From: Wenyingzhuangia fucanilytica
GTDB taxonomy: Bacteria > Bacteroidota > Bacteroidia > Flavobacteriales > Flavobacteriaceae
Assembly (NCBI RefSeq): GCF_001697185.1
Contig: NZ_CP014224.1
Location: 2,232,001-2,296,000 of the forward strand
Length of the DNA: 64,000 nt
Direction of reading: 5' to 3'
Under the pieces are notes generated by a model. It searched no databases and had not been told where the DNA came from. It saw only the letters and a program-made list of their open reading frames with translations. Within the stretch, counting starts at the first letter, position 1, and every line of letters starts with the position of its first letter. Position numbers and translations under genes: made by a program. Positions 1 to 64,000 of this stretch are shown here, piece after piece.

Positions 1-463
1 TTTGATAACCTGCTTTTATTCTTCTGTGTTGATAAGCATCATCTAACAAAATTAAATTGGTTTTAGCTTGTAACTTTAACAGTTGTTTTACACCTGCTAC
101 CCTATCACCATTTACAGCTACATTTATTTTAGAAAACTTTTGATAAAACTGAAAAGGTTCATCTCCCAATTCTTCAACAGTAGTATTTTCATTAGCCAAT
201 ACAAAACCTTTAGATTTTCTTTTATATCCCCTACTCAAAACCGCTATGTTAGTTTTGTCTTGTAATAAACGAATCAAATACTCAATTTGCGGAGTTTTTC
301 CTGTTCCCCCTACACTTAAATTCCCAACCGTAATGATAGGAATATCAAATGAGGTAGATTTAAAAAAACCAAAATCATACATTAGGTTTCTAAAAGACAC
401 AATAATTCCATATAAAACAGAAAATGGTAAAAGTAAAATTCTTAATATCGTAATGAAATTCAT
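1..463 (-). CDS. lpxK: Tetraacyldisaccharide 4'-kinase LpxK (3' part outside window)
   Basis: LpxK phosphorylates the 4' position of the lipid A disaccharide precursor at the inner membrane. The first 154 codons are visible and the gene runs off the left edge. Residues 1-25 form a hydrophobic membrane anchor. Residues 47-58 (GNLSVGGTGKTP) are the LpxK P-loop, SRGYKRKSKG follows at about 78, and DDAYQHR at 141-147 matches the family's conserved D-D-x-x-Q-H-R segment. The ATG at 463 is the first in-frame start and has a good promoter 29 nt upstream. It is divergent from the Nif3-like gene. The identification is firm from motifs; the missing C-terminus cannot be assessed. Confidence 0.93.
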   Translation of the reverse strand, partial: MNFITILRILLLPFSVLYGIIVSFRNLMYDFGFFKSTSFDIPIITVGNLSVGGTGKTPQIEYLIRLLQDKTNIAVLSRGYKRKSKGFVLANENTTVEELGDEPFQFYQKFSKINVAVNGDRVAGVKQLLKLQAKTNLILLDDAYQHRRIKAGYQ

Positions 464-491
464 TTGTGCTATATCAGTTATATCTTAATTT

Positions 492-499
492 CAAAACTA
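492..499 (-). promoter_or_regulatory. Promoter -7 box of lpxK
   Basis: On the minus strand the sequence reads TAGTTTTG, an exact match to the Bacteroidota -7 consensus TAnnTTTG. A TTG lies 20 nt further upstream (plus-strand CAA at 520-522), the usual position of the -33 element. The lpxK ATG is 28 nt downstream. Confidence 0.6.
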
Positions 500-540
500 A
501 AACAATTCCATCCTAGAAACAACAAATAGAACAAAATCTG

Positions 541-548
541 TATTTTTG
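541..548 (+). promoter_or_regulatory. Promoter -7 box directly before the Nif3-like gene
   Basis: TATTTTTG matches TAnnTTTG. Only 3 nt separate it from the ATG at 552, so transcription would start at or within the start codon. This makes the upstream in-frame TTG at 546, which lies inside the box, an unlikely start. Confidence 0.5.
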
Positions 549-551
549 AAT

Positions 552-1646
552 ATGAAGATTAAAGAAATTACAAGTTATATAGAAAAGTTAGCTCCACTAA
601 GCTATGCCGAAGATTTTGACAATGTAGGTTTATTAGTGGGAAACTATCATACCGAAGTCACTGGAGTATTAGTAACTCTTGATACATTAGAACAAACTGT
701 TGATGAAGCAATTCAAAAGAATTGTAATTTAATAGTAAGTTTTCATCCTATTATTTTTGATGGACTAAAAAAATTCAACGGAAATAGTTATGTTGAAAGA
801 GTAGTCATGAAAGCTATTAAGCATGATATTGCTATATATGCAACTCACACCGCTTTAGACAATTCTTTTAATGGTGTAAGCGCTAAAATGTGCGAAGTAT
901 TAGAACTTAAAAACAAAGAAGTTTTAATTCCACAAAAAGGAACCATCAAAAAACTAATCACTTTTGTTCCAGTTCACAATGCTGATAGTGTTAGAGAAGC
1001 TCTTTTTGAAGTTGGTGCTGGTGCCATTGGAAATTATAGTGAATGTAGTTTTAATATTAATGGTACAGGAACCTTTAATGGAAATGAAAACTCTAATCCT
1101 GTAGTGGGTACAAAAGGGACTACTTCAAAAGAACAAGAAACGCAAATTGGCATTACTTTTCCTAAACACTTAGAAAGTAAAGTTTTAAAAACACTTCTTA
1201 AAACACATCCATACGAAGAGGTTGCTTATGAAATAACTACTTTAGAAAACACAAATCAACACATTGGTATCGGAATGATTGGAGAGTTATCAACTCCAAT
1301 GCTTTCTAAAGATTTTTTAAGCTATGTTAAAAATAAAATGAATACCGAATGCATAAGACACTCTGCACCTTTGACCTCAAAAATTAAAAAAGTAGCTGTA
1401 CTTGGTGGCTCTGGAAGTTTTGGTATAAATGCCGCAATAAGCAAGGGAGCTGATGCCTATATTACGGCCGATTTTAAATATCATGAATTTTATAAAGCAG
1501 AAGGAAAAATATTAATTACCGATATTGGACACTACGAAAGTGAACAGTTTACAAAAAACTTATTAGTTGATTATCTTAAAGAAAATTTTCGTAATTTTGC
1601 AATCATTTTATCGGATAAAAGTACAAACCCAATATATTACTCATAG
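552..1646 (+). CDS. Nif3-like dinuclear metal centre hexameric protein (YbgI/DUF34 family)
   Basis: A 364-residue protein of the Nif3/YbgI family, conserved metal-binding proteins often labelled GTP cyclohydrolase I type 2, whose true reaction is unsettled. The N-terminal half contains SFHPIIFDGLK and THTALDN, which supply metal-ligand histidines and an aspartate. The C-terminal half contains DIGHYESEQF, the matching ligand segment. Between them, roughly residues 125-240, lies the PII-like insertion typical of the long form (VPVHNADSVREALFEVGAGAIG). I chose the ATG at 552 over an in-frame TTG at 546 because the TTG is part of the promoter. The next gene starts 5 nt downstream, so the two are co-transcribed, an arrangement common in Bacteroidota. 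Confidence 0.9.
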   Translation: MKIKEITSYIEKLAPLSYAEDFDNVGLLVGNYHTEVTGVLVTLDTLEQTVDEAIQKNCNLIVSFHPIIFDGLKKFNGNSYVERVVMKAIKHDIAIYATHTALDNSFNGVSAKMCEVLELKNKEVLIPQKGTIKKLITFVPVHNADSVREALFEVGAGAIGNYSECSFNINGTGTFNGNENSNPVVGTKGTTSKEQETQIGITFPKHLESKVLKTLLKTHPYEEVAYEITTLENTNQHIGIGMIGELSTPMLSKDFLSYVKNKMNTECIRHSAPLTSKIKKVAVLGGSGSFGINAAISKGADAYITADFKYHEFYKAEGKILITDIGHYESEQFTKNLLVDYLKENFRNFAIILSDKSTNPIYYS

Positions 1647-1651
1647 TTATT

Positions 1652-2425
1652 ATGGCAACTAAACAAGAAGTATCTGTAGAAGACAAGTTAAGAGCTTTAT
1701 ACAATTTACAATTAATCGACTCTAGAATTGATGAAATCATAAGCGTTCAAGGAGAGTTACCACTAGAGATTGAAGATTTAGACAGTGAAATTGCTGGGTT
1801 ATCAACTCGTATTGAAAAATTAAATCAAGATGTTGCTGGTTTTGAAACTGAGATTTCTAACAGAAAATCAAGTATTTTAGAATCTAAAGAATTGGTTAAA
1901 AAATACACTGAACAACAAAAATCTGTTCGTAACAACAGAGAGTTTGATTCTTTAACTAAAGAGGCTGAATTTCAAGAATTAGAAATTGAATTGGCTGAAA
2001 AAAGAATCAAAGAAGCTTATGCTAAAATTGAGCAAAAAAAGGAAATTATTGCTAGAACTACTGAAAAATTAAACGCTCAACAATCTCACTTAGATCATAA
2101 AAAATCTGAATTAGATGCTATTTTAAAGGAAACTGAAAATGAGCAAAATGAGTTAAACAAACTTTCAGAGCAAATGGCTGAAAAAATTGACAACCATTTA
2201 TTAGTTGCTTATAAAAGAATTAGAAAAAGTGTTGTAAATGGATTAGCTGTAGTTCCAATTGAAAGAGGTGCTGCTGGTGGATCTTACTTTACTATTCCTC
2301 CTCAAGTTCAAATTGAAATTGCTAGCCGTAAAAAAATAACTATCGATGAATATTCTGGTAGAATTTTAGTTGATGCTGCCTTAGCAGAAGAAGAAAGAGA
2401 AAAATTGTCTTCTATTATTAAATAA
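1652..2425 (+). CDS. Coiled-coil protein with degenerate C4 zinc ribbon (DUF164/CdsZ family)
   Basis: A 257-residue protein, mostly long coiled coil (about residues 15-185), rich in Glu, Lys and Leu. The C-terminal 60 residues align by eye with the zinc ribbon of the C4-type family: the family core of Cys-pair, IPPQ, EI, basic stretch, Cys-pair, GRIL appears here as AAGGSYFTIPPQVQIEI, then KITIDEYSGRIL. All four zinc cysteines are absent, so metal binding through the usual site is not expected. Homologues are implicated in diverse roles and no reaction can be assigned. It is translated from the same mRNA as the Nif3-like gene, 5 nt downstream of it, and is followed by a strong terminator. Confidence 0.85.
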   Translation: MATKQEVSVEDKLRALYNLQLIDSRIDEIISVQGELPLEIEDLDSEIAGLSTRIEKLNQDVAGFETEISNRKSSILESKELVKKYTEQQKSVRNNREFDSLTKEAEFQELEIELAEKRIKEAYAKIEQKKEIIARTTEKLNAQQSHLDHKKSELDAILKETENEQNELNKLSEQMAEKIDNHLLVAYKRIRKSVVNGLAVVPIERGAAGGSYFTIPPQVQIEIASRKKITIDEYSGRILVDAALAEEEREKLSSIIK

Positions 2426-2448
2426 GAATTCAATTCTATATATATAAA

Positions 2449-2479
2449 AGAGCATCTGTACAGATGCTCTTTTTTTTTT
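2449..2479 (+). terminator. Intrinsic terminator after the zinc-ribbon gene
   Basis: A perfect 22-nt palindrome (arms AGAGCATCTGT / ACAGATGCTCT) is followed by nine T residues. It closes the Nif3-like operon. Confidence 0.9.
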
Positions 2480-2542
2480 ACCACTTATCTACACAAAAAT
2501 ACCACTCACCTAAAAACTCCAAAAACAACTAGACTAGCTCTT

Positions 2543-2550
2543 TACTTTTG
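2543..2550 (+). promoter_or_regulatory. Promoter -7 box of the T9SS protein gene
   Basis: TACTTTTG fits TAnnTTTG and lies 27 nt before the ATG at 2578, downstream of the preceding terminator. No clear TTG -33 element was seen. Confidence 0.5.
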
Positions 2551-2577
2551 ATATAGAATTATACAAACAGCTATATC

Positions 2578-5175
2578 ATGAAAGTAACATCATTTAAATC
2601 AAAAGTTTTTTTATTGATTATCACATCAATAATTACCATAAATGCAAACGCACAAAACGAACCTTTTAACTGCGTATACAATGCTTACTTATTTCAATAC
2701 AACGATGTTTATGCTGTTAATTTAGCTTCTGGAACTTCATTATTAGTTGCCGAAGACATTACAGAAAATAGTATTAACGCATCTGCTTACAATAATGTAG
2801 ATGGTTATTTATGGGGATTCTTAAAAAACGAGCCTAAGACATTAATCAGAATTGGAAATGATTTTAGCACAAATAAATTCACCATTAACTCCATTCCAGA
2901 TGATGCTATTTTTAGTTTTGTAGGTGATATTAATGTAGATGGAATATATCATTATAAAGTAAGTAAATCTATCTACAAAGTTGACCTAAACCCAAATTCA
3001 GATAATTACCTTGAGTTTATTGAAAGTTTTGAATTAACACAAAACATCAACGTACATGACTGGGCTTTTAATGTTAATGATAACAATTTATACACTGTAG
3101 AAAAAAACAGCAATCACCTATATAGAATCAACACTGAAACTAAAGTAATGACCGATTTAGGAATTGTTCCTATTCTTATTGGTAATGACTACACATATGG
3201 TGCTGTCTATTTTGATGTTGACGGAAACTTATATGTATCAGCAAATCAAACAGGAACAATTTATAGAATAAAAAATGTGCATAATATTACCACTAACGGT
3301 TATATTGATTCAAATCTATTTGCATATGGTCCTGCAAGCGCATCAAATGATGGTGCTAGATGCCCAAGCGCTCCTGTGCCAGATGAAGACTGTAGTAATG
3401 GAAAAGATGATGATGGTGATGGTTTAATAGACTGTGATGATCCTGCTTGTTCAGGTGTAGAATCTTGTCCTACAATTACGTTAACAACTTCGGCTAATAA
3501 AGGTGGATTAGAAAGTAACAATAGGTTATCTCAAAAAATTACAGCTAGAAACTATTTAAGAAGTAAAACAAATTATGATTTTGATAGTAAAAAAGCTCCA
3601 ACATTTAAGCCTTCAAATAAAATCTATTTAGGGCAAAAAACGATGGTTGGAATAGAAGATTTTATCCCATATGATGGTGTTAAAAATACCGAAGCTAAAA
3701 TTACAACACCTTCAGACTTAATCAATTTAACCAATGCTAAAAAAATATTTTCTGTAGATTACGTTAACACACAACAACAAACTGTTGCTTCTATTTTAAC
3801 AATGGAAACAGAAAATGGAGTCTACGAACACACAAAATATATTTGTGATAGACTTTTAGGGGCTGAAATATTAGGGATTAATACTTTCTATATAAATGAT
3901 GAAATGTTTATTAAAACAACAATCAAAAGTCCTAGTGGAGAAATTGAACACGTAATTAGTTTTGCTGTAAGTGATAATGGAAGTGGATACGATGTAGAAT
4001 CACACTGGAACCTAGATAAATACACTCAAAACATTTCATATTACAACTATCAAGTTTGGTCTAATTCTGTAGATGACTTATATAGACTAACTTCTAAAAT
4101 TTTAGAGATGTTTAGCAATGTAAAGCCCATCACTAGTTATAAAAACTCTACCCCTCCTTACGTTTATGTAAAGAGCGGAAACTATAAAAACGGAAAATTA
4201 ACCTTAAACATTGTAAACACAAATAATGCTACAAATATTAAAATCAAAGGTGGATTAAGAGCTTCGGAAACAAGTGATACCGAAACTATTGATAGTGATA
4301 TTGAAATAGACAGTTATAATACTAAAATAGAATTTGAAGCAAAATCTCTTTTTGATTTTGGTTTTAGAATTGAAGGAAATAATGGAGGTACCCCCGATGA
4401 TGTGTTTATGGCTGATGGTGCTTGGGGAGTAGATGCTTCTGCTAAGAATACAGAAGTTATTAGCTTTGACGTAAGTCCACAGGAAGACATTATTACGGAC
4501 GGAAGTTATATGGTAGAAAGAGGTATTAACTTATCTGCAAAAACAACTGAATACGTTTCTGTTTATAAAGCCTTTACACCAAGATTCAATGCCATCGATT
4601 TACAAGAGTACAATACCTTAAAATTAAATCTAAAAGGAACAGGTAAATTATCTATTGTAATAATGAAAGAAGATGTTCAACACTGGGAAGATCAACATAA
4701 ATACACTGTAGAACTAACAAACGAAACTACCACAAAGGAAATATTATTAAGTGATTTTAAAAACAGCCATAATGAGTCTATTAAAATGTCAAACGTTACC
4801 ATGATGGTTTTTGTTTTAACAAATGAAAATATTGGAACAGAAGAATATAAGTCAGTTTCATTAGAGAATATAGAATTTAAACAGGCTGAAAACCTATCTA
4901 ATAACAACATAACTTTTAACCAACAAGTTCAGATAAATCCTAACCCAATAAAAACAAACACTACTATTAGTTATTATAGTAATATTAATAGTAACTATGA
5001 ATTATCAATCTTTGATATTACTGGTAAAAGAATTAATATGATGACTGGTAATACACAATTGGGAAATAACAATATTAACTACAACAAAACCAACGAAGAA
5101 AATGGAGTGTATGTTTTTAAATTAAAAATTACCAATGGACAGAGTTATACAGGAAAATTGATTTTCTCTAACTAG
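2578..5175 (+). CDS. Large secreted protein with type IX secretion sorting domain
   Basis: An 865-residue protein exported across both membranes. Residues 1-26 are a Sec signal peptide ending in ANAQ. Residues of about 30-250 resemble the repeat-poor propeller-like region found in many bacteroidotal surface proteins (segments such as YLFQYNDVYAVNLASG and LYRINTETKVMTDLG). Around 272-292 is an Asp-rich calcium-loop-like motif, DCSNGKDDDGDGLIDCDDPAC up to residue 292 in outline, with paired cysteines. A middle region of unknown fold follows, and about residues 600-770 look like a beta-sandwich carbohydrate-binding-type domain. The last 75 residues are a Por/T9SS sorting domain (INPNPIKTNTTISYY, FDITGKRI, GVYVFKLK). 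It is monocistronic between two terminators. No catalytic motif was recognised, so a surface-adhesion or binding role is only inferred. Confidence 0.8.
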   Translation: MKVTSFKSKVFLLIITSIITINANAQNEPFNCVYNAYLFQYNDVYAVNLASGTSLLVAEDITENSINASAYNNVDGYLWGFLKNEPKTLIRIGNDFSTNKFTINSIPDDAIFSFVGDINVDGIYHYKVSKSIYKVDLNPNSDNYLEFIESFELTQNINVHDWAFNVNDNNLYTVEKNSNHLYRINTETKVMTDLGIVPILIGNDYTYGAVYFDVDGNLYVSANQTGTIYRIKNVHNITTNGYIDSNLFAYGPASASNDGARCPSAPVPDEDCSNGKDDDGDGLIDCDDPACSGVESCPTITLTTSANKGGLESNNRLSQKITARNYLRSKTNYDFDSKKAPTFKPSNKIYLGQKTMVGIEDFIPYDGVKNTEAKITTPSDLINLTNAKKIFSVDYVNTQQQTVASILTMETENGVYEHTKYICDRLLGAEILGINTFYINDEMFIKTTIKSPSGEIEHVISFAVSDNGSGYDVESHWNLDKYTQNISYYNYQVWSNSVDDLYRLTSKILEMFSNVKPITSYKNSTPPYVYVKSGNYKNGKLTLNIVNTNNATNIKIKGGLRASETSDTETIDSDIEIDSYNTKIEFEAKSLFDFGFRIEGNNGGTPDDVFMADGAWGVDASAKNTEVISFDVSPQEDIITDGSYMVERGINLSAKTTEYVSVYKAFTPRFNAIDLQEYNTLKLNLKGTGKLSIVIMKEDVQHWEDQHKYTVELTNETTTKEILLSDFKNSHNESIKMSNVTMMVFVLTNENIGTEEYKSVSLENIEFKQAENLSNNNITFNQQVQINPNPIKTNTTISYYSNINSNYELSIFDITGKRINMMTGNTQLGNNNINYNKTNEENGVYVFKLKITNGQSYTGKLIFSN

Positions 5176-5201
5176 AGAAAAAGAAAATATAAAGCACAAA
5201 A

Positions 5202-5236
5202 AAACCCACTTACATCGTTAAGCGGGTTTTAATTTT
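5202..5236. terminator. Bidirectional terminator between the T9SS gene and cspA
   Basis: The arms AAACCC-a-CTT and AAG-c-GGGTTT enclose a short loop. There are A residues on the left and T residues on the right, so it can end transcription from both convergent genes. Confidence 0.8.
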
Positions 5237-5251
5237 TTTAAAAAGCAAATA

Positions 5252-5443
5252 TTATAAAGCTTTAACGTCTACTGCGTTTAATCCTTTTCTACCTTCTTTT
5301 AAGTCAAATTCAACTGCATCTCCTTCTCTAACTTCGTCAATTAATCCTGAGATGTGTACGAAATAATCTTGTTGTGTTTCGTCGTCAATAATAAATCCAA
5401 AACCTTTAGATTCATTAAAGAACTTTACTGTACCTTTTTTCAC
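5252..5443 (-). CDS. Cold-shock domain protein (CspA family)
   Basis: A 63-residue single cold-shock domain, the normal length. RNP1 is KGFGFI (residues 13-18) and RNP2 is YFVHIS (27-32). It binds single-stranded RNA or DNA and acts as an RNA chaperone in the cytoplasm. The start is GTG at 5443: reading upstream in frame there is no ATG before a stop codon, so GTG is the only reasonable start. A promoter box 26 nt upstream implies a short leader rather than the long cold-responsive leader of enterobacterial cspA. It is monocistronic. The family call is very secure; cold induction is not shown by the sequence. Confidence 0.95.
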   Translation of the reverse strand: MKKGTVKFFNESKGFGFIIDDETQQDYFVHISGLIDEVREGDAVEFDLKEGRKGLNAVDVKAL

Positions 5444-5469
5444 TGTGTAAAATATTATTTAATAAAGTA

Positions 5470-5477
5470 CAAACATA
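5470..5477 (-). promoter_or_regulatory. Promoter -7 box of the cold-shock gene
   Basis: The minus strand reads TATGTTTG, an exact TAnnTTTG match. A TTG lies 21 nt upstream (plus-strand CAA at 5499-5501). The predicted leader is about 20 nt. Confidence 0.65.
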
Positions 5478-5547
5478 GTATTTAAAAAATAAATCACACA
5501 ATAAACTGCTTAATTTATTATTTAACAAATAACTGAAAGTCAATAAA

Positions 5548-5574
5548 AAAGCCTATCTATAATAGATAGGCTTT
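5548..5574 (-). terminator. Terminator of the rimP-nusA-infB operon
   Basis: The hairpin has 12-nt arms AAAGCCTATCTA and TAGATAGGCTTT with a 3-nt loop, followed on the minus strand by TTTTTT. It sits 20 nt past the infB stop codon. Confidence 0.88.
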
Positions 5575-5594
5575 GATTTATTTTTTTAAGAAAA

Positions 5595-8531
5595 TTATTT
5601 TAATTTCTTTTTTACTTCTACAATATGGTATGATTCAATAATATCTCCAACGGCAATATCGTTGTAGTTTTTAATCTGAACCCCACAATCATAACCTTTA
5701 GCAACTTCTTTAACATCGTCTTTAAAACGTTTTAATGTTGCTAACTCACCATCGTGAACTACAATACTATCTCTAATAATTCTAACTTTAGAATTTCTAG
5801 TAATCTTACCTTGAATAACCATACATCCTGCAATATTACCAACTTTAGAAATTTTGTAAACTTCTCTAATCTCTACGTTACCTAATAATTCTTCTTTAGT
5901 GTCTGGAGATAACATACCTTCCATCGCATCTTTAAGATCATTAATTGCATCGTAAATAATAGAATAAGTTCTGATATCAACTTCTTCTGTATCTGCTAAT
6001 TGTCTTGCATTTCCTGCAGGCCTAACATTAAATCCTACAATAATTGCATCAGAAGCAGAAGCTAATAATACATCAGACTCCGTAATTGCACCAACACCTT
6101 TATGTAAAATATTTACTTGAATCTCTTCAGTAGATAATTTTTGGAAAGAATCTGTTAATGCTTCTACAGAACCATCCACATCTCCTTTTAAGATGATGTT
6201 TAACTCTTTAAAGTCTCCTAACGCAATACGACGACCAATTTCATCTAAAGTAAGAGTTTTTTGAGTTCTTACAGATTGCTCACGTTGTAATTGAGAACGC
6301 TTTGATGCTATTTGTTTAGCTTCTCTTTCGTCTTCAAAAACATTAAACTTATCTCCTGCTTGAGGTGCTCCGTCTAATCCTAAAATAGATACAGGCGTAG
6401 ATGGTGGAGCTGCTTCAACGTTTTTACCACGTTCATCAAACATTGCTCTTACTTTACCAGAGTGTTTACCTGCTAAAATATAATCACCTATTTTTAAAGT
6501 ACCTGCTTGAACCATAATGGTTGAAACATATCCTCTACCTTTATCTAATTGTGCTTCTACAACTGTACCAACTGCTGATTTATTTGGATTAGCTTTTAAT
6601 TCTAAAATTTCAGATTCTAAAACTACTTTCTCTAATAAATCTTCAACACCTAATCCTGTTTTTGCAGAAATTTCTTGGCATTGGTATTTACCACCCCAAT
6701 CTTCAACCAACATATCCATGCTAGCTAATTGTTGCTTAACATTATCTGGATTTGCAGTAGGTTTATCAATTTTGTTTAAAGCAAAAACAATAGGTACTCC
6801 TGCAGCTTGTGCATGGCTAATTGCTTCTTTTGTTTGCGGCATCACATCATCATCGGCAGCAATCACAATAATTACTAAATCCGTAACTTGAGCACCACGT
6901 GCACGCATTGCTGTAAAGGCCTCGTGACCTGGTGTATCTAAAAATGCAATTTTTTGTCCTGTATTAATCTTTACAGAATAAGCCCCAATATGTTGAGTAA
7001 TTCCTCCAGATTCTCCAGCAATCACATTTGCATTACGAATATAATCTAGTAATGATGTTTTACCATGATCTACGTGTCCCATGATGGTTACAATAGGAGC
7101 TCTATCTTCTAAGTCTTCTTCATCATCTTCAGCTTCGGCAACAGCTTCTTCAACTTCTGCACCAACAAACTCAACATCATAATTAAACTCTTCTGCAACA
7201 ATCTTAATTGTTTCAGCATCTAAACGTTGGTTCATTGTTACCATCATTCCTAACATCATACATGCTGAAATAATTTCGGTAACCTGAACATCCATCATCG
7301 TTGCAACTTCACTTACAGTAACAAACTCTGTTACTTTTAAGATTTTGCTGTCTGCTGCTTCTTGTGCTTGAGCATCATCAGCTTGTTGACGGTGTAAATC
7401 ACGTTTTTCTCTACGGTGCTTAGCCCCTTTATTCTTTTTAGATTTTCCTTGAAGCCTTTCTAGGGTCTCACGTACTTGTCTTTGTACTTCTTCATCTGTA
7501 GGCTCTTCCTTGGTAACAGGAGCTGCAAATCTACCTCTCTGACCTGGTCCTCCTGGTCTTCTATTAGGTCCTCCTGCATTAGCTCTTTGTCCTGGTCCTC
7601 CTCCTGATCTATTTCCTTGACCTGGTCCTCCTGCACGATTGTTTGTGTTAGGAGTTCCTGGTTTTACAATTCTCTTACGTTTTTTCTTAGCATCGTTAGC
7701 AGCATTTGCAGCCGCCTTAGGATCTGGCTTCTTCTTTTTAGGTCTTTCAAATTGTTTTAAATCAATTGTTGTACCTGTAAGTCTTGGCCCTGTAAGTTTT
7801 TGATATTGAGTTTTAATAGCCTCTGGCTCTCCACCTTCCTCAGGATCATTACTTGCTGTAGGTGCTGCTGTAGTTTCCTCTTTAACTTCTGGTGCTTTTT
7901 CTTTAGCTACCGGCTTGCTAACTGAGGCAGAAGGCATTTCTTTTGAAACTTCAGGTTTTGGAGCTTCTGCTTTTGGCTTAGGCTCTTCCTTTTTTACTTC
8001 TTTTTCTACTTTAGGAGTCTCTTTAATTACTTCTGGAGCAGATTTAACTATTTTAAGTCCTCCTAATTTAGGAGCGCTAGCTTTAATTACTTCAGGCTCT
8101 TTTGGGGTTTCTACTGGTTTAACAGTTTCTTCTTTTGGAGCTTGAGCTTTTGGCTCTTCTTTTTGAACAGGAGCAGCTGGCTTAGGTTCTAAATCTATTT
8201 TACCAACAGTTTTTAACTCTAACTTTTCAGCTTTAGCCTTTAGAATTCTATTCTTTTCCTCCTCTTCTTTACGTTTTTTCTCTTCTTGAGCAATACGTAA
8301 TTCTTCTTTTTCCTTTCTTTTCTCTTCTCCTACTTCTTTAGAATCAGCTTTCTTTTGGGCATCCGTTTGAAAACCGTCTAATAAGATTTGATATTCTTGA
8401 TTAGAAATTTTTGTTGTAGGACGAGCCTCTATTTCTATCCCTTTGGATGAAAGATGCTCTACCGCCCTATCTAACGATATGTTTAATTCTCGTAAAACTT
8501 TGTTAAGCCTTAATGTTTTGCTTACAGACAT
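5595..8531 (-). CDS. infB: Translation initiation factor IF-2
   Basis: A 978-residue GTPase that places initiator tRNA on the 30S subunit. Residues 1-55 form the first IF2-N domain. A long Lys/Glu/Pro-rich linker follows, then a Gly/Arg/Pro-rich low-complexity stretch near residues 295-335 ([15 protein letters not shown] repeats). A second IF2-N domain sits near 390-450. The G domain begins about residue 475 with GHVDHGKTS (G1), DTPGHEAF (G3) and NKID (G4), followed by domains II to IV. The length matches Bacteroidota IF2, which carries an extended N-terminus. It is the last gene of the rimP-nusA-infB operon, 61 nt after nusA, and is followed by a clear terminator. Confidence 0.98.
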
Positions 8532-8592
8532 ATATAATTTTTACTGTTTTTTTGTTTAAGAAGATGTTTTGATTAAAAGGCTATTGACTACC

Positions 8593-9843
8593 CTATCTAT
8601 CAAATTCTTCTTTTAAAATACGTTGAACCTCAATGATTGTTTCTTCTTCCAAATCGGTTCTGCTCACTAATTCAGCCACATCTTTGTCTATAACACTTTT
8701 TGCAGTATCTAAACCAATGCTTTTGAATTCGTCAATAATCCATGCTTCTATTTCGTCAGAAAACTCTGTTAACTCTACGTCTTCATCGTCTTCTACACCA
8801 TCTCTTAACACGTCAATTTCGTAACCTGTTAATTGAGTAGCTAATCTAATATTTACACCATTTCTACCAATTGCTTTTGATACTTCTTCTGGACGTAAAT
8901 AAACTTCAGCTTTCGCTTTTTTATCTCCTTCAGCCTCAAAGATATCCATTTTTACAACTTTAGCAGGACTTAATGCTCTAGAAATGTATAATTGAACATT
9001 TTTTGTGTAATTGATAACATCAATATTTTCGTTTCCTAACTCACGAACAATACCGTGAATTCTAGATCCTTTAATACCAACACATGCTCCAACAGGATCA
9101 ATTCTATCATCATAAGAATCAACAGCAATTTTTGCTTTTTCACCAGGAATACGTGCTACACCTTCGATAGTAATTAAACCATCAAATACTTCAGGTATCT
9201 CTTGTTCAAATAATTTAGTTAAAAACTCTGGAGCAGTTCTAGACAAAATAATAACAGGTTTGTTACCTCTTAACTCTACTGTTTTAATAATACCTCTTAC
9301 AGAATCTCCTTTTCTAAAAAAGTCTGAACGAATTTGCTCACTCTTAGGCAATACTAACTCGTTTCCTTCATCATCTAATAAAATAACAGCGTTATGTTTA
9401 ATATGATGAACTTCTGCAGTATATAAATCTCCTTCTAACTCTTTAAACTTTTTATACAAGTTTGTACTATCGTGCTCGTATAATTTAGAAATTAAGTTTT
9501 GACGTAATGCTAAAATAGCTCTACGTCCTAATTGATGTAATTTAATTTCTTCAGAAACCTCTTCACCAACCTCAAAATCCGGTTCAATTTTTCTAGCTTC
9601 AGACAACTCAATTTCCTCATTATCGTCTTCAGACATTTCATCTTCAACTACAATTCGGTTTCTCCAAATTTCTAAATCCCCTTTATCTGGGTTTACGATA
9701 ATATCAAAATTTTCATCAGAACCATACTTTCTTTTCAATGCAGCTCTAAAAACTTCTTCTAAAATAGACATTAACATTACACGGTCAATGTTCTTATCAT
9801 CTTTAAATTCTGAAAATGAATTGATTAAATCTATATTCTCCAT
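8593..9843 (-). CDS. nusA: Transcription termination/antitermination factor NusA
   Basis: A 416-residue RNA polymerase-binding factor that modulates pausing, termination and antitermination. The N-terminal RNAP-binding domain spans about 1-130, an S1 domain about 135-200 (GDSVRGIIKTVELRGNKP), then KH1 (VGACVGIKGSRI near 240) and KH2 (VSKAIGRNGVNIRLA near 320). The acidic C-terminal tail (DDEDVELTEFSDEIEAW) replaces the repeat domains of proteobacterial NusA. The length is normal for the phylum. It lies 9 nt downstream of rimP in the same operon. NusA autoregulation through leader terminators is known in E. coli, and a terminator-like hairpin is present in this operon's leader. Confidence 0.98.
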   Translation of the reverse strand: MENIDLINSFSEFKDDKNIDRVMLMSILEEVFRAALKRKYGSDENFDIIVNPDKGDLEIWRNRIVVEDEMSEDDNEEIELSEARKIEPDFEVGEEVSEEIKLHQLGRRAILALRQNLISKLYEHDSTNLYKKFKELEGDLYTAEVHHIKHNAVILLDDEGNELVLPKSEQIRSDFFRKGDSVRGIIKTVELRGNKPVIILSRTAPEFLTKLFEQEIPEVFDGLITIEGVARIPGEKAKIAVDSYDDRIDPVGACVGIKGSRIHGIVRELGNENIDVINYTKNVQLYISRALSPAKVVKMDIFEAEGDKKAKAEVYLRPEEVSKAIGRNGVNIRLATQLTGYEIDVLRDGVEDDEDVELTEFSDEIEAWIIDEFKSIGLDTAKSVIDKDVAELVSRTDLEEETIIEVQRILKEEFDR

Positions 9844-9852
9844 TTAAATATT

Positions 9853-10317
9853 TTAACTAAATAATATTTTTACTTTTGTTTCCTTTATCTCGGCATAAGT
9901 CAAAGTTGCTGATTTTTCTACAGTAACTTTTCCTTTACCAATTTCTTTAGGTTCTCTTGTTTTCCAGCTTAAAACAATATTCTCATCGGTTACTTTTTCA
10001 AGCACACCTTCAAACTTATCATTTTCAGTAGTCACAAGGATTGTTCTCCCTATATTTTTTACATATTGTCTTTGTAACACAATTGGCTTAGCAATATCTG
10101 GTGTTGCAACTTCAATACTAAAATCTTCTTCGTCTCTATCTAAGTTAGCTTCTACAGCTCTACTTACACGAATACATTCACTTAAAGGAACTCCTTTATC
10201 ACCATCTATAATCACCGAAATTTTATTTTCAGCTCCTATAACTAAGTCAACTAAAAACAATTCAGCGTTTTCAACTAGTGCCTCCTTAATGTATTCTTCG
10301 ACTTTATTTTTATCCAT
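9853..10317 (-). CDS. rimP: Ribosome maturation factor RimP
   Basis: A 154-residue protein needed for 30S subunit maturation. Motifs include DLVIGAENKISVIIDGDKGV, SRAVEANLD near residue 48, and the C-terminal SH3-like domain with GRTILVTTENDKFEGVLEKV. It is the first gene of rimP-nusA-infB, the conserved bacterial order. The ATG at 10317 is the only sensible start. Its start codon lies 14 nt after an attenuator-like hairpin, which may control the whole operon. Confidence 0.95.
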   Translation of the reverse strand: MDKNKVEEYIKEALVENAELFLVDLVIGAENKISVIIDGDKGVPLSECIRVSRAVEANLDRDEEDFSIEVATPDIAKPIVLQRQYVKNIGRTILVTTENDKFEGVLEKVTDENIVLSWKTREPKEIGKGKVTVEKSATLTYAEIKETKVKILFS

Positions 10318-10331
10318 ATATATCTATAAAA

Positions 10332-10353
10332 AGTGGGGCTAATTAGCCCCACT
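10332..10353 (-). promoter_or_regulatory. Attenuator-like hairpin in the rimP operon leader
   Basis: This is a perfect 22-nt palindrome (arms AGTGGGGCTAA / TTAGCCCCACT), very GC-rich for this genome. On the minus strand it is followed immediately by four more T residues, so five T in a row including the last arm base. It lies between the promoter at 10378-10385 and the rimP ATG at 10317, so it is transcribed as part of the leader. The structure looks like an intrinsic terminator, and attenuation of rimP-nusA-infB is the natural reading. It could instead be an inert leftover terminator for the upstream tRNA unit, but that unit has its own terminator. Confidence 0.65.
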
Positions 10354-10377
10354 CATCAATTTCAATTATTTCCAACG

Positions 10378-10385
10378 CAAATATA
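10378..10385 (-). promoter_or_regulatory. Promoter -7 box of the rimP operon
   Basis: The minus strand reads TATATTTG followed by C. A TTG lies about 20 nt upstream (plus-strand CAA at 10405-10407). The predicted start near 10373 gives a leader of about 55 nt that contains the hairpin at 10332-10353. Confidence 0.7.
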
Positions 10386-10474
10386 CGAGTTTTTTATTGA
10401 TTCACAAGATTTTAATCTTAAAGACTATTCTTGTTCTTAACTCAACAAAGACAGGCTAAAAATACGCTTTAAAT

Positions 10475-10510
10475 AAAAAAGTCTTAAACCAAAAGGATTA
10501 AGACTTTTTT
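10475..10510 (-). terminator. Terminator after tRNA-Gln
   Basis: The arms AAGTCTTAA-cC and GG-aTTAAGACTT have a short A-rich loop, and on the minus strand a run of T follows. It begins 2 nt beyond the tRNA 3' end. Confidence 0.85.
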
Positions 10511-10511
10511 G

Positions 10512-10582
10512 TTGTCCCACAAGGACTCGAACCTTGAACGACGGTACCAAAAACCGCTGTGTTACCATTACACCATGGGACA
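10512..10582 (-). tRNA. tRNA-Gln (anticodon UUG)
   Basis: A full cloverleaf reads on the minus strand. The acceptor stem is TGTCCCA / TGGGACA, the D arm has GTGT-AATGGTA-ACAC, and the anticodon stem GCGGT / ACCGT encloses loop TTTTGGT with anticodon TTG. The T arm is AAGG-TTCGAGT-CCTT. The U1-A72 pair is characteristic of tRNA-Gln. CCA is not encoded. It is a single-gene transcription unit with its own promoter and terminator. Confidence 0.95.
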
Positions 10583-10597
10583 GTGCGTTAGCGGTTG

Positions 10598-10605
10598 CAA
10601 ATATA
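10598..10605 (-). promoter_or_regulatory. Promoter -7 box of tRNA-Gln
   Basis: The minus strand reads TATATTTG followed by C, the same octamer as the rimP promoter. A TTTTG lies 19 nt upstream (plus-strand CAAAA at 10625-10629). The tRNA 5' end is about 15 nt downstream of the box. Confidence 0.75.
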
Positions 10606-10772
10606 CAGCACATCTACAATTCTGCAAAACTTTTTTCAAAAAAAAATCACTTTTTTTTCCTCTCTTGAATCTTTCAGTTGAAAATCAACATTTTAATGTT
10701 TCATATTTTTTTTCTTCATCTTCTCAGTTGGAACATTTTTTGCTTAAAAGTACTTCAGCATTTATATTTATT

Positions 10773-10780
10773 TAAATTTG
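10773..10780 (+). promoter_or_regulatory. Promoter -7 box of the DUF2723 gene
   Basis: TAAATTTG matches TAnnTTTG and lies 30 nt before the ATG at 10811. Confidence 0.6.
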
Positions 10781-10810
10781 TGACTAAAATTTTAGTTTCT
10801 CATAAACAAC

Positions 10811-13800
10811 ATGGAAGAAAAAACTTATCAAAAATGGAACATCATCACTGGATGGGTTGTATTTGCAATTTCACTAATCACATACACACTTACTCTTGAA
10901 CCTACTGTTAGCTTTTGGGATTGTGGAGAATATATTTCAACAGCTGTAAAACTAGAAGTAGGTCACCCACCAGGTGCTCCTTTATTCCAAATGCTTGGTG
11001 CCTTTTTTGCCATGTTTAGTTTTTCTGCTAGTAATGTAGCTTATATGGTTAACTTTATGTCTGGTCTAGCAAGTGCTTTTACCATATTGTTTATGTTTTG
11101 GTCCTTAACCAACCTAATTAAAAGAATTGCTATAAAAAACAATGTATTAGACCTAAACAAAACTATTGCTATTATTGGTAGTGCTGCAGTAGGTAGTTTA
11201 ACTTATACTTTTTCTGATAGTTTTTGGTTTAGTGCTGTAGAGGCCGAAGTATATGCTATGTCTTCTTTTTTAATGGCCTTACTTTTCTGGTTAGGACTAA
11301 AATGGGAAAAATCTTTTGGACAACCTAGAAACAATAGATGGTTAATTTTAATATCTCTTATTATAGGTCTTTCTTTTGGAGTACACATTTTATCTTTATT
11401 AGTAATTCCATCATTAGTATTCCTATACCTAAATTATTATTACGAAAAATACACTGTAAAAACTTTTATCATTGCCAATGCTATTGCAATAGGAACCTTA
11501 GCTTTTATTTTTAAGTTTTTATTCCCTTATACCTTATTATTCTTTAGTGCTTCTGAATTGTTCTTTATCAACAATCTAGGATTGCCATTTAATACAGGAA
11601 CTATTATCGCTGGTATTGTTATTATTATTGGTTTCTACTTTGGATTAAAACACACTCGTAAAAACAATATGTATTTAGGAAACACAGCTTTATTATCTAT
11701 CATGTTTGTTATGATTGGTTTTTCTTGCTGGTTAATGCTTCCTATTAGAGCTAACGCCAATACCATTATTAACGAAAACAACCCTTCATCTGCTAGAGAA
11801 CTTTTAGCTTACTACAATCGTGAACAATATGGTGATGCTAATATTTTTTACGATACCTATTATTCTGAAAAATACAATAGAGAACCTGCAACAGATGCCA
11901 ATGGTGAAACCATCATGGAAGATGTAAAACCTAAGTACGAAAAAGACGAGAAAAGCGGGAAATACATTATTGTTAACGACTACAAAAACGCACAACAAAA
12001 AACCGGAGATCAACACAAAGGTTTTATTCCTAGAATGGTTGTTCCAGGTCTAGAGCAAAACTATAAAATGATTGCAGGTATTCCTAAAAACAGTAAAGAG
12101 AGACCAACCATGGCTCAAAACCTAAAATACATGGCCGAGTATCAATTTGGATACATGTACTTTAGATATTTGTTTTGGAATTTTGTTGGAAAACAAAACG
12201 ACATTCAAGGAAACATGGATCCTTTAAACGGAAATTGGATCACTGGAATTAATGCCATAGATAGATTTTTTATAGGTCCGCAAACAAATCTTCCTAGCGA
12301 TGTTATTAACAACAAAGGGAGAAATATTTATTTTGGTATTCCTTTTATACTAGGGATTATCGGACTAATATATCAATACAGCAAAGACAAAAGAAACTTT
12401 TACAACCTATTATTATTCTTTGCTTTTACAGGTTTTGCCATCATTTTTTACACCAACCCAAAACCTTTTGAACCAAGAGAAAGAGATTATGCCGTTGTAG
12501 GATCTTTTTACATTTTTGCCATGTGGGTAGGATTTGGTGTTTATGCTATTATTGATAAAATAAACGAATACAAAAATAACAAACTGGTTGCCATCTCTGT
12601 AACTTCAATCTGTTTGCTAATCTCACCTGTTTTGATGGCTTCAGAAAACTGGGATGACCATGATAGATCTAACAGATATACAGCTTATTTTAATGCAAAA
12701 GCTTATTTAGATTCTTGTGATGAAAATGCTATTTTATTTACCATTGGAGATAACGATACTTTCCCACTTTGGTACTTACAAGAAGTAGAAAAATACAGAA
12801 CTGATATTAAAATCATCAACTCTAGTTTACTAGCTACTGATTGGTATATTGATCAAATGAAGCGTAAAGCTTATGAGTCTGACCCTATCCCATCACAATT
12901 AACACACAAGCAATACAGACACGGTAGTTTAGACGTAGCTTATCATATCGATCAAGTTGACGACCGTTGGAATATTGACGACTTTATGATGTGGATTAGC
13001 TCATCTGACAAGAGAACTTATATTGAAGTTACTGATGGAAAGTTTGAGAAATTCTACCCAACAAACAAATTAAGATTAACCGTTAACAAAGAAACTGTTT
13101 TAGCTAATGGTACTGTTAAAGCAAAAGATGCTGATAGTATTGTTGACTATATGGATATGGATGTTGATGATAGAGGACTTACAAAAAACAGAATTTTAAT
13201 GTTAGATATTCTAGCCAACAACAACTGGAAACATCCTATTTATTTTACAGGAGGAGCCAATGCTGACGAAGAATATATTTGGTTAAAAGATTATTTACAA
13301 CTAGATGGTATGGCTTATAAATTAGTCCCTATAAAAACCAAAAATGAATATGGTATTTTAGGAATGGGAAGAATTGATAGTGATGACTTATACGAAAAAG
13401 TAAAAGACTGGAATTTTGGACATCATGGAAAAGATTTTTATTTAGATGTAGAATCTAGAAAAAATTCAATTTCTTATAGAAACACTATTTCTAGACTAGT
13501 TGAAGCTCTAATTAACGAAGGAAAGTTTGATAAAGCTGAAGAAATACTAGATTTAAGCTTTAACAAGATGCCTATTGAAGAATACCAACAATACGGAGTA
13601 TGCCTAGGTTTTCCTGAACAATATTATCTTATTAACAAACCAGAAAAAGCTCGTATTGCTGCAGATTTATTGATCAAAACTTTTCAAGAACATTTAACTT
13701 ATTACAGTCAGTTTAACTCATATGACTTAAACTACTTATTCTCAGAAGTTGAAAACCAATTCAAAATGTATCAAACTGTAGCTGCGGATGTTAATAAATA

Positions 13801-13882
13801 CGACAAAGACACTGACTATAAAGACATGGTTGAAAAATCATTCTTAGAACACATCAAATTGTTCGAAGAAATTTTCCAATAA
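10811..13882 (+). CDS. DUF2723 membrane protein, GT-C-type glycosyltransferase-like
   Basis: A 1023-residue inner-membrane protein of the DUF2723 family, related to protein O-mannosyltransferases. The first TM helix is followed by SFWDCGEYISTAVKLEVGHPPG (split here: SFWDCGEY near 35, then VGHPPGAP near 52), where the acidic residues resemble the first-loop catalytic site of GT-C enzymes. About 11-12 hydrophobic helices fill residues 10-620, followed by a large C-terminal soluble domain with GDNDTFPLWYLQ and a helical tail. Bacteroidota O-glycosylate secreted proteins, and this family is a candidate transferase, but neither donor nor acceptor can be read from sequence. The polysaccharide deacetylase gene follows 4 nt downstream. 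Confidence 0.85.
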   Translation: MEEKTYQKWNIITGWVVFAISLITYTLTLEPTVSFWDCGEYISTAVKLEVGHPPGAPLFQMLGAFFAMFSFSASNVAYMVNFMSGLASAFTILFMFWSLTNLIKRIAIKNNVLDLNKTIAIIGSAAVGSLTYTFSDSFWFSAVEAEVYAMSSFLMALLFWLGLKWEKSFGQPRNNRWLILISLIIGLSFGVHILSLLVIPSLVFLYLNYYYEKYTVKTFIIANAIAIGTLAFIFKFLFPYTLLFFSASELFFINNLGLPFNTGTIIAGIVIIIGFYFGLKHTRKNNMYLGNTALLSIMFVMIGFSCWLMLPIRANANTIINENNPSSARELLAYYNREQYGDANIFYDTYYSEKYNREPATDANGETIMEDVKPKYEKDEKSGKYIIVNDYKNAQQKTGDQHKGFIPRMVVPGLEQNYKMIAGIPKNSKERPTMAQNLKYMAEYQFGYMYFRYLFWNFVGKQNDIQGNMDPLNGNWITGINAIDRFFIGPQTNLPSDVINNKGRNIYFGIPFILGIIGLIYQYSKDKRNFYNLLLFFAFTGFAIIFYTNPKPFEPRERDYAVVGSFYIFAMWVGFGVYAIIDKINEYKNNKLVAISVTSICLLISPVLMASENWDDHDRSNRYTAYFNAKAYLDSCDENAILFTIGDNDTFPLWYLQEVEKYRTDIKIINSSLLATDWYIDQMKRKAYESDPIPSQLTHKQYRHGSLDVAYHIDQVDDRWNIDDFMMWISSSDKRTYIEVTDGKFEKFYPTNKLRLTVNKETVLANGTVKAKDADSIVDYMDMDVDDRGLTKNRILMLDILANNNWKHPIYFTGGANADEEYIWLKDYLQLDGMAYKLVPIKTKNEYGILGMGRIDSDDLYEKVKDWNFGHHGKDFYLDVESRKNSISYRNTISRLVEALINEGKFDKAEEILDLSFNKMPIEEYQQYGVCLGFPEQYYLINKPEKARIAADLLIKTFQEHLTYYSQFNSYDLNYLFSEVENQFKMYQTVAADVNKYDKDTDYKDMVEKSFLEHIKLFEEIFQ

Positions 13883-13886
13883 AACC

Positions 13887-14516
13887 ATGAGGTTATACCC
13901 TATAAAAACTGCTAAAATTTTCAAGTCCATTTTTAATCAATGGACTTGGAGTTTTAACACCAATAAAAAAGAAGTATACCTTACTTTTGATGATGGCCCT
14001 ATCCCAAACATCACTCCTTGGGTTTTAAACCAATTAAAAAAACACAAAGCAAAAGCCACTTTTTTTTGTATAGGAGACAACATCAAAAAACACCCAGAAA
14101 TACTAGAACAAATTATTCAAGAAAACCATAGAGTTGGAAACCATACTTTTAACCATCTAAAAGGCTGGAACACTAATACCGATGAATACATCAAAAACAC
14201 CTTATTAGCAGAGCAATATCTTCCTACTCAGACTCAAAAACTATTTAGACCACCTTATGGAAAAATCAGTTTTTCACAGTCAAAAAAACTGCTATCATTA
14301 AACTATAAAATTATTATGTGGGATGTGTTAAGTGCTGATTTTGACAAGCATTTAACCGCTAAAGAATGTACTAAAAACGTACTATCAAAAATAGAAAATG
14401 GGAGCATCGTTGTTTTTCACGATAGCGAAAAAGCTTTCCCTAGACTTCAAGAAGCACTTCCTAAAATCTTAAGTGAATTAACTAAAAAGGGATATTCTTT
14501 TAAAGCAATTCCCTAA
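13887..14516 (+). CDS. Polysaccharide deacetylase family protein (NodB domain)
   Basis: A 209-residue CE4-type enzyme that removes acetyl groups from amino sugars in a polymer. All NodB motifs are visible: TFDDGP (near 33), HTFNHL carrying the two metal histidines (about 87-92), RPPYG (near 119), DVLSADFD (near 144) and VFHDS near the C-terminus. There is no clear signal peptide, so cytoplasmic or membrane-associated action is possible. It is transcribed with the DUF2723 gene, 4 nt apart. Its TAA stop overlaps the stop codon of the opposing thioredoxin-like gene by 2-3 bases. The substrate is unknown. Confidence 0.9.
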   Translation: MRLYPIKTAKIFKSIFNQWTWSFNTNKKEVYLTFDDGPIPNITPWVLNQLKKHKAKATFFCIGDNIKKHPEILEQIIQENHRVGNHTFNHLKGWNTNTDEYIKNTLLAEQYLPTQTQKLFRPPYGKISFSQSKKLLSLNYKIIMWDVLSADFDKHLTAKECTKNVLSKIENGSIVVFHDSEKAFPRLQEALPKILSELTKKGYSFKAIP

Positions 14517-14812
14517 ACATATTGTTGCACTAATGTAATCAATGTATTAGCATCTTGCTCTCCAGACTGTCTCCACTTCATCACTCCATTTTTATAGATT
14601 ACATAAGTAGGATTTCCTTTGACTTTTAAAGCATTTGCTAAAATTTCATTTTTCTGAATATCAATTTTAATCACTTTAGCTTTATCACCTAAAGCCGCAA
14701 CAACATCTTTTAAAACCACACCTGTTGGCTCTTCTTCCTCCTCACTCCATTGAGCGTAAAAATCGATTAAGACAGGAATTTCAACATTAATTAAATCACC
14801 AAACTTAGTCAT
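14513..14812 (-). CDS. Thioredoxin-fold protein lacking the CxxC motif
   Basis: A 99-residue thioredoxin-fold protein. The fold is recognisable from IPVLIDFYAQW (residues 12-22), AKVIKIDIQKN, the cis-proline segment GNPTYVIYKNG and the C-terminal helix. Where thioredoxins have WCGPC this protein has W22-SEEEEEP, so both redox cysteines are gone and disulfide exchange is impossible at that site. I start at the ATG at 14812; a longer in-frame version from 14881 adds 23 Cys-rich residues with no counterpart in thioredoxins. Similar cysteine-free versions occur in other flavobacteria, so this is not a sequencing error. The function is unknown, perhaps a binding or chaperone role. Confidence 0.85.
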   Translation of the reverse strand: MTKFGDLINVEIPVLIDFYAQWSEEEEEPTGVVLKDVVAALGDKAKVIKIDIQKNEILANALKVKGNPTYVIYKNGVMKWRQSGEQDANTLITLVQQYV

Positions 14813-15050
14813 ATGTAAATGTTTAATAATTAACTTGTAAGCACAACAAATACTGCTACACAAACACAAATAACACTGCAATATAACTTTTTTACGAATT
14901 AAACAAAAAAAACAAAGTAAATTTTTCGCTTTACCACATCATTTCATCACTTTTTTACAACTTTTAAGCCCAATCATCTTTAAAAACCACATAACAAGCC
15001 AATCACTTTAAGACATTTTAATTACATTTACCAATCTTAATTTTTTATAT

Positions 15051-17852
15051 ATGGCCACACAAAAAAGATTGTTTTTACTAGATGCTTTTGCTTTGATTTT
15101 TAGAGGGTATTACGCTTTGATAAAAAACCCAAGGATTAACTCTAAAGGAATGGACACTTCTGCTATTCTAGGATTTACAAATTCTTTATTAGATGTCATC
15201 AAAAGAGAACAACCAGAATTATTAGCTGTTGCTTTTGATAAAGGTGGATCTGTAACAAGAACCGAATCTTTTGAAGCTTATAAGGCCAACAGACAAGAAA
15301 CTCCAGAAGCTATTAAAATAGCAATTCCATATATTCATGAAATTTTGAAAGCCATGAATATTCCTATTATTGAAGTTGAAGGGTTTGAAGCTGATGATTT
15401 AATTGGAACTTTAGCCAAACAAGCAGAAAAACAAGGGTGCCAAGTATACATGGTTACTCCTGATAAGGATTACGCCCAGCTAGTATCTGAAAACATTTTT
15501 ATGTACAGACCTGCTAGAATGGGGAACGGAATTGAAATTTGGGATATAGAAAAAGTAAAAGAAAAATTTGAGGTAGAAAGCCCCCTACAAGTTATTGATT
15601 ACTTAGGGATGATGGGAGATGCTGTTGACAACATACCGGGTTTACCTGGTGTAGGTGACAAAACTGCCAAAAAATTTATAAAACAATACGGATCTATGGA
15701 AAACCTTTTAGCCAATACTCATGAGCTAAAAGGAAAAATGAAAGAAAAAATTGAAGCCAACAAAGAGTTAGGATTACTATCTAAAGAATTGGCTACTATT
15801 ATATTGGATTGTCCTGTAGAGTATCACGAGGAAGATTTTACCATGTGCGCGCCTAATATTGAAGAAACTTCGAAGATTTTTCAAGAATTAGAATTTAGAC
15901 GTATTGCCGATACTGTTAACAAAATTTTTGGAACAGAAACACCACAAACAACTACAGAAAAACAAGAAACCCCACAAACAAACAGCAACGAACCTCAATT
16001 AGATTTGTTTGGAAGTGCCGAGGCATCGCAAAACACAACTTCTTCTTTTGGATACAATACAATTAGCAATACAAAGCCCATTTATCAATATTTAAACACT
16101 GATATTGCTAGAAAACTATTTATTAGCAAACTTTTAAATCAACCAAAAGTTGCTTTTGAAATTGTGACCGAAAGAGAAAATTTTATCGATCAAATTATTG
16201 GGTTTAGTTTTTCATACGAAGCCAACACAGGGTATTATATTCCTGTAACAGAAAATACTGATAAAATCCTTACAGAATTAAAAGCTTTTTTTGAAAACGA
16301 GGCTATTGAAAAAATTGCTTATGATGTTAAAAGTAATATCAAGTTTTTAGCACAATACAATATTTCTCTACAAGGAAAAATTTTCGACATTAGTTTAGCT
16401 CATTATTTATTACATCCAGACATGAGACATCAACTTGATGTATTGTCTGAAACTTACTTAAAATACGAAGTTACTCATCAAGACAACGTAATTGGAAAAG
16501 GTAGAAATAAAATAAAATTAGCCGAGGTAGATTTAGCTATCACCACTCCATATTCTTGCGAACAATCTGATGTTTGTTTTCAACTAGAAAGTCTTTTTAG
16601 AAAAGAATTATCAGAAAATAATTTAGAAAAATTATATGATGAAATTGAATTGCCATTATTAAAAGTATTGGCTAAAATGGAATTGGCAGGAATCAACCTT
16701 GATGTTCCATATTTAAAAGAATTATCAGATGTCTTAACTACAGATATTGCTGTTTTAGAAAAAGAAATCTACTCATTAGCTGGCGAAGAATTTAATATTG
16801 CCTCTCCTAAACAATTGGGAATAGTTTTATTTGAAAATTTAAAACTAGTGGATAAGGCTAAAAAAACCAAAACCGGACAATACGCAACTGGTGAAGATAT
16901 TTTAAGCAAATTGGCATCGGAACATGAAATTGCTGCCAAAATATTAGAATATCGTGGATTGGTAAAACTAAAAAACACTTATGTAGATGCTTTACCAAAC
17001 GAAGTAAACCCAGTAACTAACAGAGTTCACACCACCTACAGCCAAGCAACTGCAGCTACAGGAAGATTGAGTTCTAACAATCCAAACCTACAAAACATTC
17101 CTATCAGAACAGAAAGAGGAAAACAAATTCGTAAAGCATTTGTTAAAAGGAATGATGATTATGTTTTGTTTGCTGCCGATTACTCTCAAATAGAATTAAG
17201 ATTAATTGCAGAATTAAGTCAAGATCCAGAAATGTTAGCTTCTTTTCAAAAAGGAGATGATATTCACCGCTCAACAGCTGCCAAGGTTTTTGGCGTTTCA
17301 ATTGATGAAGTTACAAGAGAGCAACGTAGTCACGCTAAAACAGTAAACTTTGGAATTATTTATGGAGTTTCTGCTTTTGGTTTAAGCCAACAAACCAATT
17401 TAAGCAGAAAAGAATCAAAAGAATTGATTGATACTTATTACGAAACTTATCCTACGCTTAAAAAATACATGGCAAGTCAGGTAGATTTTGCCAAAGAAAA
17501 TGGATATGTAAAAACTTTGTTAGATAGACGTAGATACCTAAAAAACATCAACTCTGCCAACGCTATTGTTCGTTCTGCCGATGAAAGAAATGCTGTAAAC
17601 GCTCCTATTCAAGGAACTGCTGCAGACATTATTAAAATCGCCATGATTAACATCCAAAAAACACTAGAACAAGGAAAGTACAAAACCCAAATGCTTTTAC
17701 AAGTTCATGATGAATTGGTGTTTGATATGCACAAAGATGAAGTTGACACCTTAAAACCTTTAATTGTTTCTCTAATGGAAAACGCATACAAACTTAGCGT
17801 TCCTTTAGTAGTTGATACTGATATGGGTGACAATTGGTTAGATGCACATTAA
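15051..17852 (+). CDS. polA: DNA polymerase I, proofreading site apparently inactive
   Basis: A 933-residue family A polymerase for Okazaki fragment maturation and repair. The 5' nuclease domain (1-290) begins DAFALIFRGYYAL and includes EADDLIGTLA. A Gln/Thr-rich linker (290-330) leads to a 3'-5' exonuclease-fold domain (330-520), then the polymerase domain with motif A DYSQIELR, the O-helix RSHAKTVNFGIIYG and motif C QVHDELVF, all intact. In the exonuclease fold the E. coli metal ligands D355, E357, D424 and D501 correspond to E370, V372, N429 and Q505, so proofreading should be lost. This alignment was made by eye. The gene is preceded by a 170-nt gap with no recognised promoter. Identification as PolA is certain. 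Confidence 0.97.
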   Translation: MATQKRLFLLDAFALIFRGYYALIKNPRINSKGMDTSAILGFTNSLLDVIKREQPELLAVAFDKGGSVTRTESFEAYKANRQETPEAIKIAIPYIHEILKAMNIPIIEVEGFEADDLIGTLAKQAEKQGCQVYMVTPDKDYAQLVSENIFMYRPARMGNGIEIWDIEKVKEKFEVESPLQVIDYLGMMGDAVDNIPGLPGVGDKTAKKFIKQYGSMENLLANTHELKGKMKEKIEANKELGLLSKELATIILDCPVEYHEEDFTMCAPNIEETSKIFQELEFRRIADTVNKIFGTETPQTTTEKQETPQTNSNEPQLDLFGSAEASQNTTSSFGYNTISNTKPIYQYLNTDIARKLFISKLLNQPKVAFEIVTERENFIDQIIGFSFSYEANTGYYIPVTENTDKILTELKAFFENEAIEKIAYDVKSNIKFLAQYNISLQGKIFDISLAHYLLHPDMRHQLDVLSETYLKYEVTHQDNVIGKGRNKIKLAEVDLAITTPYSCEQSDVCFQLESLFRKELSENNLEKLYDEIELPLLKVLAKMELAGINLDVPYLKELSDVLTTDIAVLEKEIYSLAGEEFNIASPKQLGIVLFENLKLVDKAKKTKTGQYATGEDILSKLASEHEIAAKILEYRGLVKLKNTYVDALPNEVNPVTNRVHTTYSQATAATGRLSSNNPNLQNIPIRTERGKQIRKAFVKRNDDYVLFAADYSQIELRLIAELSQDPEMLASFQKGDDIHRSTAAKVFGVSIDEVTREQRSHAKTVNFGIIYGVSAFGLSQQTNLSRKESKELIDTYYETYPTLKKYMASQVDFAKENGYVKTLLDRRRYLKNINSANAIVRSADERNAVNAPIQGTAADIIKIAMINIQKTLEQGKYKTQMLLQVHDELVFDMHKDEVDTLKPLIVSLMENAYKLSVPLVVDTDMGDNWLDAH

Positions 17853-17876
17853 CCCACGAATTTTAAGACAAAAAAC

Positions 17877-19850
17877 ATGATCAATATTACTTCTTTGCTA
17901 TTTCCTAAACGTTTTAGTTTATTAAAAAGTTTTAGCGCTTTATTTTTAATCGTTTCTTTTATAGTAAGAATCAGTCTATATATATGGTCTATACAAAGTA
18001 TTGAGTTTTCTTTTGTTGATCTTATCAAAATCATAGGAATTGGATTCTTTTTTGACTTTGGTACCCTAGCCTATATTTTAGCTATCTACGGGTTGTATTG
18101 GTTTTTATTTCCTCGAAAATTTTACGGTAATTGGTTAGATAAAATACTGATAAACTTCACTTATTTTTTATTGGTCTTTGTTTTTGTTTTTGCTTTTTTA
18201 GGAGAGTTTACTTTTTGGGAAGAATTTGCAAGAAGATATAATTTCATCGCAGTAGATTATTTACTTTATACTTATGAAGTTATAGAAAATATTAACGAAT
18301 CTTACCCGCTCCCTTTGTTAATTGGAATTATCATTCTACTAACTATAGGAGCTTTTTATGTAGCAAAAAAACAAGACGTTTTTGTTGAATGTTATAACAA
18401 TGAGGATGGTTACCTTAGAAAAATTATCCCTTATGGTTTTTGGGTAATTGTTGCAGGAGTTTTTCACTTATATGTGCAAAACAATCAAGCTGAAATTTTT
18501 AGCAATAGATATCAAAACGAATTGGCTAAATCGGGAGTCTATTCTTTTTTTGCTGCTTATAATGCTAACGAATTGGATTATGATGAATTCTATAAAACAC
18601 AATCCAAACAAAAATCTTTAGAAATTGTACAACAAAGTCTTTTAGACAATGGAGACAAAATACTTTCTGAAGACAATATTTTAAGAAGCATTCATAACAC
18701 AGGAAAAGAACATAAACCAAACATAGTATTTATATGTATGGAAAGTATGAATGCTAATTTTATGGAAGCTTTTGGAAATCAAGAATTACTTACTCCATTT
18801 TTAGACAGCCTTGCACACAAAAGCGTTTTTTACACCAACCTTCAGGCCACTGGAACAAGAACTATCCGTGGAATGGAAGCCTTAACACTAGCTATTCCCC
18901 CTACTCCAGGGAGAAGTATTGTAAAAAGACCTAATAATAATAACTTATTTACTGTTGGAGAAATTTTAAAAGAAAAAGGATATAGTAGAACTTTTTTCTA
19001 CGGAGGTGATGGACATTTTGATAACATGAATGGTTATTTTGGAAACAATGGTTTTGATATTGTAGACAATCCTAAAGAAAACAATTCTTCTAACGAATTC
19101 CCTACACAAAGAATTCCTTTTACCGAAGAAGAAGTAACTTTTGAAAATGCCTGGGGAGCCTGTGATGGGGATATCTACAACAAGGCTATTAAGCAAATTA
19201 ATATTCAGCACAAAAGTAAAAAGCCATTCTTTAACTTTATCATGACCAATACCAATCATAGACCTTATTCATTTCCCGAAGGTTATATTAACGACAAACC
19301 AGGAAATAGAATCTCTGCATTACGATATTCCGACTGGGCTATGAAACGTTTTTTTACCGATGCAAAAAAACAACCTTGGTTTAAAAACACTGTATTTGTA
19401 ATTATTTCTGATCACTGTGCATATAGTGCAGGTAGAACCGAATTAGATGTCTCTAGCTATCATATTCCTGCGCTAATTTATAATCTACCCAACACAAAGC
19501 CACACGAGGTAAACAAACTATGCTCACAAATAGATTTACTCCCTACATTATTTGGATGGCTAAATTGGTCTTATGAAAGTAAGATATTTGGAAAAGACAT
19601 TACAAAAATGAAACCTGAAGATGAAAGAGCTTTTATTGCTAATCACAGAAAATTAGGTTATAGAAAAGATAATAAAGTTGTAATTCTTAACGAATTAAAA
19701 GGAAGTAAAACTTACGAATGGAACGCTGAAGAAAACACTTTAACCAAAACAGAAAGTGATGAAACTTTAGAAAAAGAAACCATTGCAAACTACCAAACCG
19801 CCTACGAATTGTTTAAAAACAACAAACTTAAAATTAAAGAAATACACTAG
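17877..19850 (+). CDS. LTA synthase family membrane phosphotransferase (sulfatase fold)
   Basis: A 657-residue protein with five predicted TM helices in residues 15-165 and a periplasmic alkaline-phosphatase/sulfatase-fold domain from about 280. PNIVFICMESMNANFM starts the catalytic domain with the metal-binding Glu, GTRTIRGMEA contains the expected nucleophile threonine, FFYGGDGHFDNMNGYFGNNGF is the long substrate-site stretch (in two parts), and ISDHCAYSAGR supplies the late metal ligands. In Gram-positive bacteria LtaS makes lipoteichoic acid; in this Gram-negative setting the likely activity is transfer of phosphoglycerol or phosphoethanolamine to a glycan or lipid. It starts 24 nt after polA. 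The acceptor is unknown. Confidence 0.87.
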   Translation: MINITSLLFPKRFSLLKSFSALFLIVSFIVRISLYIWSIQSIEFSFVDLIKIIGIGFFFDFGTLAYILAIYGLYWFLFPRKFYGNWLDKILINFTYFLLVFVFVFAFLGEFTFWEEFARRYNFIAVDYLLYTYEVIENINESYPLPLLIGIIILLTIGAFYVAKKQDVFVECYNNEDGYLRKIIPYGFWVIVAGVFHLYVQNNQAEIFSNRYQNELAKSGVYSFFAAYNANELDYDEFYKTQSKQKSLEIVQQSLLDNGDKILSEDNILRSIHNTGKEHKPNIVFICMESMNANFMEAFGNQELLTPFLDSLAHKSVFYTNLQATGTRTIRGMEALTLAIPPTPGRSIVKRPNNNNLFTVGEILKEKGYSRTFFYGGDGHFDNMNGYFGNNGFDIVDNPKENNSSNEFPTQRIPFTEEEVTFENAWGACDGDIYNKAIKQINIQHKSKKPFFNFIMTNTNHRPYSFPEGYINDKPGNRISALRYSDWAMKRFFTDAKKQPWFKNTVFVIISDHCAYSAGRTELDVSSYHIPALIYNLPNTKPHEVNKLCSQIDLLPTLFGWLNWSYESKIFGKDITKMKPEDERAFIANHRKLGYRKDNKVVILNELKGSKTYEWNAEENTLTKTESDETLEKETIANYQTAYELFKNNKLKIKEIH

Positions 19851-19908
19851 TGATTAGTTTTCAGAAAATTAGACTTTTATTTTTTGAAAAATTCTCATAA
19901 AAAAAAGA

Positions 19909-19938
19909 TTGTTATCTAAACAAATAATTCTATTTTTG
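19909..19938 (+). promoter_or_regulatory. Promoter of the rplM-rpsI-rpsB-tsf block
   Basis: A -33 TTG at 19909-19911 and a -7 box TATTTTTG at 19931-19938 are 19 nt apart, the standard Bacteroidota spacing. Transcription should begin near 19943, leaving a leader of about 54 nt before rplM. Confidence 0.75.
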
Positions 19939-19944
19939 CAGTCC

Positions 19945-19959
19945 CTTGGAGAATCCAAG
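19945..19959 (+). promoter_or_regulatory. Small stem-loop at the start of the rplM leader
   Basis: CTTGG and CCAAG form a 5-bp stem around loop AGAAT, right at the predicted 5' end of the ribosomal mRNA. Ribosomal leaders upstream of L13 have been described in Bacteroidia, and this could be one. Identity with that family is an inference and was not tested. Confidence 0.4.
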
Positions 19960-19996
19960 AAGAATTATTGTTTAATTATTACAAAAACTAGTGTAA

Positions 19997-20452
19997 ATGA
20001 ACACATTAAGTTACAAAACAGTATCGGCTAACAAAGCTACTGTAGACAAGCAGTGGGTTTTGGTTGATGCGGACGGACAAACATTGGGTCGTTTAGCTTC
20101 TATCGTTGCAAAACTAATTAGAGGTAAGTACAAGCCTAGCTACACTCCACACGTGGATTGTGGTGACAACGTTGTTATTATCAACGCTGAAAAAATCAAT
20201 TTAACTGGAAAAAAATGGTCTGACAAATCTTACATTCGTCACACAGGATATCCAGGAGGTCAAAGAAGTTTAACTGCTACAGAAATGTTCGAGAAAGATC
20301 CTACAAGATTAATCGAGAAAGCAGTAAAAGGAATGTTACCTAAAAACACTTTAGGAAGCGCTCTTTACAGAAACTTATATGTTTATGCTGGTACAGAGCA
20401 TGCTCAAGAGGCTCAAAAACCAACAGCTATTAACTTAAACGACCTATTATAA
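19997..20452 (+). CDS. rplM: 50S ribosomal protein L13
   Basis: A 151-residue L13 of standard length. Diagnostic segments are WVLVDADGQTLGRLAS, GDNVVIINAEKI, YIRHTGYPGG and VKGMLPKN. It binds 23S rRNA early in 50S assembly. It is the first gene of a ribosomal block, and rpsI begins 2 nt after its stop, the universal L13-S9 pairing. Confidence 0.98.
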   Translation: MNTLSYKTVSANKATVDKQWVLVDADGQTLGRLASIVAKLIRGKYKPSYTPHVDCGDNVVIINAEKINLTGKKWSDKSYIRHTGYPGGQRSLTATEMFEKDPTRLIEKAVKGMLPKNTLGSALYRNLYVYAGTEHAQEAQKPTAINLNDLL

Positions 20453-20454
20453 TC

Positions 20455-20841
20455 ATGGAAACTGTTCACAAGATTGGTAGAAGAAAAACTGCCGTAGCAA
20501 GAGTTTATGTTTCAGAAGGAAAAGGAAACATGACTATTAATGGTAAAGACTTACCTGCTTACTTTACTACTGGAACTTTACAGTACAAAGCTAAACAAGC
20601 TTTATTATTAACTGATAACTTAGAATCTTTCGATATTACAGTAAATGTATACGGAGGTGGTGTAACAGGACAAGCAGAAGCTATCCGTTTAGCTATTTCT
20701 AGAGCTTTATGTGAAATTGATGCTGAAAACAGATCTATCTTAAAACCAGAAGGATTATTAACTCGTGACCCTAGAATGGTTGAGCGTAAGAAATTTGGTC
20801 AAAAGAAAGCAAGAAAGAAGTTCCAATTCTCAAAGCGTTAA
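20455..20841 (+). CDS. rpsI: 30S ribosomal protein S9
   Basis: A 128-residue S9. IGRRKTAVARVYV opens the protein, and the C-terminus ends in the conserved KARKKFQFSKR tail that reaches the P-site tRNA. It follows rplM with a 2-nt gap. A 176-nt structured spacer separates it from rpsB. Confidence 0.98.
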   Translation: METVHKIGRRKTAVARVYVSEGKGNMTINGKDLPAYFTTGTLQYKAKQALLLTDNLESFDITVNVYGGGVTGQAEAIRLAISRALCEIDAENRSILKPEGLLTRDPRMVERKKFGQKKARKKFQFSKR

Positions 20842-20850
20842 TATTATTGA

Positions 20851-21007
20851 AGTTTATAAGGTTAAAAAGTTTAAACTTTATCAAATATCGTTACCACTTT
20901 TTAACCTTAAACTTTACAAATTAAAAAATAAAATTAATCGATTGTTTAGCAAAAATAGTAGAGACTTCTACACAGAACTACTCCACTATTGCTAACATCT
21001 AAACAAT
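20851..21007 (+). promoter_or_regulatory. Structured rpsI-rpsB spacer, possible S2 leader
   Basis: Two separate structures fill the spacer. First, AAGGTTAAAAAGT at 20858-20870 is exactly complementary to 20896-20908, and the first arm overlaps an alternative 14-nt palindrome at 20866-20879. Near-copies of TTAAACTTTA occur at 20871 and 20907. Second, ATTGTTTAG at 20941-20949 pairs with CTAAACAAT at 20999-21007, enclosing further complementary pieces (GCAA...TTGC). The second hairpin ends 10 nt before the rpsB ATG. No TAnnTTTG box was seen, so rpsB probably depends on read-through plus this leader. Control by ribosomal protein S2 is an inference. Confidence 0.5.
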
Positions 21008-21017
21008 AACCCATATT

Positions 21018-21758
21018 ATGGCAAATATTCAAGAATTATTAGAAGCTGGTGTACACTTTGGACACTTAACAAGAAAGTGGAATCCAAGTATGGCTCCTTA
21101 CATCTACACAGAACGTAACGGAGTACACATCATTGACTTATACAAAACTTCAGCTAAAATTGACGATGCATCTGCTGCATTAGAAAAAATTGCTGCTTCA
21201 GGAAGAAAAATCTTATTTGTTGCAACAAAAAAACAAGCTAAAGATATCGTTGCTGAAAAAGCTGCTGCTGTAAACATGCCTTACATTACTGAAAGATGGC
21301 CTGGAGGAATGTTAACAAACTTTGTTACTATTCGTAAAGCAGTTAAAAAAATGTCTTTAATCGACAGAATGAAGACTGATGGTTCTTTTGATGCATTATC
21401 AAAAAGAGAAAAGTTACAAATCGAGCGTCAACGTGCTAAATTAGAAAAGAACTTAGGTTCTATCTCTGATATGACTCGTTTACCAGGAGCTTTATTTGTA
21501 ATTGATGTTAAAAAAGAACACATTGCTGTTGCTGAAGCTAAGAAATTAAACATTCCTGTTTTCGCAATGGTGGATACTAACTCTGATCCAAGTGATATAG
21601 ATTTCGTAATCCCATCTAACGATGATGCGTCTAAATCAATCGACAAAATCTTAACCTTAACTACTGAAGCTATTGCTCAAGGATTAAGCGAAAGAAAAGC
21701 TGGTAAAGATGCTCCTGCTGCTGCAGAAGCTCCAGCTGTTGAAGAAGAAGCAAAATAA
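21018..21758 (+). CDS. rpsB: 30S ribosomal protein S2
   Basis: A 246-residue S2. LLEAGVHFGHLTRKWNP is the N-terminal signature, ERWPGGMLTNF and PGALFVIDVKKEHIAVAEA are the core motifs, and the tail is Ala/Glu-rich. It lies in the common order rplM-rpsI-rpsB-tsf. It is flanked by a structured spacer upstream and by a terminator-like hairpin before tsf. Confidence 0.98.
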   Translation: MANIQELLEAGVHFGHLTRKWNPSMAPYIYTERNGVHIIDLYKTSAKIDDASAALEKIAASGRKILFVATKKQAKDIVAEKAAAVNMPYITERWPGGMLTNFVTIRKAVKKMSLIDRMKTDGSFDALSKREKLQIERQRAKLEKNLGSISDMTRLPGALFVIDVKKEHIAVAEAKKLNIPVFAMVDTNSDPSDIDFVIPSNDDASKSIDKILTLTTEAIAQGLSERKAGKDAPAAAEAPAVEEEAK

Positions 21759-21777
21759 TCATATAAATTTAACATGT

Positions 21778-21810
21778 AACGGTACAAAACTTTTTTAATT
21801 TTGTACCGTT
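21778..21810 (+). terminator. Hairpin between rpsB and tsf
   Basis: AACGGTACAAAA and TTTTGTACCGTT form a 12-bp stem with a 9-nt T-rich loop. It is followed by CATTTTTA, so termination may be partial, setting the ratio of S2 to EF-Ts. Confidence 0.7.
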
Positions 21811-21841
21811 CATTTTTATAAAAACTTTAAAACACAATACT

Positions 21842-22807
21842 ATGGCAGATATTAAGGCAGCTGACGTGATGAAATTAAGAAAATCATCAGGAGCTGGAAT
21901 GATGGACTGTAAAAAAGCTTTAATAGAAGCTGAAGGAGATTTTGACAAAGCAGTAGATGTATTACGTAAGAGAGGTCAAAAAATGGCTGCAAAAAGAGCT
22001 GACCGTGAGTCTAGCGAAGGTGCTGCTATCTCTGTTGTTAATGCAGACAAAACCGCTGGAGTTTCTATCGTATTAGGATGTGAAACTGATTTTGTTGGAA
22101 AGAATGAAGATTTTGTTGCTTTAGCTAAAGAATTGGCTGCACACGCATTAAACTTCAGTACAAAAGAAGAGTTTTTAGCTTCTGATTTTGGAGGAGTTTC
22201 TGTAGCTGAAAAATTAGTTGAGCAAACAGGAGTTGTTGGTGAAAAATTAGAAATTAACGATTTTGCAAGAGTTGAGGCTCCTTACGTTGGTTCTTATATT
22301 CACGTTGGAAACAAAATTGCTTCTTTAGTTGGTTTATCTCAAGCTATCGAAGGTGCAGATGCTTTGTCTAGAGACGTAGCTATGCAAGTTGCTTCTATGG
22401 GAGCTACAACTTTGTCTTACAAAGATTTTGATCCTGCATATGTAGCTGCTGAAACTGAAGCTAGAATTGCTGCTATTGAAAAAGACAATATTGAATTAGG
22501 AAGATTAGGAAAAACGTTAAAGAACGTTCCTCAATTTATTTCTAAATCTCAATTAACTGACGAAGTTATGGCTAAAGCTGAAGAAGCTGCTAAAGCTGAG
22601 TTAACTGCAGAAGGAAAACCAGAAAAAATCTGGGATAGAATCTTACCAGGTAAAATGGAAAGATTTGTTTCTGATAACACAACTTTAGATCAAGAGCAAT
22701 GTCTATTAGATCAAAACTTCATTAAAGATGAAAAGAAAACTGTTGCTGAATATGTAGCTGCTTCTAATGTAGAAGTTGTTGCTTTCTCAAGAGTTACTTT
22801 AGGATAA
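21842..22807 (+). CDS. tsf: Elongation factor Ts
   Basis: A 321-residue guanine-nucleotide exchange factor for EF-Tu. The N-terminal UBA-like domain has MKLRKSSGAGMMDCKKAL, followed by the exchange motif region and VSIVLGCETDFVGKNEDF. The length is slightly above E. coli EF-Ts. The C-terminus ends in VAEYVAASNVEVVAFSR. It follows rpsB across a hairpin-bearing gap and ends before a strong terminator. Confidence 0.97.
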   Translation: MADIKAADVMKLRKSSGAGMMDCKKALIEAEGDFDKAVDVLRKRGQKMAAKRADRESSEGAAISVVNADKTAGVSIVLGCETDFVGKNEDFVALAKELAAHALNFSTKEEFLASDFGGVSVAEKLVEQTGVVGEKLEINDFARVEAPYVGSYIHVGNKIASLVGLSQAIEGADALSRDVAMQVASMGATTLSYKDFDPAYVAAETEARIAAIEKDNIELGRLGKTLKNVPQFISKSQLTDEVMAKAEEAAKAELTAEGKPEKIWDRILPGKMERFVSDNTTLDQEQCLLDQNFIKDEKKTVAEYVAASNVEVVAFSRVTLG

Positions 22808-22830
22808 TTTATTTCCTTCATATAAAATTT

Positions 22831-22861
22831 AAAACCTCTCATTTTTATGAGAGGTTTTTTT
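22831..22861 (+). terminator. Terminator of the ribosomal block
   Basis: AAAACCTCTCAT and ATGAGAGGTTTT flank a 4-nt T loop and are followed by three or more T residues. It lies 23 nt after the tsf stop. Confidence 0.9.
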
Positions 22862-22916
22862 ATGCAATTAAATCAATAAACCAACACATCAATCTGTAAA
22901 TATTCATCTAAAATTT

Positions 22917-22924
22917 TATATTTG
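22917..22924 (+). promoter_or_regulatory. Promoter -7 box of pyrH-frr
   Basis: TATATTTG followed by C lies 19 nt before the pyrH ATG and after the tsf terminator. Confidence 0.65.
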
Positions 22925-22943
22925 CACTACCTAAATAACAATC

Positions 22944-23654
22944 ATGCAATACAAAAGAATACTATTAAAATTAAGTGGTGAAGCTTTAATGGGAGACAAT
23001 CAATATGGTATTGACCCTAAAAGATTAGCAGAATATGCTCAAGAAATTAAAGCTGCAGTTGAAACAGGATTAGAAATTGCAATTGTGATAGGTGGAGGAA
23101 ATATCTTTAGAGGTGTTTCTGGTGCTGCTCAAGGTATGGATCGTGTACAAGGAGATTATATGGGAATGTTAGCTACTTGTATTAACGGAATGGCTCTACA
23201 AAGTGCTATTGAAGCTACAGGAGTAAAAACTAGATTACTTACTGCAATTAAAATGGAAGAAATAGCAGAACCTTTTATTAAAAGAAGAGCTGTTAGACAT
23301 TTAGAAAAAGGAAGAGTAGTTATTTTTGGAGCAGGTACAGGAAACCCATACTTTACAACTGATACCGCTTCTGTATTAAGAGCAATTGAAATACAAGCAG
23401 ATGTTATTTTAAAAGGAACTCGTGTAGATGGTATTTATACTGCAGACCCAGAAAAAGATAGTACTGCTACAAAATTTGATACTATTTCTTATAGAGATGT
23501 ATTAGATAAAGGTTTAAAAGTAATGGACTCTACAGCATTTACTTTAAGTGAAGAAAATAGTCTTCCTATCTTAGTTTTTGATATGAATACTAAAGGAAAT
23601 CTTCAGAAATTAATTACAGGAGAAAAAATTGGTACAATAGTTACAGATAAATAA
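22944..23654 (+). CDS. pyrH: Uridylate kinase (UMP kinase)
   Basis: A 236-residue amino-acid-kinase-fold enzyme converting UMP to [17 protein letters not shown] is the N-terminal phosphate-binding motif, [11 protein letters not shown] follows near residue 49, and [14 protein letters not shown] is the UMP-binding motif near 131. It pairs with frr 8 nt downstream, the widespread pyrH-frr operon. Confidence 0.97.
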
Positions 23655-23662
23655 TATATAAG

Positions 23663-24217
23663 ATGAACGAAGAAGTTACATTTATTATTGACAGTGCTAA
23701 AGAGGGAATGGAAGCTGCCATTGCTCACTTAGTAAAAGAATTCGGAAATATTAGAGCAGGTAAAGCTGCCCCTGCCATGTTAGGTAGTGTAATGGTAAAT
23801 TACTATGGTTCTCAAACACCATTAAGCCAAGTTGCAAACGTAAGTACTCCAGACGCACAAACTATTACTGTTCAGCCATGGGAAAAGAACATGATTCCTG
23901 AAATTGAAAAAGGAATTATTGTTGCTAACTTAGGATTTAATCCTATGAATAATGGAGAACACATTATTATTAGTGTACCTGCATTAACAGAAGAAAGACG
24001 TAAAGAATTATCTAAGCAAGCTAAAGCTGAAGCTGAGCATGCTAAAATTAGTGTTCGTAACATTCGTAGAGATGCTAATAATGATATAAAAAAATTAGAA
24101 GTTTCTGATGACGAAAAAAAAGTTGCAGAAGATCAAATTCAAACTTTAACAGATGCTTATATCAAAAAAATTGATGAAGTATATGCTGTTAAAGACGCCG
24201 AAATCATGAAAGTATAA
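23663..24217 (+). CDS. frr: Ribosome recycling factor
   Basis: A 184-residue RRF that splits post-termination ribosomes together with EF-G. Conserved segments are NIRAGKAAPAML, PDAQTITVQPWEK, NPMNNGEHIIISVPALTEERRKEL and KISVRNIRRDANNDIKKLE. It is the second gene of pyrH-frr and is followed by a terminator. Confidence 0.97.
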   Translation: MNEEVTFIIDSAKEGMEAAIAHLVKEFGNIRAGKAAPAMLGSVMVNYYGSQTPLSQVANVSTPDAQTITVQPWEKNMIPEIEKGIIVANLGFNPMNNGEHIIISVPALTEERRKELSKQAKAEAEHAKISVRNIRRDANNDIKKLEVSDDEKKVAEDQIQTLTDAYIKKIDEVYAVKDAEIMKV

Positions 24218-24245
24218 GTATACTTTCTCGCCTAAAAACATAGAG

Positions 24246-24288
24246 CCATCTAATAAAGTACACTGTTACCTAATTAGATGGTTTTTTT
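24246..24288 (+). terminator. Terminator after frr
   Basis: CCATCTAAT and ATTAGATGG are separated by an 18-nt loop and followed by a run of seven T. Confidence 0.75.
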
Positions 24289-24325
24289 ATATAATTTTAC
24301 AACCCTCATATAATTCTTTACTTTT

Positions 24326-26674
24326 ATGAAATTTTGGAATACTGTTGCAAGAACCATTCTTACCCATAGAGTAGCTACAATTATCATAATAGCCGTTATT
24401 ACAGGGCTATTGGCATTACAATTTAAGAATGTACAGTTTTCTTATACAGAGGCAAATCTACTTCCTGAGGACAATCCTGTAAATATAGAATATGATAAAT
24501 TCTTAAACATTTTTGGAGAAGAAGGAAACATTATTGTATTAGCCGTTAAAGACAGTACTCTTTTTACTGATGTAAATAAATTTAATAATTGGATTGCATT
24601 AGCAGATAAAATATCATCATATAAAAAAGAAATAGAAGGCGTAATTTCTTTTAGCAATATTAAAGAATTAAAGAAAAATGTAGACGAACAAAAGTTTGAA
24701 CTCACTTCTATTCTTACAAAGAAAAAATACAATCAACAAGAAATAGATAGCATCAGCAATCATATTTTTAACGATTTACCTTTTTATGATCACATCTTGT
24801 TTAATAAAGAAACAGGAACCGTACAAACCATTGTTTATGTAGATAAGCAAATTGTAAATACCAAAATTCGATCAGATTTTATTAAAGACACCTTTAATCC
24901 GCTGATTAAACAATTTGATGAGGACAACAACTTACAAGTAAGAGTTTCTGGAATGCCTTACGTACGTAGTATGAATGCTGCTAGTGTAAAATCAGAAATG
25001 GGAATGTTTGTGTTACTTGGTTTAGGTGTAACAGGTTTGATATTCTTTTTGTTTTTTAGATCCCTTAGAGCAACAGCCATCACCTTATCTGTAGTAATTA
25101 TTGGCGTACTTTGGTCTTTTGGTTTTATAGGATTATTAGGTTATCAAATTTCTATTCTAACAGCATTAATTCCACCATTAATTATTGTAATTGGAGTTCC
25201 TAATGCCATCTTTTTAATTCATAAATATCAACAAGAAGTTTATAAACACGGAAACAAAGCAAAATCTTTACAACGTGTTATTACCAAAGTTGGTAATGCT
25301 ACCTTGATGACCAACCTAACCACTTCGGCTGGTTTTGCTACGTTTATTTTTACCAAAAGTAAAATACTTAAGGAATTTGGTGTAATTGCCTCAATTAACA
25401 TTATGGGTATCTTTTTAATATCCCTTTGCTTAATTCCTATTCTATATAGTTTTATGCCTTTACCAAAGCCTAAGCATTTAAAACATTTAGAAAAAAAGTG
25501 GGCTGATTCTATTGTAAAAGGGATGACTAGAATTATTAGAAACAAAAAACCTTTTGTATATATCATCTCTTCTATTTTATTGGTTGTAGCAATTATTGGA
25601 GCTTTTCAAATAAAAGTTTCTGGAAGTTTGATTGAAGATATGTCTAAAAAAACTCAGTTTTACAAAGACATTGTTTTCTTTGAAAAAGAATTTGGAGGAA
25701 TTTTACCGCTTGAAATTTTAGTTGATACTAAAAAAGAAAAAGGGGTGATGAATTTAACCACATTAAAAAGAATTGATAAACTAGAATCCGAAATTCTTAA
25801 AATTCCTGAATTCTCAAAACCTATGTCTATCAACAATTTGGTAAAATTTACCAAACAGGCTTTTTACAATGGGAATCCTGATTTTTATAAACTACCTACT
25901 TCACAAGAGAAAAACTTTATTTTAAGCTATGCTCAAAACTCTGGAGGAGACACAAATGCATTGGCTAGTATGGTTGATAAAACAGGACGCTATGCTCGTA
26001 TCACTACTTTTATGAAAGATATTGGTACAGAAAGAATGGAACAAATTCAAGAAGAATTACAGGTAATTATAGATAAGAACTTTCCTAAAGAGCGTTACCA
26101 TGTAACAATGACCGGAAAAGCATTGGTTTTTGTAAAAGGAACCAATTACTTAATCCACAATTTGATTATTTCTTTAGGTTTAGCCATTTTATTAATTGCA
26201 CTTTTTATTGGAGGATTATTTAAAAATTCTAAAATGATTTTAATCTCCTTAATACCAAACTTATTTCCTTTGGTATTAACTGCTGGATTAATGGGCTATT
26301 TAGGAATTCCTTTAAAGCCATCAACTATTTTGGTTTTTAGTATCGCTTTTGGTATATCTGTAGACGATACCATACACTTTTTAGCCAAGTACAGACAAGA
26401 ACTTATTGCAAGTAAGGGAAAGGTTAGGAAATCTGTATACAAAGCCATTAGAGAGTCTGGAATTAGTATGTTCTACACTTCTATTGTACTCTTTTTTGGA
26501 TTTTTAGTGTTTATCATCTCAAGTTTTGGAGGAACAAAAGCATTAGGAGGTTTGGTTTCTATCACCCTTTTATTTGCTATGATTTCTAACTTAGTTGTAT
26601 TACCTGCTTTATTGTTAACTTTTGAAAAAACAATCAATAAAAAGAGTAAAAAATCTAAAAAGAAAGAAGACTAA
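24326..26674 (+). CDS. MMPL/RND-type membrane transporter
   Basis: A 782-residue RND-superfamily protein of the MMPL/HpnN-like kind. It has two repeats: one TM helix at 15-35, a periplasmic loop of about 180 residues, then five TM helices (about 230-385), followed by a second copy of the same plan, with TM helix near 412 and helices at about 620-770. GISVDDTIHFLAKYRQE in the second half is the MMPL proton-relay-like segment. No adaptor or outer-membrane partner gene is adjacent, unlike drug-efflux RND pumps, so lipid or hydrophobic-compound transport is more likely. The ATG overlaps a T-rich stretch (TTTACTTTTATG) that resembles a -7 box without the final G. Confidence 0.85.
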   Translation: MKFWNTVARTILTHRVATIIIIAVITGLLALQFKNVQFSYTEANLLPEDNPVNIEYDKFLNIFGEEGNIIVLAVKDSTLFTDVNKFNNWIALADKISSYKKEIEGVISFSNIKELKKNVDEQKFELTSILTKKKYNQQEIDSISNHIFNDLPFYDHILFNKETGTVQTIVYVDKQIVNTKIRSDFIKDTFNPLIKQFDEDNNLQVRVSGMPYVRSMNAASVKSEMGMFVLLGLGVTGLIFFLFFRSLRATAITLSVVIIGVLWSFGFIGLLGYQISILTALIPPLIIVIGVPNAIFLIHKYQQEVYKHGNKAKSLQRVITKVGNATLMTNLTTSAGFATFIFTKSKILKEFGVIASINIMGIFLISLCLIPILYSFMPLPKPKHLKHLEKKWADSIVKGMTRIIRNKKPFVYIISSILLVVAIIGAFQIKVSGSLIEDMSKKTQFYKDIVFFEKEFGGILPLEILVDTKKEKGVMNLTTLKRIDKLESEILKIPEFSKPMSINNLVKFTKQAFYNGNPDFYKLPTSQEKNFILSYAQNSGGDTNALASMVDKTGRYARITTFMKDIGTERMEQIQEELQVIIDKNFPKERYHVTMTGKALVFVKGTNYLIHNLIISLGLAILLIALFIGGLFKNSKMILISLIPNLFPLVLTAGLMGYLGIPLKPSTILVFSIAFGISVDDTIHFLAKYRQELIASKGKVRKSVYKAIRESGISMFYTSIVLFFGFLVFIISSFGGTKALGGLVSITLLFAMISNLVVLPALLLTFEKTINKKSKKSKKKED

Positions 26675-26694
26675 AATATTAATCTTTTTATACA

Positions 26695-26730
26695 AAATCC
26701 CTGAGTTAAATTTAACTCAGGGATTTTTTA
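26695..26730 (+). terminator. Terminator after the MMPL transporter
   Basis: A long perfect hairpin, AAAATCCCTGAGTTAAA with its exact reverse complement, is followed by T residues. Confidence 0.9.
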
Positions 26731-26740
26731 TACACATAGT

Positions 26741-26829
26741 ACAACTTAGTTTAAACACTAAATTCTTTAAGTTTAGAACGCTTATCAACCTTTATAAACT
26801 TAATAAAGGTAGCTATAAAGCTTTATACT
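26741..26829. repeat. Dyad-rich AT spacer between terminators
   Basis: This non-coding stretch between two terminators contains three small dyads: TTAGTTTAAAC with CACTAA, CCTTTAT-aaactta-ATAAAGG, and the palindrome ATAAAGCTTTAT. The word composition (GTTTAAA, AAGTTTA, CTTTATA) resembles the rpsI-rpsB spacer at 20851-20920. It may be a remnant of a small intergenic repeat family; no gene is evident. Confidence 0.35.
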
Positions 26830-26876
26830 CTTAATTTTTATAGACTCACTTACGGATACTTATCCCCCTAAAAAAA

Positions 26877-26903
26877 AGAAGGTTCACAAATGTGAACCTC
26901 TTT
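26877..26903 (-). terminator. Terminator of the SulP gene
   Basis: GGTTCAC and GTGAACC enclose loop AAAT. On the minus strand the hairpin is followed by CTTTTTTT, and there are T residues on the other side too. Confidence 0.85.
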
Positions 26904-26929
26904 TTTAAATTTTATGAGCAATGCTGAAT

Positions 26930-28585
26930 TTACTCTGCTTCGTATAATCCTTTTTTAAACTTCTCTGGATCTTCTACCAAGTGATATCTTGGATCATCAA
27001 TATCATCAACAATCATCTTATCAAATTTAGGATCAGCAGTTTTTAACAACACTTTACAATCTTTACTCAAGTGTCTTAACTTAATTTCTTTTCCGTTCTC
27101 CTCATATTTCTGAACAATATTTTTAACTGCTTCTAAACCTGAATGATCGCTAATACGAGATTCTATAAAATCAATCTCTACATATTGTGGATCGTTTTTA
27201 GGATCAAACTTTTCGTTAAATACATTTACAGAACCAAAAAATAAAGGTCCCCAAATTTCATATGTTAAAGTTCCATCTTTCATTCTTTTTCTAGCACGAA
27301 TTCTAATGGCATTTTCCCAAGCAAAAACCAAAGCAGAAATAATTACTCCTGCAAAAACAGCAATCGCCAAATCAAAAACAACAGTAATTGCAGATACAGC
27401 TACCAATACAAAAGCATCGGCTTTTGGTATTTTTCTTAAAATTCTAATACTAGACCAAGCAAAAGTTTCTATCACCATTACAAACATCACCCCTACTAAA
27501 GCGGCAATAGGAACTTGTTCTATGTATTTATCTGCAAATAAAATAAAAGACAATAAGGTTAAAGCCATCATCACTCCAGACAAACGTCCACGCCCTTTTG
27601 CATTTACATTAATTACGGTTTGACCAATCATTCCACAACCACCAGTTCCTCCAAAAAGTCCACTAGTAATGTTTCCAACTCCTTGCGCAATACATTCACG
27701 ATTTCCATCACCTCTAGTATCTGTTAATTCATCAACCAAATTCATCGTCATTAAAGACTCTATTAGCCCAACAGATGCTGCTAAAAAGGCAAATGGTAAA
27801 ATAAATGTAAGTGTATCTAAATTAAAAGGTAAGTTTTGCCACAACTCCATATTTGGCGTTGGAAACTCTCCTTTTAAACCTGCTCCCCCACCTTCTCTAA
27901 TATAAGAACCTACGGTAGAAACATCTAATCCTGAAACAACAACAATAATGGTTACCACTAAAATAGCTGTTAATGAAGCTGGTAATTTTTTGGTAACCTT
28001 AGGTAATAAAAAGATAATTGCCATGGTTAAACCAACCAAAGCCATCATAATATATAATTCGGTTCCAGACATAAATTCTGAAATATAATTCTTTACACCA
28101 TCGGCAGAAATTTCTAGTGTTTTATGAGTAAACATTTTTACTTGAGCCCAAAAAATAACAATGGCCAATCCGTTTACAAAACCAAGCATTACTGGGTATG
28201 GAATTAAACGTACAAAACGTCCAAGTTTAAAAACACCAGCAAAAATTTGAAAAACTCCCATAAGAATAACAGCAGCCAACAGATAAAAATATCCCATATT
28301 ATCTACAGGGCTATCAAACAACATTCCTTTGGTATGTCCTTCTTGTATCATGTGTACAAAAATAACTGCTACTGCTCCAGCAGCTCCAGAAATTAATCCT
28401 GGTCTACCTCCAAAAACGGCTGTAATTAAACCTATTATAAAAGCTCCAGACAAAGCTACTAAAGGATCTATTTGAGCTACGAATGCAAAAGCTACAACTT
28501 CTGGAATCATAGCTAAAGAAACCGTCATCCCTGCTAAGATGTCGTTCTTAGGGTTTGTTGTAAATTGTTTTAAATATTTAGTCAT
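26930..28585 (-). CDS. SulP family inorganic anion transporter
   Basis: A 551-residue SLC26/SulP permease. NDILAGMTVSLAMIPEVVAFAFV is the first-helix signature (in outline), with PGLISGAAGAVAV and LGFVNGLAIVIFWAQVKMF in the core. About 12 TM helices fill residues 15-430, and a short STAS domain occupies about 450-551 (YVEIDFIESRISDHSGLEAV). Known members carry sulfate, bicarbonate, chloride or dicarboxylates with sodium or protons. The C-terminal SLC26 features do not settle the substrate here. No carbonic anhydrase gene is adjacent. It has its own promoter and terminator. Confidence 0.9.
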   Translation of the reverse strand: MTKYLKQFTTNPKNDILAGMTVSLAMIPEVVAFAFVAQIDPLVALSGAFIIGLITAVFGGRPGLISGAAGAVAVIFVHMIQEGHTKGMLFDSPVDNMGYFYLLAAVILMGVFQIFAGVFKLGRFVRLIPYPVMLGFVNGLAIVIFWAQVKMFTHKTLEISADGVKNYISEFMSGTELYIMMALVGLTMAIIFLLPKVTKKLPASLTAILVVTIIVVVSGLDVSTVGSYIREGGGAGLKGEFPTPNMELWQNLPFNLDTLTFILPFAFLAASVGLIESLMTMNLVDELTDTRGDGNRECIAQGVGNITSGLFGGTGGCGMIGQTVINVNAKGRGRLSGVMMALTLLSFILFADKYIEQVPIAALVGVMFVMVIETFAWSSIRILRKIPKADAFVLVAVSAITVVFDLAIAVFAGVIISALVFAWENAIRIRARKRMKDGTLTYEIWGPLFFGSVNVFNEKFDPKNDPQYVEIDFIESRISDHSGLEAVKNIVQKYEENGKEIKLRHLSKDCKVLLKTADPKFDKMIVDDIDDPRYHLVEDPEKFKKGLYEAE

Positions 28586-28603
28586 AGTATAATTTTAAAG
28601 TTG

Positions 28604-28611
28604 CAAAAATA
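28604..28611 (-). promoter_or_regulatory. Promoter -7 box of the SulP gene
   Basis: The minus strand reads TATTTTTG followed by C, 18 nt before the ATG at 28585. Confidence 0.65.
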
Positions 28612-28654
28612 CGCTTTACAGGTGAGTTACACCTAATATCAACACCTTAAATCT

Positions 28655-29299
28655 TTATCTAGAAAAGTTCTTTTTTTGCATTAGAACCAATACAACAATA
28701 GGAATGGCTAATAAAACTACTGGTAATGTTTGGGTTATTAGAACGCTAGGTATTAATACAATAGTCGCTAAATATCCGGCAATAGCGCCTCCAATATGGG
28801 CACTGTGACCGACATTTCCTGATTGATTTTTCATACCATACATAGAATAAAACAAATAACCGATTCCGAATATATAGGCCGGAAAACTTATAGGTAATGG
28901 AAAAATAGACAAAGGCATATCTGGAAATAACACAATACTTGAGTAAACAATTCCTGTAACCGCTCCAGAAGCCCCTACTGCTGAATAATATAGATTGCTT
29001 TTGTTTAATAACAAGGACAAATAATTCCCTATAAATAAGCTTAATGCATAAATTCCCAAATATAATAAAGGTGAAAAATAGCTTAGAACAACATTAGAAA
29101 ACATGTATAATACATACATGTTAAAACCTAAATGAATATAATCTGCATGTAAAAACCCTGAAGAAAACATTCTGATTTTTTCCCCTTTTTGAACGGATGA
29201 TATATTGAATTTGTATTTATTAAAAAACACAACATCCTTAAACCCTTTAATACTCATAATTACATTAGCAAGTATCAGCCCTATTACTATTAATTTCAT
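28655..29299 (-). CDS. Rhomboid family intramembrane serine protease
   Basis: A 214-residue six-helix rhomboid. The HLGFN motif near residue 57 is the conserved H-x-x-x-N of helix 2, GASGAVTG near 112 holds the catalytic serine, and GHSAHIGG near 165 holds the catalytic histidine. It cleaves single-pass membrane proteins within the bilayer; the substrates are unknown. I start at the ATG at 29299; an in-frame TTG three codons upstream is less likely. It is divergent from the acyltransferase gene at 29360. Confidence 0.9.
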   Translation of the reverse strand: MKLIVIGLILANVIMSIKGFKDVVFFNKYKFNISSVQKGEKIRMFSSGFLHADYIHLGFNMYVLYMFSNVVLSYFSPLLYLGIYALSLFIGNYLSLLLNKSNLYYSAVGASGAVTGIVYSSIVLFPDMPLSIFPLPISFPAYIFGIGYLFYSMYGMKNQSGNVGHSAHIGGAIAGYLATIVLIPSVLITQTLPVVLLAIPIVVLVLMQKKNFSR

Positions 29300-29359
29300 T
29301 GGATTCAATTTATTTTTATCCGATATATATTCGATATTTGCAATTCATATTTTTATAAA

Positions 29360-30250
29360 ATGAATAAAGAACGAATTATCTTTACAATACTATATCCGAT
29401 TATTTATATAATTTCAAAATTACCATTATCTATCTTATATGGGATATCAAATCTGCTATATTATTTAGTTTATTATATTATTGGGTATAGAAAGAAAACC
29501 GTTAGAAAAAACTTAGCTCTTTGTTTTCCAGAAAAAACTGATAAAGAAAGACTAGAAATTGAGAAAAAATCTTTTAGACATTTTGTAGATATTTTTATTG
29601 AAATGTTAAAAGGTTTTGGGATTAATGAAAAGGAATTAAATAAAAGATATATCTATAAAAACCCTGAATTGATTGAGGAATACGGTAAAGAAAATCAAAG
29701 TATTTTAATTGTAGGTGCTCATCACGGAAACTGGGAGTGGTTATTCAATATCAATCGTAGAACTTCTTTAAAATGTATTGGGGTCTATAATAAAGTAGAA
29801 AATAAATATTTTGATAAATACGTAAAAGAAAACAGAGCTCGTTTTGGTTCTTATTTTGTTACCACAAAGGAAACGATTCCAACCATTATAGATCATTATA
29901 GAAAAAAAATACCCTCGTTATACGTTTTACTTAGTGATCAATCTCCACAAGTTGGAAAAACTCATTATTGGGCTCCATTTTTTGGACATGTAGTTCCTAT
30001 TCATACAGGGGCAGAAATGTTGGCTAACAGATTTAATCACCCTGTGATTTATATGGATATTAAAATGCCAAAAAGAGGACATTACGAGGTTACTTTTGAA
30101 AAATTAACGGCAGCAGAAAACTCGACTAGTGAGTATCCGTTAACCGATGCATATCTTGAAAAAATAGAAGCTGCTATTAGAAAAAACCCTGAGACATATT
30201 TTTGGACACACAATCGTTTTAAACATTTGGGTAAAGCCCCTAAAAAGTAA
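29360..30250 (+). CDS. Lysophospholipid/lipid A acyltransferase (LpxL/HtrB family)
   Basis: A 296-residue inner-membrane acyltransferase that adds a secondary acyl chain to lipid A. Two hydrophobic segments lie in residues 5-45. GAHHGNWEW near residue 118 is the catalytic H-x4-D/E motif, and SDQSP and TGAEMLANRFNHPV are conserved downstream blocks. RFKHLG lies at the C-terminus. It is a natural partner of lpxK, which sits at the left edge of this window. A LytTR regulator follows 48 nt downstream. Confidence 0.9.
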   Translation: MNKERIIFTILYPIIYIISKLPLSILYGISNLLYYLVYYIIGYRKKTVRKNLALCFPEKTDKERLEIEKKSFRHFVDIFIEMLKGFGINEKELNKRYIYKNPELIEEYGKENQSILIVGAHHGNWEWLFNINRRTSLKCIGVYNKVENKYFDKYVKENRARFGSYFVTTKETIPTIIDHYRKKIPSLYVLLSDQSPQVGKTHYWAPFFGHVVPIHTGAEMLANRFNHPVIYMDIKMPKRGHYEVTFEKLTAAENSTSEYPLTDAYLEKIEAAIRKNPETYFWTHNRFKHLGKAPKK

Positions 30251-30298
30251 CTTATTACTTTACTATCTTTAGCTTTATATAGAACAAACCCCATCTAA

Positions 30299-31147
30299 AT
30301 GATTAAACAATTTAAAGTTTGGTTAAACAAGCCTTATTTCTTAATTGATAAACTTTCTGTTAAACTTTCAATGACCCTAGGAGTTGGATTGTTTACTTTC
30401 TTATTCCTATATATTTTTCAACCTTTTGGAATAGATCAAGTTATTAATGCCAATATTTTTTTAATTGTTGGTTATGGTGTACTTGTTAGCCTTAGTTTGT
30501 TTATTAGTTATTTTATACTTCCTAAAATTTTTCCTGTTTATTTTAATCTAAGGAATTGGACAGTACAAAAAGAAGCTACTTTTTTACTAGTTTCTTTTTT
30601 AATTATAACCACCATAAATTACATATATCACAATGTATTTATTAGTGACTACATGCCTGCTTTTTCTTATCCCAAATTTATGGCATCGGTTTTTTCCATT
30701 GGAGTATTTCCTGTAATGTTGATTATTTTTTTAGTAGAAAAACATTTACAGAGTCAATTAAACATTAGTTCTCATAAAATTATTGAAGAAATACGAAAAG
30801 AGAAAAAAGAAATCATCACCATTGAATCTGACAATATCAAAGAAACTCCTTTAACTTTAAATATTGATGATTTTTTATATGCACAATCTAACAACAACTA
30901 CACAACTATAGTGTATTTATTAGAGGGGAAGCCTAAAAAAACATTGATGAGGGTTACATTAAAAAAAGTAGAAGACTTTTTAACTACTTATCCGCAATTT
31001 ATAAGATGCCACAGATCTTTTTTGGTAAACAAAAATGAAGTTCTTAAAACCGAAGGAAATGCAAGAGCAACAGTGGTCATTTTGAATCACATTCAAGAGC
31101 CAATTCCTATTTCTAGATCTTTTCCAAAAGAAAAATTAATTTCATAA
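30299..31147 (+). CDS. Membrane-anchored LytTR-domain transcriptional regulator
   Basis: A 282-residue protein with four predicted TM helices (about residues 22-42, 52-74, 95-115 and 128-150), a short basic coiled coil (155-180), and a C-terminal LytTR DNA-binding domain (about 185-282) with DFLYAQSNNNYTTIVY, LMRVTLKKVEDFL and FIRCHRSFLVNKNEV. There is no receiver domain and no kinase domain, so the membrane part would be the sensor. It lies directly upstream of the carotenoid operon in the same direction, with a 132-nt gap. Control of that operon is possible but not shown. Confidence 0.88.
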   Translation: MIKQFKVWLNKPYFLIDKLSVKLSMTLGVGLFTFLFLYIFQPFGIDQVINANIFLIVGYGVLVSLSLFISYFILPKIFPVYFNLRNWTVQKEATFLLVSFLIITTINYIYHNVFISDYMPAFSYPKFMASVFSIGVFPVMLIIFLVEKHLQSQLNISSHKIIEEIRKEKKEIITIESDNIKETPLTLNIDDFLYAQSNNNYTTIVYLLEGKPKKTLMRVTLKKVEDFLTTYPQFIRCHRSFLVNKNEVLKTEGNARATVVILNHIQEPIPISRSFPKEKLIS

Positions 31148-31279
31148 AAGCCCTAAATCACTAGTTTTTAAGGTTCCATTCCTCCCAAACACCACAAATA
31201 CTACCTGTATATCACATATTTTAACAACCTGATTTTTCTATTTGTATTATTGTTTATGTAAATTGATAACAAAAACAAT

Positions 31280-32740
31280 ATGAAAAATAAAGAGGTAATT
31301 ATTATAGGAGCCGGATTCTCGTCATTATCCGCTAGTTGCTACTTAGCCAAAGCTGGCTACAATGTTACCATATTAGAAAAAAACAATCATATTGGAGGAA
31401 GAGCACAGCAACTACACAAAGATGGTTTTGTGTTTGATATGGGTCCAACTTTTTATTGGATGCCAGATGTGTTTGATAAATTCTTTAACGATTTTGGCAA
31501 ACAAACATCCGACTATTATCAAATTACACAATTAGATCCTGGTTATAAAGTTTATGCAGATGTGATGAGTTCTATGAACATAGCTGCCAATTTTAAGACC
31601 ATTGTAAACACTTTTGAGGAAAAAGAAAAAGGAAGTGGAGATAAATTAAAAAAGTTTATTGCCGATGCAGAAGAAAACTACAACCTAGCCATTAAAGATT
31701 TAGTATATCAACCAGGAGAAAATATATTTGAAATTATCACACCAAAAACAGCCTTAAAAGTTGGGGCTTTTTTTAGTAACATAAAATCACAAGTAGCTAA
31801 ATACATAAAACATCCCGAGTTAAAACAAATACTAGAATTCCCAGTTTTATTTCTTGGAGCCAAACCAGAAACCACTCCTGGGTTTTACAACTTTATGAAT
31901 TATGCCGATTTAAAACTTGGTACTTGGCATCCTAAAAAAGGAATGCATCAAGTAGCAGTTGGTATGGCAAACCTAGCAAAAGAGTTAGGGGTAAAAATAA
32001 TATGTAAAGAAAATATTACTAACATCAATCTAGAAAAAAATAAAGTAAACACTGTTACAACTACAAATAATGAATATAACTGCGATATTTTGTTAAGCGG
32101 TGCAGACTATCATTTTACAGAAACTTTACTACCTAGAAAATATAGACAATACTCAGAAGAGTATTGGAACAAAAAAACCTTTGCTCCTTCTGCCCTACTT
32201 TTTTATGTAGGTTTTAACAAAAAATTAGCAAACGTTTCTCATCACACTTTATTTTTTGATACTGATTTTAACGAACATGCAAAATCTATTTACAATACTT
32301 TAACCTGGCCAGAAAAACCTCTTTTTTATGCTAGTTTTCCAAGCATAACAGATGATTATTTTGCACCAGAAGGAAAAGAATCTGGAACTTTTTTAATTCC
32401 AATTGCACCTGGAATAGAAGATACTCCAGCCATTAGAGAAAAGTATTTTAACATCATTATTAAAAGGTTAGAAAAAATAACAAACCAAAACATTGTTGAT
32501 TTCGTAAGTTTTAAAGAAAGCTATTGTATTAATGATTTTAAAGAACAATTTAACTCGTATAAAGGAAACGCATATGGTTTGGCAAACACATTATTACAAA
32601 CTCATATTTTAAGACCTAAACTTAAAAGTAAAAAAATTAGTAACTTATACTTCACTGGACAGTTAACCGTACCCGGACCAGGAGTACCACCAGCAATTAT
32701 ATCTGGAGAAATTGTGAGTGAACTTATTAAAAAAAATTAG
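31280..32740 (+). CDS. crtI: Phytoene desaturase CrtI
   Basis: A 486-residue FAD-dependent desaturase converting phytoene to lycopene. IIIGAGFSSLSASCYLAKAGY is the Rossmann FAD site (residues 6-26, in outline), GGRAQ follows near 40, GPTFYWMP near 52, and FTGQLTVPGPGVPPAIISGE is the C-terminal FAD motif. There is only one CrtI-type gene in the cluster, so no separate ketolase is suggested. It is the first gene of a tight six-gene operon, with crtB 5 nt downstream. Confidence 0.95.
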   Translation: MKNKEVIIIGAGFSSLSASCYLAKAGYNVTILEKNNHIGGRAQQLHKDGFVFDMGPTFYWMPDVFDKFFNDFGKQTSDYYQITQLDPGYKVYADVMSSMNIAANFKTIVNTFEEKEKGSGDKLKKFIADAEENYNLAIKDLVYQPGENIFEIITPKTALKVGAFFSNIKSQVAKYIKHPELKQILEFPVLFLGAKPETTPGFYNFMNYADLKLGTWHPKKGMHQVAVGMANLAKELGVKIICKENITNINLEKNKVNTVTTTNNEYNCDILLSGADYHFTETLLPRKYRQYSEEYWNKKTFAPSALLFYVGFNKKLANVSHHTLFFDTDFNEHAKSIYNTLTWPEKPLFYASFPSITDDYFAPEGKESGTFLIPIAPGIEDTPAIREKYFNIIIKRLEKITNQNIVDFVSFKESYCINDFKEQFNSYKGNAYGLANTLLQTHILRPKLKSKKISNLYFTGQLTVPGPGVPPAIISGEIVSELIKKN

Positions 32741-32745
32741 CATTT

Positions 32746-33582
32746 ATGAAAGCTCTATTTGACAGTACCAGTTACCAATGTAGTCAGTTAATCACAAAAA
32801 AATATAGCACTTCCTTTTCTTTAGGTATTTTGCTATTTAAACCTACCATAAGACCTGCCATTTACGCAATTTATGGTTTTGTTCGTTATGCTGATGAAAT
32901 TGTAGATACTTTTTTAGATTATCCTCAAGAGACATTATTAAATGAGTTTGAAGAAGAATACTACAAATCTTTAGACAGAAAAATAAGCATGAATCCTATT
33001 CTCAATGCTTTTCAAGAAGTGGTACTTAAATATAATTTACAACCTTTTGTAAAAGATTTTTTAAAGAGCATGAGAAGAGATTTATCTCAAACCACCTACG
33101 CTTCTATACAAGATTACGAAGAATATATTTATGGTTCTGCTGATGTTGTTGGATTGATGTGTTTGCGTGTTTTTGTAAATAATAATGAAGAAAAATATCA
33201 AGAGCTAAAACCTTATGCTATGAAGTTAGGTTCTGCTTTTCAAAAAGTAAATTTTTTAAGAGATTTAAAAGATGATTTACAAGATTTAGACAGGTCTTAC
33301 TTCCCAAACCTGACCTCTCTACCTATGGATGCCAAAACCAAACAAGAAATTATTTTAGACATAGAAAACGATTTTAAAGAGGCTTATATAGGAATTAAAA
33401 AACTACCGATAGAAAGTAAATTAGGAGTGTATTTAGCCTATAAATATTATCTAAAACTATTATACAAACTAAAGCAAACTACTAGTGAGCAAATTATGAA
33501 TGAAAGAATAAGGGTATCTAACCCTACAAAAATGTTGATTCTAATGAGAGCTTACACCAAATATTCTTTAAGATTAGTATAA
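32746..33582 (+). CDS. crtB: Phytoene synthase CrtB
   Basis: A 278-residue squalene/phytoene synthase that condenses two geranylgeranyl diphosphates. YADEIVD (about residues 47-53) is the first Asp-rich motif and NFLRDLKDDLQD (about 168-179) the second. IYGFVRYADE and YEEYIYGSADVVGLM are conserved. It follows crtI by 5 nt and precedes a small conserved gene by 3 nt. Confidence 0.96.
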   Translation: MKALFDSTSYQCSQLITKKYSTSFSLGILLFKPTIRPAIYAIYGFVRYADEIVDTFLDYPQETLLNEFEEEYYKSLDRKISMNPILNAFQEVVLKYNLQPFVKDFLKSMRRDLSQTTYASIQDYEEYIYGSADVVGLMCLRVFVNNNEEKYQELKPYAMKLGSAFQKVNFLRDLKDDLQDLDRSYFPNLTSLPMDAKTKQEIILDIENDFKEAYIGIKKLPIESKLGVYLAYKYYLKLLYKLKQTTSEQIMNERIRVSNPTKMLILMRAYTKYSLRLV

Positions 33583-33585
33583 TTT

Positions 33586-34050
33586 ATGAAAACCCTATTC
33601 ATCGCTTTTTTTGCTGCTTTAACTTTATCGTGGAGCAACAACTGTGAGCAATTACAAAAAGTTAGAACTTTTTTTCAGGATGGAGTAGACAAAGAGCAAT
33701 TAGAAGAAATGATAGTCATTTGTGAAAAATCTAATTGTAGTGATGTTATTCCCTATCACGCTGCTGCTATCATGAAAAAAGCCGAGTTTGTTTGGTCTCC
33801 TATGCAAAAGTTATCTAACTTTAAAAAGGGAAAAAAAATGCTAGAAAATTTTATAACAAAACATCCCAATCATGTTGAAGCCAGATATATTAGATGGCTC
33901 ACACAAAATAAAGCGCCTAAGTTTTTAGGCTACTACAATAACCTCGATGAAGATGATTTGTTTATTCAAAAAAACTTAGCCAAAAGTAACATCAATACAG
34001 ACTATCAAAACATAATGTTAAAACACATTAAAAAAATAAAAAATGAATAA
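33586..34050 (+). CDS. Small secreted protein inside the carotenoid operon, function unknown
   Basis: A 154-residue protein with a short hydrophobic N-terminus (MKTLFIAFFAALTLSWS) that looks like a signal peptide. Four cysteines (NCEQ, VICEKSNCSD) follow, and then a helical region, KHPNHVEARYIRWL, resembling a TPR unit. I do not recognise a named family. It sits 3 nt after crtB and overlaps crtZ by 8 nt, so it is translated as part of the pathway. Similar small genes occur in other flavobacterial carotenoid clusters as far as I recall. A structural or protein-interaction role is a guess. Confidence 0.75.
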   Translation: MKTLFIAFFAALTLSWSNNCEQLQKVRTFFQDGVDKEQLEEMIVICEKSNCSDVIPYHAAAIMKKAEFVWSPMQKLSNFKKGKKMLENFITKHPNHVEARYIRWLTQNKAPKFLGYYNNLDEDDLFIQKNLAKSNINTDYQNIMLKHIKKIKNE

Positions 34051-34501
34051 CGTATTAATATATATTCTTACTACACTAGGTACATTTTTATTTATGGAAT
34101 GTATTACTTGGTGTACCCATAAATTTGTAATGCATGGTTTTTTATGGTATTTACACGAAGATCATCACCAACCGAAATATCAAGGAGTATTTGAGAAAAA
34201 TGATGCTTTTTTTGTCATTTTTGCCATCCCTAGTATTGCTTTGTTTTATTTTGGAATTAGACCAGAGCTTAACTTTTTGTTTTTTATCGGTTTGGGAATT
34301 TTATTTTATGGTATTGCCTATTTTTTAGTTCATGATATCATCATTCATCAAAGATTTAATTGGTTTAAAAACATAAAAAACCCATATATCAAATCTTTAA
34401 GAAAAGCTCACAAAGTGCATCATAAACATTTAGGAAAAGAAGAAGGAGAATGTTTTGGTATGTTGTACGTACCTATTAAATATTTTAAACAATATTTTTA
34501 A
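34043..34501 (+). CDS. crtZ: Beta-carotene hydroxylase CrtZ (fatty acid hydroxylase family)
   Basis: A 152-residue membrane di-iron hydroxylase producing zeaxanthin from beta-carotene. The histidine clusters are H26-x4-H31, H38-x2-HH (41-42), HDIIIHQRF near 93-101, and HKVHHKH near 120. Four hydrophobic helices surround them. It overlaps the preceding gene by 8 nt and shares its last base with the start of the cyclase gene. Confidence 0.93.
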   Translation: MNNVLIYILTTLGTFLFMECITWCTHKFVMHGFLWYLHEDHHQPKYQGVFEKNDAFFVIFAIPSIALFYFGIRPELNFLFFIGLGILFYGIAYFLVHDIIIHQRFNWFKNIKNPYIKSLRKAHKVHHKHLGKEEGECFGMLYVPIKYFKQYF

Positions 34502-35190
34502 TGCAATACACCTATTTACTCATCAATATCGCATGTATCTCAATTCCTTTTATCGCTAGTTTTTACAAAAAACACGCATTTTACAAAGAGTGGAAATACT
34601 TTTTTTTGAGTTGTATGCTGGTGGGAACTTTCTTTTTAATTTGGGACGAAATATTTACTCAATTAGATTTTTGGGGCTTTAACCCTACTTACTTAACAGG
34701 AATTTATTTAGGTCATTTACCTCTAGAAGAAATTTTGTTTTTTGTTTGTATTCCTTACGCTTGTTCCTTTACTTATTTTGCCTTTCTGTATTTAATTCCC
34801 AATAAAAAAAACAATCAAAAACTGATTAAATTCAACTATATTTTAGCTTTGTTTTTGTTAGGCTTAGGCATTTTAAACTACCACAAATGGTACACTTTTT
34901 TAACCTTTTTGTTTTTAGGTATTTTCTTACTTTATCTAAAAAAATTAAAAGTTAATTTGTTTTATTACTACCTAACTTTTGCCACCATTCTTCCGTTCTT
35001 TTTTATGAGTAACGGAATATTAACTGGTAGTTTTTTAGAAGCTCCTATTGTTTGGTACAACAATACTCAAAATTTGGGCATAAGAATGTTTACCATTCCT
35101 GTGGAAGATACTTTTTACGGAATGTTATTAATTTTTGGAAACATATACTTTCATCAATATTTTAAACAAAAAGCAAATGCAAAAAGTTAA
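34501..35190 (+). CDS. Lycopene cyclase (CrtYcd-type, membrane)
   Basis: A 229-residue protein with about seven TM helices, built from two similar lycopene cyclase domains. GHLPLEEILFF (near residue 75) and IPVEDTFYGMLLIF (near 200) are the paired signature motifs P-x-E-E/D of the heterodimeric/fused CrtYcd type, distinct from the FAD-type CrtY. It makes beta-carotene from lycopene, completing crtI-crtB-cyclase-crtZ for zeaxanthin. It overlaps the photolyase gene by 14 nt. Confidence 0.9.
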   Translation: MQYTYLLINIACISIPFIASFYKKHAFYKEWKYFFLSCMLVGTFFLIWDEIFTQLDFWGFNPTYLTGIYLGHLPLEEILFFVCIPYACSFTYFAFLYLIPNKKNNQKLIKFNYILALFLLGLGILNYHKWYTFLTFLFLGIFLLYLKKLKVNLFYYYLTFATILPFFFMSNGILTGSFLEAPIVWYNNTQNLGIRMFTIPVEDTFYGMLLIFGNIYFHQYFKQKANAKS

Positions 35191-36463
35191 TGTATTTTGG
35201 TTTAGAAGAGATTTACGTTTGTTTGATAATACAGCTCTAAACAAAGCTTTAGCAGAGAACATCCCTGTACTTCCTATTTTTATTTTTGATGATGAAATTT
35301 TAGAATTTTTACCAAAGAATGATGCTAGGGTATCTTTTATTTATGACTGTTTAAATAACATCAATCAAGAACTAAATCAACATAAAAGTAGTTTATTGGT
35401 TTTAAAAGGAACACCTACAGAAGTATGGAAACAACTTTTTAAAAATTACAACATCAATGCTATTTACACCAATAAAGATTATGAACCTTATGCTTTAGAA
35501 CGAGATAGAAATATTTACAAATTGGCTAAGGAACATCAAATTGAATTTTATAGGTTTAAAGATCAAGTCATTTTTGAAGAAAATGAAATTATAAAAGCCG
35601 ATGGAAAACCATACACTGTTTATACTCCTTATAAAAACAAATGGTTAACTGTTTTTAAAGAAAGAACTCTTACAACGCAAACAGGTAATGATCAAAACTT
35701 TTTAAAACAAAAAACATCATTTCCCAAAATTGAAGAGATAGGATTTACAGCTTCTTTAATAAAAGTACCTAAGTTTGACGCTACAAAAATTATAGATTAC
35801 GGAAAACATAGAGATTTCCCTTCTATTGATCACACCACACATATTGGTCCTCATTTACGTTTTGGTACTTTAAGTATCAGGCAAGTCATTTTAAATTTAC
35901 CAAAGCAAAGCGATGTCTATTTAAGTGAATTAATTTGGAGAGAGTTTTTTATGCAAATTCTCTTTCATTTTCCGCAAGCACAGCACCACAATTTTAAATC
36001 TAAATACGATACCATTCCTTGGAGAAATAACGAAGAGGAATTTAACAAATGGTGTAACGGACAAACAGGATACCCTATAGTAGATGCAGGTATGAGAGAG
36101 TTAAATGCCACGGGACATATGCACAACAGAGTAAGAATGATTACGGCAGGATTTTTATGCAAACACTTACTGATTGATTGGCAATGGGGTGAAGCGTATT
36201 TTGCCGAAAAATTATTAGATTATGAACTAGCTGCCAACAACGGAAATTGGCAATGGGCTGCAGGAACAGGTTGTGATGCTGCTCCTTATTTTAGAGTTTT
36301 TAACCCGACCACTCAAATTCAAAAGTTTGACAAAGACCTAAAATATATTAAAAAATGGGTGCCCGAATTAAATGAATTAAGTTATCCAGAACCAATGGTG
36401 GAACATAAATTTGCCAGAGAAAGAGCTATTAACACCTATAAACTAGCTTTAGAAAGCCACTAA
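35177..36463 (+). CDS. Deoxyribodipyrimidine photolyase (class I cryptochrome/photolyase)
   Basis: A 428-residue light-driven DNA repair enzyme. NVFWFRRDLRLFDN opens the antenna-chromophore domain, and the C-terminal FAD domain has LSELIWREFFMQIL, TGYPIVDAGMREL, MHNRVRM and NNGNWQWAAGTGCDAAPYFR, typical of class I CPD photolyases. I start at the ATG at 35177, which begins MQKVNVFWFRRDLR; an in-frame ATG at 35135 would add 14 residues with no family match. The start lies inside the cyclase gene, so expression is coupled with the carotenoid genes and the operon looks like a light-protection unit. Confidence 0.93.
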   Translation: MQKVNVFWFRRDLRLFDNTALNKALAENIPVLPIFIFDDEILEFLPKNDARVSFIYDCLNNINQELNQHKSSLLVLKGTPTEVWKQLFKNYNINAIYTNKDYEPYALERDRNIYKLAKEHQIEFYRFKDQVIFEENEIIKADGKPYTVYTPYKNKWLTVFKERTLTTQTGNDQNFLKQKTSFPKIEEIGFTASLIKVPKFDATKIIDYGKHRDFPSIDHTTHIGPHLRFGTLSIRQVILNLPKQSDVYLSELIWREFFMQILFHFPQAQHHNFKSKYDTIPWRNNEEEFNKWCNGQTGYPIVDAGMRELNATGHMHNRVRMITAGFLCKHLLIDWQWGEAYFAEKLLDYELAANNGNWQWAAGTGCDAAPYFRVFNPTTQIQKFDKDLKYIKKWVPELNELSYPEPMVEHKFARERAINTYKLALESH

Positions 36464-36566
36464 AAAAATTTATTACCACTTATTTTTTTCACAGTACTAA
36501 GAAACAGACGTTTAACAAATTCTATTATTTGTTATATCTTTAAGGCCTTATTAAAGAAACCTTATC

Positions 36567-37388
36567 ATGAAAAAAATACTTTTTGCCCTATCTTTTATTT
36601 TACTTACTTCTTGTTTTAAAGATGATCTTCCAAAAGACTATACAGAAGAAAACGAACAAGAAATTTTAGCTTATTTAAGTGAGCATGATTTAACTGATTT
36701 AGCTGTTAAAACCAACTCTGGGCTATATTATGTAATTGATGAAGAAGGTGATGGATTACAACCTACTTATCAAGATGTAGTGACTGTAGCATATAAAGGA
36801 ACATTTACCAATGGAAAAGTTTTTGATGAAAGCGATGAAGAAGGTATTTTAATAAGCTTACAACAAGTTATTTATGGATGGGCTGAAGGAATTCCATATT
36901 TTAAAGAAGGAGGTTCTGGTAAACTTATTATCCCATCTAGATTGGCTTATGGTAGTTACGACAGAGAAGGTATTCCTGCGGGGTCTGTTTTGGTTTTTGA
37001 TATTGAATTACTTTCTGTGAATTATTCTAAAGAAAATGAAAAAGAAATCACGGACTATCTTTCTGAAAATAATTTAACAGAATCTGCTGTAAGAACAGAT
37101 TCAGGACTTTATTATATTATTAAGGAAGAAGGTACTGGTGAAACCCCTACAGATACAAGTATTGTTACCGTTAATTACAAAGGATACTTTACAGATGAAG
37201 AAATATTTGATGAGAAAGACAATAAAGTATTTAATCTGTCTTCAGAAACCTTAATTCAAGGATGGAAAGAAGGAATTCCATATTTTAAAGAAGGTGGTAA
37301 AGGAAAATTATTCATCCCATCAAGGCTGGGGCTTAAAAATGGTTCAGTACTTATTTTTGACATCGATCTTATCACTATCAATAATTAA
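36567..37388 (+). CDS. Lipoprotein with two FKBP-type prolyl isomerase domains
   Basis: A 273-residue lipoprotein; lipobox LLTSC gives Cys16 as the acylation site. FKBP domain 1 (about 47-150) has VAYKGTF, VFDES, YGWAEGIPYFKEGG, LAYG and GSVLVFDIELL. FKBP domain 2 (about 180-273) is a clear duplicate (VNYKGYF, IFDEKD, QGWKEGIPYFKEGG) but lacks the flap containing the AYG tyrosine, going straight from SRLG to LKNGSVLIFDID. Domain 1 looks competent for peptidyl-prolyl isomerisation in the periplasm, whereas domain 2 is probably weak or inactive. It is transcribed alone. Confidence 0.9.
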   Translation: MKKILFALSFILLTSCFKDDLPKDYTEENEQEILAYLSEHDLTDLAVKTNSGLYYVIDEEGDGLQPTYQDVVTVAYKGTFTNGKVFDESDEEGILISLQQVIYGWAEGIPYFKEGGSGKLIIPSRLAYGSYDREGIPAGSVLVFDIELLSVNYSKENEKEITDYLSENNLTESAVRTDSGLYYIIKEEGTGETPTDTSIVTVNYKGYFTDEEIFDEKDNKVFNLSSETLIQGWKEGIPYFKEGGKGKLFIPSRLGLKNGSVLIFDIDLITINN

Positions 37389-37390
37389 AA

Positions 37391-37521
37391 AGGACTGTCT
37401 TAAAAACATTATAAAATGTCATTCTGAATTTAGTTCATAATCACACCATGCTTTAAATAGTAGTGATGAGAAACTGAAACAAATTCAGTTTGACGAATAC
37501 TTTACTTTTAAGACAACTCTT
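37391..37521. repeat. Imperfect inverted-repeat element with terminator-like ends
   Basis: Outer arms GTCTTAAAA (37397-37405) and TTTTAAGAC (37506-37514) enclose an inner imperfect inverted repeat: TGTCATTCTGAATTTAGTT at 37417 against AACTGAAACAAATTCAGTTTGACGA ending near 37496 (in outline). T residues follow. The words CATTCTGAATTT and TTCAGTTTGACG are typical of REP-like palindromes scattered in flavobacterial genomes. The element occupies the whole gap between convergent genes and may act as a terminator. Confidence 0.6.
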
Positions 37522-37536
37522 TTTTTATAGATTTTT

Positions 37537-37923
37537 TTAATCAAAATCTTCATTTATTTCTATCCAATAACCATCTGGATCTTGAAAATAAAACTGTTTA
37601 ATTCCGTCTTTTCTTATATAATTTTTATCAGGAGTTCCCAACCAATCCGCATAAGCTATATCCATAGTATTTAAATGCTTTAAAAAAGGAGATATATCTT
37701 TTATGGCCAATGCAAAATGAACAGCTTTATTGGTTTTTATTTCAGCTGTTGGTCTAGGAATCAAATGAAGTTGTTTTCCTTCGCCTATAGAAAACCATCT
37801 TGTTTTAGAGTCAGAAGCTGTGTTTTCAATCTCCTTAAGTTTTAATACTCTTATATAGAACTCGCTAGATTTTTCTACATCTTTAACAGAAAGTGCAACA
37901 TGGTTAAATGAAAATGTAAACAT
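37537..37923 (-). CDS. VOC/glyoxalase-family protein
   Basis: A 128-residue vicinal-oxygen-chelate fold protein. FNHVALSVKDVEKSSEFY gives the first metal histidine in the N-terminal motif (residue about 6), VHFALAIKD is the second module, and FYFQDPDGYWIEI the C-terminal motif with the metal Glu. It resembles lactoylglutathione lyase and related lyases, but no specific substrate can be assigned. I start at the ATG at 37923; the longer frame begins with TTG at 37944. YjbQ lies 47 nt upstream in the same direction. Confidence 0.85.
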   Translation of the reverse strand: MFTFSFNHVALSVKDVEKSSEFYIRVLKLKEIENTASDSKTRWFSIGEGKQLHLIPRPTAEIKTNKAVHFALAIKDISPFLKHLNTMDIAYADWLGTPDKNYIRKDGIKQFYFQDPDGYWIEINEDFD

Positions 37924-37970
37924 GGTTTTATTTTTATAAATCAAATATCAATATTCTTAATTACTTTATT

Positions 37971-38393
37971 TTAGTTTCCAAAAGCAGTAATAACTACAGT
38001 TCTACGCCCTCCATAATTGCGATGTTCCCCCAAATATATTCCTTGCCAAACACCCAAATTTAAAGAACCTTTGCTAATTGGAATTTGTACAGAACAACCC
38101 AACATAGAAGCTTTAATATGTGCTGGCATATCATCACTACCCTCGTAATCATGTTTGTAATAAGGCATGTCTTCTGGGATCATTTTATTAATATGCGTTT
38201 CAAAATCTAACCTTACTGTAGGGTCTGCATTTTCGTTAATGGTTAAACTTGCAGAAGTATGTTTAATAAACACTTGCAATTGCCCTATATTAATAGTTTT
38301 AATTTCTGGTATAGCTGTTAAAATTTCATCCGTAATTAAATGATAACCTCGTTTGCGAGAAGTTAACTGAATTTCTTTTTGATAAAAAATCAT
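37971..38393 (-). CDS. YjbQ family protein (UPF0047)
   Basis: A 140-residue UPF0047/YjbQ protein. The family motifs are HTSASLTINENADPTVRLDFE, read in parts (HTSASLTINE near 48), MPAHIKAS, and LGVWQGIYLGEHRNYGGRR with the conserved Gln and His near the C-terminus. The family is annotated as secondary thiamine-phosphate synthase on weak evidence. Its length is normal. Confidence 0.9.
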   Translation of the reverse strand: MIFYQKEIQLTSRKRGYHLITDEILTAIPEIKTINIGQLQVFIKHTSASLTINENADPTVRLDFETHINKMIPEDMPYYKHDYEGSDDMPAHIKASMLGCSVQIPISKGSLNLGVWQGIYLGEHRNYGGRRTVVITAFGN

Positions 38394-38493
38394 AGTTCTG
38401 TAATTAGACCATAAAGATACTTTAATCCATATATTTTACCTTCTGTATATACCTAAACGCAAAACTCTAACTACCAACACAATAGAGTTTAAA

Positions 38494-38533
38494 TGTCAAA
38501 ATTTCAGTTTTAATCAAATGGCATATCCTTTGA
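38494..38533 (+). promoter_or_regulatory. Bipartite heat-shock-type promoter element of hsp20
   Basis: TGTCA at 38494-38498 is followed, 25 nt start to start, by TGGCATATCCTTTGA at 38519-38533. The second part has a GG and a G separated by 10 nt, the spacing of sigma-54 -24/-12 promoters, though with GA rather than GC at -12. The same layout with the same 25-nt offset occurs upstream of dnaK. No TAnnTTTG box is present before hsp20. Confidence 0.55.
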
Positions 38534-38576
38534 TTTTAAGTAAGTAAATAGATTGTTTAACTTAAATTTTAATATT

Positions 38577-39005
38577 ATGTCACTAGTAAAATTTTCAAAT
38601 TCGTACCCAGACTTATTTGATCGTTTTTTTAATTATGATATGTTAAACGGTTCAAGTAAGCATTTTTCTAAAACTAACACTACTATACCATTGGTAAATG
38701 TTTCTGAAAACCACGATGGTTTCTCTATTGAAATGGCCATTCCTGGATTTAAGAAAGATGATTTTAAATTAGAATTAGACAATGGTAGATTAACTATCTC
38801 ATCCGAAAAAGAAGAAAAAAGAGAAGATGACCATTATGCTGTAAAAGAATACAGTTATCAATCTTTTAGTAGGTCTTTTACTTTATCAGAAAGTATAGAA
38901 CAAGAGAATATTGAGGCCAGTTATGATGATGGGATATTAAAAGTTTTTATTCCTAAAAAAGAGGAAGCCAAACCTAAACCTATTAAGGTAATTGATGTAA
39001 AGTAA
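38577..39005 (+). CDS. Small heat-shock protein Hsp20
   Basis: A 142-residue alpha-crystallin-domain chaperone that holds unfolded proteins. Residues of about 32-135 form the crystallin domain, with VSENHDGFSIEMAIPGFKKDDF, then LELDNGRLTISSEKEE (each read in part), and YDDGILKVFIPKKEE at the end, followed by the conserved I-x-V tail (KVIDV). I start at the ATG at 38577 (MSLVKFSN), typical for flavobacterial Hsp20; a longer frame from 38553 starts with a non-ATG codon. It is monocistronic up to a terminator. Confidence 0.92.
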   Translation: MSLVKFSNSYPDLFDRFFNYDMLNGSSKHFSKTNTTIPLVNVSENHDGFSIEMAIPGFKKDDFKLELDNGRLTISSEKEEKREDDHYAVKEYSYQSFSRSFTLSESIEQENIEASYDDGILKVFIPKKEEAKPKPIKVIDVK

Positions 39006-39009
39006 TTTT

Positions 39010-39034
39010 AAACCGAGGTAATACTCGGTTTTTT
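39010..39034 (+). terminator. Terminator after hsp20
   Basis: AACCGAG and CTCGGTT form a stem with a 6-nt loop, followed by T residues. It separates hsp20 from the small gene at 39059. Confidence 0.8.
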
Positions 39035-39058
39035 ATGTGTATTTAAAATTTTACCATT

Positions 39059-39259
39059 ATGTTAGAATTACAAAAACATGTATTATCACAAGTAAAACAC
39101 AATAAAGAGTTATTTATTAAAGAGTTAATCAAGTCTAAAAAATGGCTAAACCATTCTGAAATAGAAGAATTAAAAGTATGGTTATTACAAGAACAATTTA
39201 AAAGTCATCATCAAATTATTCTAGCCACATTAACTCATCATTTTCAAATAGCTTCATAA
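39059..39259 (+). CDS. Small helical protein between hsp20 and dnaK, function unknown
   Basis: A 66-residue predicted all-helical protein rich in Leu, Lys, His and Glu (KELFIKELIKSKKWL, EIEELKVWLLQEQF). It has no signal peptide, no TM helix and no recognised family. Its reading frame uses codons like its neighbours, and it sits neatly between the hsp20 terminator and a strong bidirectional terminator, which supports it being a real gene. No TAnnTTTG promoter was found, so it may be expressed by read-through from hsp20. Confidence 0.6.
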   Translation: MLELQKHVLSQVKHNKELFIKELIKSKKWLNHSEIEELKVWLLQEQFKSHHQIILATLTHHFQIAS

Positions 39260-39263
39260 AAAT

Positions 39264-39297
39264 AAAACCCCGTTTCAGAAAACTGAAACGGGGTTTT
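39264..39297. terminator. Bidirectional terminator between the small gene and dnaK
   Basis: A perfect 15-bp hairpin (AAAACCCCGTTTCAG and complement, loop AAAA) has A and T flanks suited to both directions. Confidence 0.92.
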
Positions 39298-39324
39298 AAA
39301 TATTTATCAATTACTAATTTGTAA

Positions 39325-41220
39325 TTATTTTACTTCTTCAAAGTCAACATCTTCTACATCGTCACCTCCGTTAGAAGCTGCAGCAGGCTCTTCTTGTTGA
39401 GCTCCAGCAGCACCATCTTGAGCAGCCGCTTGGAATTCAGCAGCAGCACCTTGTAAAGCAGTGTTTAACTTTTCAATAGCAGGATCAATTCCTTCTATAT
39501 TTTTAGCAGCATGAGCAGCTTTTAATTCATTTAAAGCTTCGTCAATAGGAGCTTTTTTATCTTCAGGAAGTTTTCCTTCTACTTCTTTCAATTGCTTTTC
39601 TGTTTGGAAAATCATTTGATCAGCAGTGTTTAACTTTTCTGCAGTTTCTTTTGCTTTAGCATCTGCTTCTGCATTTGCTTCTGCATCTGCTTTCATTTTA
39701 GCAATTTCTTCTTCTGATAATCCTGAAGAAGCTTCAATCTTAATTTCTTGAGATTTGTTAGTTGCTTTATCTACAGCAGAAACTTTAATAATTCCGTTTG
39801 CATCAATATCAAAAGTTACTTCAATTTGTGGAGTACCTCTTTGTGCTGGTGGAATATCAGTTAATTGGAAACGTCCAATAGTTTTGTTATCTGCAGCCAT
39901 TGCTCTTTCTCCTTGTAATACGTGAATATCAACAGAAGGTTGGTTATCTACAGCAGTAGAGAAAACTTGAGATTTTTTAGTTGGAATAGTAGTGTTTGCT
40001 TCGATTAACTTAGTAAACACATTCCCCATAGTCTCAATACCTAAAGATAATGGTGTAACGTCTAATAACAATACATCTTTTACATCTCCAGCTAAAACTC
40101 CACCTTGAATAGCCGCTCCAATAGCAACAACCTCATCTGGGTTTACTCCTTTGTTTGGCTCTTTACCAAAGAATTTTTTAACTTCTTCTTGAATTACAGG
40201 AATACGAGTAGATCCTCCTACTAAGATTACCTCATCAATATCAGAAGTATCTAAATCTGCATCTTGTAATGCTTTTTTAACTGGCTCCATAGAACGAACT
40301 ACTAAATCTGCAGCTAATTGCTCAAATTTTGCACGAGTTAAAGTTTGTACCAAGTGCTTTGGTCCTGCAGCAGTTGCAGTTACATATGGTAAGTTGATTT
40401 CTGTTTGTGTAGATGAAGACAATTCAACTTTTGCTTTTTCAGCAGCTTCTTTTAAACGTTGTAATGCCATTGGGTCTAAACGTAAATCGATATCTTCTGC
40501 CGATTTAAATTCGTTTGCCAACCAGTCAATAATCACCTCATCAAAGTTATCTCCTCCTAAGTGAGTATCTCCGTTTGTAGACAATACTTCAAAAACTCCA
40601 TCTCCAATTTCTAAGATAGAAATATCAAAAGTACCACCTCCTAAATCGTAAACAGCAATCTTTTGGTCAGATCCTTTTTTATCAATACCGTAAGCTAATG
40701 CAGCAGCAGTTGGCTCGTTAATAATACGTTGAACTTTTAATCCTGCAATTTCTCCAGCTTCTTTAGTAGCTTGACGTTGTGCATCGTTAAAATATGCAGG
40801 AACTGTAATTACAGCTTCTGTTACTGCTTGTCCTAAATAGTCTTCAGCAGTTTTTTTCATTTTTTGCAAAGTCATTGCAGAAACTTCTTGTGGCGTATAT
40901 AAACGTCCATCAATATCAATACGTGGAGTATCGTTATCTCCTTTAACAACTTTATAAGGTACTCTAGTTACTTCATCAGCACACTCAGAAAACTTGTTCC
41001 CCATAAAACGTTTTACAGATGCAATAGTTTTAGTTGGGTTAGTTACAGCTTGTCTTTTTGCAGGGTCTCCTACTTTACGCTCTCCACCTTCTACAAATGC
41101 AACGATAGATGGTGTAGTTCTTTTTCCTTCAGCATTAGGAATTACCACTGGATCGTTTCCTTCCATTACAGAAACACAAGAGTTAGTAGTTCCTAAGTCA
41201 ATTCCGATAATTTTACTCAT
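39325..41220 (-). CDS. dnaK: Molecular chaperone DnaK (Hsp70)
   Basis: A 631-residue Hsp70. [13 protein letters not shown] opens the ATPase domain, with [12 protein letters not shown] near 195 and VGGSTRIP near 335; the substrate domain follows from about 390, with [16 protein letters not shown] lid helical region and the EEVK-type C-terminus ([12 protein letters not shown]) complete it. Length and tail are normal. The dnaJ and grpE genes are not adjacent. It is monocistronic, with a distinctive upstream region lacking the housekeeping -7 box. Confidence 0.98.
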
Positions 41221-41269
41221 AATTATTTATTTAAATAAGTTGTTGATTCAATTTTACACTTAGCAATAG

Positions 41270-41331
41270 TCAATTTGTATGCCACGAGCTGCCAAACAAC
41301 AAATTGTCACAAAGAAATGACAGGTTGGCAG
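41270..41331 (-). promoter_or_regulatory. dnaK regulatory region: heat-shock-type promoter plus inverted repeats
   Basis: On the minus strand TGGCATACAAATTGA (plus 41270-41284) has the same GG-N10-GA layout as the hsp20 element, and TGACA begins 25 nt upstream, the same offset as TGTCA in hsp20. Two further inverted repeats lie in the region: CTGCCAA (41289-41295) with TTGGCAG (41325-41331), and TGTCA (41305-41309) with TGACA (41318-41322). There is no CIRCE sequence. A dedicated heat-shock control is inferred. Confidence 0.6.
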
Positions 41332-41418
41332 AAATAAAGAAATAATTAATATAGTAAACACAAACTTTGTTCAACTTTTATTCATTAATGTGCTCTAAAA
41401 AACTAATTAAAAGAATAC

Positions 41419-41426
41419 TATATTTG
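41419..41426 (+). promoter_or_regulatory. Promoter -7 box of the outer-membrane protein gene
   Basis: TATATTTG matches TAnnTTTG and lies 25 nt before the ATG at 41452. Confidence 0.6.
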
Positions 41427-41451
41427 TTTTTAAAACTGCTATTCTAAAAAA

Positions 41452-42690
41452 ATGAAAAACAAACTTTTACCCCTAATTATTACTTTTATAAGTATTTACT
41501 CTTATGCCCAAGATCAATTTGAAAAAGGATATTTTATTGACAACGACAATCAAAAAACCGATTGTTATATTAAAAATAAAGATTGGAAATACAATCCTAC
41601 AGATTTTAAATACAAACTTTTAGAAAGCTCCGATAAAGAAGAAGCCACAATTAGTGCGGTTAAAGAATTTAAGATTCTTAACAGTGTAAAATTTGTGAGA
41701 GCAACTGTTGATATTGATAAATCTAGTGAATTTAACAATAGACTTAGCAAGGTTAGAAACCCAGAGTTTAAAGAAGAAACGCTTTACTTAAAAGTTTTGG
41801 TAGATGATGAAGCCAGTTTATATCAATATGAAGAATCTAGTTTGATTCGTTTCTTTTACAAGGTTAAAGACAATGAAATCAAACAGTTGATTTATAAACA
41901 TTATAAATCTCCACTTAATAAAAATGTGACTTCAAAAAACACCGATTTTAAAAAACAAATTTATAATGATTTAAAAAGTGAGAACATCACTCTTGTCAAA
42001 ACTTTAGAACTTGAATACGACAAAAAATCATTGGTTGAAATATTTGAAGAATATAATCAAAACACAAATCAAGAATATCAAGTTTATAACTTTCGTAAAA
42101 AACGTGATTTATTTAATTTGAATCTAAAACTAGGAATTGATTACCCAAATGCCATTATAACAAACAATAACAATCCTCAATATAAGAACGTAAATAGTGG
42201 AAAACAATTTCAAATAAGGTATGGTATTGAAGCTGAATTTATAATACCTGTAATGAACAACAAATGGGCTATTATTATTGAACCGACTTATCAATCTTTT
42301 AAAAGTAAATCAACCCAAACTACTAATGCCCCATTTGTAGTAGAACGTACTTTTGAACTAGATATAGATTATAAATCTATTGAACTTCCTATTGGAGTTA
42401 GGTACTATTACTTTTTAAACAAAAAATCAAAACTATTTATTAATGCTTCTTTTATCTATGATTTTTATTTTAAAAATTCATCTATCAACATCAAAAAAAC
42501 AAACTCAAATAGCAAGTTAGATATTGCCACCACTCCGTACAATTTGTCTTTAGGAATTGGTTATAAATATCATAAAAAGGTAAGTGTAGAGCTTAGGTGT
42601 TATTCTACTAGAGATCTTACAAAACAATATCTTAGCTGGGAATCCAACTATAATAACTTATCACTAATAGTAGGATATAGTTTGTTTTAA
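41452..42690 (+). CDS. Probable outer-membrane beta-barrel protein of unknown function
   Basis: A 412-residue protein with signal peptide MKNKLLPLIITFISIYSYAQ. The N-terminal half (25-210) is a soluble charged domain beginning FEKGYFIDNDNQKTDCYIK, a pattern shared by many uncharacterised flavobacterial proteins. The C-terminal half (about 220-412) alternates hydrophobic and polar residues with aromatic ends (LNLKLGIDYPN, FIIPV-like strands, SLIVGYSLF at the end), as in small outer-membrane barrels. It is monocistronic between dnaK and yaaA. No enzymatic motif was seen. Confidence 0.75.
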   Translation: MKNKLLPLIITFISIYSYAQDQFEKGYFIDNDNQKTDCYIKNKDWKYNPTDFKYKLLESSDKEEATISAVKEFKILNSVKFVRATVDIDKSSEFNNRLSKVRNPEFKEETLYLKVLVDDEASLYQYEESSLIRFFYKVKDNEIKQLIYKHYKSPLNKNVTSKNTDFKKQIYNDLKSENITLVKTLELEYDKKSLVEIFEEYNQNTNQEYQVYNFRKKRDLFNLNLKLGIDYPNAIITNNNNPQYKNVNSGKQFQIRYGIEAEFIIPVMNNKWAIIIEPTYQSFKSKSTQTTNAPFVVERTFELDIDYKSIELPIGVRYYYFLNKKSKLFINASFIYDFYFKNSSINIKKTNSNSKLDIATTPYNLSLGIGYKYHKKVSVELRCYSTRDLTKQYLSWESNYNNLSLIVGYSLF

Positions 42691-42704
42691 CAAAATAATA
42701 TACC

Positions 42705-42748
42705 AAAACAAAAGCCCAATTTTATGATTAAAATTGGGCTTTTGTTTT
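42705..42748. terminator. Bidirectional terminator between the OMP gene and yaaA
   Basis: A nearly uninterrupted 20-bp stem (AAAACAAAAGCCCAATTTTA with its complement) has a 4-nt loop; it serves two convergent genes. Confidence 0.92.
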
Positions 42749-42764
42749 ATATCGTTATAATTTC

Positions 42765-43523
42765 TTACCTCGTAAAAATTAAATCTGTTTCGGTAGATAA
42801 ATTTGCATCAAAAGCATAACCTTCGTAATTAAATCCTTTTAATCCTTCTATAGAGTTTATATTGTGATCTATGATATAACGAACCATTAAACCTCTGGCC
42901 TTTTTAGCAAAAAAAGAAATTATTTTTAACTTACCATCCTTGTAATCTTTAAACTCTGGTGTAATTACAGGAACTTTTAATAATTTAGGCTTTATTGCTT
43001 TGTAATATTCATTACTGGCTAAATTCACAAAAAGTTCATCATCTGCCAATTCTTCATTTAGTTTTTGAGTAAGAGTCTCTCCCCAAAATTCATATAAATT
43101 ATTTTTTCTACCAACCTTTAATTTACTTCCCATTTCTAAACGATATGGCTGCATTAAATCTAATGGTTTTAACACACCATATTGACCAGATAGAATTCTT
43201 AATTTTTCTTGTAGCGTTTCTATTTGCTCGCTTTTTAAAGTATATGCATCTAAACCTGCATATACATCGCCATTAAAAGCAAATACTGCCTGACGGGCAT
43301 TTTCTGGTGTAAAAGGTAAAGACCAATCTTGATTTCGTTGCCAATTTAAATCACTCAACTTCTCCGAAATCTTCATCAAAGCTCCTAAATCTTTAGGTTT
43401 CTTCTTTTTTAAAACCTGATTTAATTTTTCGGCCTCTTGTAAAAAATCTCCTTGAGTATAATTAGCCGTAGGTACTTTTGACTCAAAGTCTAATGATTTT
43501 GCGGGTGATACTACAATTTTCAT
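42765..43523 (-). CDS. yaaA: Peroxide stress protein YaaA (DUF328)
   Basis: A 252-residue YaaA. MKIVVSPAKSLDFES is the N-terminal signature, VFAFNGDVYAGLDAYTL lies near 86-102, LRILSGQYGVLKPLDLMQPYRLEMG is the core motif (in outline), and FFAKKARGLMVRYI the C-terminal one. In E. coli YaaA limits damage by hydrogen peroxide through iron handling and binds DNA. It is separated from rluD by a 123-nt spacer with repeat-like sequence. Confidence 0.95.
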   Translation of the reverse strand: MKIVVSPAKSLDFESKVPTANYTQGDFLQEAEKLNQVLKKKKPKDLGALMKISEKLSDLNWQRNQDWSLPFTPENARQAVFAFNGDVYAGLDAYTLKSEQIETLQEKLRILSGQYGVLKPLDLMQPYRLEMGSKLKVGRKNNLYEFWGETLTQKLNEELADDELFVNLASNEYYKAIKPKLLKVPVITPEFKDYKDGKLKIISFFAKKARGLMVRYIIDHNINSIEGLKGFNYEGYAFDANLSTETDLIFTR

Positions 43524-43550
43524 TTTTATATTTTTTGATCATCTATTTTT

Positions 43551-43640
43551 GGTTCTCAGCTGTACTCAGTACAAGCTTTTTGAATACCTTTCTAACTCCT
43601 TTAGTTCAAACTCTTAAGTTCTCGTCTTCGCTCGAACACC
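43551..43640. repeat. REP-like imperfect inverted repeat upstream of yaaA
   Basis: The ends GGTTCTCAGC and GCTCGAACACC are imperfect inverted repeats. Inside are the dyad TGTACT-c-AGTACA (43561-43573) and phrases such as TTCGAGCGAAGACGAGAAC (minus strand), typical of short dispersed flavobacterial repeats. No transposase gene is near. It fills the spacer between rluD and yaaA. Confidence 0.45.
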
Positions 43641-43646
43641 AAATAT

Positions 43647-44672
43647 TTACTTATTCGTCAGCGTATATCCTCTCCATTTTTCTAACACTTGCTGCATATC
43701 TTCTGGAATTTCAGAATCAAAGCGCATCATTTCTCCAGAAGTAGGATGCTCAAAACCTAAAGTTTTAGCATGTAGAGCCTGACGTGGAATTAGCTTAAAG
43801 CAATTATCTACAAATTGCTTGTATTTGGTATAAGTAGTTCCTTTTAACACCGCATTTCCTCCATAACGTTCATCATTAAATAAAGTATGTCCTATATGCT
43901 TAAAGTGCGCTCTAATTTGATGTGTTCTACCTGTTTCTAATCTACACTCTACTAAAGTTACATAAGAAAAACGCTCTAAAACTTTAAAGTGTGTAACGGC
44001 TGGTTTCCCTTGATCTCCATCAGGAAAAACATCTTGCTGCAAACGGTTTTTTAAATTACGTCCTATATTTCCTTCAATAGTTCCTTCATCTTCATCAATA
44101 TTTCCCCACACCAAAGCATAGTACAAACGTTCTGAAGTTTTATCGTGAAATTGTTTAGATAAATGTGCCAAAGCATGTTCTGTTTTAGCAACCACTAATA
44201 ATCCACTAGTATCTTTATCTATTCGGTGAACCAAACCTGGTCTACCATCCGCATTTTCTGGTAAATTTTTAAAGTGATGCATTAAAGCATTTACCATGGT
44301 ACCATTATAATTTCCATGTCCTGGATGAACTACTAAACCAGCAGGTTTGTTTAATACAATCACCTCATTGTCTTCAAAAACAATATCTAAAGGAATATCT
44401 TCTGGTAAAATTTCTGTTTCTTTTGGTGCAAACTCAAAAACCACTGTTACTATATCACCTGGTTTTACTTTATAATTGGCTTTTACTACCTCATCATTCA
44501 CCAATACACTTCCGTCCTTAACAGCTTGCTGAACTTTGTTACGAGTAACATTCATTACAAAATTCATTAAAAACTTATCTACCCTTAAAGGCTCTTGTCC
44601 TGCTTCTGCTACAAATCTATAATGCTCATAGTTTTCTTCTACTCCATCCATTTCTGGTACAAATTCTTCCAT
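43647..44672 (-). CDS. RluD-type 23S rRNA pseudouridine synthase
   Basis: A 341-residue RluA/RluD-family enzyme. An S4 RNA-binding domain at about 28-90 (LRVDKFLMNFVMNVTRNKVQ) precedes the catalytic domain with HRIDKDTSGLLVVAK (catalytic Asp near 150) and RLETGRTHQIRAH, and FQRE-like conserved segments follow. The S4 domain argues for RluD over RluA. The gene starts 2 nt after the PASTA-protein stop, so the pair is translationally coupled, an order common in Bacteroidota. Specific sites U1911/1915/1917 are inferred from the family. Confidence 0.93.
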   Translation of the reverse strand: MEEFVPEMDGVEENYEHYRFVAEAGQEPLRVDKFLMNFVMNVTRNKVQQAVKDGSVLVNDEVVKANYKVKPGDIVTVVFEFAPKETEILPEDIPLDIVFEDNEVIVLNKPAGLVVHPGHGNYNGTMVNALMHHFKNLPENADGRPGLVHRIDKDTSGLLVVAKTEHALAHLSKQFHDKTSERLYYALVWGNIDEDEGTIEGNIGRNLKNRLQQDVFPDGDQGKPAVTHFKVLERFSYVTLVECRLETGRTHQIRAHFKHIGHTLFNDERYGGNAVLKGTTYTKYKQFVDNCFKLIPRQALHAKTLGFEHPTSGEMMRFDSEIPEDMQQVLEKWRGYTLTNK

Positions 44673-44674
44673 AA

Positions 44675-45226
44675 TTATCTTAATTGTCCGTTACCTATTA
44701 TTACATCTAATACAGACATTTTTGGTAATTTATCTCCAGACTTTAATTCTTGACCTTTAAATTTTAATCCACGCACTACAGTACCTATATCATCAACCTC
44801 CTCATATTGACCAACTTTAAAACCACTGTTGATAATAATTTGTTCAATTTCTTTTTTGGTTCTTCCATAAAACGGAGGAACTGGAGCACTTGCATAACCA
44901 TCAGGGTTAATGGTAATATAAATTTTACGTTTTTCTTTTACAATTTCTCCTGCTTTTGGCAATTGTTCTAAAACAGCTTCTTTAGGAATGTTTGGATTGT
45001 AGCTACCTGTTTCTAACAACTCGTAGTCTAACATTCTGTCTTCTAGCACTACTTTTACTTCGTCAACTGTTAAGCCTATTAAACTAGGAACTTCTATTTT
45101 TTGTTCTTGATTGGTGTAAGTATGTAGGAACTTAATAACCGCCCAAACTAACAATACACTAATAATTATGGAAATAACAATGTTGATTATAAAAATTTTA
45201 CTTTTTAAAAACTTGATAAAATTCAT
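44675..45226 (-). CDS. PASTA-domain membrane protein without kinase domain
   Basis: A 183-residue protein with a single TM helix (about residues 10-32) and two or three extracytoplasmic PASTA repeats: IEVPSLIGLTVDEVKVVL (about 38-55), then PKAGEIVKEKRKIYITIN, and PPFYGRTKKEIEQIIINSGF (about 118-137). In Gram-positive bacteria PASTA domains sense peptidoglycan on Ser/Thr kinases or PBPs; here they stand alone. It is upstream of the RluD-type gene, 2 nt apart, and divergent from ddl. Confidence 0.9.
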   Translation of the reverse strand: MNFIKFLKSKIFIINIVISIIISVLLVWAVIKFLHTYTNQEQKIEVPSLIGLTVDEVKVVLEDRMLDYELLETGSYNPNIPKEAVLEQLPKAGEIVKEKRKIYITINPDGYASAPVPPFYGRTKKEIEQIIINSGFKVGQYEEVDDIGTVVRGLKFKGQELKSGDKLPKMSVLDVIIGNGQLR

Positions 45227-45242
45227 CTATAAAGGTTTTTGG

Positions 45243-45250
45243 CAAAGATA
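45243..45250 (-). promoter_or_regulatory. Promoter -7 box of the PASTA-rluD operon
   Basis: The minus strand reads TATCTTTG followed by CC, 16 nt before the ATG at 45226. Confidence 0.6.
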
Positions 45251-45314
45251 TAAAACCTATATGTAGTGATTTGAATTAATATTTAATAATTTTACGACCC
45301 AAATTTGGATTTTC

Positions 45315-46295
45315 ATGAAGCAAAATATTGCAGTTATAATGGGTGGTTACTCTAGTGAGTACAACATTTCTATGATTAGTGGTAATGTGGTTTACAATCA
45401 TATTGATAAAACTAAATATCAACCTTATAGAGTAGTAATCACCAAAGAGAAATGGGTTGCTTTAAATGAAAAGGATCAGGAATTTAATATTGATAAAAAT
45501 GATTTTTCTGCCATTATTGATGGAACAAAAGTAAATTTTGATTGTGTTTTTAATGTAATCCATGGAACTCCTGGTGAAGATGGAAAAATTTTAGGGTATT
45601 TTGATATGATTGACTTGCCTTACTCCTCTGCTCCTGCTTACCAAATGGCCTTAACTTTTAACAAACGTGATTGTTTAAGTGTATTGCGTAAACACGGAAT
45701 TAATACTGCAAAATCACTTTATTTTAACCAAGGTGATGATATTAATATTGAAGAAATAGTAAATGAATTAGGATTACCTTGTTTTGTAAAACCAAACAAC
45801 GCTGGTTCTAGTTATGGAATTTCTAAAGTAAATAAAACAGAAGATTTTAAGGCTGCTTTTGAAAAAGCTTTTAAAGAAGATCACGAAATATTAATTGAAT
45901 CTTTTTTAGATGGAACCGAAGTTTCTATTGGAGTCATTACCTATAAAGAAAAAGTACTAGCACTACCTGCTACAGAAATAGTATCAGAAAATGACTTTTT
46001 TGATTACGAAGCCAAATACGAAGGAAAATCGCAAGAAATTACCCCTGCAAGAATCTCTGACATACAACTAAAAAACCTACATACAGAAGCTATTAAAGCC
46101 TACAAAGCTTTAAACATGTCTGGATTTTCTAGATCTGAATTTATTTTTATTGGTGACATTCCTTACTTTTTAGAGATGAATACTGTTCCAGGAATGACTA
46201 CCGAAAGTTTATTACCACAACAAGCCAAAGCTGCTGGAATACCTTTACCAGACTTATTGACCAATGCTATTGAAATGGCCATAAAAAATAAGTAA
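45315..46295 (+). CDS. ddl: D-alanine--D-alanine ligase
   Basis: A 326-residue ATP-grasp enzyme making D-Ala-D-Ala for peptidoglycan. MGGYSSEYNISMISG is the N-terminal H/S-E-x-x-S motif with Tyr in place of the more usual Ser-x-Glu-His, HGTPGEDGKILGYFD follows at about 80-94, KPNNAGSSYGISKV near 166, and LEMNTVPGMT at about 292. It is followed 11 nt later by coaD. Confidence 0.96.
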   Translation: MKQNIAVIMGGYSSEYNISMISGNVVYNHIDKTKYQPYRVVITKEKWVALNEKDQEFNIDKNDFSAIIDGTKVNFDCVFNVIHGTPGEDGKILGYFDMIDLPYSSAPAYQMALTFNKRDCLSVLRKHGINTAKSLYFNQGDDINIEEIVNELGLPCFVKPNNAGSSYGISKVNKTEDFKAAFEKAFKEDHEILIESFLDGTEVSIGVITYKEKVLALPATEIVSENDFFDYEAKYEGKSQEITPARISDIQLKNLHTEAIKAYKALNMSGFSRSEFIFIGDIPYFLEMNTVPGMTTESLLPQQAKAAGIPLPDLLTNAIEMAIKNK

Positions 46296-46306
46296 CTTTA
46301 AATATT

Positions 46307-46768
46307 ATGAAAAAAGCTGTATTCCCTGGTTCTTTTGACCCTATTACTTTAGGTCATGTTGATGTTATTAAACGTGCACTACCCTTATTTGATGAATTAA
46401 TCATAGCTATTGGTATTAACGACACTAAAAAATATAGATTTTCTTTAAAGGAGAGACTTTCGTTTATTGAAAAAACTTTTGAACATGTGCCAAACTTAAA
46501 GGTTGAAACTTATACAGGTTTAACCACAGAGTTTTGTAAAGAAGTAAATGCTGATTTTCTTTTAAGAGGGTTACGTAACCCTGCCGATTTTGAGTTTGAA
46601 AAAGCCATTGCCATTACCAACAGAAGATTAACAGGTATAGATACTGTTTTTCTGTTAACAAGTGCAGACACTTCTTTTATTAGTTCAAGTATTGTTAGAG
46701 ATCTTTTAAAACACGGAGGAGACTTATCTCAATTTGCTCCAAAAGCAGTTATTGACGGAAGTAAATAG
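46307..46768 (+). CDS. coaD: Phosphopantetheine adenylyltransferase
   Basis: A 153-residue nucleotidyltransferase in coenzyme A synthesis. GSFDPITLGHVDVI holds the T/HxGH signature (residues 8-21), RGLRNPADFEFE is the substrate loop near 91, and SSSIVRDLLKHGGDL the C-terminal ATP-site motif. Length and motifs are normal. It is co-transcribed with ddl. Confidence 0.97.
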   Translation: MKKAVFPGSFDPITLGHVDVIKRALPLFDELIIAIGINDTKKYRFSLKERLSFIEKTFEHVPNLKVETYTGLTTEFCKEVNADFLLRGLRNPADFEFEKAIAITNRRLTGIDTVFLLTSADTSFISSSIVRDLLKHGGDLSQFAPKAVIDGSK

Positions 46769-46776
46769 CAAAAAAA

Positions 46777-46803
46777 ATCGCTTAATTTTTTAGATTAAGC
46801 GAT
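46777..46803 (-). terminator. Terminator overlapping the end of the small secreted-protein gene
   Basis: ATCGCTTAA and TTAAGCGAT form a 9-bp stem. On the minus strand it is followed by seven T. The stem contains the stop codon of the gene at 46795. Confidence 0.8.
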
Positions 46804-47034
46804 GGTATATTTTTTCTTTCTTAGTTTCTTTTTCGGCGTTAGAATATTATCTATTCTTTTTACCGGCATAAAAACGTCTTTAACCTCATTGTAATCTACA
46901 GCGCTTTCTTCTGTAGAAGTTTCTGTTTTATCCTCAGAAGCTTTAGGAACTTCTTTTTCCAATCCATTTGCTTGTGTAGATACAGAAAAAATCAATACAG
47001 AAACAAATAGTAGTTTTTTTATAAGGATGTGCAT
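46795..47034 (-). CDS. Small secreted protein, acidic middle and basic tail, unknown function
   Basis: A 79-residue protein with signal peptide MHILIKKLLFVSVLIFSVSTQA. The mature part is acidic (EKEVPKASEDKTETSTEESAV) and then strongly basic at the end (PKKKLRKKKYTIA). I recognise no family. It has its own promoter box, and its terminator overlaps the stop codon, so it is a compact independent gene. A cell-envelope role is only suggested by export. Confidence 0.65.
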   Translation of the reverse strand: MHILIKKLLFVSVLIFSVSTQANGLEKEVPKASEDKTETSTEESAVDYNEVKDVFMPVKRIDNILTPKKKLRKKKYTIA

Positions 47035-47055
47035 ATTGTAATTTATTTAGCACTG

Positions 47056-47063
47056 CAAATATA
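47056..47063 (-). promoter_or_regulatory. Promoter -7 box of the small secreted-protein gene
   Basis: The minus strand reads TATATTTG followed by C, 21 nt before the ATG at 47034. Confidence 0.65.
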
Positions 47064-47193
47064 GGCTCAACACTGTTTTGTAAACATCAGCTTAATGTTA
47101 TCTAATCGTTAACAAATTTTTTTATAAAAAAATAAAACCGTTTAGTTACAAACTTCGTATAAACAGTATTATACATCTTAATATTGATTTCAT

Positions 47194-47826
47194 ATGAAAG
47201 CTAAAATCAACAAAACCCATATTTTAACTCATTACATAAACTATGCTTTAAATGATGAGTTTACATCAAAATCTATACATTCCTTTGCCAAAAAATTTAA
47301 AATTTCTGAAAAAGAATTCTATAAGCACTACACTTCCTTTGATCAAATTTCTAGTGATGTTTATGTAAGTTTTTACGATGAAACCATCAAGCTAATAATG
47401 TCAGAAATTGACTACAATAAACTTGATGCTAAAAATGAATTACTAGCTTTTTATTATACTTTTTTTGAACTGTTATCACAAAACAGAAGCTTTGTAATTC
47501 AATCTTTAGGAACACCTCTTAGCAATTTAAAAAAGGCAAAAACATTAACTCCTTTAAAATCAAAATTTAAAGATTTTATAAAATCTTTACAAATTGAAAC
47601 TCTTGATGTTAAACAAGAAAAAAACATTGAAGAATTAGCTTGGACTCAATTTTTATTTACCTTAAAATTTTGGTTAGAAGATGACTCCCCTAGTTTTGAA
47701 AAAACAGATTTATTTATAGAAAAAACAGTTAATACTAGTTTTGATTTATTAGGAATTACAACTGTAGAAAATATTATGGATATAGGTAAATTCTTTTTTA
47801 AAGAAAAAATTAAACCTCAGTTTTAA
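47194..47826 (+). CDS. TetR family transcriptional regulator
   Basis: A 210-residue TetR-type repressor. The N-terminal HTH region (about 8-55) reads ILTHYINYALNDE, SIHSFAKKFKISEKEFYKHYTSFDQI, with the usual helix-turn-helix spacing. The C-terminal ligand/dimer domain is all-helical and not similar to a characterised subgroup I can name. It stands upstream of an SRPBCC protein and an ABC/HlyD/TolC export operon in the same direction, about 1.5 kb before the ATPase gene. Control of that operon is plausible but unproven. Confidence 0.8.
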   Translation: MKAKINKTHILTHYINYALNDEFTSKSIHSFAKKFKISEKEFYKHYTSFDQISSDVYVSFYDETIKLIMSEIDYNKLDAKNELLAFYYTFFELLSQNRSFVIQSLGTPLSNLKKAKTLTPLKSKFKDFIKSLQIETLDVKQEKNIEELAWTQFLFTLKFWLEDDSPSFEKTDLFIEKTVNTSFDLLGITTVENIMDIGKFFFKEKIKPQF

Positions 47827-48010
47827 ATTTACATCCTCTTAAATAATTATTGGAGTTTAAATTTTACACATAACTAATAAGCATTTTTAAATTAGAAAAT
47901 CAAAAGATATTACACTGATTATTAAATTTTTGTTATCAAATAATAGTTAGTGAGTGTTTGGCTAGGTTTTAGCTATCAATAGAGAAATGTTAACATTAAA
48001 ATATAAAGTT

Positions 48011-48193
48011 ATGATACTACCATTTTTGGTTAAAATTCCAATTAAAAAATTACAAAGGCAACATCAAAAATTAATACAAGATGCATTGTTATTGTTTAAT
48101 AAGAATAAAGCTATTTGTTCTAAAAAAATTAAAGAAGCAGAAAGAGTAGCTACTAGAATTCAACATTTAAAAAAGTATATTGTAAGTTCATAA
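48011..48193 (+). CDS. Small basic coiled-coil protein (Lacal_2735-like)
   Basis: A 60-residue helical, Lys-rich protein. KKLQRQHQKLIQDALLL and KKIKEAERVATRIQHL resemble the small flavobacterial family named after Lacal_2735, with a short hydrophobic start (MILPFLVKIPI). I chose the ATG at 48011, which gives the usual family length; an ATG at 47987 would add eight residues. It lies 12 nt upstream of the SRPBCC gene. The function is unknown. Confidence 0.6.
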   Translation: MILPFLVKIPIKKLQRQHQKLIQDALLLFNKNKAICSKKIKEAERVATRIQHLKKYIVSS

Positions 48194-48205
48194 AACTTAA
48201 TTATT

Positions 48206-48670
48206 ATGGCTTTTTATCAATTAAAAAAAGAACAATATATAGAGGCTAGTTTAGACGAGGTTTGGGATTTTATATCATCTCCTAAAAACTTAAAAAAAAT
48301 CACCCCAAAGCACATGGGATTTGATATTACATCTGACAACAGCGATGATAAAATGTATGCAGGAATGATTATTTGCTACATTGTTAAACCTCTTTTAGGA
48401 ATACCTACTAAATGGGTAACAGAAATAACCCAAGTGGTTCCAAAAAAGTATTTTGTTGATGAACAACGTATTGGTCCTTATAAAATTTGGCATCACCAAC
48501 ATATCTTAATAGAAAAAGATCAAGGCGTACTTATGAAAGATATTATTACCTATCAACCTCCTTTTGGTTTTTTAGGCGCTATGGCCAATTTTCTATTTAT
48601 CAAAAAACAATTAAATCATATTTTTAAATATAGGTTTGATGTAGTGAACCAACAGTTTAAAAAATATTAA
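48206..48670 (+). CDS. SRPBCC (START-like) ligand-binding protein
   Basis: A 154-residue START/Bet v1-fold protein. SLDEVWDFISSPKNLKKITPKHMGF is the N-terminal signature (in outline, residues 15-39), followed by GIPTKWVTEITQV, VDEQRIGPYKIWHHQH and MKDIITYQPPFGFLG. Members bind hydrophobic ligands; the ligand here is unknown. It follows the small coiled-coil gene by 12 nt. Together with the TetR gene and the exporter it forms a same-strand neighbourhood. Confidence 0.88.
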   Translation: MAFYQLKKEQYIEASLDEVWDFISSPKNLKKITPKHMGFDITSDNSDDKMYAGMIICYIVKPLLGIPTKWVTEITQVVPKKYFVDEQRIGPYKIWHHQHILIEKDQGVLMKDIITYQPPFGFLGAMANFLFIKKQLNHIFKYRFDVVNQQFKKY

Positions 48671-48702
48671 ACATTAGCAGAACTCATTTTCATTTTTTAG
48701 CG

Positions 48703-48710
48703 TACTTTTG
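48703..48710 (+). promoter_or_regulatory. Promoter -7 box directly before the GTG-started gene
   Basis: TACTTTTG matches TAnnTTTG. The GTG at 48715 begins 4 nt after the G, exactly where transcription should start. Confidence 0.55.
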
Positions 48711-48714
48711 ATTT

Positions 48715-49104
48715 GTGTTTGAAAAACTAAGAAATAGCGTATTTATTAAAATTATCTTTGGGATATTGGGGGTTCACTTACTCAATATTTGTGTTGATAT
48801 TCCTAACACTACAACTCCCATAAATATAAATAAAGACTTGTCTTTTAACGACCAAGAAAGTATTGTTGAATTCTTTTTTGAAAAGGTACTAGGCTACGAA
48901 GACACTTTTGAAGAATACGATGACAATGATACCGAAGACAATAAAGAAAATACTGATTTTAATATAAAATTAGTAACAACTGACGGATCGTTATGTGCTA
49001 TAAAGTATATATTACTTAAAACAGCTAAACAACAATTTCCTAAACATACTCCTCTAGTAATTAACAAGTCTAAACAACTAGAAACTCCTCCTCCTAGAGC
49101 CTGA
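48715..49104 (+). CDS. Protein of unknown function, probable GTG start and leaderless mRNA
   Basis: A 129-residue protein. Residues of about 8-25 are hydrophobic (VFIKIIFGILGVHLLNICVDI), suggesting export or membrane anchoring. The central region is acidic (SFNDQESIVEFFFEKVLGYEDTFEEYDDND), and the end is Pro-rich (ETPPPRA). There is no ATG in frame upstream of the hydrophobic part, and GTG at 48715 lies just after a good -7 box. I recall similar small proteins (SFNDQESI...KVLGYE motif) beside transport or efflux genes in flavobacteria, but cannot name a family. It precedes the ABC export operon by 246 nt. Confidence 0.7.
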   Translation: MFEKLRNSVFIKIIFGILGVHLLNICVDIPNTTTPININKDLSFNDQESIVEFFFEKVLGYEDTFEEYDDNDTEDNKENTDFNIKLVTTDGSLCAIKYILLKTAKQQFPKHTPLVINKSKQLETPPPRA

Positions 49105-49179
49105 TTTATTTACCATTTCTTATTTAATTACCAACCGTAAAAAACCGTTTGGGAATTAATATTCATTAAATAAATCATC

Positions 49180-49272
49180 ATGAAACAAAATAAAATAGTA
49201 GAACCAAGCTATTTACCATTACATGTACTGAAGTTAAACAAAGTTTTAACATTTTTTACAATCTAGATTAAG
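49180..49272 (+). other. Possible 30-residue ORF upstream of the export operon
   Basis: An ATG at 49180 opens 30 codons ending in TAA, giving a short basic peptide starting MKQNKIVEPSY. It lies in the 246-nt gap between the gene at 48715 and the ABC gene, before the promoter at 49329. It has no double-glycine leader, no signal peptide and no recognised motif. It may be chance. Confidence 0.2.
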
Positions 49273-49291
49273 TATTAACATCAAAAAAATC

Positions 49292-49306
49292 GGTACAAAT
49301 ATTGCT
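49292..49306 (+). promoter_or_regulatory. Sigma-54-like -24/-12 element before the export operon
   Basis: CGGTACAAATATTGC has GG and GC separated by exactly 10 nt, matching the sigma-54 pattern TGGCAC-N5-TTGC at most conserved positions. It lies 45 nt before the ABC ATG and just upstream of a housekeeping box at 49329. Confidence 0.4.
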
Positions 49307-49328
49307 ACTTATAAAGCTGCCTATTTAT

Positions 49329-49336
49329 TATTTTTG
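49329..49336 (+). promoter_or_regulatory. Promoter -7 box of the ABC-HlyD-TolC operon
   Basis: TATTTTTG lies 14 nt before the ATG at 49351. A TTG at 49303-49305 is 23 nt upstream, slightly further than usual. Confidence 0.55.
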
Positions 49337-49350
49337 AACAAAAAGAAATT

Positions 49351-50982
49351 ATGACATTATCGCCCTTAGTAAGATTTTGGAGATTAATAAATCAATATAA
49401 AAAACAAATACGATTAATATATTACTACGCTATTATTAGTGGAGTTGTAAACTTATCTTTACCATTAGGAATACAAGCAATTATAAATTATTTACAAACA
49501 GGAGAACTTACCACCTCTTGGATTGTTTTAGTTGTTTTTGTTTTAATTGGTATTGCAATAACTGGTAAAATCCAAATTAATCAACTTAGAATTGTTGAAG
49601 ATATTCAGCAAGACATTTTTGCAAAATCAGCCTTTGAGTTTGCATATAGAATTCCTAAAATAAGTAGAGTTAACTTAGATAAAGTTCATGCCCCAGAATT
49701 GGTGAATAGATTCTTTGATATTTTAACCATCCAAAAAGGATTGCCTAAAATTTTAATAGATTTTTCTTTGGCAGCATTTCAAATTATTTTTGGATTGATT
49801 TTACTTACTTTTTATAGTTCTTATTTTATTGTTTTAGGAATTTCTCTATTCTTAATTATCTATTTAATATTTAAGTTTACAGGTCCTAAAGGATTAGAAA
49901 CAAGTATTAAAGAAAGTAAATACAAATATAAACTAGCCCACTGGTTAGAAGAAATTGCGAGTAATACCAAAACTTTTAAAGTACTTAGAAAAGGAAATCT
50001 ACATTTACAGAAAACAGATAATATTAACCTACAATATTTAGAAAACAGAGAAGCTCACTTTAATATATTAATTAAACAGTTTGTGCTTTTTATAGGTTTT
50101 AAAGTTTGGGTAGCTGCTGGATTGTTAGTTTTAGGAGGGATTTTGGTTTTTAATCAACAAATGAATATTGGACAATTTGTCGCTTCTGAGATCATCATTA
50201 TTATGATTATCAACTCTGTTGAAAAAATTATTAGAATAGTAGAAACTATTTATGATGTTTTAACAGCTTTAGACAAAATTGGACATGTTACCGATTTAGA
50301 ATTAGATAAAGACACTGGTAACGGTGAATTAAAAGATACTGCTAATGGAGTTACTATTGAATTGGTAGATATTTCTTTTAAATACCCTAATCAAGATCAT
50401 TATGTATTTAATGGTTTATCTGCAAAAATTAAACCTAAAGCCAAAGTTTGGTTAAAAGGAAATACTGGTAAAGGTAAATCAACCTTATTAAACATTCTTG
50501 CTAGAATGCACAGTCCAGAAAAAGGATCTGTTTTAATTAACAACAGACCATCAGAATATTACTCTTTAGATTCTTTCCACGAACAAATAGGTTATATTGG
50601 ACCAAACACAGGACTTTTTGAAGGAACTATTGAAGAAAATATTTTAATAGATAGAAAAGTTGAAAGCAAAGAGCTAGATCTTATTTTAGAAAAATTATTC
50701 CTAAAAGAACATATCTCTAAACTTAAAAACGGAATAAAAACTAAGGTAGATTCTAGAGGTAGACGTATGCCTAAAAGTACTACTCAAAAAATAGTATTGG
50801 CAAGATATTTAGTTAATAATCCTGCTATTTTATTACTAGAAGACCCTTTACAGTTTATTGATGAAGATGAGAAAAAAGCCATTATAGACTTTATTATGGA
50901 CGAAAATAAACCTTGGACAGTTATTGTAGTTGCCGATTATTTATATTGGGCAAACAAAGCAAATCAAATAATAAAATTATAA
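49351..50982 (+). CDS. ABC exporter with fused membrane and ATPase domains, non-canonical signature
   Basis: A 543-residue half-transporter. Six TM helices fill about residues 20-315; the ATPase domain follows from about 340. Walker A is GNTGKGKST (about 370-378). The signature LSGGQ is replaced by MPKSTTQ, and Walker B ends LLLEDPLQFID instead of LLLDEPTSALD, so the usual Asp and catalytic Glu are exchanged. There is no C39 peptidase domain. This form appears in other Bacteroidota type I-like exporters, so it is not a lone mutation. HlyD and TolC partners follow 4 nt and about 1.4 kb downstream, giving a complete tripartite exporter of unknown substrate. Confidence 0.85.
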   Translation: MTLSPLVRFWRLINQYKKQIRLIYYYAIISGVVNLSLPLGIQAIINYLQTGELTTSWIVLVVFVLIGIAITGKIQINQLRIVEDIQQDIFAKSAFEFAYRIPKISRVNLDKVHAPELVNRFFDILTIQKGLPKILIDFSLAAFQIIFGLILLTFYSSYFIVLGISLFLIIYLIFKFTGPKGLETSIKESKYKYKLAHWLEEIASNTKTFKVLRKGNLHLQKTDNINLQYLENREAHFNILIKQFVLFIGFKVWVAAGLLVLGGILVFNQQMNIGQFVASEIIIIMIINSVEKIIRIVETIYDVLTALDKIGHVTDLELDKDTGNGELKDTANGVTIELVDISFKYPNQDHYVFNGLSAKIKPKAKVWLKGNTGKGKSTLLNILARMHSPEKGSVLINNRPSEYYSLDSFHEQIGYIGPNTGLFEGTIEENILIDRKVESKELDLILEKLFLKEHISKLKNGIKTKVDSRGRRMPKSTTQKIVLARYLVNNPAILLLEDPLQFIDEDEKKAIIDFIMDENKPWTVIVVADYLYWANKANQIIKL

Positions 50983-50986
50983 GCTC

Positions 50987-52372
50987 ATGTTAAATATATC
51001 AGAAAATAGCATCAGCAAATTTGTTAAGTTAAGTGAATATAAATCTCACAAATACTTAAAGAATAAAGACACTCAAAAAAAACGGTTTTACTACGGTATT
51101 GCCATTGTTATTATGTTACTTATTACCTTTTTTGTTCCATGGACACAGAACATTAAAGGAAAAGGTTATGTAACAACACTTTTGCCAGAACAAAGACCAC
51201 AACCTATACAATCTATTATTTCTGGACGTTTAGAAAAATGGTATGTTAGAGAGGGTAACTACGTAAAAAAAGGAGATACTCTTATTTATATTACCGAGGT
51301 TAAAAATGATTATTTTGATCCTAATTTAATTTCTAGAACTCAAGAACAAGTTGATGCCAAAAGCGAAAGTATTACTTCTTATGATGATAAGGTGATTGCT
51401 TTAAAAGCGCAATTAACTTCTATTAGAGAAAGCAGGTTATTAAAACTAGAACAGGTTCGTAATAAAATTATTCAAACCAAAAACAAAATAGAAATTGACA
51501 GTATTGATTTAAATGCCTATAAAATTAAATACGATATTGCTGTAAATCAATATAAAAGAACAAAAGAATTACATAGCCAAGGATTAAAATCTTTGTCTGA
51601 GTTACAAGAAAAAGAGTTAAAACAACAAGAGGTTTACGCTGCTTATTTGTCACAACAAAACAAGTTAGAAAACCAAAAAAACATGTTGATTAACTTTAAG
51701 TTGGAGTTGTCATCAACAGAACAAGATTATCAACAAAAAATATCAAAAACCAATTCTGATATTCAAAGTGCCTTGTCTGCTAAATTAGAAGCACGTTCTA
51801 ACACTTCTAAACTTCAAAATCAACTAAGTAATTACCAACAAAGACAAAACTTATATTACATTACCTCTCCTACCAACGGGTATATAACAAAAACCATTAA
51901 AAAAGGAACAGGTCAATTGGTAAAAGAAGGAACAGATATTTTAACCATTATGCCTGCTGATTATGATTTGGCTGTAGAAATTTATGTAAAACCTCAAGAT
52001 TTACCTTTGCTACGTTTAGGAGATCACTCTAGATTACAATTTGATGGTTGGCCTGCTATGGTTATTAGCGGATGGCCAGAAAAATCTACAGGAATTTTCT
52101 CAGGTAAAATTTTTGCTATTGATCAACATATTAGTACCAACGGAAAATATCGTGTACTTATTGCTCCTGATGAAGCCGATAAACAATGGCCAGAAAATTT
52201 AAGAGTAGGAACAGGAACCTATACTTTTGTATTGTTAAAAGATGTGCCTATTTGGTATGAATTATGGCGAAACTTAAATGGTTTCCCTCCTGACTTTTAC
52301 CGAGCAAATGAAGATCATAATAGCGGAGAATCTGATGTAAAAACCAAAGCTCCTATAAAATCTGTTAAATAA
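50987..52372 (+). CDS. HlyD family periplasmic adaptor
   Basis: A 461-residue membrane-fusion protein. One TM helix at about 33-52 (IAIVIMLLITFFVPW), a lipoyl half (ISGRLEKWYVREGNYVKKGDTL), then a long coiled-coil hairpin of about 110-290, the second lipoyl half (YYITSPTNGYITKTIKKGTGQLVKEG), and a beta-barrel domain. It bridges the ABC exporter to the TolC-like channel. It starts 4 nt after the ATPase gene and its stop codon shares one base with the ATG of the TolC gene. Confidence 0.92.
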   Translation: MLNISENSISKFVKLSEYKSHKYLKNKDTQKKRFYYGIAIVIMLLITFFVPWTQNIKGKGYVTTLLPEQRPQPIQSIISGRLEKWYVREGNYVKKGDTLIYITEVKNDYFDPNLISRTQEQVDAKSESITSYDDKVIALKAQLTSIRESRLLKLEQVRNKIIQTKNKIEIDSIDLNAYKIKYDIAVNQYKRTKELHSQGLKSLSELQEKELKQQEVYAAYLSQQNKLENQKNMLINFKLELSSTEQDYQQKISKTNSDIQSALSAKLEARSNTSKLQNQLSNYQQRQNLYYITSPTNGYITKTIKKGTGQLVKEGTDILTIMPADYDLAVEIYVKPQDLPLLRLGDHSRLQFDGWPAMVISGWPEKSTGIFSGKIFAIDQHISTNGKYRVLIAPDEADKQWPENLRVGTGTYTFVLLKDVPIWYELWRNLNGFPPDFYRANEDHNSGESDVKTKAPIKSVK

Positions 52373-53760
52373 TGAACAAAGCAATTTATATAATACTTCT
52401 GCTTTGTGGATTAAAAAACTATGCACAAGTAGATTCTTTAAATATTTTAAGCTACAAAGAGTTTATTTTTAATGTTATTAGTGAGCATCCTATTGCAAAA
52501 AGTGCTCATTTAAAAGAAAAAGTTGCCAATGCAAAACTACTAGAGGCTAAAGGAGGATTAGACCCCTATTTAACCTCTAGCATAGATCAAAAAGATTTTG
52601 ATGGAAAAGAGTATTACAACATTTTTAAAAATAAAATTAAAATTCCCACTTCTTTAGGAGTTTCTCTTACAGGTGGGTTTGACAATAATTCTGGTTATAA
52701 TTTAAATCCCGAAAACACCACTACTAATCAAGGTTTGTGGAGTGCAGGTATAGAGGTAGATGTTTTACAAGGTTTGTTAACCAACCCAAGAAGAACAGCC
52801 CTAAAACAAGCAGAAGTTTACCAAACCATTGCAAAAAATCAACAATTACAATTGTTAAATGAATTGGTTTACGAAGCCTCAAAAGCTTATGCAGAATGGC
52901 AACAATACAGTTCTATTTATAGTATTTTACAAGACAACTTAAAGCTTAGTGAGCGATATTTAAAAAATGTGAAAAGTTCTTTAGCTAGTGGAGAAAAAAC
53001 AGCGGTAGATACTTTAGAAGCTACTGTGTATTTACAAAACAACTTAATAGATTTAGTAAAATACAAACAGCTTTTAGCCGAAAAGAGATTGAAAGTAGAA
53101 AACCACTTGTGGTTAGAAAATATTCCTATTGGTTTACAATCTAATATTGAACCGGAAAGTAATATTATTCCTCATAAATCTGATGAAATTCCATTAGATG
53201 ATAATTTAGATAGTATTCCTATTATTGCCGAAAAAACAGCAAAAAAACAATCGCTAATTTTAAAGCAAAAATTAAATAGAGAAAAACTAAAACCTAAATT
53301 AAAAGTAAAATACAATCAACTTTTAGGAACCAATGTAAACAACATCAACCCTAATTTTGATATAGATAATTATAAATGGGGAGCTAGTTTAACCTTTCCT
53401 ATCTTTTTTAGATCTGAAAGAGGAAAGTACAGAGAGAGTAAATATGCTGTAGATGAAATAAACTACGAAATAGCTTACAAAAAGACTGAAATTCATAACA
53501 AAATTGTTGCAAACAAAAAGAACCAGCACGCTTTGATAGATCAAATAGAATTGTTAGAAAAAAACATTTCAGGATATCAAAGATTATTACAAGCCGAAAC
53601 TCAAAAGTTTAATTACGGGGAAAGTTCTTTATTCTTAATTAACAAAAGGCAGGAAAAACTAATAGAATCTGAGTTAAAACTATTAAGTAGTCAAAACAAA
53701 TTAATCATAAACTATCTTGATTATTTATTGCTAACAAACAGAATAATTCCTGAAAATTAA
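52372..53760 (+). CDS. TolC family outer-membrane efflux protein
   Basis: A 462-residue TolC-like protein with signal peptide MNKAIYIILLLCGLKNYAQ. It has paired helical hairpins: AKSAHLKEKVANAKLLEAKGG near 40, LKQAEVYQTIAKNQQLQLLNELVYEASKAYAEW near 145 (in outline), and a second half with NYGESSLFLINKRQEKLIESELKLL near the end. It completes the export system with the ABC and HlyD genes. Its start overlaps the HlyD stop by one base. Confidence 0.9.
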   Translation: MNKAIYIILLLCGLKNYAQVDSLNILSYKEFIFNVISEHPIAKSAHLKEKVANAKLLEAKGGLDPYLTSSIDQKDFDGKEYYNIFKNKIKIPTSLGVSLTGGFDNNSGYNLNPENTTTNQGLWSAGIEVDVLQGLLTNPRRTALKQAEVYQTIAKNQQLQLLNELVYEASKAYAEWQQYSSIYSILQDNLKLSERYLKNVKSSLASGEKTAVDTLEATVYLQNNLIDLVKYKQLLAEKRLKVENHLWLENIPIGLQSNIEPESNIIPHKSDEIPLDDNLDSIPIIAEKTAKKQSLILKQKLNREKLKPKLKVKYNQLLGTNVNNINPNFDIDNYKWGASLTFPIFFRSERGKYRESKYAVDEINYEIAYKKTEIHNKIVANKKNQHALIDQIELLEKNISGYQRLLQAETQKFNYGESSLFLINKRQEKLIESELKLLSSQNKLIINYLDYLLLTNRIIPEN

Positions 53761-53792
53761 TTTTTTTAACCTTACGTTAACAACCATTTTTA

Positions 53793-54365
53793 ATGGATAA
53801 AAAAGAAATTAAAAATATTTGTCCATCAAGCAAACAAGAATGGAGATTATGGTTAGAAAAAAATCATAAAACAGAGGATGCCATTTGGCTTGTGATGTAT
53901 AAAAAAAACACTAACACTCCTTCTGTTACGTGGAGTGAAGCTGTTGACGAAGCACTTTGTTTTGGTTGGATTGATAGCACCAAGAAAACGATAGATTCAG
54001 AAAAATACCAACAGTACTTTTGCAAAAGAAAACCAAAAAGTAATTGGTCTAAAGTTAACAAGGATAAAATTGAATTCTTAACCAAACAAGGATTGATGAA
54101 ACCCGCCGGGATAGAAAGTGTTAAAACGGCAAAACAAAATGGTTCGTGGACTATTTTAGACGATGTAGAAGCACTTATTATCCCTAAAGATTTAGAACTA
54201 GCTTTTCAACAACATCAAAAAGCTAAAGATTTCTTTTTAAGCTTAAGTAAATCTCATCGAAAATTACTTTTGTACAAAATTGTATCTGCTAAAAGGGCGG
54301 AAACAAGACAAAAACGCATAGATGATATTGCTATTCAAATGAAAAATCATCAAAAGCCATCTTAA
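53793..54365 (+). CDS. YdeI/OmpD-associated family protein
   Basis: A 190-residue protein. EWRLWLEKNHKTEDAIWLVMYKKNT (in outline, residues 10-34), SWSEAVDEALCFGWIDSTKK and RKPKSNWSKVNKDKIE are the family signature, and the C-terminal helical part ends in KRAETRQKRIDDIA. The family is sometimes called bacteriocin-protection YdeI, on little evidence. It starts 32 nt after the TolC gene; it may be co-transcribed. Confidence 0.9.
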   Translation: MDKKEIKNICPSSKQEWRLWLEKNHKTEDAIWLVMYKKNTNTPSVTWSEAVDEALCFGWIDSTKKTIDSEKYQQYFCKRKPKSNWSKVNKDKIEFLTKQGLMKPAGIESVKTAKQNGSWTILDDVEALIIPKDLELAFQQHQKAKDFFLSLSKSHRKLLLYKIVSAKRAETRQKRIDDIAIQMKNHQKPS

Positions 54366-54444
54366 AATTTATCACGCTAAAAAGACTTTTATTACCAATC
54401 ATTAAAAATTAGAAAACTCTAGTTTTTTTATGCCAATAAAAAAG

Positions 54445-54452
54445 TAAATTTG
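54445..54452 (+). promoter_or_regulatory. Promoter -7 box directly before rlmD
   Basis: TAAATTTG followed by C ends 4 nt before the ATG at 54457, predicting a transcript that starts at the start codon. Confidence 0.6.
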
Positions 54453-54456
54453 CCGA

Positions 54457-55908
54457 ATGCCAAAAAGAGAACGAAATAAATTTGTAAAAAGAGGTGAAAT
54501 CATTTCTATTACAATAGAAGGCTATGCCTTTGGAGGAAAAGGAATAGGTAGAATAAGAAACGAAGAAGGTGAGTTTGTGGTTTTTGTACCCAACACTTTA
54601 CCTGGTCAAACAGTTAGATGTCAGATAAAAAAAACAAGCAAACGTTATGCAGAAGCAAAATTGTTTGAAGTTTTATCATCATCAGACCAAGAAGTAGACG
54701 TTCCTTTTCAAGCCATTCCTGGAGCTCCATACATCAAACTACCTATTGATATTCAACACGAGTACAAAAAAACAAGCACATTAGAATTGTTTAAACGTAT
54801 TGGTAAAGTTGAAAATATAGAAGATTTATTTGATGAATTTATTAGCTCTCCAGAAGTATTTCATTATCGTAACAAAATGGAATATGGTTTCTCTGCCATT
54901 CGTTATGATTTTGAGCAAAAAACTGATGTAGATGATTTTGCTTTAGGATTTAAAAAACGTGGTACTTGGTGGTGTGCAGAAAATCTTGATAAAGATTCTG
55001 GTTTGTTTGATGAGCAAGTAGAAAACAATCTAAAAAACATCAGACAATTTTGTATAGAATCTGGTTTAGAGCCTTGGCATGCACCACAAAAAAAGGGGTT
55101 CTTCCGTTATTTTGTGATTCGTAAAAGTTATAAAACCAATCAAATTCTATGTAATTTGGTAACAACTTCTCCTCAAGTATCTCATTTTGATATGGATGGG
55201 TTTGTTGCTTTATTAAAAGAATTATTTGGAGAAAGATTAGCCGGATTAATCCACACTACCAACGACGAAATTGGAGATAGAACTTTAGCTGTTACTGGTA
55301 ACGAACGTTTGGTGTTTGGTGAAGATAGAATTGTAGAAAATTTACTTGGGTTAAATTTTGAAATTTCTATGAAGAGTTTCTTTCAAACCAACCCTAAATC
55401 TGCCGAAAAACTTTATAGCAAAGTCATTGATTATGCTTTAGAAAAAGCAGAAACAGTCAACGGAAAAATAGTAATGGACTTGTTCTGTGGAACAGGAACC
55501 ATTGGTCAAATATTAGCTTCTAAAACTACCGATACTAAAATTATTGGAGTAGATATTGTTGCCGATGCCATTAAAGATGCTAAAAAGAATGCAGAACGTA
55601 ACGGAATTAAAGGTGTAGATTTTTACGCTGCCGATGTTGGTAAATTTTTAGTTGAATATCCACAATACAAAGGAAAAATAGAAACTATTGTTTTAGACCC
55701 TCCACGTGCAGGAATTGCTCCTAAAACATTAGACAAAGTAATAAAAATTGGAGCTAGCAGAATGGTTTACGTTTCTTGTAACCCAGCTACCCAAGCAAGA
55801 GATACCGAAATTTTAAGACAAGTTGGTTACAAAATATCAAAAATGAGTTTGGTAGATCAGTTTCCACATACTGCACATATAGAAAGCATTATACTTTTTG
55901 AAAAATAA
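54457..55908 (+). CDS. rlmD: 23S rRNA (uracil-C5)-methyltransferase RlmD family
   Basis: A 483-residue RNA m5U methyltransferase. A TRAM domain at about 12-75 (ITIEGYAFGGKGIGRI, VFVPNTLPGQTV) precedes the SAM domain, with FQTNPKSAEKLY, DLFCGTGTIGQILA (near 345), DPPRAGIAPKTLD (near 412) and the catalytic Cys motif VSCNPATQARD (near 440). The iron-sulfur cysteines of E. coli RlmD are not evident in the N-terminal half, so the exact target (RlmD/RumA-like U1939 or another) is inferred from similarity. Confidence 0.9.
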   Translation: MPKRERNKFVKRGEIISITIEGYAFGGKGIGRIRNEEGEFVVFVPNTLPGQTVRCQIKKTSKRYAEAKLFEVLSSSDQEVDVPFQAIPGAPYIKLPIDIQHEYKKTSTLELFKRIGKVENIEDLFDEFISSPEVFHYRNKMEYGFSAIRYDFEQKTDVDDFALGFKKRGTWWCAENLDKDSGLFDEQVENNLKNIRQFCIESGLEPWHAPQKKGFFRYFVIRKSYKTNQILCNLVTTSPQVSHFDMDGFVALLKELFGERLAGLIHTTNDEIGDRTLAVTGNERLVFGEDRIVENLLGLNFEISMKSFFQTNPKSAEKLYSKVIDYALEKAETVNGKIVMDLFCGTGTIGQILASKTTDTKIIGVDIVADAIKDAKKNAERNGIKGVDFYAADVGKFLVEYPQYKGKIETIVLDPPRAGIAPKTLDKVIKIGASRMVYVSCNPATQARDTEILRQVGYKISKMSLVDQFPHTAHIESIILFEK

Positions 55909-55937
55909 AAGTATGATTAAGAACCTCCCAGTTCTTG

Positions 55938-55969
55938 AGCCTCTTTACTTTGTAAAGGGGCTTTTTTTA
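55938..55969 (+). terminator. Terminator after rlmD
   Basis: AGCCTCTTTAC and GTAAAGGGGCT form an 11-bp stem with one G-T pair and a 3-nt loop, followed by six or more T. Confidence 0.9.
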
Positions 55970-55987
55970 TACTCAAAAAATTAAATA

Positions 55988-56551
55988 TTAGTAAAAACTA
56001 ACCTCTACTCCAATAAACAGACTTTCTCTAGTATTAAAAGGCCCTAGTATAGAATCTGATTTACCATAAAGTTTTATCATATCACTTCTTTCAGAAGCTT
56101 GTGCTAATAAATTCAACTTAAATGTTTTGTTAATTCTGTACGAAAACTCAGCATCATATCCAAAACTACCTACTACAAAATCATATCTACTAATAGCTCC
56201 GTAACCTAATGAGGTAGTAAAAGATAAGTTTTTTAAATCCATACGAGGAACAAACCAAAATGAAGGAATTACAATTTTATTAAAAGAATATCCTATGTTT
56301 CCAGAATATCTTTTAAAACCTCCTTTTAATGGTGCATGTTCAAATTCTACATAATATATCCATCTCCCGTATTTTTGCTGTGTATGATGATATGTAAACT
56401 CTCCTAACAAATCAAAAGTTCCTGCAGGGTGCCCATGATGATCACCTCTTAGTGCTAAACCTGCATCTGTAAGTAATGCTATAGAAAATCTCTCCTGGGC
56501 AAAAGAAAATGGAGTTATTAAAAAAAGTAGAAATGCTAAATGTTTTTTCAT
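55988..56551 (-). CDS. Probable outer-membrane protein, unknown function
   Basis: A 187-residue protein with signal peptide MKKHLAFLLFLITPFSFAQ. The rest alternates hydrophobic and polar residues with aromatic belts (FSIALLTDAGLAL, YVEFEH, FKLNLLAQAS) and ends in VEVSFY, a terminal aromatic typical of barrel proteins. A His-rich loop, RGDHHGHPAG, lies near residue 35. No family was recognised. It is monocistronic with its own promoter. Confidence 0.7.
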   Translation of the reverse strand: MKKHLAFLLFLITPFSFAQERFSIALLTDAGLALRGDHHGHPAGTFDLLGEFTYHHTQQKYGRWIYYVEFEHAPLKGGFKRYSGNIGYSFNKIVIPSFWFVPRMDLKNLSFTTSLGYGAISRYDFVVGSFGYDAEFSYRINKTFKLNLLAQASERSDMIKLYGKSDSILGPFNTRESLFIGVEVSFY

Positions 56552-56565
56552 CAGTAGTTTTAGGG

Positions 56566-56573
56566 CAAATATA
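56566..56573 (-). promoter_or_regulatory. Promoter -7 box of the small OMP gene
   Basis: The minus strand reads TATATTTG followed by C, 14 nt before the ATG at 56551. Confidence 0.65.
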
Positions 56574-56772
56574 TTTAATTTATATTATCACGCTAATAAA
56601 GATTGAATAAAACTATTTGCTATCTGTAATCAAAATAAAACCTTATAAACTACTCATTTTTAATTGTTTTATTTTCTACTATTTATTTCATCTTTTGTTG
56701 TAATTAAAAAATAATTTACCCCTTAAAATTTCATCAAAAGATTAAACTACATCAACTATCTTAGTTAAAAAT

Positions 56773-57948
56773 ATGATGACTATGATTTTGCTTTCTGCCT
56801 TTAACCCAAACATATTACTTTTTGTACTAATTGGTTTAGTAGTAATTTTTCTTGGTGCATTGCTAAGACATTATAAACAACCTTATGTAGTAGCTTATAT
56901 ACTAGCTGGAGTACTACTTGGAAAACATGGTTTTAAAATTATTACCAATACTGAACTGATAGATGGTTTAGGAGAGTTTGGATTGATCTTAATTCTATTT
57001 TTTATTGGAATGGAAATTAACCTGCCAAACTTTATAAAAAAGTGGAAAGTTGCTGTTTTTGGAACCATACTACAAATACTAGCAAGTATTTTAATAGTTA
57101 CGTTAATCGGATATTTTTTTAATTGGCAATTTAACCGAATTATAATTTTAGGTTTTGTAATTAGTCTAAGTAGCTCGGCAGTTATTATTAAATTATTACA
57201 AGATAATAACGAGAGTAGCTCCGAATTGGGAGAAAATATTATTAGTATTTTATTAATGCAAGATATTTTAATTGTTCCTATGCTAATTGCTACGAACTAC
57301 TTAGGAGGTAGTAAACCCGAAACTTCTGAAATTATATTACAAGCTGTTGGTGGAATTTTATTAATTATTGGAATTGTATGGATTTTAAAAGAACAAGAAA
57401 TCACTATTCCTTTTAGCAAGTCCTTTGAAAAAGATCATGAATTACAAGTATTTTTTGCTTTTAGCCTTTGCTTTGGGTGTGCAGTAATGACTTCCCTTTT
57501 TGGACTATCTGCTGCCTTAGGAGCTTTTGTTGCGGGTATGGTTGTTAATTCTGCCAAATCCACCCAATGGTTTCACGACAGTTTAAACTCTTTTAGAATT
57601 ATATTTGTTGCCTTATTCTTTGTTTCTATTGGAATGCTAATTGATGCCAAATTTTTTTTAATCCACTGGAAAATTATCTGCATATTAATCTTTACCATCT
57701 ACTTATCTAATACTTTTATCAACGCTTTTATTTTACAATATTTTGAAAAAAATTGGAAGAGAAGTATTTATGGAGGCGCAATGTTAGCACAAATAGGAGA
57801 ACTTAGTTTTGTACTCATTTCAACAGCATATTTTGCCAATGTAATTACAGAGTTCACCTATCAATTAACCATTATTATAACTGCGCTAACCCTATTAATG
57901 AGTCCATTTTGGATTGTTCTCACTAAAAAAGTATTAAAGTTAAAATAA
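56773..57948 (+). CDS. CPA2-family cation:proton antiporter (KefB/C-like membrane domain)
   Basis: A 391-residue membrane protein with about 12-13 TM helices. YKQPYVVAYILAGVLLGKHGF and GEFGLILILFFIGMEIN (near 62-78) are CPA2 hallmarks, with SLSSSAVIIKLLQD and GLSAALGAFVAGMVVNSAK in the core. The C-terminal RCK/TrkA domain of KefB/C is absent, so ligand gating through that domain is not expected. Whether Na+ or K+ is exchanged cannot be told. The sirtuin gene follows 7 nt downstream. Confidence 0.9.
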   Translation: MMTMILLSAFNPNILLFVLIGLVVIFLGALLRHYKQPYVVAYILAGVLLGKHGFKIITNTELIDGLGEFGLILILFFIGMEINLPNFIKKWKVAVFGTILQILASILIVTLIGYFFNWQFNRIIILGFVISLSSSAVIIKLLQDNNESSSELGENIISILLMQDILIVPMLIATNYLGGSKPETSEIILQAVGGILLIIGIVWILKEQEITIPFSKSFEKDHELQVFFAFSLCFGCAVMTSLFGLSAALGAFVAGMVVNSAKSTQWFHDSLNSFRIIFVALFFVSIGMLIDAKFFLIHWKIICILIFTIYLSNTFINAFILQYFEKNWKRSIYGGAMLAQIGELSFVLISTAYFANVITEFTYQLTIIITALTLLMSPFWIVLTKKVLKLK

Positions 57949-57955
57949 CAAATTC

Positions 57956-58648
57956 ATGAAAAACTTAGTTATTCTTACAGGAGCTGGAATTAGTGCCGAA
58001 AGTGGTATAAAAACTTTTAGAGATAGCAATGGCTTATGGGAAAACCACGATGTTATGGAAGTTGCCTCAATTCATGGTTGGTATCAAAATCCTGAATTGG
58101 TTTTAAATTTTTACAATCAACGAAGAGCACAGGCAGAAACCGTATTTCCTAATCATGCTCATTCATACTTAGCCAGTTTACAAAACAAATATAACGTTGA
58201 AATTATCACTCAAAATGTAGATGATTTACACGAACGTGCTGGCAGCAAACAAGTAACACATTTGCATGGAAAATTATCAGAAGCCAAAAGTGAAATCGAT
58301 CCTAACTATATTATTGATATTACTAGAAAAGAAATCAAATTAGGAGATGTTTGCCCAAAAGGACATCAGCTAAGACCCAATATAGTTTGGTTTGGCGAAG
58401 AAGTTCCTATGCTTGATAAGGCCGCTAAAATATGTGAGACAGCCGATATATTTATCATTATCGGAACCAGTTTACAAGTATATCCTGCCGCAGGATTAAT
58501 TCACAGTGTTCCAAACCATTGCCCTGTATATATTATTGATCCTAAAGTTGATGAAATTAATGTGCCAAATCATTTTACTTGTATAAAAGCTACAGCTGTA
58601 GAAGGAGTTCAAAAATTAAAAATGTTTTTACAAAACAATCACTCATAA
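57956..58648 (+). CDS. NAD-dependent protein deacylase (sirtuin, CobB-like)
   Basis: A 230-residue sirtuin. GAGISAESG (9-17), TFRD (20-23), QNVDDLHERAG (86-96) with catalytic His104 in HLHG, and VWFGEE (144-149) are all present. Tyr53 and Arg56 (NFYNQRR) match the SIRT5/CobB pair that favours succinyl and malonyl lysines. The zinc tetracysteine module is missing: only Cys133 is present in the region between the catalytic His and VWFGEE. It is co-transcribed with the antiporter. Its target proteins are unknown. Confidence 0.92.
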   Translation: MKNLVILTGAGISAESGIKTFRDSNGLWENHDVMEVASIHGWYQNPELVLNFYNQRRAQAETVFPNHAHSYLASLQNKYNVEIITQNVDDLHERAGSKQVTHLHGKLSEAKSEIDPNYIIDITRKEIKLGDVCPKGHQLRPNIVWFGEEVPMLDKAAKICETADIFIIIGTSLQVYPAAGLIHSVPNHCPVYIIDPKVDEINVPNHFTCIKATAVEGVQKLKMFLQNNHS

Positions 58649-58652
58649 AAAA

Positions 58653-58678
58653 AGCGAATCCTAAATTTAGGATTCGCT
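58653..58678. terminator. Bidirectional terminator between the sirtuin gene and norB
   Basis: A perfect 26-nt palindrome (AGCGAATCCTAAA and complement) with a run of A on the left and a weaker pyrimidine run on the right; it serves convergent genes. Confidence 0.85.
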
Positions 58679-58701
58679 CTTATCAACACTATAAACAAAC
58701 A

Positions 58702-60918
58702 TTACTTTTTCTTAAAGCAATACAAAGTTTCTTTAACTGTAAACAAACAGAAATAGTAAATTCCTATAGAGAAAATAACATCTCCTACTATTCTCATCCA
58801 TTTTAATACTTGCAATGTTGGAGAATATAATAATTCTGCATCTCTAGCAAAACTATACCCTTTGGTAATTGAGGTATATGCCTGAATTATTCCTATTGGC
58901 AACAAGCTTAAAACCACCATGGCTACCAAACCAATATTTAAATACCAAAATGATTTTTTTAGATAGCTATGATTCCATGCTCTATCAGAATAAAAACGTA
59001 AACAAATAATAATGAATCCCATACCCAACAAGCCATACACACCAAACAATGCTGTATGAGCATGAACAGCTGTGGTATTTAATCCTTGAATATAATACAA
59101 AGCAATTGGAGGGTTAATTAAGAAACCAAATACTCCTGCTCCTACCAAGTTCCAAAACGAAACTCCCATAAAGAAGAATATTGGCCATTTATATTTTTGA
59201 ATCCAAGGATTGATTTTTAATAGGTTCCAATTTTCTCTAATCTCAAATCCCATTAAAGTTAATGGTACTACTTCTAAAGCACTAAAAGTAGCTCCCAATG
59301 CAATTGCCTGTACAGGAGTTCCAGAAAAATATAAATGATGTAAAGTTCCTACAATTCCTCCAGCCAAAAATATGGTTGCTGATGCTATAGAAGCTTTTCC
59401 GGCTGTTTTAACAGAAATTATTTTCATTCTAGAAAAAATAAATGCAATTACTACTGTTGCAAAAACTTCAAAGAATCCTTCTACCCATAGGTGAACCAAC
59501 CACCATCTCCAATAATTAATTACAGGTAAACTACTATTTTCTCCATAAACCAATCCAGAGAAAAAGAACATTCCAATAGCCATTACAGAAATCAATAAGA
59601 TGATTAATAAATGCTTAGAATCATCATTTCTCTTAATAGCATAAACAATATGTCTTCCTACCATTACTACCCAAAGAATCAATCCTATTCCTAAGAATAT
59701 TTGCCAAAATCTACCCAAATCCATGTATTCATATCCTTGGTGACCAAAAAAGAAATTTGTGGTTAAATCTAAAAATTGATGTACACCTAGCCACTCCCCT
59801 AGCATAGAACCTAATACAATAATCAATAAAGCAACAAACAAAAAGTTAATTCCAAAAACCTGATACTTCATTTCCTTTCCACTAATCATAGGAGCCAAAA
59901 ACAATCCTGTGGCTAACCATGTTGCAGCAATCCAAAAAACAGCCAATTGAGTATGCCATGTTCTTGTAATTGAATAGGGTAAAAAACTAGACAAATCAAA
60001 TCCAAAAAAAGACTGTCCTTCTACTGTATAATGCACTGTAACAGCTCCTAAAACTACTTGCAGAGCTATTAATAACGATACAATTAAAAAGTATTTTAAT
60101 ACTGCTTTTTGCGATCTGGTAAAAGATAATTTAACCAGGGGATCTAAATTTTGATTCTCTACAGCTTCTCCTTTTTCGTGATTAGATAAGTAGTAATAAG
60201 TTAAAATTCCAATAAACAGCAACAATAATATAATTGAAAAACCTGACCAAACTTGAGAATCTACAGTAATCGTATTATCAATCAATGGTTCGTGTGGCCA
60301 GTTAGAAGTATAGGTGTAATCTTTATCGGGTCTATTGGTACTTGCTGCCCAGGATGTCCAAAACAAAAAAGAATTTAGTTGAGCTAATTTTACCTCATCT
60401 TTTAATACTCCTTTGGGAATAGCATATTTTTCAAATCCATTAGAAAATACATCAGCATAGTGTTTAGAATTGTTTTGAATGGCTAAATAACGAACCTCTG
60501 AAATTTGAATACTCTTGTTATTTTCATCAAAAGTATTTGTTTTAACATCTTTAATCAATCTTGCTTTTATGGCAGCTTGTTGTTCAACATTCAAAGCATC
60601 ATACTTAAGATTAAAGTCCTTTTGAGCCCAATAATTTAGCATAAAAACGGCTTCTTTATGAATCCAATCTGCAGACCAATCTGGAGCTACATAACTACCA
60701 TGCCCCCAAATAGATCCTACTTCCATTCCACCAATAGACTCCCAAACATTTTGACCAGTTTGTATATCTTCTTTACTAAAAACAACTTGCCCTGTTTCCT
60801 TAACCACTACTGTATTTGGTATAGGAGGTTGTTTTTGGTACACTTCTGTACCCACCCAAATTAATGCAACAAACGAGAGTATTACTACGCTACTAAATGC
60901 AATCCATACTTTTTTCAT
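58702..60918 (-). CDS. norB: Quinol-type nitric oxide reductase (large single subunit)
   Basis: A 738-residue qNOR reducing NO to N2O at the inner membrane with electrons from quinol. The N-terminal extension (about 35-200) replaces the cytochrome c subunit, without a CxxCH heme motif. About 13 TM helices follow, with WHTQLAVFW (low-spin heme His), HLWVEGFFEVF (FeB His and Glu), LHHLYFSGTP (FeB His pair) and VHAHTALFGVYG (heme His). No norC, NO-sensing regulator or other denitrification gene is nearby, so the enzyme most likely detoxifies NO. A palindrome upstream may be its operator. Confidence 0.95.
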   Translation of the reverse strand: MKKVWIAFSSVVILSFVALIWVGTEVYQKQPPIPNTVVVKETGQVVFSKEDIQTGQNVWESIGGMEVGSIWGHGSYVAPDWSADWIHKEAVFMLNYWAQKDFNLKYDALNVEQQAAIKARLIKDVKTNTFDENNKSIQISEVRYLAIQNNSKHYADVFSNGFEKYAIPKGVLKDEVKLAQLNSFLFWTSWAASTNRPDKDYTYTSNWPHEPLIDNTITVDSQVWSGFSIILLLLFIGILTYYYLSNHEKGEAVENQNLDPLVKLSFTRSQKAVLKYFLIVSLLIALQVVLGAVTVHYTVEGQSFFGFDLSSFLPYSITRTWHTQLAVFWIAATWLATGLFLAPMISGKEMKYQVFGINFLFVALLIIVLGSMLGEWLGVHQFLDLTTNFFFGHQGYEYMDLGRFWQIFLGIGLILWVVMVGRHIVYAIKRNDDSKHLLIILLISVMAIGMFFFSGLVYGENSSLPVINYWRWWLVHLWVEGFFEVFATVVIAFIFSRMKIISVKTAGKASIASATIFLAGGIVGTLHHLYFSGTPVQAIALGATFSALEVVPLTLMGFEIRENWNLLKINPWIQKYKWPIFFFMGVSFWNLVGAGVFGFLINPPIALYYIQGLNTTAVHAHTALFGVYGLLGMGFIIICLRFYSDRAWNHSYLKKSFWYLNIGLVAMVVLSLLPIGIIQAYTSITKGYSFARDAELLYSPTLQVLKWMRIVGDVIFSIGIYYFCLFTVKETLYCFKKK

Positions 60919-61012
60919 TTCTTTTAATACTTATTTAGTTATAATCTTTAAAATTTTTTATAGATGTTTTTTACGTAAAAACTTTTGCTAAGGTATAGAA
61001 AGATTTTTAAAA

Positions 61013-61028
61013 CGGATAAAATTATCCG
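61013..61028. promoter_or_regulatory. Palindrome upstream of norB, candidate NO-responsive operator
   Basis: CGGATA and TATCCG flank AAAT in CGGATAAAATTATCCG, 95 nt before the norB ATG. A weak -7-like box (minus TACCTTAG, plus 60988-60995) would place the dyad centre about 37 nt upstream of the start. Dyads of this general form are bound by Rrf2 or CRP/FNR-type NO regulators; which one, if any, is unknown. The gene at 61114 could also be affected. Confidence 0.45.
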
Positions 61029-61100
61029 ATTAATTTTAGCGCTATATTTTTTGATCTAAAAATGAATAAAAATCAAGTATAAAACCTAGAACCTTATTAG

Positions 61101-61108
61101 TAACTTTG
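61101..61108 (+). promoter_or_regulatory. Promoter -7 box directly before the DUF1853 gene
   Basis: TAACTTTG matches TAnnTTTG and ends 5 nt before the ATG at 61114, so the mRNA would start at or next to the start codon. Confidence 0.55.
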
Positions 61109-61113
61109 TTTAC

Positions 61114-61929
61114 ATGGTAACACTAGAAAAATTAAAACATCGATACGAAGGTTTAAGACTACAGCCCAATTTATGGATAAGCGATACTTTTTTTTATTAT
61201 CCACAAATTGAAGTTCCTTTTCTAGAAAATATAGACTTTTCTACTATTGACACCAGTAAACATCAACGATTAGGAAAACTAGTAGAAGTTTTTTATCAAA
61301 AGAATTTAGAAATTCTTAAGGATTATCAATCGATAGAAAATAACATCCAGATTCAAATAGACAAGCACCAAACATTAGGAGAATTAGATTTTGTTTGTAA
61401 TACACCAAACGGGATTCATCACATTGAATTAACCTATAAATTTTACTTGTACAAAACAGACATTCCTTATGAAATTGAGAGATGGGTTGGCCCAAATTTA
61501 AAAGATTCTTTGGTTAAAAAACTACAAAAATTAAAGGAGAAACAGTTTCCTATGCTCCATCATCCTATTGCTAAAGAACTGTTTAAAAACAAAGGTTTGG
61601 AGGTGGATAAAATAAAACAATCTGTACATTTTAAAGCGCAATTGTACATCCCTTTAAGTTTGATGAACCATACTTTTCCACACATTAATAATGATTGTAT
61701 TAAAGGATATTACATCAGTTACAAAGAAATAGATTTTTTGTTTCCAATGGCTTTGTATCATGTTCCTATTAAACAAGATTGGTTAATAGCCCCTAAACAC
61801 AATAATAATTGGCAGTCTTTTACAGAGCTAAAACCCATTATTTTAGAACAAATTGCTGTACAACACAGTCCGTTGGTTTGGATGAAACGAGGAGAAATTT
61901 ACGAACGTTTTTTTATTACTTTTTGGTAA
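61114..61929 (+). CDS. DUF1853 family protein
   Basis: A 271-residue protein. KLVEVFYQKNLE, IQIQIDKHQTLGELDFVC and HHIELTYKFYLY are family-typical segments; the pattern E-x-D ... E-x-x-x-K (GELDFVC, then IELTYKF) resembles a PD-(D/E)xK nuclease core, which is an inference of mine. KGYYISYKEIDFLFP and WMKRGEIYERFFI close the protein. The cellular role is unknown. It stands between norB (divergent) and rlmF, 71 nt upstream of the latter. Confidence 0.8.
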   Translation: MVTLEKLKHRYEGLRLQPNLWISDTFFYYPQIEVPFLENIDFSTIDTSKHQRLGKLVEVFYQKNLEILKDYQSIENNIQIQIDKHQTLGELDFVCNTPNGIHHIELTYKFYLYKTDIPYEIERWVGPNLKDSLVKKLQKLKEKQFPMLHHPIAKELFKNKGLEVDKIKQSVHFKAQLYIPLSLMNHTFPHINNDCIKGYYISYKEIDFLFPMALYHVPIKQDWLIAPKHNNNWQSFTELKPIILEQIAVQHSPLVWMKRGEIYERFFITFW

Positions 61930-61974
61930 ACGAATAGATTTATAACACAGCGAAAACTGACCTGTTTTATGCCT

Positions 61975-61982
61975 ATCTTTGG
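61975..61982 (+). promoter_or_regulatory. Promoter -7 box of rlmF
   Basis: TATCTTTG followed by G lies 18 nt before the ATG at 62001. Confidence 0.6.
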
Positions 61983-62000
61983 TATAGATTAAAAATCATT

Positions 62001-62843
62001 ATGCATCCAAAAAACCCTTTTCAAAGAGCTTATCATTTTAACGAATTAATCAATATTCACCCAGATTTAAAACCACATGTATTCATTAATGAATACGAAA
62101 CTCAAACCATTAAATTTGGCAATAAAAAAGCAGTTAAGGAACTAAACAAGGCTTTGCTAAAGCAACACTACCAATTAAAGTATTGGGACATTCCAGAGAA
62201 CAATCTTTGTCCTCCAATTCCAGGTAGATTAGATTATTTATTACATGTAAATGATCTACTAAACAATAAAGAAGACGTCCATATATTAGACATAGGAACG
62301 GGAGCCAATTTAATTTATCCTATTTTAGGTAATTGTCATTTTAACTGGAAATGTACTGCTAGCGAGGTAGATAAAATCTCACTAAAAAATGCTCAAAAAA
62401 TTATTGATGAAAATAAATTGAGGAATCTTGAATTAAGACATCAACAATTTAAAAACTCCATATTAGAAAATATTATTCAACCCAACGACTATTTTGATGT
62501 AGTGGTTTGTAATCCTCCTTTTTTTAAAAATGCTTGTGATGCAGCAAAAAAGAATGAACGCAAATTAAAAAACTTACGGCTTAAAGAAGATTCCAAACTA
62601 AATTTTGGAGGGGTTTCTAACGAGCTTTGGTATAAAGGAGGCGAAGAAGCTTTTATAAAAAAAATGGCTACAGAAAGTGTATTTTTTAAAAATCAAGTTG
62701 CTTGGTTTACTTCTTTGGTATCTCAAAAAGAAAACTTAAAAAACATCAAAAGAGCCATTAATAAAACAAATCCTACAGAAGTAAAAATTGTAGACATGGA
62801 ACAAGGGAGCAAAAAAAGTAGATTTATCGCCTGGAGATTTTAA
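62001..62843 (+). CDS. rlmF: 23S rRNA (adenine(1618)-N(6))-methyltransferase RlmF
   Basis: A 280-residue SAM-dependent methyltransferase. MHPKNPFQRAYHF and IKFGNKKAVKELNKALL are RlmF N-terminal signatures, CPPIPGRLDYLLHV follows at about 70, DIGTGANLIYPILG is the SAM-binding motif (about 96-109), VVCNPPFF the catalytic NPPF motif (about 168-175), and FGGVSNELWYKGGEEAFI a conserved later block. It methylates A1618 in domain III of 23S rRNA. Confidence 0.93.
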   Translation: MHPKNPFQRAYHFNELINIHPDLKPHVFINEYETQTIKFGNKKAVKELNKALLKQHYQLKYWDIPENNLCPPIPGRLDYLLHVNDLLNNKEDVHILDIGTGANLIYPILGNCHFNWKCTASEVDKISLKNAQKIIDENKLRNLELRHQQFKNSILENIIQPNDYFDVVVCNPPFFKNACDAAKKNERKLKNLRLKEDSKLNFGGVSNELWYKGGEEAFIKKMATESVFFKNQVAWFTSLVSQKENLKNIKRAINKTNPTEVKIVDMEQGSKKSRFIAWRF

Positions 62844-62904
62844 CAAAAACACACCAAAAACACCTATAAACTAAACATAATTCAACAAAAACAACAATCG
62901 ATTG

Positions 62905-62912
62905 TATATTTG
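62905..62912 (+). promoter_or_regulatory. Promoter -7 box of the lyase-like gene
   Basis: TATATTTG lies 50 nt before the ATG at 62963, leaving a leader of about 45 nt. Confidence 0.55.
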
Positions 62913-62962
62913 ATAATTAATCATATATTTGAGCGAACTATTATTAATAAACTCAAAAAATT

Positions 62963-64000
62963 ATGATTCCAAAAAAAACTATAGTCTTTCTTGTTTCACT
63001 CTTCTTTATTGTAGTGTCTCAGTCTTTATCTTCACAAACCTTGTTAACTCATCATTTTAATGATGGAGATTTTGGTGGATTTGAAATTCCCAAAGTGGAT
63101 CAAGAGTCTAGAGTAAAAATTGTTAATAAACGTGTAGAAACTCATTGGCAAGAAGATTTGTACAACAACACCAACTCTGGTAGAAAAGCTCAAATTAGAC
63201 CAGACAATAATGCCTATCATTTTACTCAAGAATTTTGGACAGGATATTGGTTAAAAATCCATAACGATTATATGGCTACTAATACCAATACACAGGCATG
63301 TCTTATGCAAATTTGGGGACATAATGATGCTACTAGCTCTGCCAATTGGTATGCTATGTTAAAATTTGATGGTAGAAATGGAGGTGCACTAACTTGGCAA
63401 CATAGATATAATAGTGTTGCTACTACCAAACAAGCTTTAGTATATCCAAACTTTCCTAAAGATACATTTGTAAAAGTAGTTATTAGAGTAAAACTTGGTG
63501 CCTTAGGTAGTGGTATCGTTCAAATATGGATAGATGATGAATTAAGATTAAGCCTGTATGACCAAACAATAGGATGGGGTGATATGAACGCTAATGGTAT
63601 GTATAATCAGACGTATTCTTCTATTTCCTATGGTCAATACAACATAACACCAGATCCTGCATATGCAGATACTTATGATGAAGATAATCATTATTTTGAT
63701 GGGTATGAGGATGGAGAAACTAGAACGGTTACTTACGACAAAGTTTCTTTATGGGACGGTAGTAATGGATATAGTATTGTTCACCCACAAGGAAGCTCTG
63801 CTCCAAATGATAATTTCCATATCATTAAAAGAAACGCTACTAGTTATGGTTTAAACGGAGGGAGTGGAGCTTCCGATGGACAAAACATTAGCTTACACAG
63901 TAGTATTACACACACCAATCTTACATGGACAGAAATAAACAGAGGTAATGGGTATTACAGTTTTCAAAAATTAAACACCAATTATTGTATAGATGGTGGA
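62963..64000 (+). CDS. Secreted polysaccharide-lyase-like protein with ricin-type lectin domain (3' end outside window)
   Basis: The first 346 codons of a gene running off the right edge. Residues 1-25 are a signal peptide (IVFLVSLFFIVVSQSLSSQ). Residues of about 28-275 look like a jelly-roll lyase domain of the heparin-lyase/glucuronan-lyase type (Polysacc_lyase, PF14099 kind): FNDGDFGGFEIP, GRKAQIRPDN, EFWTGYWLKIH, MQIWGH, WYAMLKFDGRNGG, VVIRVKLG and GIVQIWIDDEL. From about 290 a ricin-B-like lectin begins (YGLNGGSGASDGQNISLHS, then NGYYSFQKLNTNYCIDGG). The missing part may carry a T9SS sorting domain. The lectin would hold the enzyme on its polymer. The exact substrate cannot be given; the lyase call is by pattern, not by search. 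Confidence 0.7.
   Translation, partial: MIPKKTIVFLVSLFFIVVSQSLSSQTLLTHHFNDGDFGGFEIPKVDQESRVKIVNKRVETHWQEDLYNNTNSGRKAQIRPDNNAYHFTQEFWTGYWLKIHNDYMATNTNTQACLMQIWGHNDATSSANWYAMLKFDGRNGGALTWQHRYNSVATTKQALVYPNFPKDTFVKVVIRVKLGALGSGIVQIWIDDELRLSLYDQTIGWGDMNANGMYNQTYSSISYGQYNITPDPAYADTYDEDNHYFDGYEDGETRTVTYDKVSLWDGSNGYSIVHPQGSSAPNDNFHIIKRNATSYGLNGGSGASDGQNISLHSSITHTNLTWTEINRGNGYYSFQKLNTNYCIDGG

Follow-up and report, generated by a model that had tools for sequence, protein, structure and literature searches.

The polA locus and its proofreading ligands

The polA gene of the marine flavobacterium Wenyingzhuangia fucanilytica raises the question of whether a DNA polymerase I in which all four proofreading ligands are changed can still proofread and, if it cannot, why the exonuclease domain is still there. 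The gene lies in the window (the whole stretch of 64,000 nucleotides that was analysed) of a genome of 3,427,057 bases in one contig, and the named relatives of its product, at 86-93% identity, are those of Wenyingzhuangia species. The gene, its domains and the three exonuclease motifs have the following window coordinates:

15051-17852, + strand: polA, DNA polymerase I, 933 aa, full length (open reading frame, NCBIfam, Pfam)
15066-15857, + strand: 5'-3' nuclease domain, residues 6-269 (Pfam PF02739 and PF01367; alignment)
16086-16610, + strand: vestigial 3'-5' exonuclease domain, residues 346-520 (PF01612, E 1.1e-14; PF22619, E 8.5e-16)
16158-16166, + strand: Exo I, E370-I371-V372 replacing E. 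coli D355-T-E357 (alignments)
16323-16337, + strand: Exo II, D425-V-K427-S-N429 replacing N420-L-K422-Y-D424 (alignments, model)
16551-16565, + strand: Exo III, Y501-S-C-E504-Q505 replacing Y497-A-A-E500-D501 (alignments)
16710-17840, + strand: family A polymerase domain, residues 554-930 (PF00476, E 3.8e-160; alignment)

The protein scores above the cut-off of two NCBIfam models (NF004397, 1097.6 bits; TIGR00593, 982.8 bits), and its 5'-nuclease, 3'-5' exonuclease-fold and family A polymerase domains are all on one chain (PF02739, PF01367, PF01612, PF22619, PF00476). All 20 of the catalytic positions that we checked by alignment in the polymerase (R672, D710, E715, R759, K763, F767, Y771, Q854, H886, D887, E888) and the 5' nuclease (D11, D63, E113, D115, D116, D138, D140, D190, D193) are as in E. 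coli; the polymerase motifs are thus intact, as had been proposed. The surroundings of the gene are mostly housekeeping (ribosomal proteins L13, S9 and S2; EF-Ts, RRF, IF-2, NusA). Three genes upstream of polA, at 10811-13882, is a membrane-type protein of 1023 aa that matches the TMEM260-like protein O-mannosyl-transferase family (PF11028), and a DNA photolyase gene lies about 17 kb downstream (35135-36463).

The exonuclease active site is a different matter. The E. coli ligands D355, E357, D424 and D501 correspond to E370, V372, N429 and Q505 of the window protein, both by phmmer against solved Klenow chains and in two MAFFT alignments containing E. coli MG1655 PolA, all of which agree. All four DEDD positions of the DEDDy active-site set are therefore changed, and only its tyrosine (Y497) is retained, as Y501. 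The original prediction, whose quoted segments check out and fall within 16143-16573, had all four ligands replaced; three alignments uphold the four changes, but D355 to Glu is conservative, so that the carboxylate is lost at three sites and kept at one. In the available text of PMC9629493, Asp355, Asp424 and Asp501 are described as holding the metals and as crucial, while Leu361, Phe473 and Tyr497 are proposed to place the substrate. Around these positions, E. coli L361, Q419, N420, Y423 and F473 are replaced by E376, Y424, D425, S428 and Q477, the last being weak evidence for a change in the pocket since 255 of 256 Flavobacteriaceae PolA with an intact site have Ile rather than Phe at position 473. 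Judged by these residues, the damage is not limited to the four ligands but extends to the pocket that binds the 3' end. It is centred on the exonuclease domain, because the window protein keeps only 42 of the 67 near-invariant columns there (those with more than 97% identity in the 256 intact PolA), as against 172/175 in the polymerase and 95/97 in the 5' nuclease.

The same state, E-(V/I)-N-Q, is found throughout the genus comparison, in the PolA of six Wenyingzhuangia species (the window, L031-L034 and L040) and in Ochrovirga pacifica (L035 and L112, which denote one locus). With three alignments in agreement and six species and a sister genus sharing the state, it is practically inconceivable that misalignment or a sequencing error created it. 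Nothing in favour of such an error was found for the window protein; the Exo I alignments do conflict for two other proteins (L120 and L122).

Predicted fold and proposed mechanism

The AlphaFold model of the window protein, built from 41 aligned proteins, has a mean pLDDT of 85.6, and the ten-residue means in the exonuclease region range from 71 to 96, mostly near 90. Foldseek aligned it to the Klenow structure 1kfs with a TMt of 0.92 and an rmsd of 2.4, figures that cover the whole Klenow part and not the exonuclease domain alone. Pfam (PF22619, PF01612), the predicted model and Foldseek all give an RNase H-like fold, which is predicted to have been retained in the exonuclease domain. Foldseek also matched the model to the solved structures of Taq and Bst (Bacillus stearothermophilus) Pol I, which come from different phyla, a likeness at the level of structure. 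Both of these polymerases have an inactive exonuclease domain.

The reading that we prefer, with a probability of about 0.9, is that of an ordinary Pol I whose 3'-5' proofreading exonuclease is dead and whose exonuclease domain is kept as a folded scaffold. The protein has DEDDy substitutions in an otherwise canonical Pol I, the sequence pattern by which exonuclease-inactive PolA1 is recognised. On the residues involved, a loss of proofreading appears well supported, and with it a loss of exonuclease activity may be inferred. The two catalytic metals would not be held, the sites of E357, D424 and D501 having no carboxylate, D355 being lengthened to Glu and the pocket for the 3' end being changed; very weak leftover binding is conceivable, because E370 retains a carboxylate and D425 adds an acid close by. 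The dead domain would remain next to the polymerase as a folded scaffold. Gap filling and RNA primer removal would probably proceed as usual, because the polymerase and 5'-nuclease active-site residues checked are intact. A mispaired 3' end would not be trimmed, and mismatches and some lesions would be extended more readily; on the precedent of H. pylori Pol I, a raised error rate of repair synthesis is plausible.

Distribution in Flavobacteriaceae and beyond

The family sample comprised 299 genomes, 296 of them with a PolA match; 293 loci were taken and 290 scored. Those left out were G168 and G312 (small fragments only) and G267 (by oversight), and those unscored for a missing motif were L270, L275 and L296, although L270 entered the tree and the genome-size comparison among the degenerate PolA. 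DEDD is complete in 256 of the 290 PolA, which bears out the original statement that many flavobacterial PolA proteins keep the ligands, and it is degenerate in the other 34. Among these, one ligand is changed in 1, two in 7, three in 16 and four in 10; in L120 and L122, counted as degenerate, one alignment reads Exo I as V-E and the other as gap-V, so that all four are lost in 8-10 of the 34. Many different residues occupy the four sites, and this scatter fits a loss of function. Some degenerate Flavobacteriaceae PolA are shortened to about 875-921 aa. Seven of them (L263, L266, L270, L283, L284, L286 and L287), of about 875-918 aa as extracted, have some motif columns that are hard to make out; perhaps they represent a later stage of the same decay.

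Outside the family the comparison covered the same class only. DEDD is changed in 4 of 63 hand-picked PolA from other families, a non-random set assembled as 7+14+24+1+17, the last 17 being mostly lower-scoring matches. These four (L443, YANR; L449, AQD-; L450, EATH; L160, EEDD) imply that losses have occurred elsewhere in the class too. Two Flavobacteriales MAGs (L091 and L096) that belong neither to the family sample nor to the 63 have Q-I-A-R at the ligand positions and D at that of N420. Second, shorter family A polymerase matches were seen in two genomes that also have a normal PolA (G175:C1:1312364-1313638 and G545:C61:100902-102593, with frames of 438 aa and 608 aa), and these are possibly phage-type polymerases.

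Phylogeny of the losses

Because most PolA of the family and most of those from other families of the class keep DEDD, it is likely to be the ancestral state. On a FastTree phylogeny of 304 PolA, computed from 732 columns outside the exonuclease domain after the partial sequences L274, L275, L293 and L296 had been dropped, the number of DEDD losses is 17 by Fitch parsimony and again 17 when losses are counted as irreversible. This number is an estimate, since some nodes are weak (the one that unites the window clade with its six intact sisters has a support of 0.63) and several of the degenerate genomes are incomplete. The window clade, with a support of 0.977, is one of the 17 and consists of Wenyingzhuangia, Ochrovirga (L112), Flavicella (L007 and its genus mate L114) and one MAG (L022). 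D424 is kept in both Flavicella proteins and lost in Wenyingzhuangia, so the ligands probably went one after another. Lutimonas saemankumensis (L042), a close relative, has the full DEDD set. The suggestion that the loss is lineage-specific therefore stands, but with 17 losses in the family sample it is not confined to the genus.

Divergence and constraint

With respect to amino-acid divergence, the exonuclease/polymerase ratio has a median of 1.98 in 27 degenerate pairs versus 1.16 in 6934 intact pairs (the pairs share species, and no p-value is given), and it ranges from 1.15 to 2.31 for Wenyingzhuangia/Ochrovirga, of which 19 pairs fall inside the distance limit. When pairs are matched for polymerase distance, the ratio is 2.04 in degenerate and 1.16 in intact pairs at 0.10-0.16, and 1.60 and 1.29, respectively, at 0.06-0.10; at 0.02-0.06 there is no speed-up, the single degenerate pair giving 1.46 against a median of 1.54 for 34 intact pairs. 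For independent intact pairs (43 computable of 88 drawn) dN(exo)/dN(pol) has a median of 1.13 and a range of 0.37-3.61, and single values consequently overlap with those of degenerate pairs. In Wenyingzhuangia/Ochrovirga the NG86 estimate of dN/dS is 0.032-0.104 (median 0.07; 17 of 21 pairs computable) for the dead domain and 0.034-0.087 (median 0.071; 21 pairs) for the polymerase domain, and the median in intact pairs is 0.042 for both domains; all these values are rough, because dS is about 1 or above and synonymous sites are near saturation. The dead exonuclease domain looks relaxed yet still constrained.

An alternative is that relaxed selection is the whole story, Pol I proofreading mattering so little that it drifts off and the domain is disappearing. 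We regard this as a tentative possibility: the exonuclease domain diverges about twice as much as the polymerase domain in degenerate pairs, and the shortened proteins would fit it. Nevertheless, the domain of the window clade is full length, with dN/dS near 0.03-0.10, and K427 (E. coli K422) is Lys in 34/34 degenerate as well as 256/256 intact family PolA, so that drift is partial at most. This invariance also points to a structural role for the lysine.

A new acid at position 420

The residue at E. coli N420 is Asn in 255 of the 256 intact family PolA, the remaining one being unreadable, but among the 34 degenerate proteins 16 have D here, 4 have E, 13 have N and 1 has H. An acid occupies the position in 17 of the 20 PolA without D424 and in only 3 of the 14 degenerate PolA with D424, and in the window clade the position reads DDDDDDE. 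By one parsimony reconstruction, Asn gave way to Asp five times and to Glu once, and Asp reverted to Asn four times. We infer that the active site imposes Asn here and that an acid is favoured once catalysis has been lost. In the AlphaFold model D425 immediately precedes helix 426-434, and a helix-cap role would therefore be the simple reading.

These acids raise the question of whether E370, D425 and others could make up another metal site that has some activity. The novelty of D425, its acidic character across the clade and the frequency of D/E at position 420 where D424 is missing all speak for such a relocated or altered site. V372, N429 and Q505, however, lack a carboxylate, W. heitensis has Gln in place of E374, pocket residues are changed too, and the predicted place of D425 just before a helix offers it a plain structural reason. 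Of the acids common to the exonuclease domains of the seven Wenyingzhuangia/Ochrovirga proteins, D425 and E513 alone fall in columns seldom acidic in intact PolA, while D380, E409 and D478 fall in mixed ones; no substitute set of carboxylates was seen, and the original prediction does not founder on intact D/E ligands elsewhere in the domain. We therefore consider a displaced active site highly improbable. It is also distinctly unlikely, in our view, that the dead domain has gained a conserved pseudo-exonuclease role, in which the acidic residue at 420 would cap the Exo II helix, bar the primer end and lock Pol I as a mismatch and lesion extender.

Fidelity genes and genome size

We surveyed fidelity genes in 66 hand-chosen genomes, 32 with degenerate and 34 with intact PolA. 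RNase_T (DnaQ-like) domains are present in all 66, and so are MutS_V domains, which are strong matches in 64 and of a weak type only (best E about 1e-31 to 1e-33) in the intact G137 and G297. Y-family polymerases occur in 64/66, being absent from the degenerate G073 and the intact G202. The six Wenyingzhuangia genomes each have MutS, RNase_T/DnaQ-like proteins and two to three Y-family polymerases, as do most intact relatives, which indicates that there has been no broad loss of fidelity genes in the genus. In the window genome three of the four RNase_T proteins were examined, and by eye their DEDDh motifs are intact. Compensation or a general mutator state was considered, and no compensating gene stood out among the 66 genomes.

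These data bear on the possibility that the loss itself was selected, an extender or translesion Pol I being useful, as has been discussed for H. pylori and B. subtilis. Seventeen parsimony losses in one family sample and a constraint that persists after the loss would be in keeping with adaptive inactivation, and the available text of PMC12926913 discusses an extender/translesion role. On the other hand, each of the six Wenyingzhuangia genomes searched already has two to three Y-family polymerases, leaving no evident gap for such an enzyme, and the scattered residues after the loss suit relaxation. On balance we think adaptive inactivation unlikely.

Estimated genome size is below 2.5 Mb in 18 of 35 genomes with degenerate PolA versus 30 of 256 intact ones, and in 6/19 versus 14/211 of the genomes that are at least 95% complete. 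Genome streamlining was nonetheless rejected as a cause, for the effect is gone in comparisons with sister clades (smaller in 9/17, Wilcoxon p 0.58). This agrees with PMC12926913, in whose available text DEDDy substitution in PolA1 is unrelated to genome size.

Comparison with known systems and significance

Wenyingzhuangia is an aerobic genus, unlike the anaerobes in which inactive PolA1 is enriched. That enrichment is described in the accessible part of PMC12926913, according to which about half of bacterial PolA1 carry DEDDy substitutions and the inactivation is largely phylum-specific. The proteins concerned resemble ours in being orthologues of E. coli Pol I with DEDDy substitutions, but the losses in Flavobacteriaceae are scattered within a single family that mostly keeps the motif, in contrast to that phylum-wise pattern.

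The closest biochemical parallel is with H. pylori Pol I (HP1470), which, as described in the portion of PMC3121766 available, lacks the equivalents of Asp355, Asp424 and Asp501 and has no exonuclease activity on 3' mismatches, carries out mismatch extension and translesion synthesis, and combines an active 5' nuclease and polymerase with an exonuclease structure that is likely preserved. There are two differences: the loss of activity was shown by biochemistry in H. pylori, while the Wenyingzhuangia protein is known from its sequence; and Wenyingzhuangia possesses both MutS and Y-family polymerases, while H. pylori has neither translesion polymerases nor mismatch repair (PMC3121766 for H. pylori).

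Loss of the exonuclease motifs of Pol I has thus already been described across bacteria (PMC12926913, in its available text), and the single Wenyingzhuangia case is by itself ordinary. Among the published matches listed, taken by their titles and abstract openings and with the supplements of PMC12926913 outside the scope, none dealt with PolA proofreading in Flavobacteriaceae. Repeated loss within a family whose members mostly keep proofreading, together with lasting constraint on the dead domain, may be less fully documented. This one family allows relatives whose Pol I proofreads to be set against relatives whose Pol I does not, the 17 losses on the tree used serving as replicates, a useful natural experiment on the share of Pol I proofreading in the mutation rate and on the reasons for retaining a dead domain.
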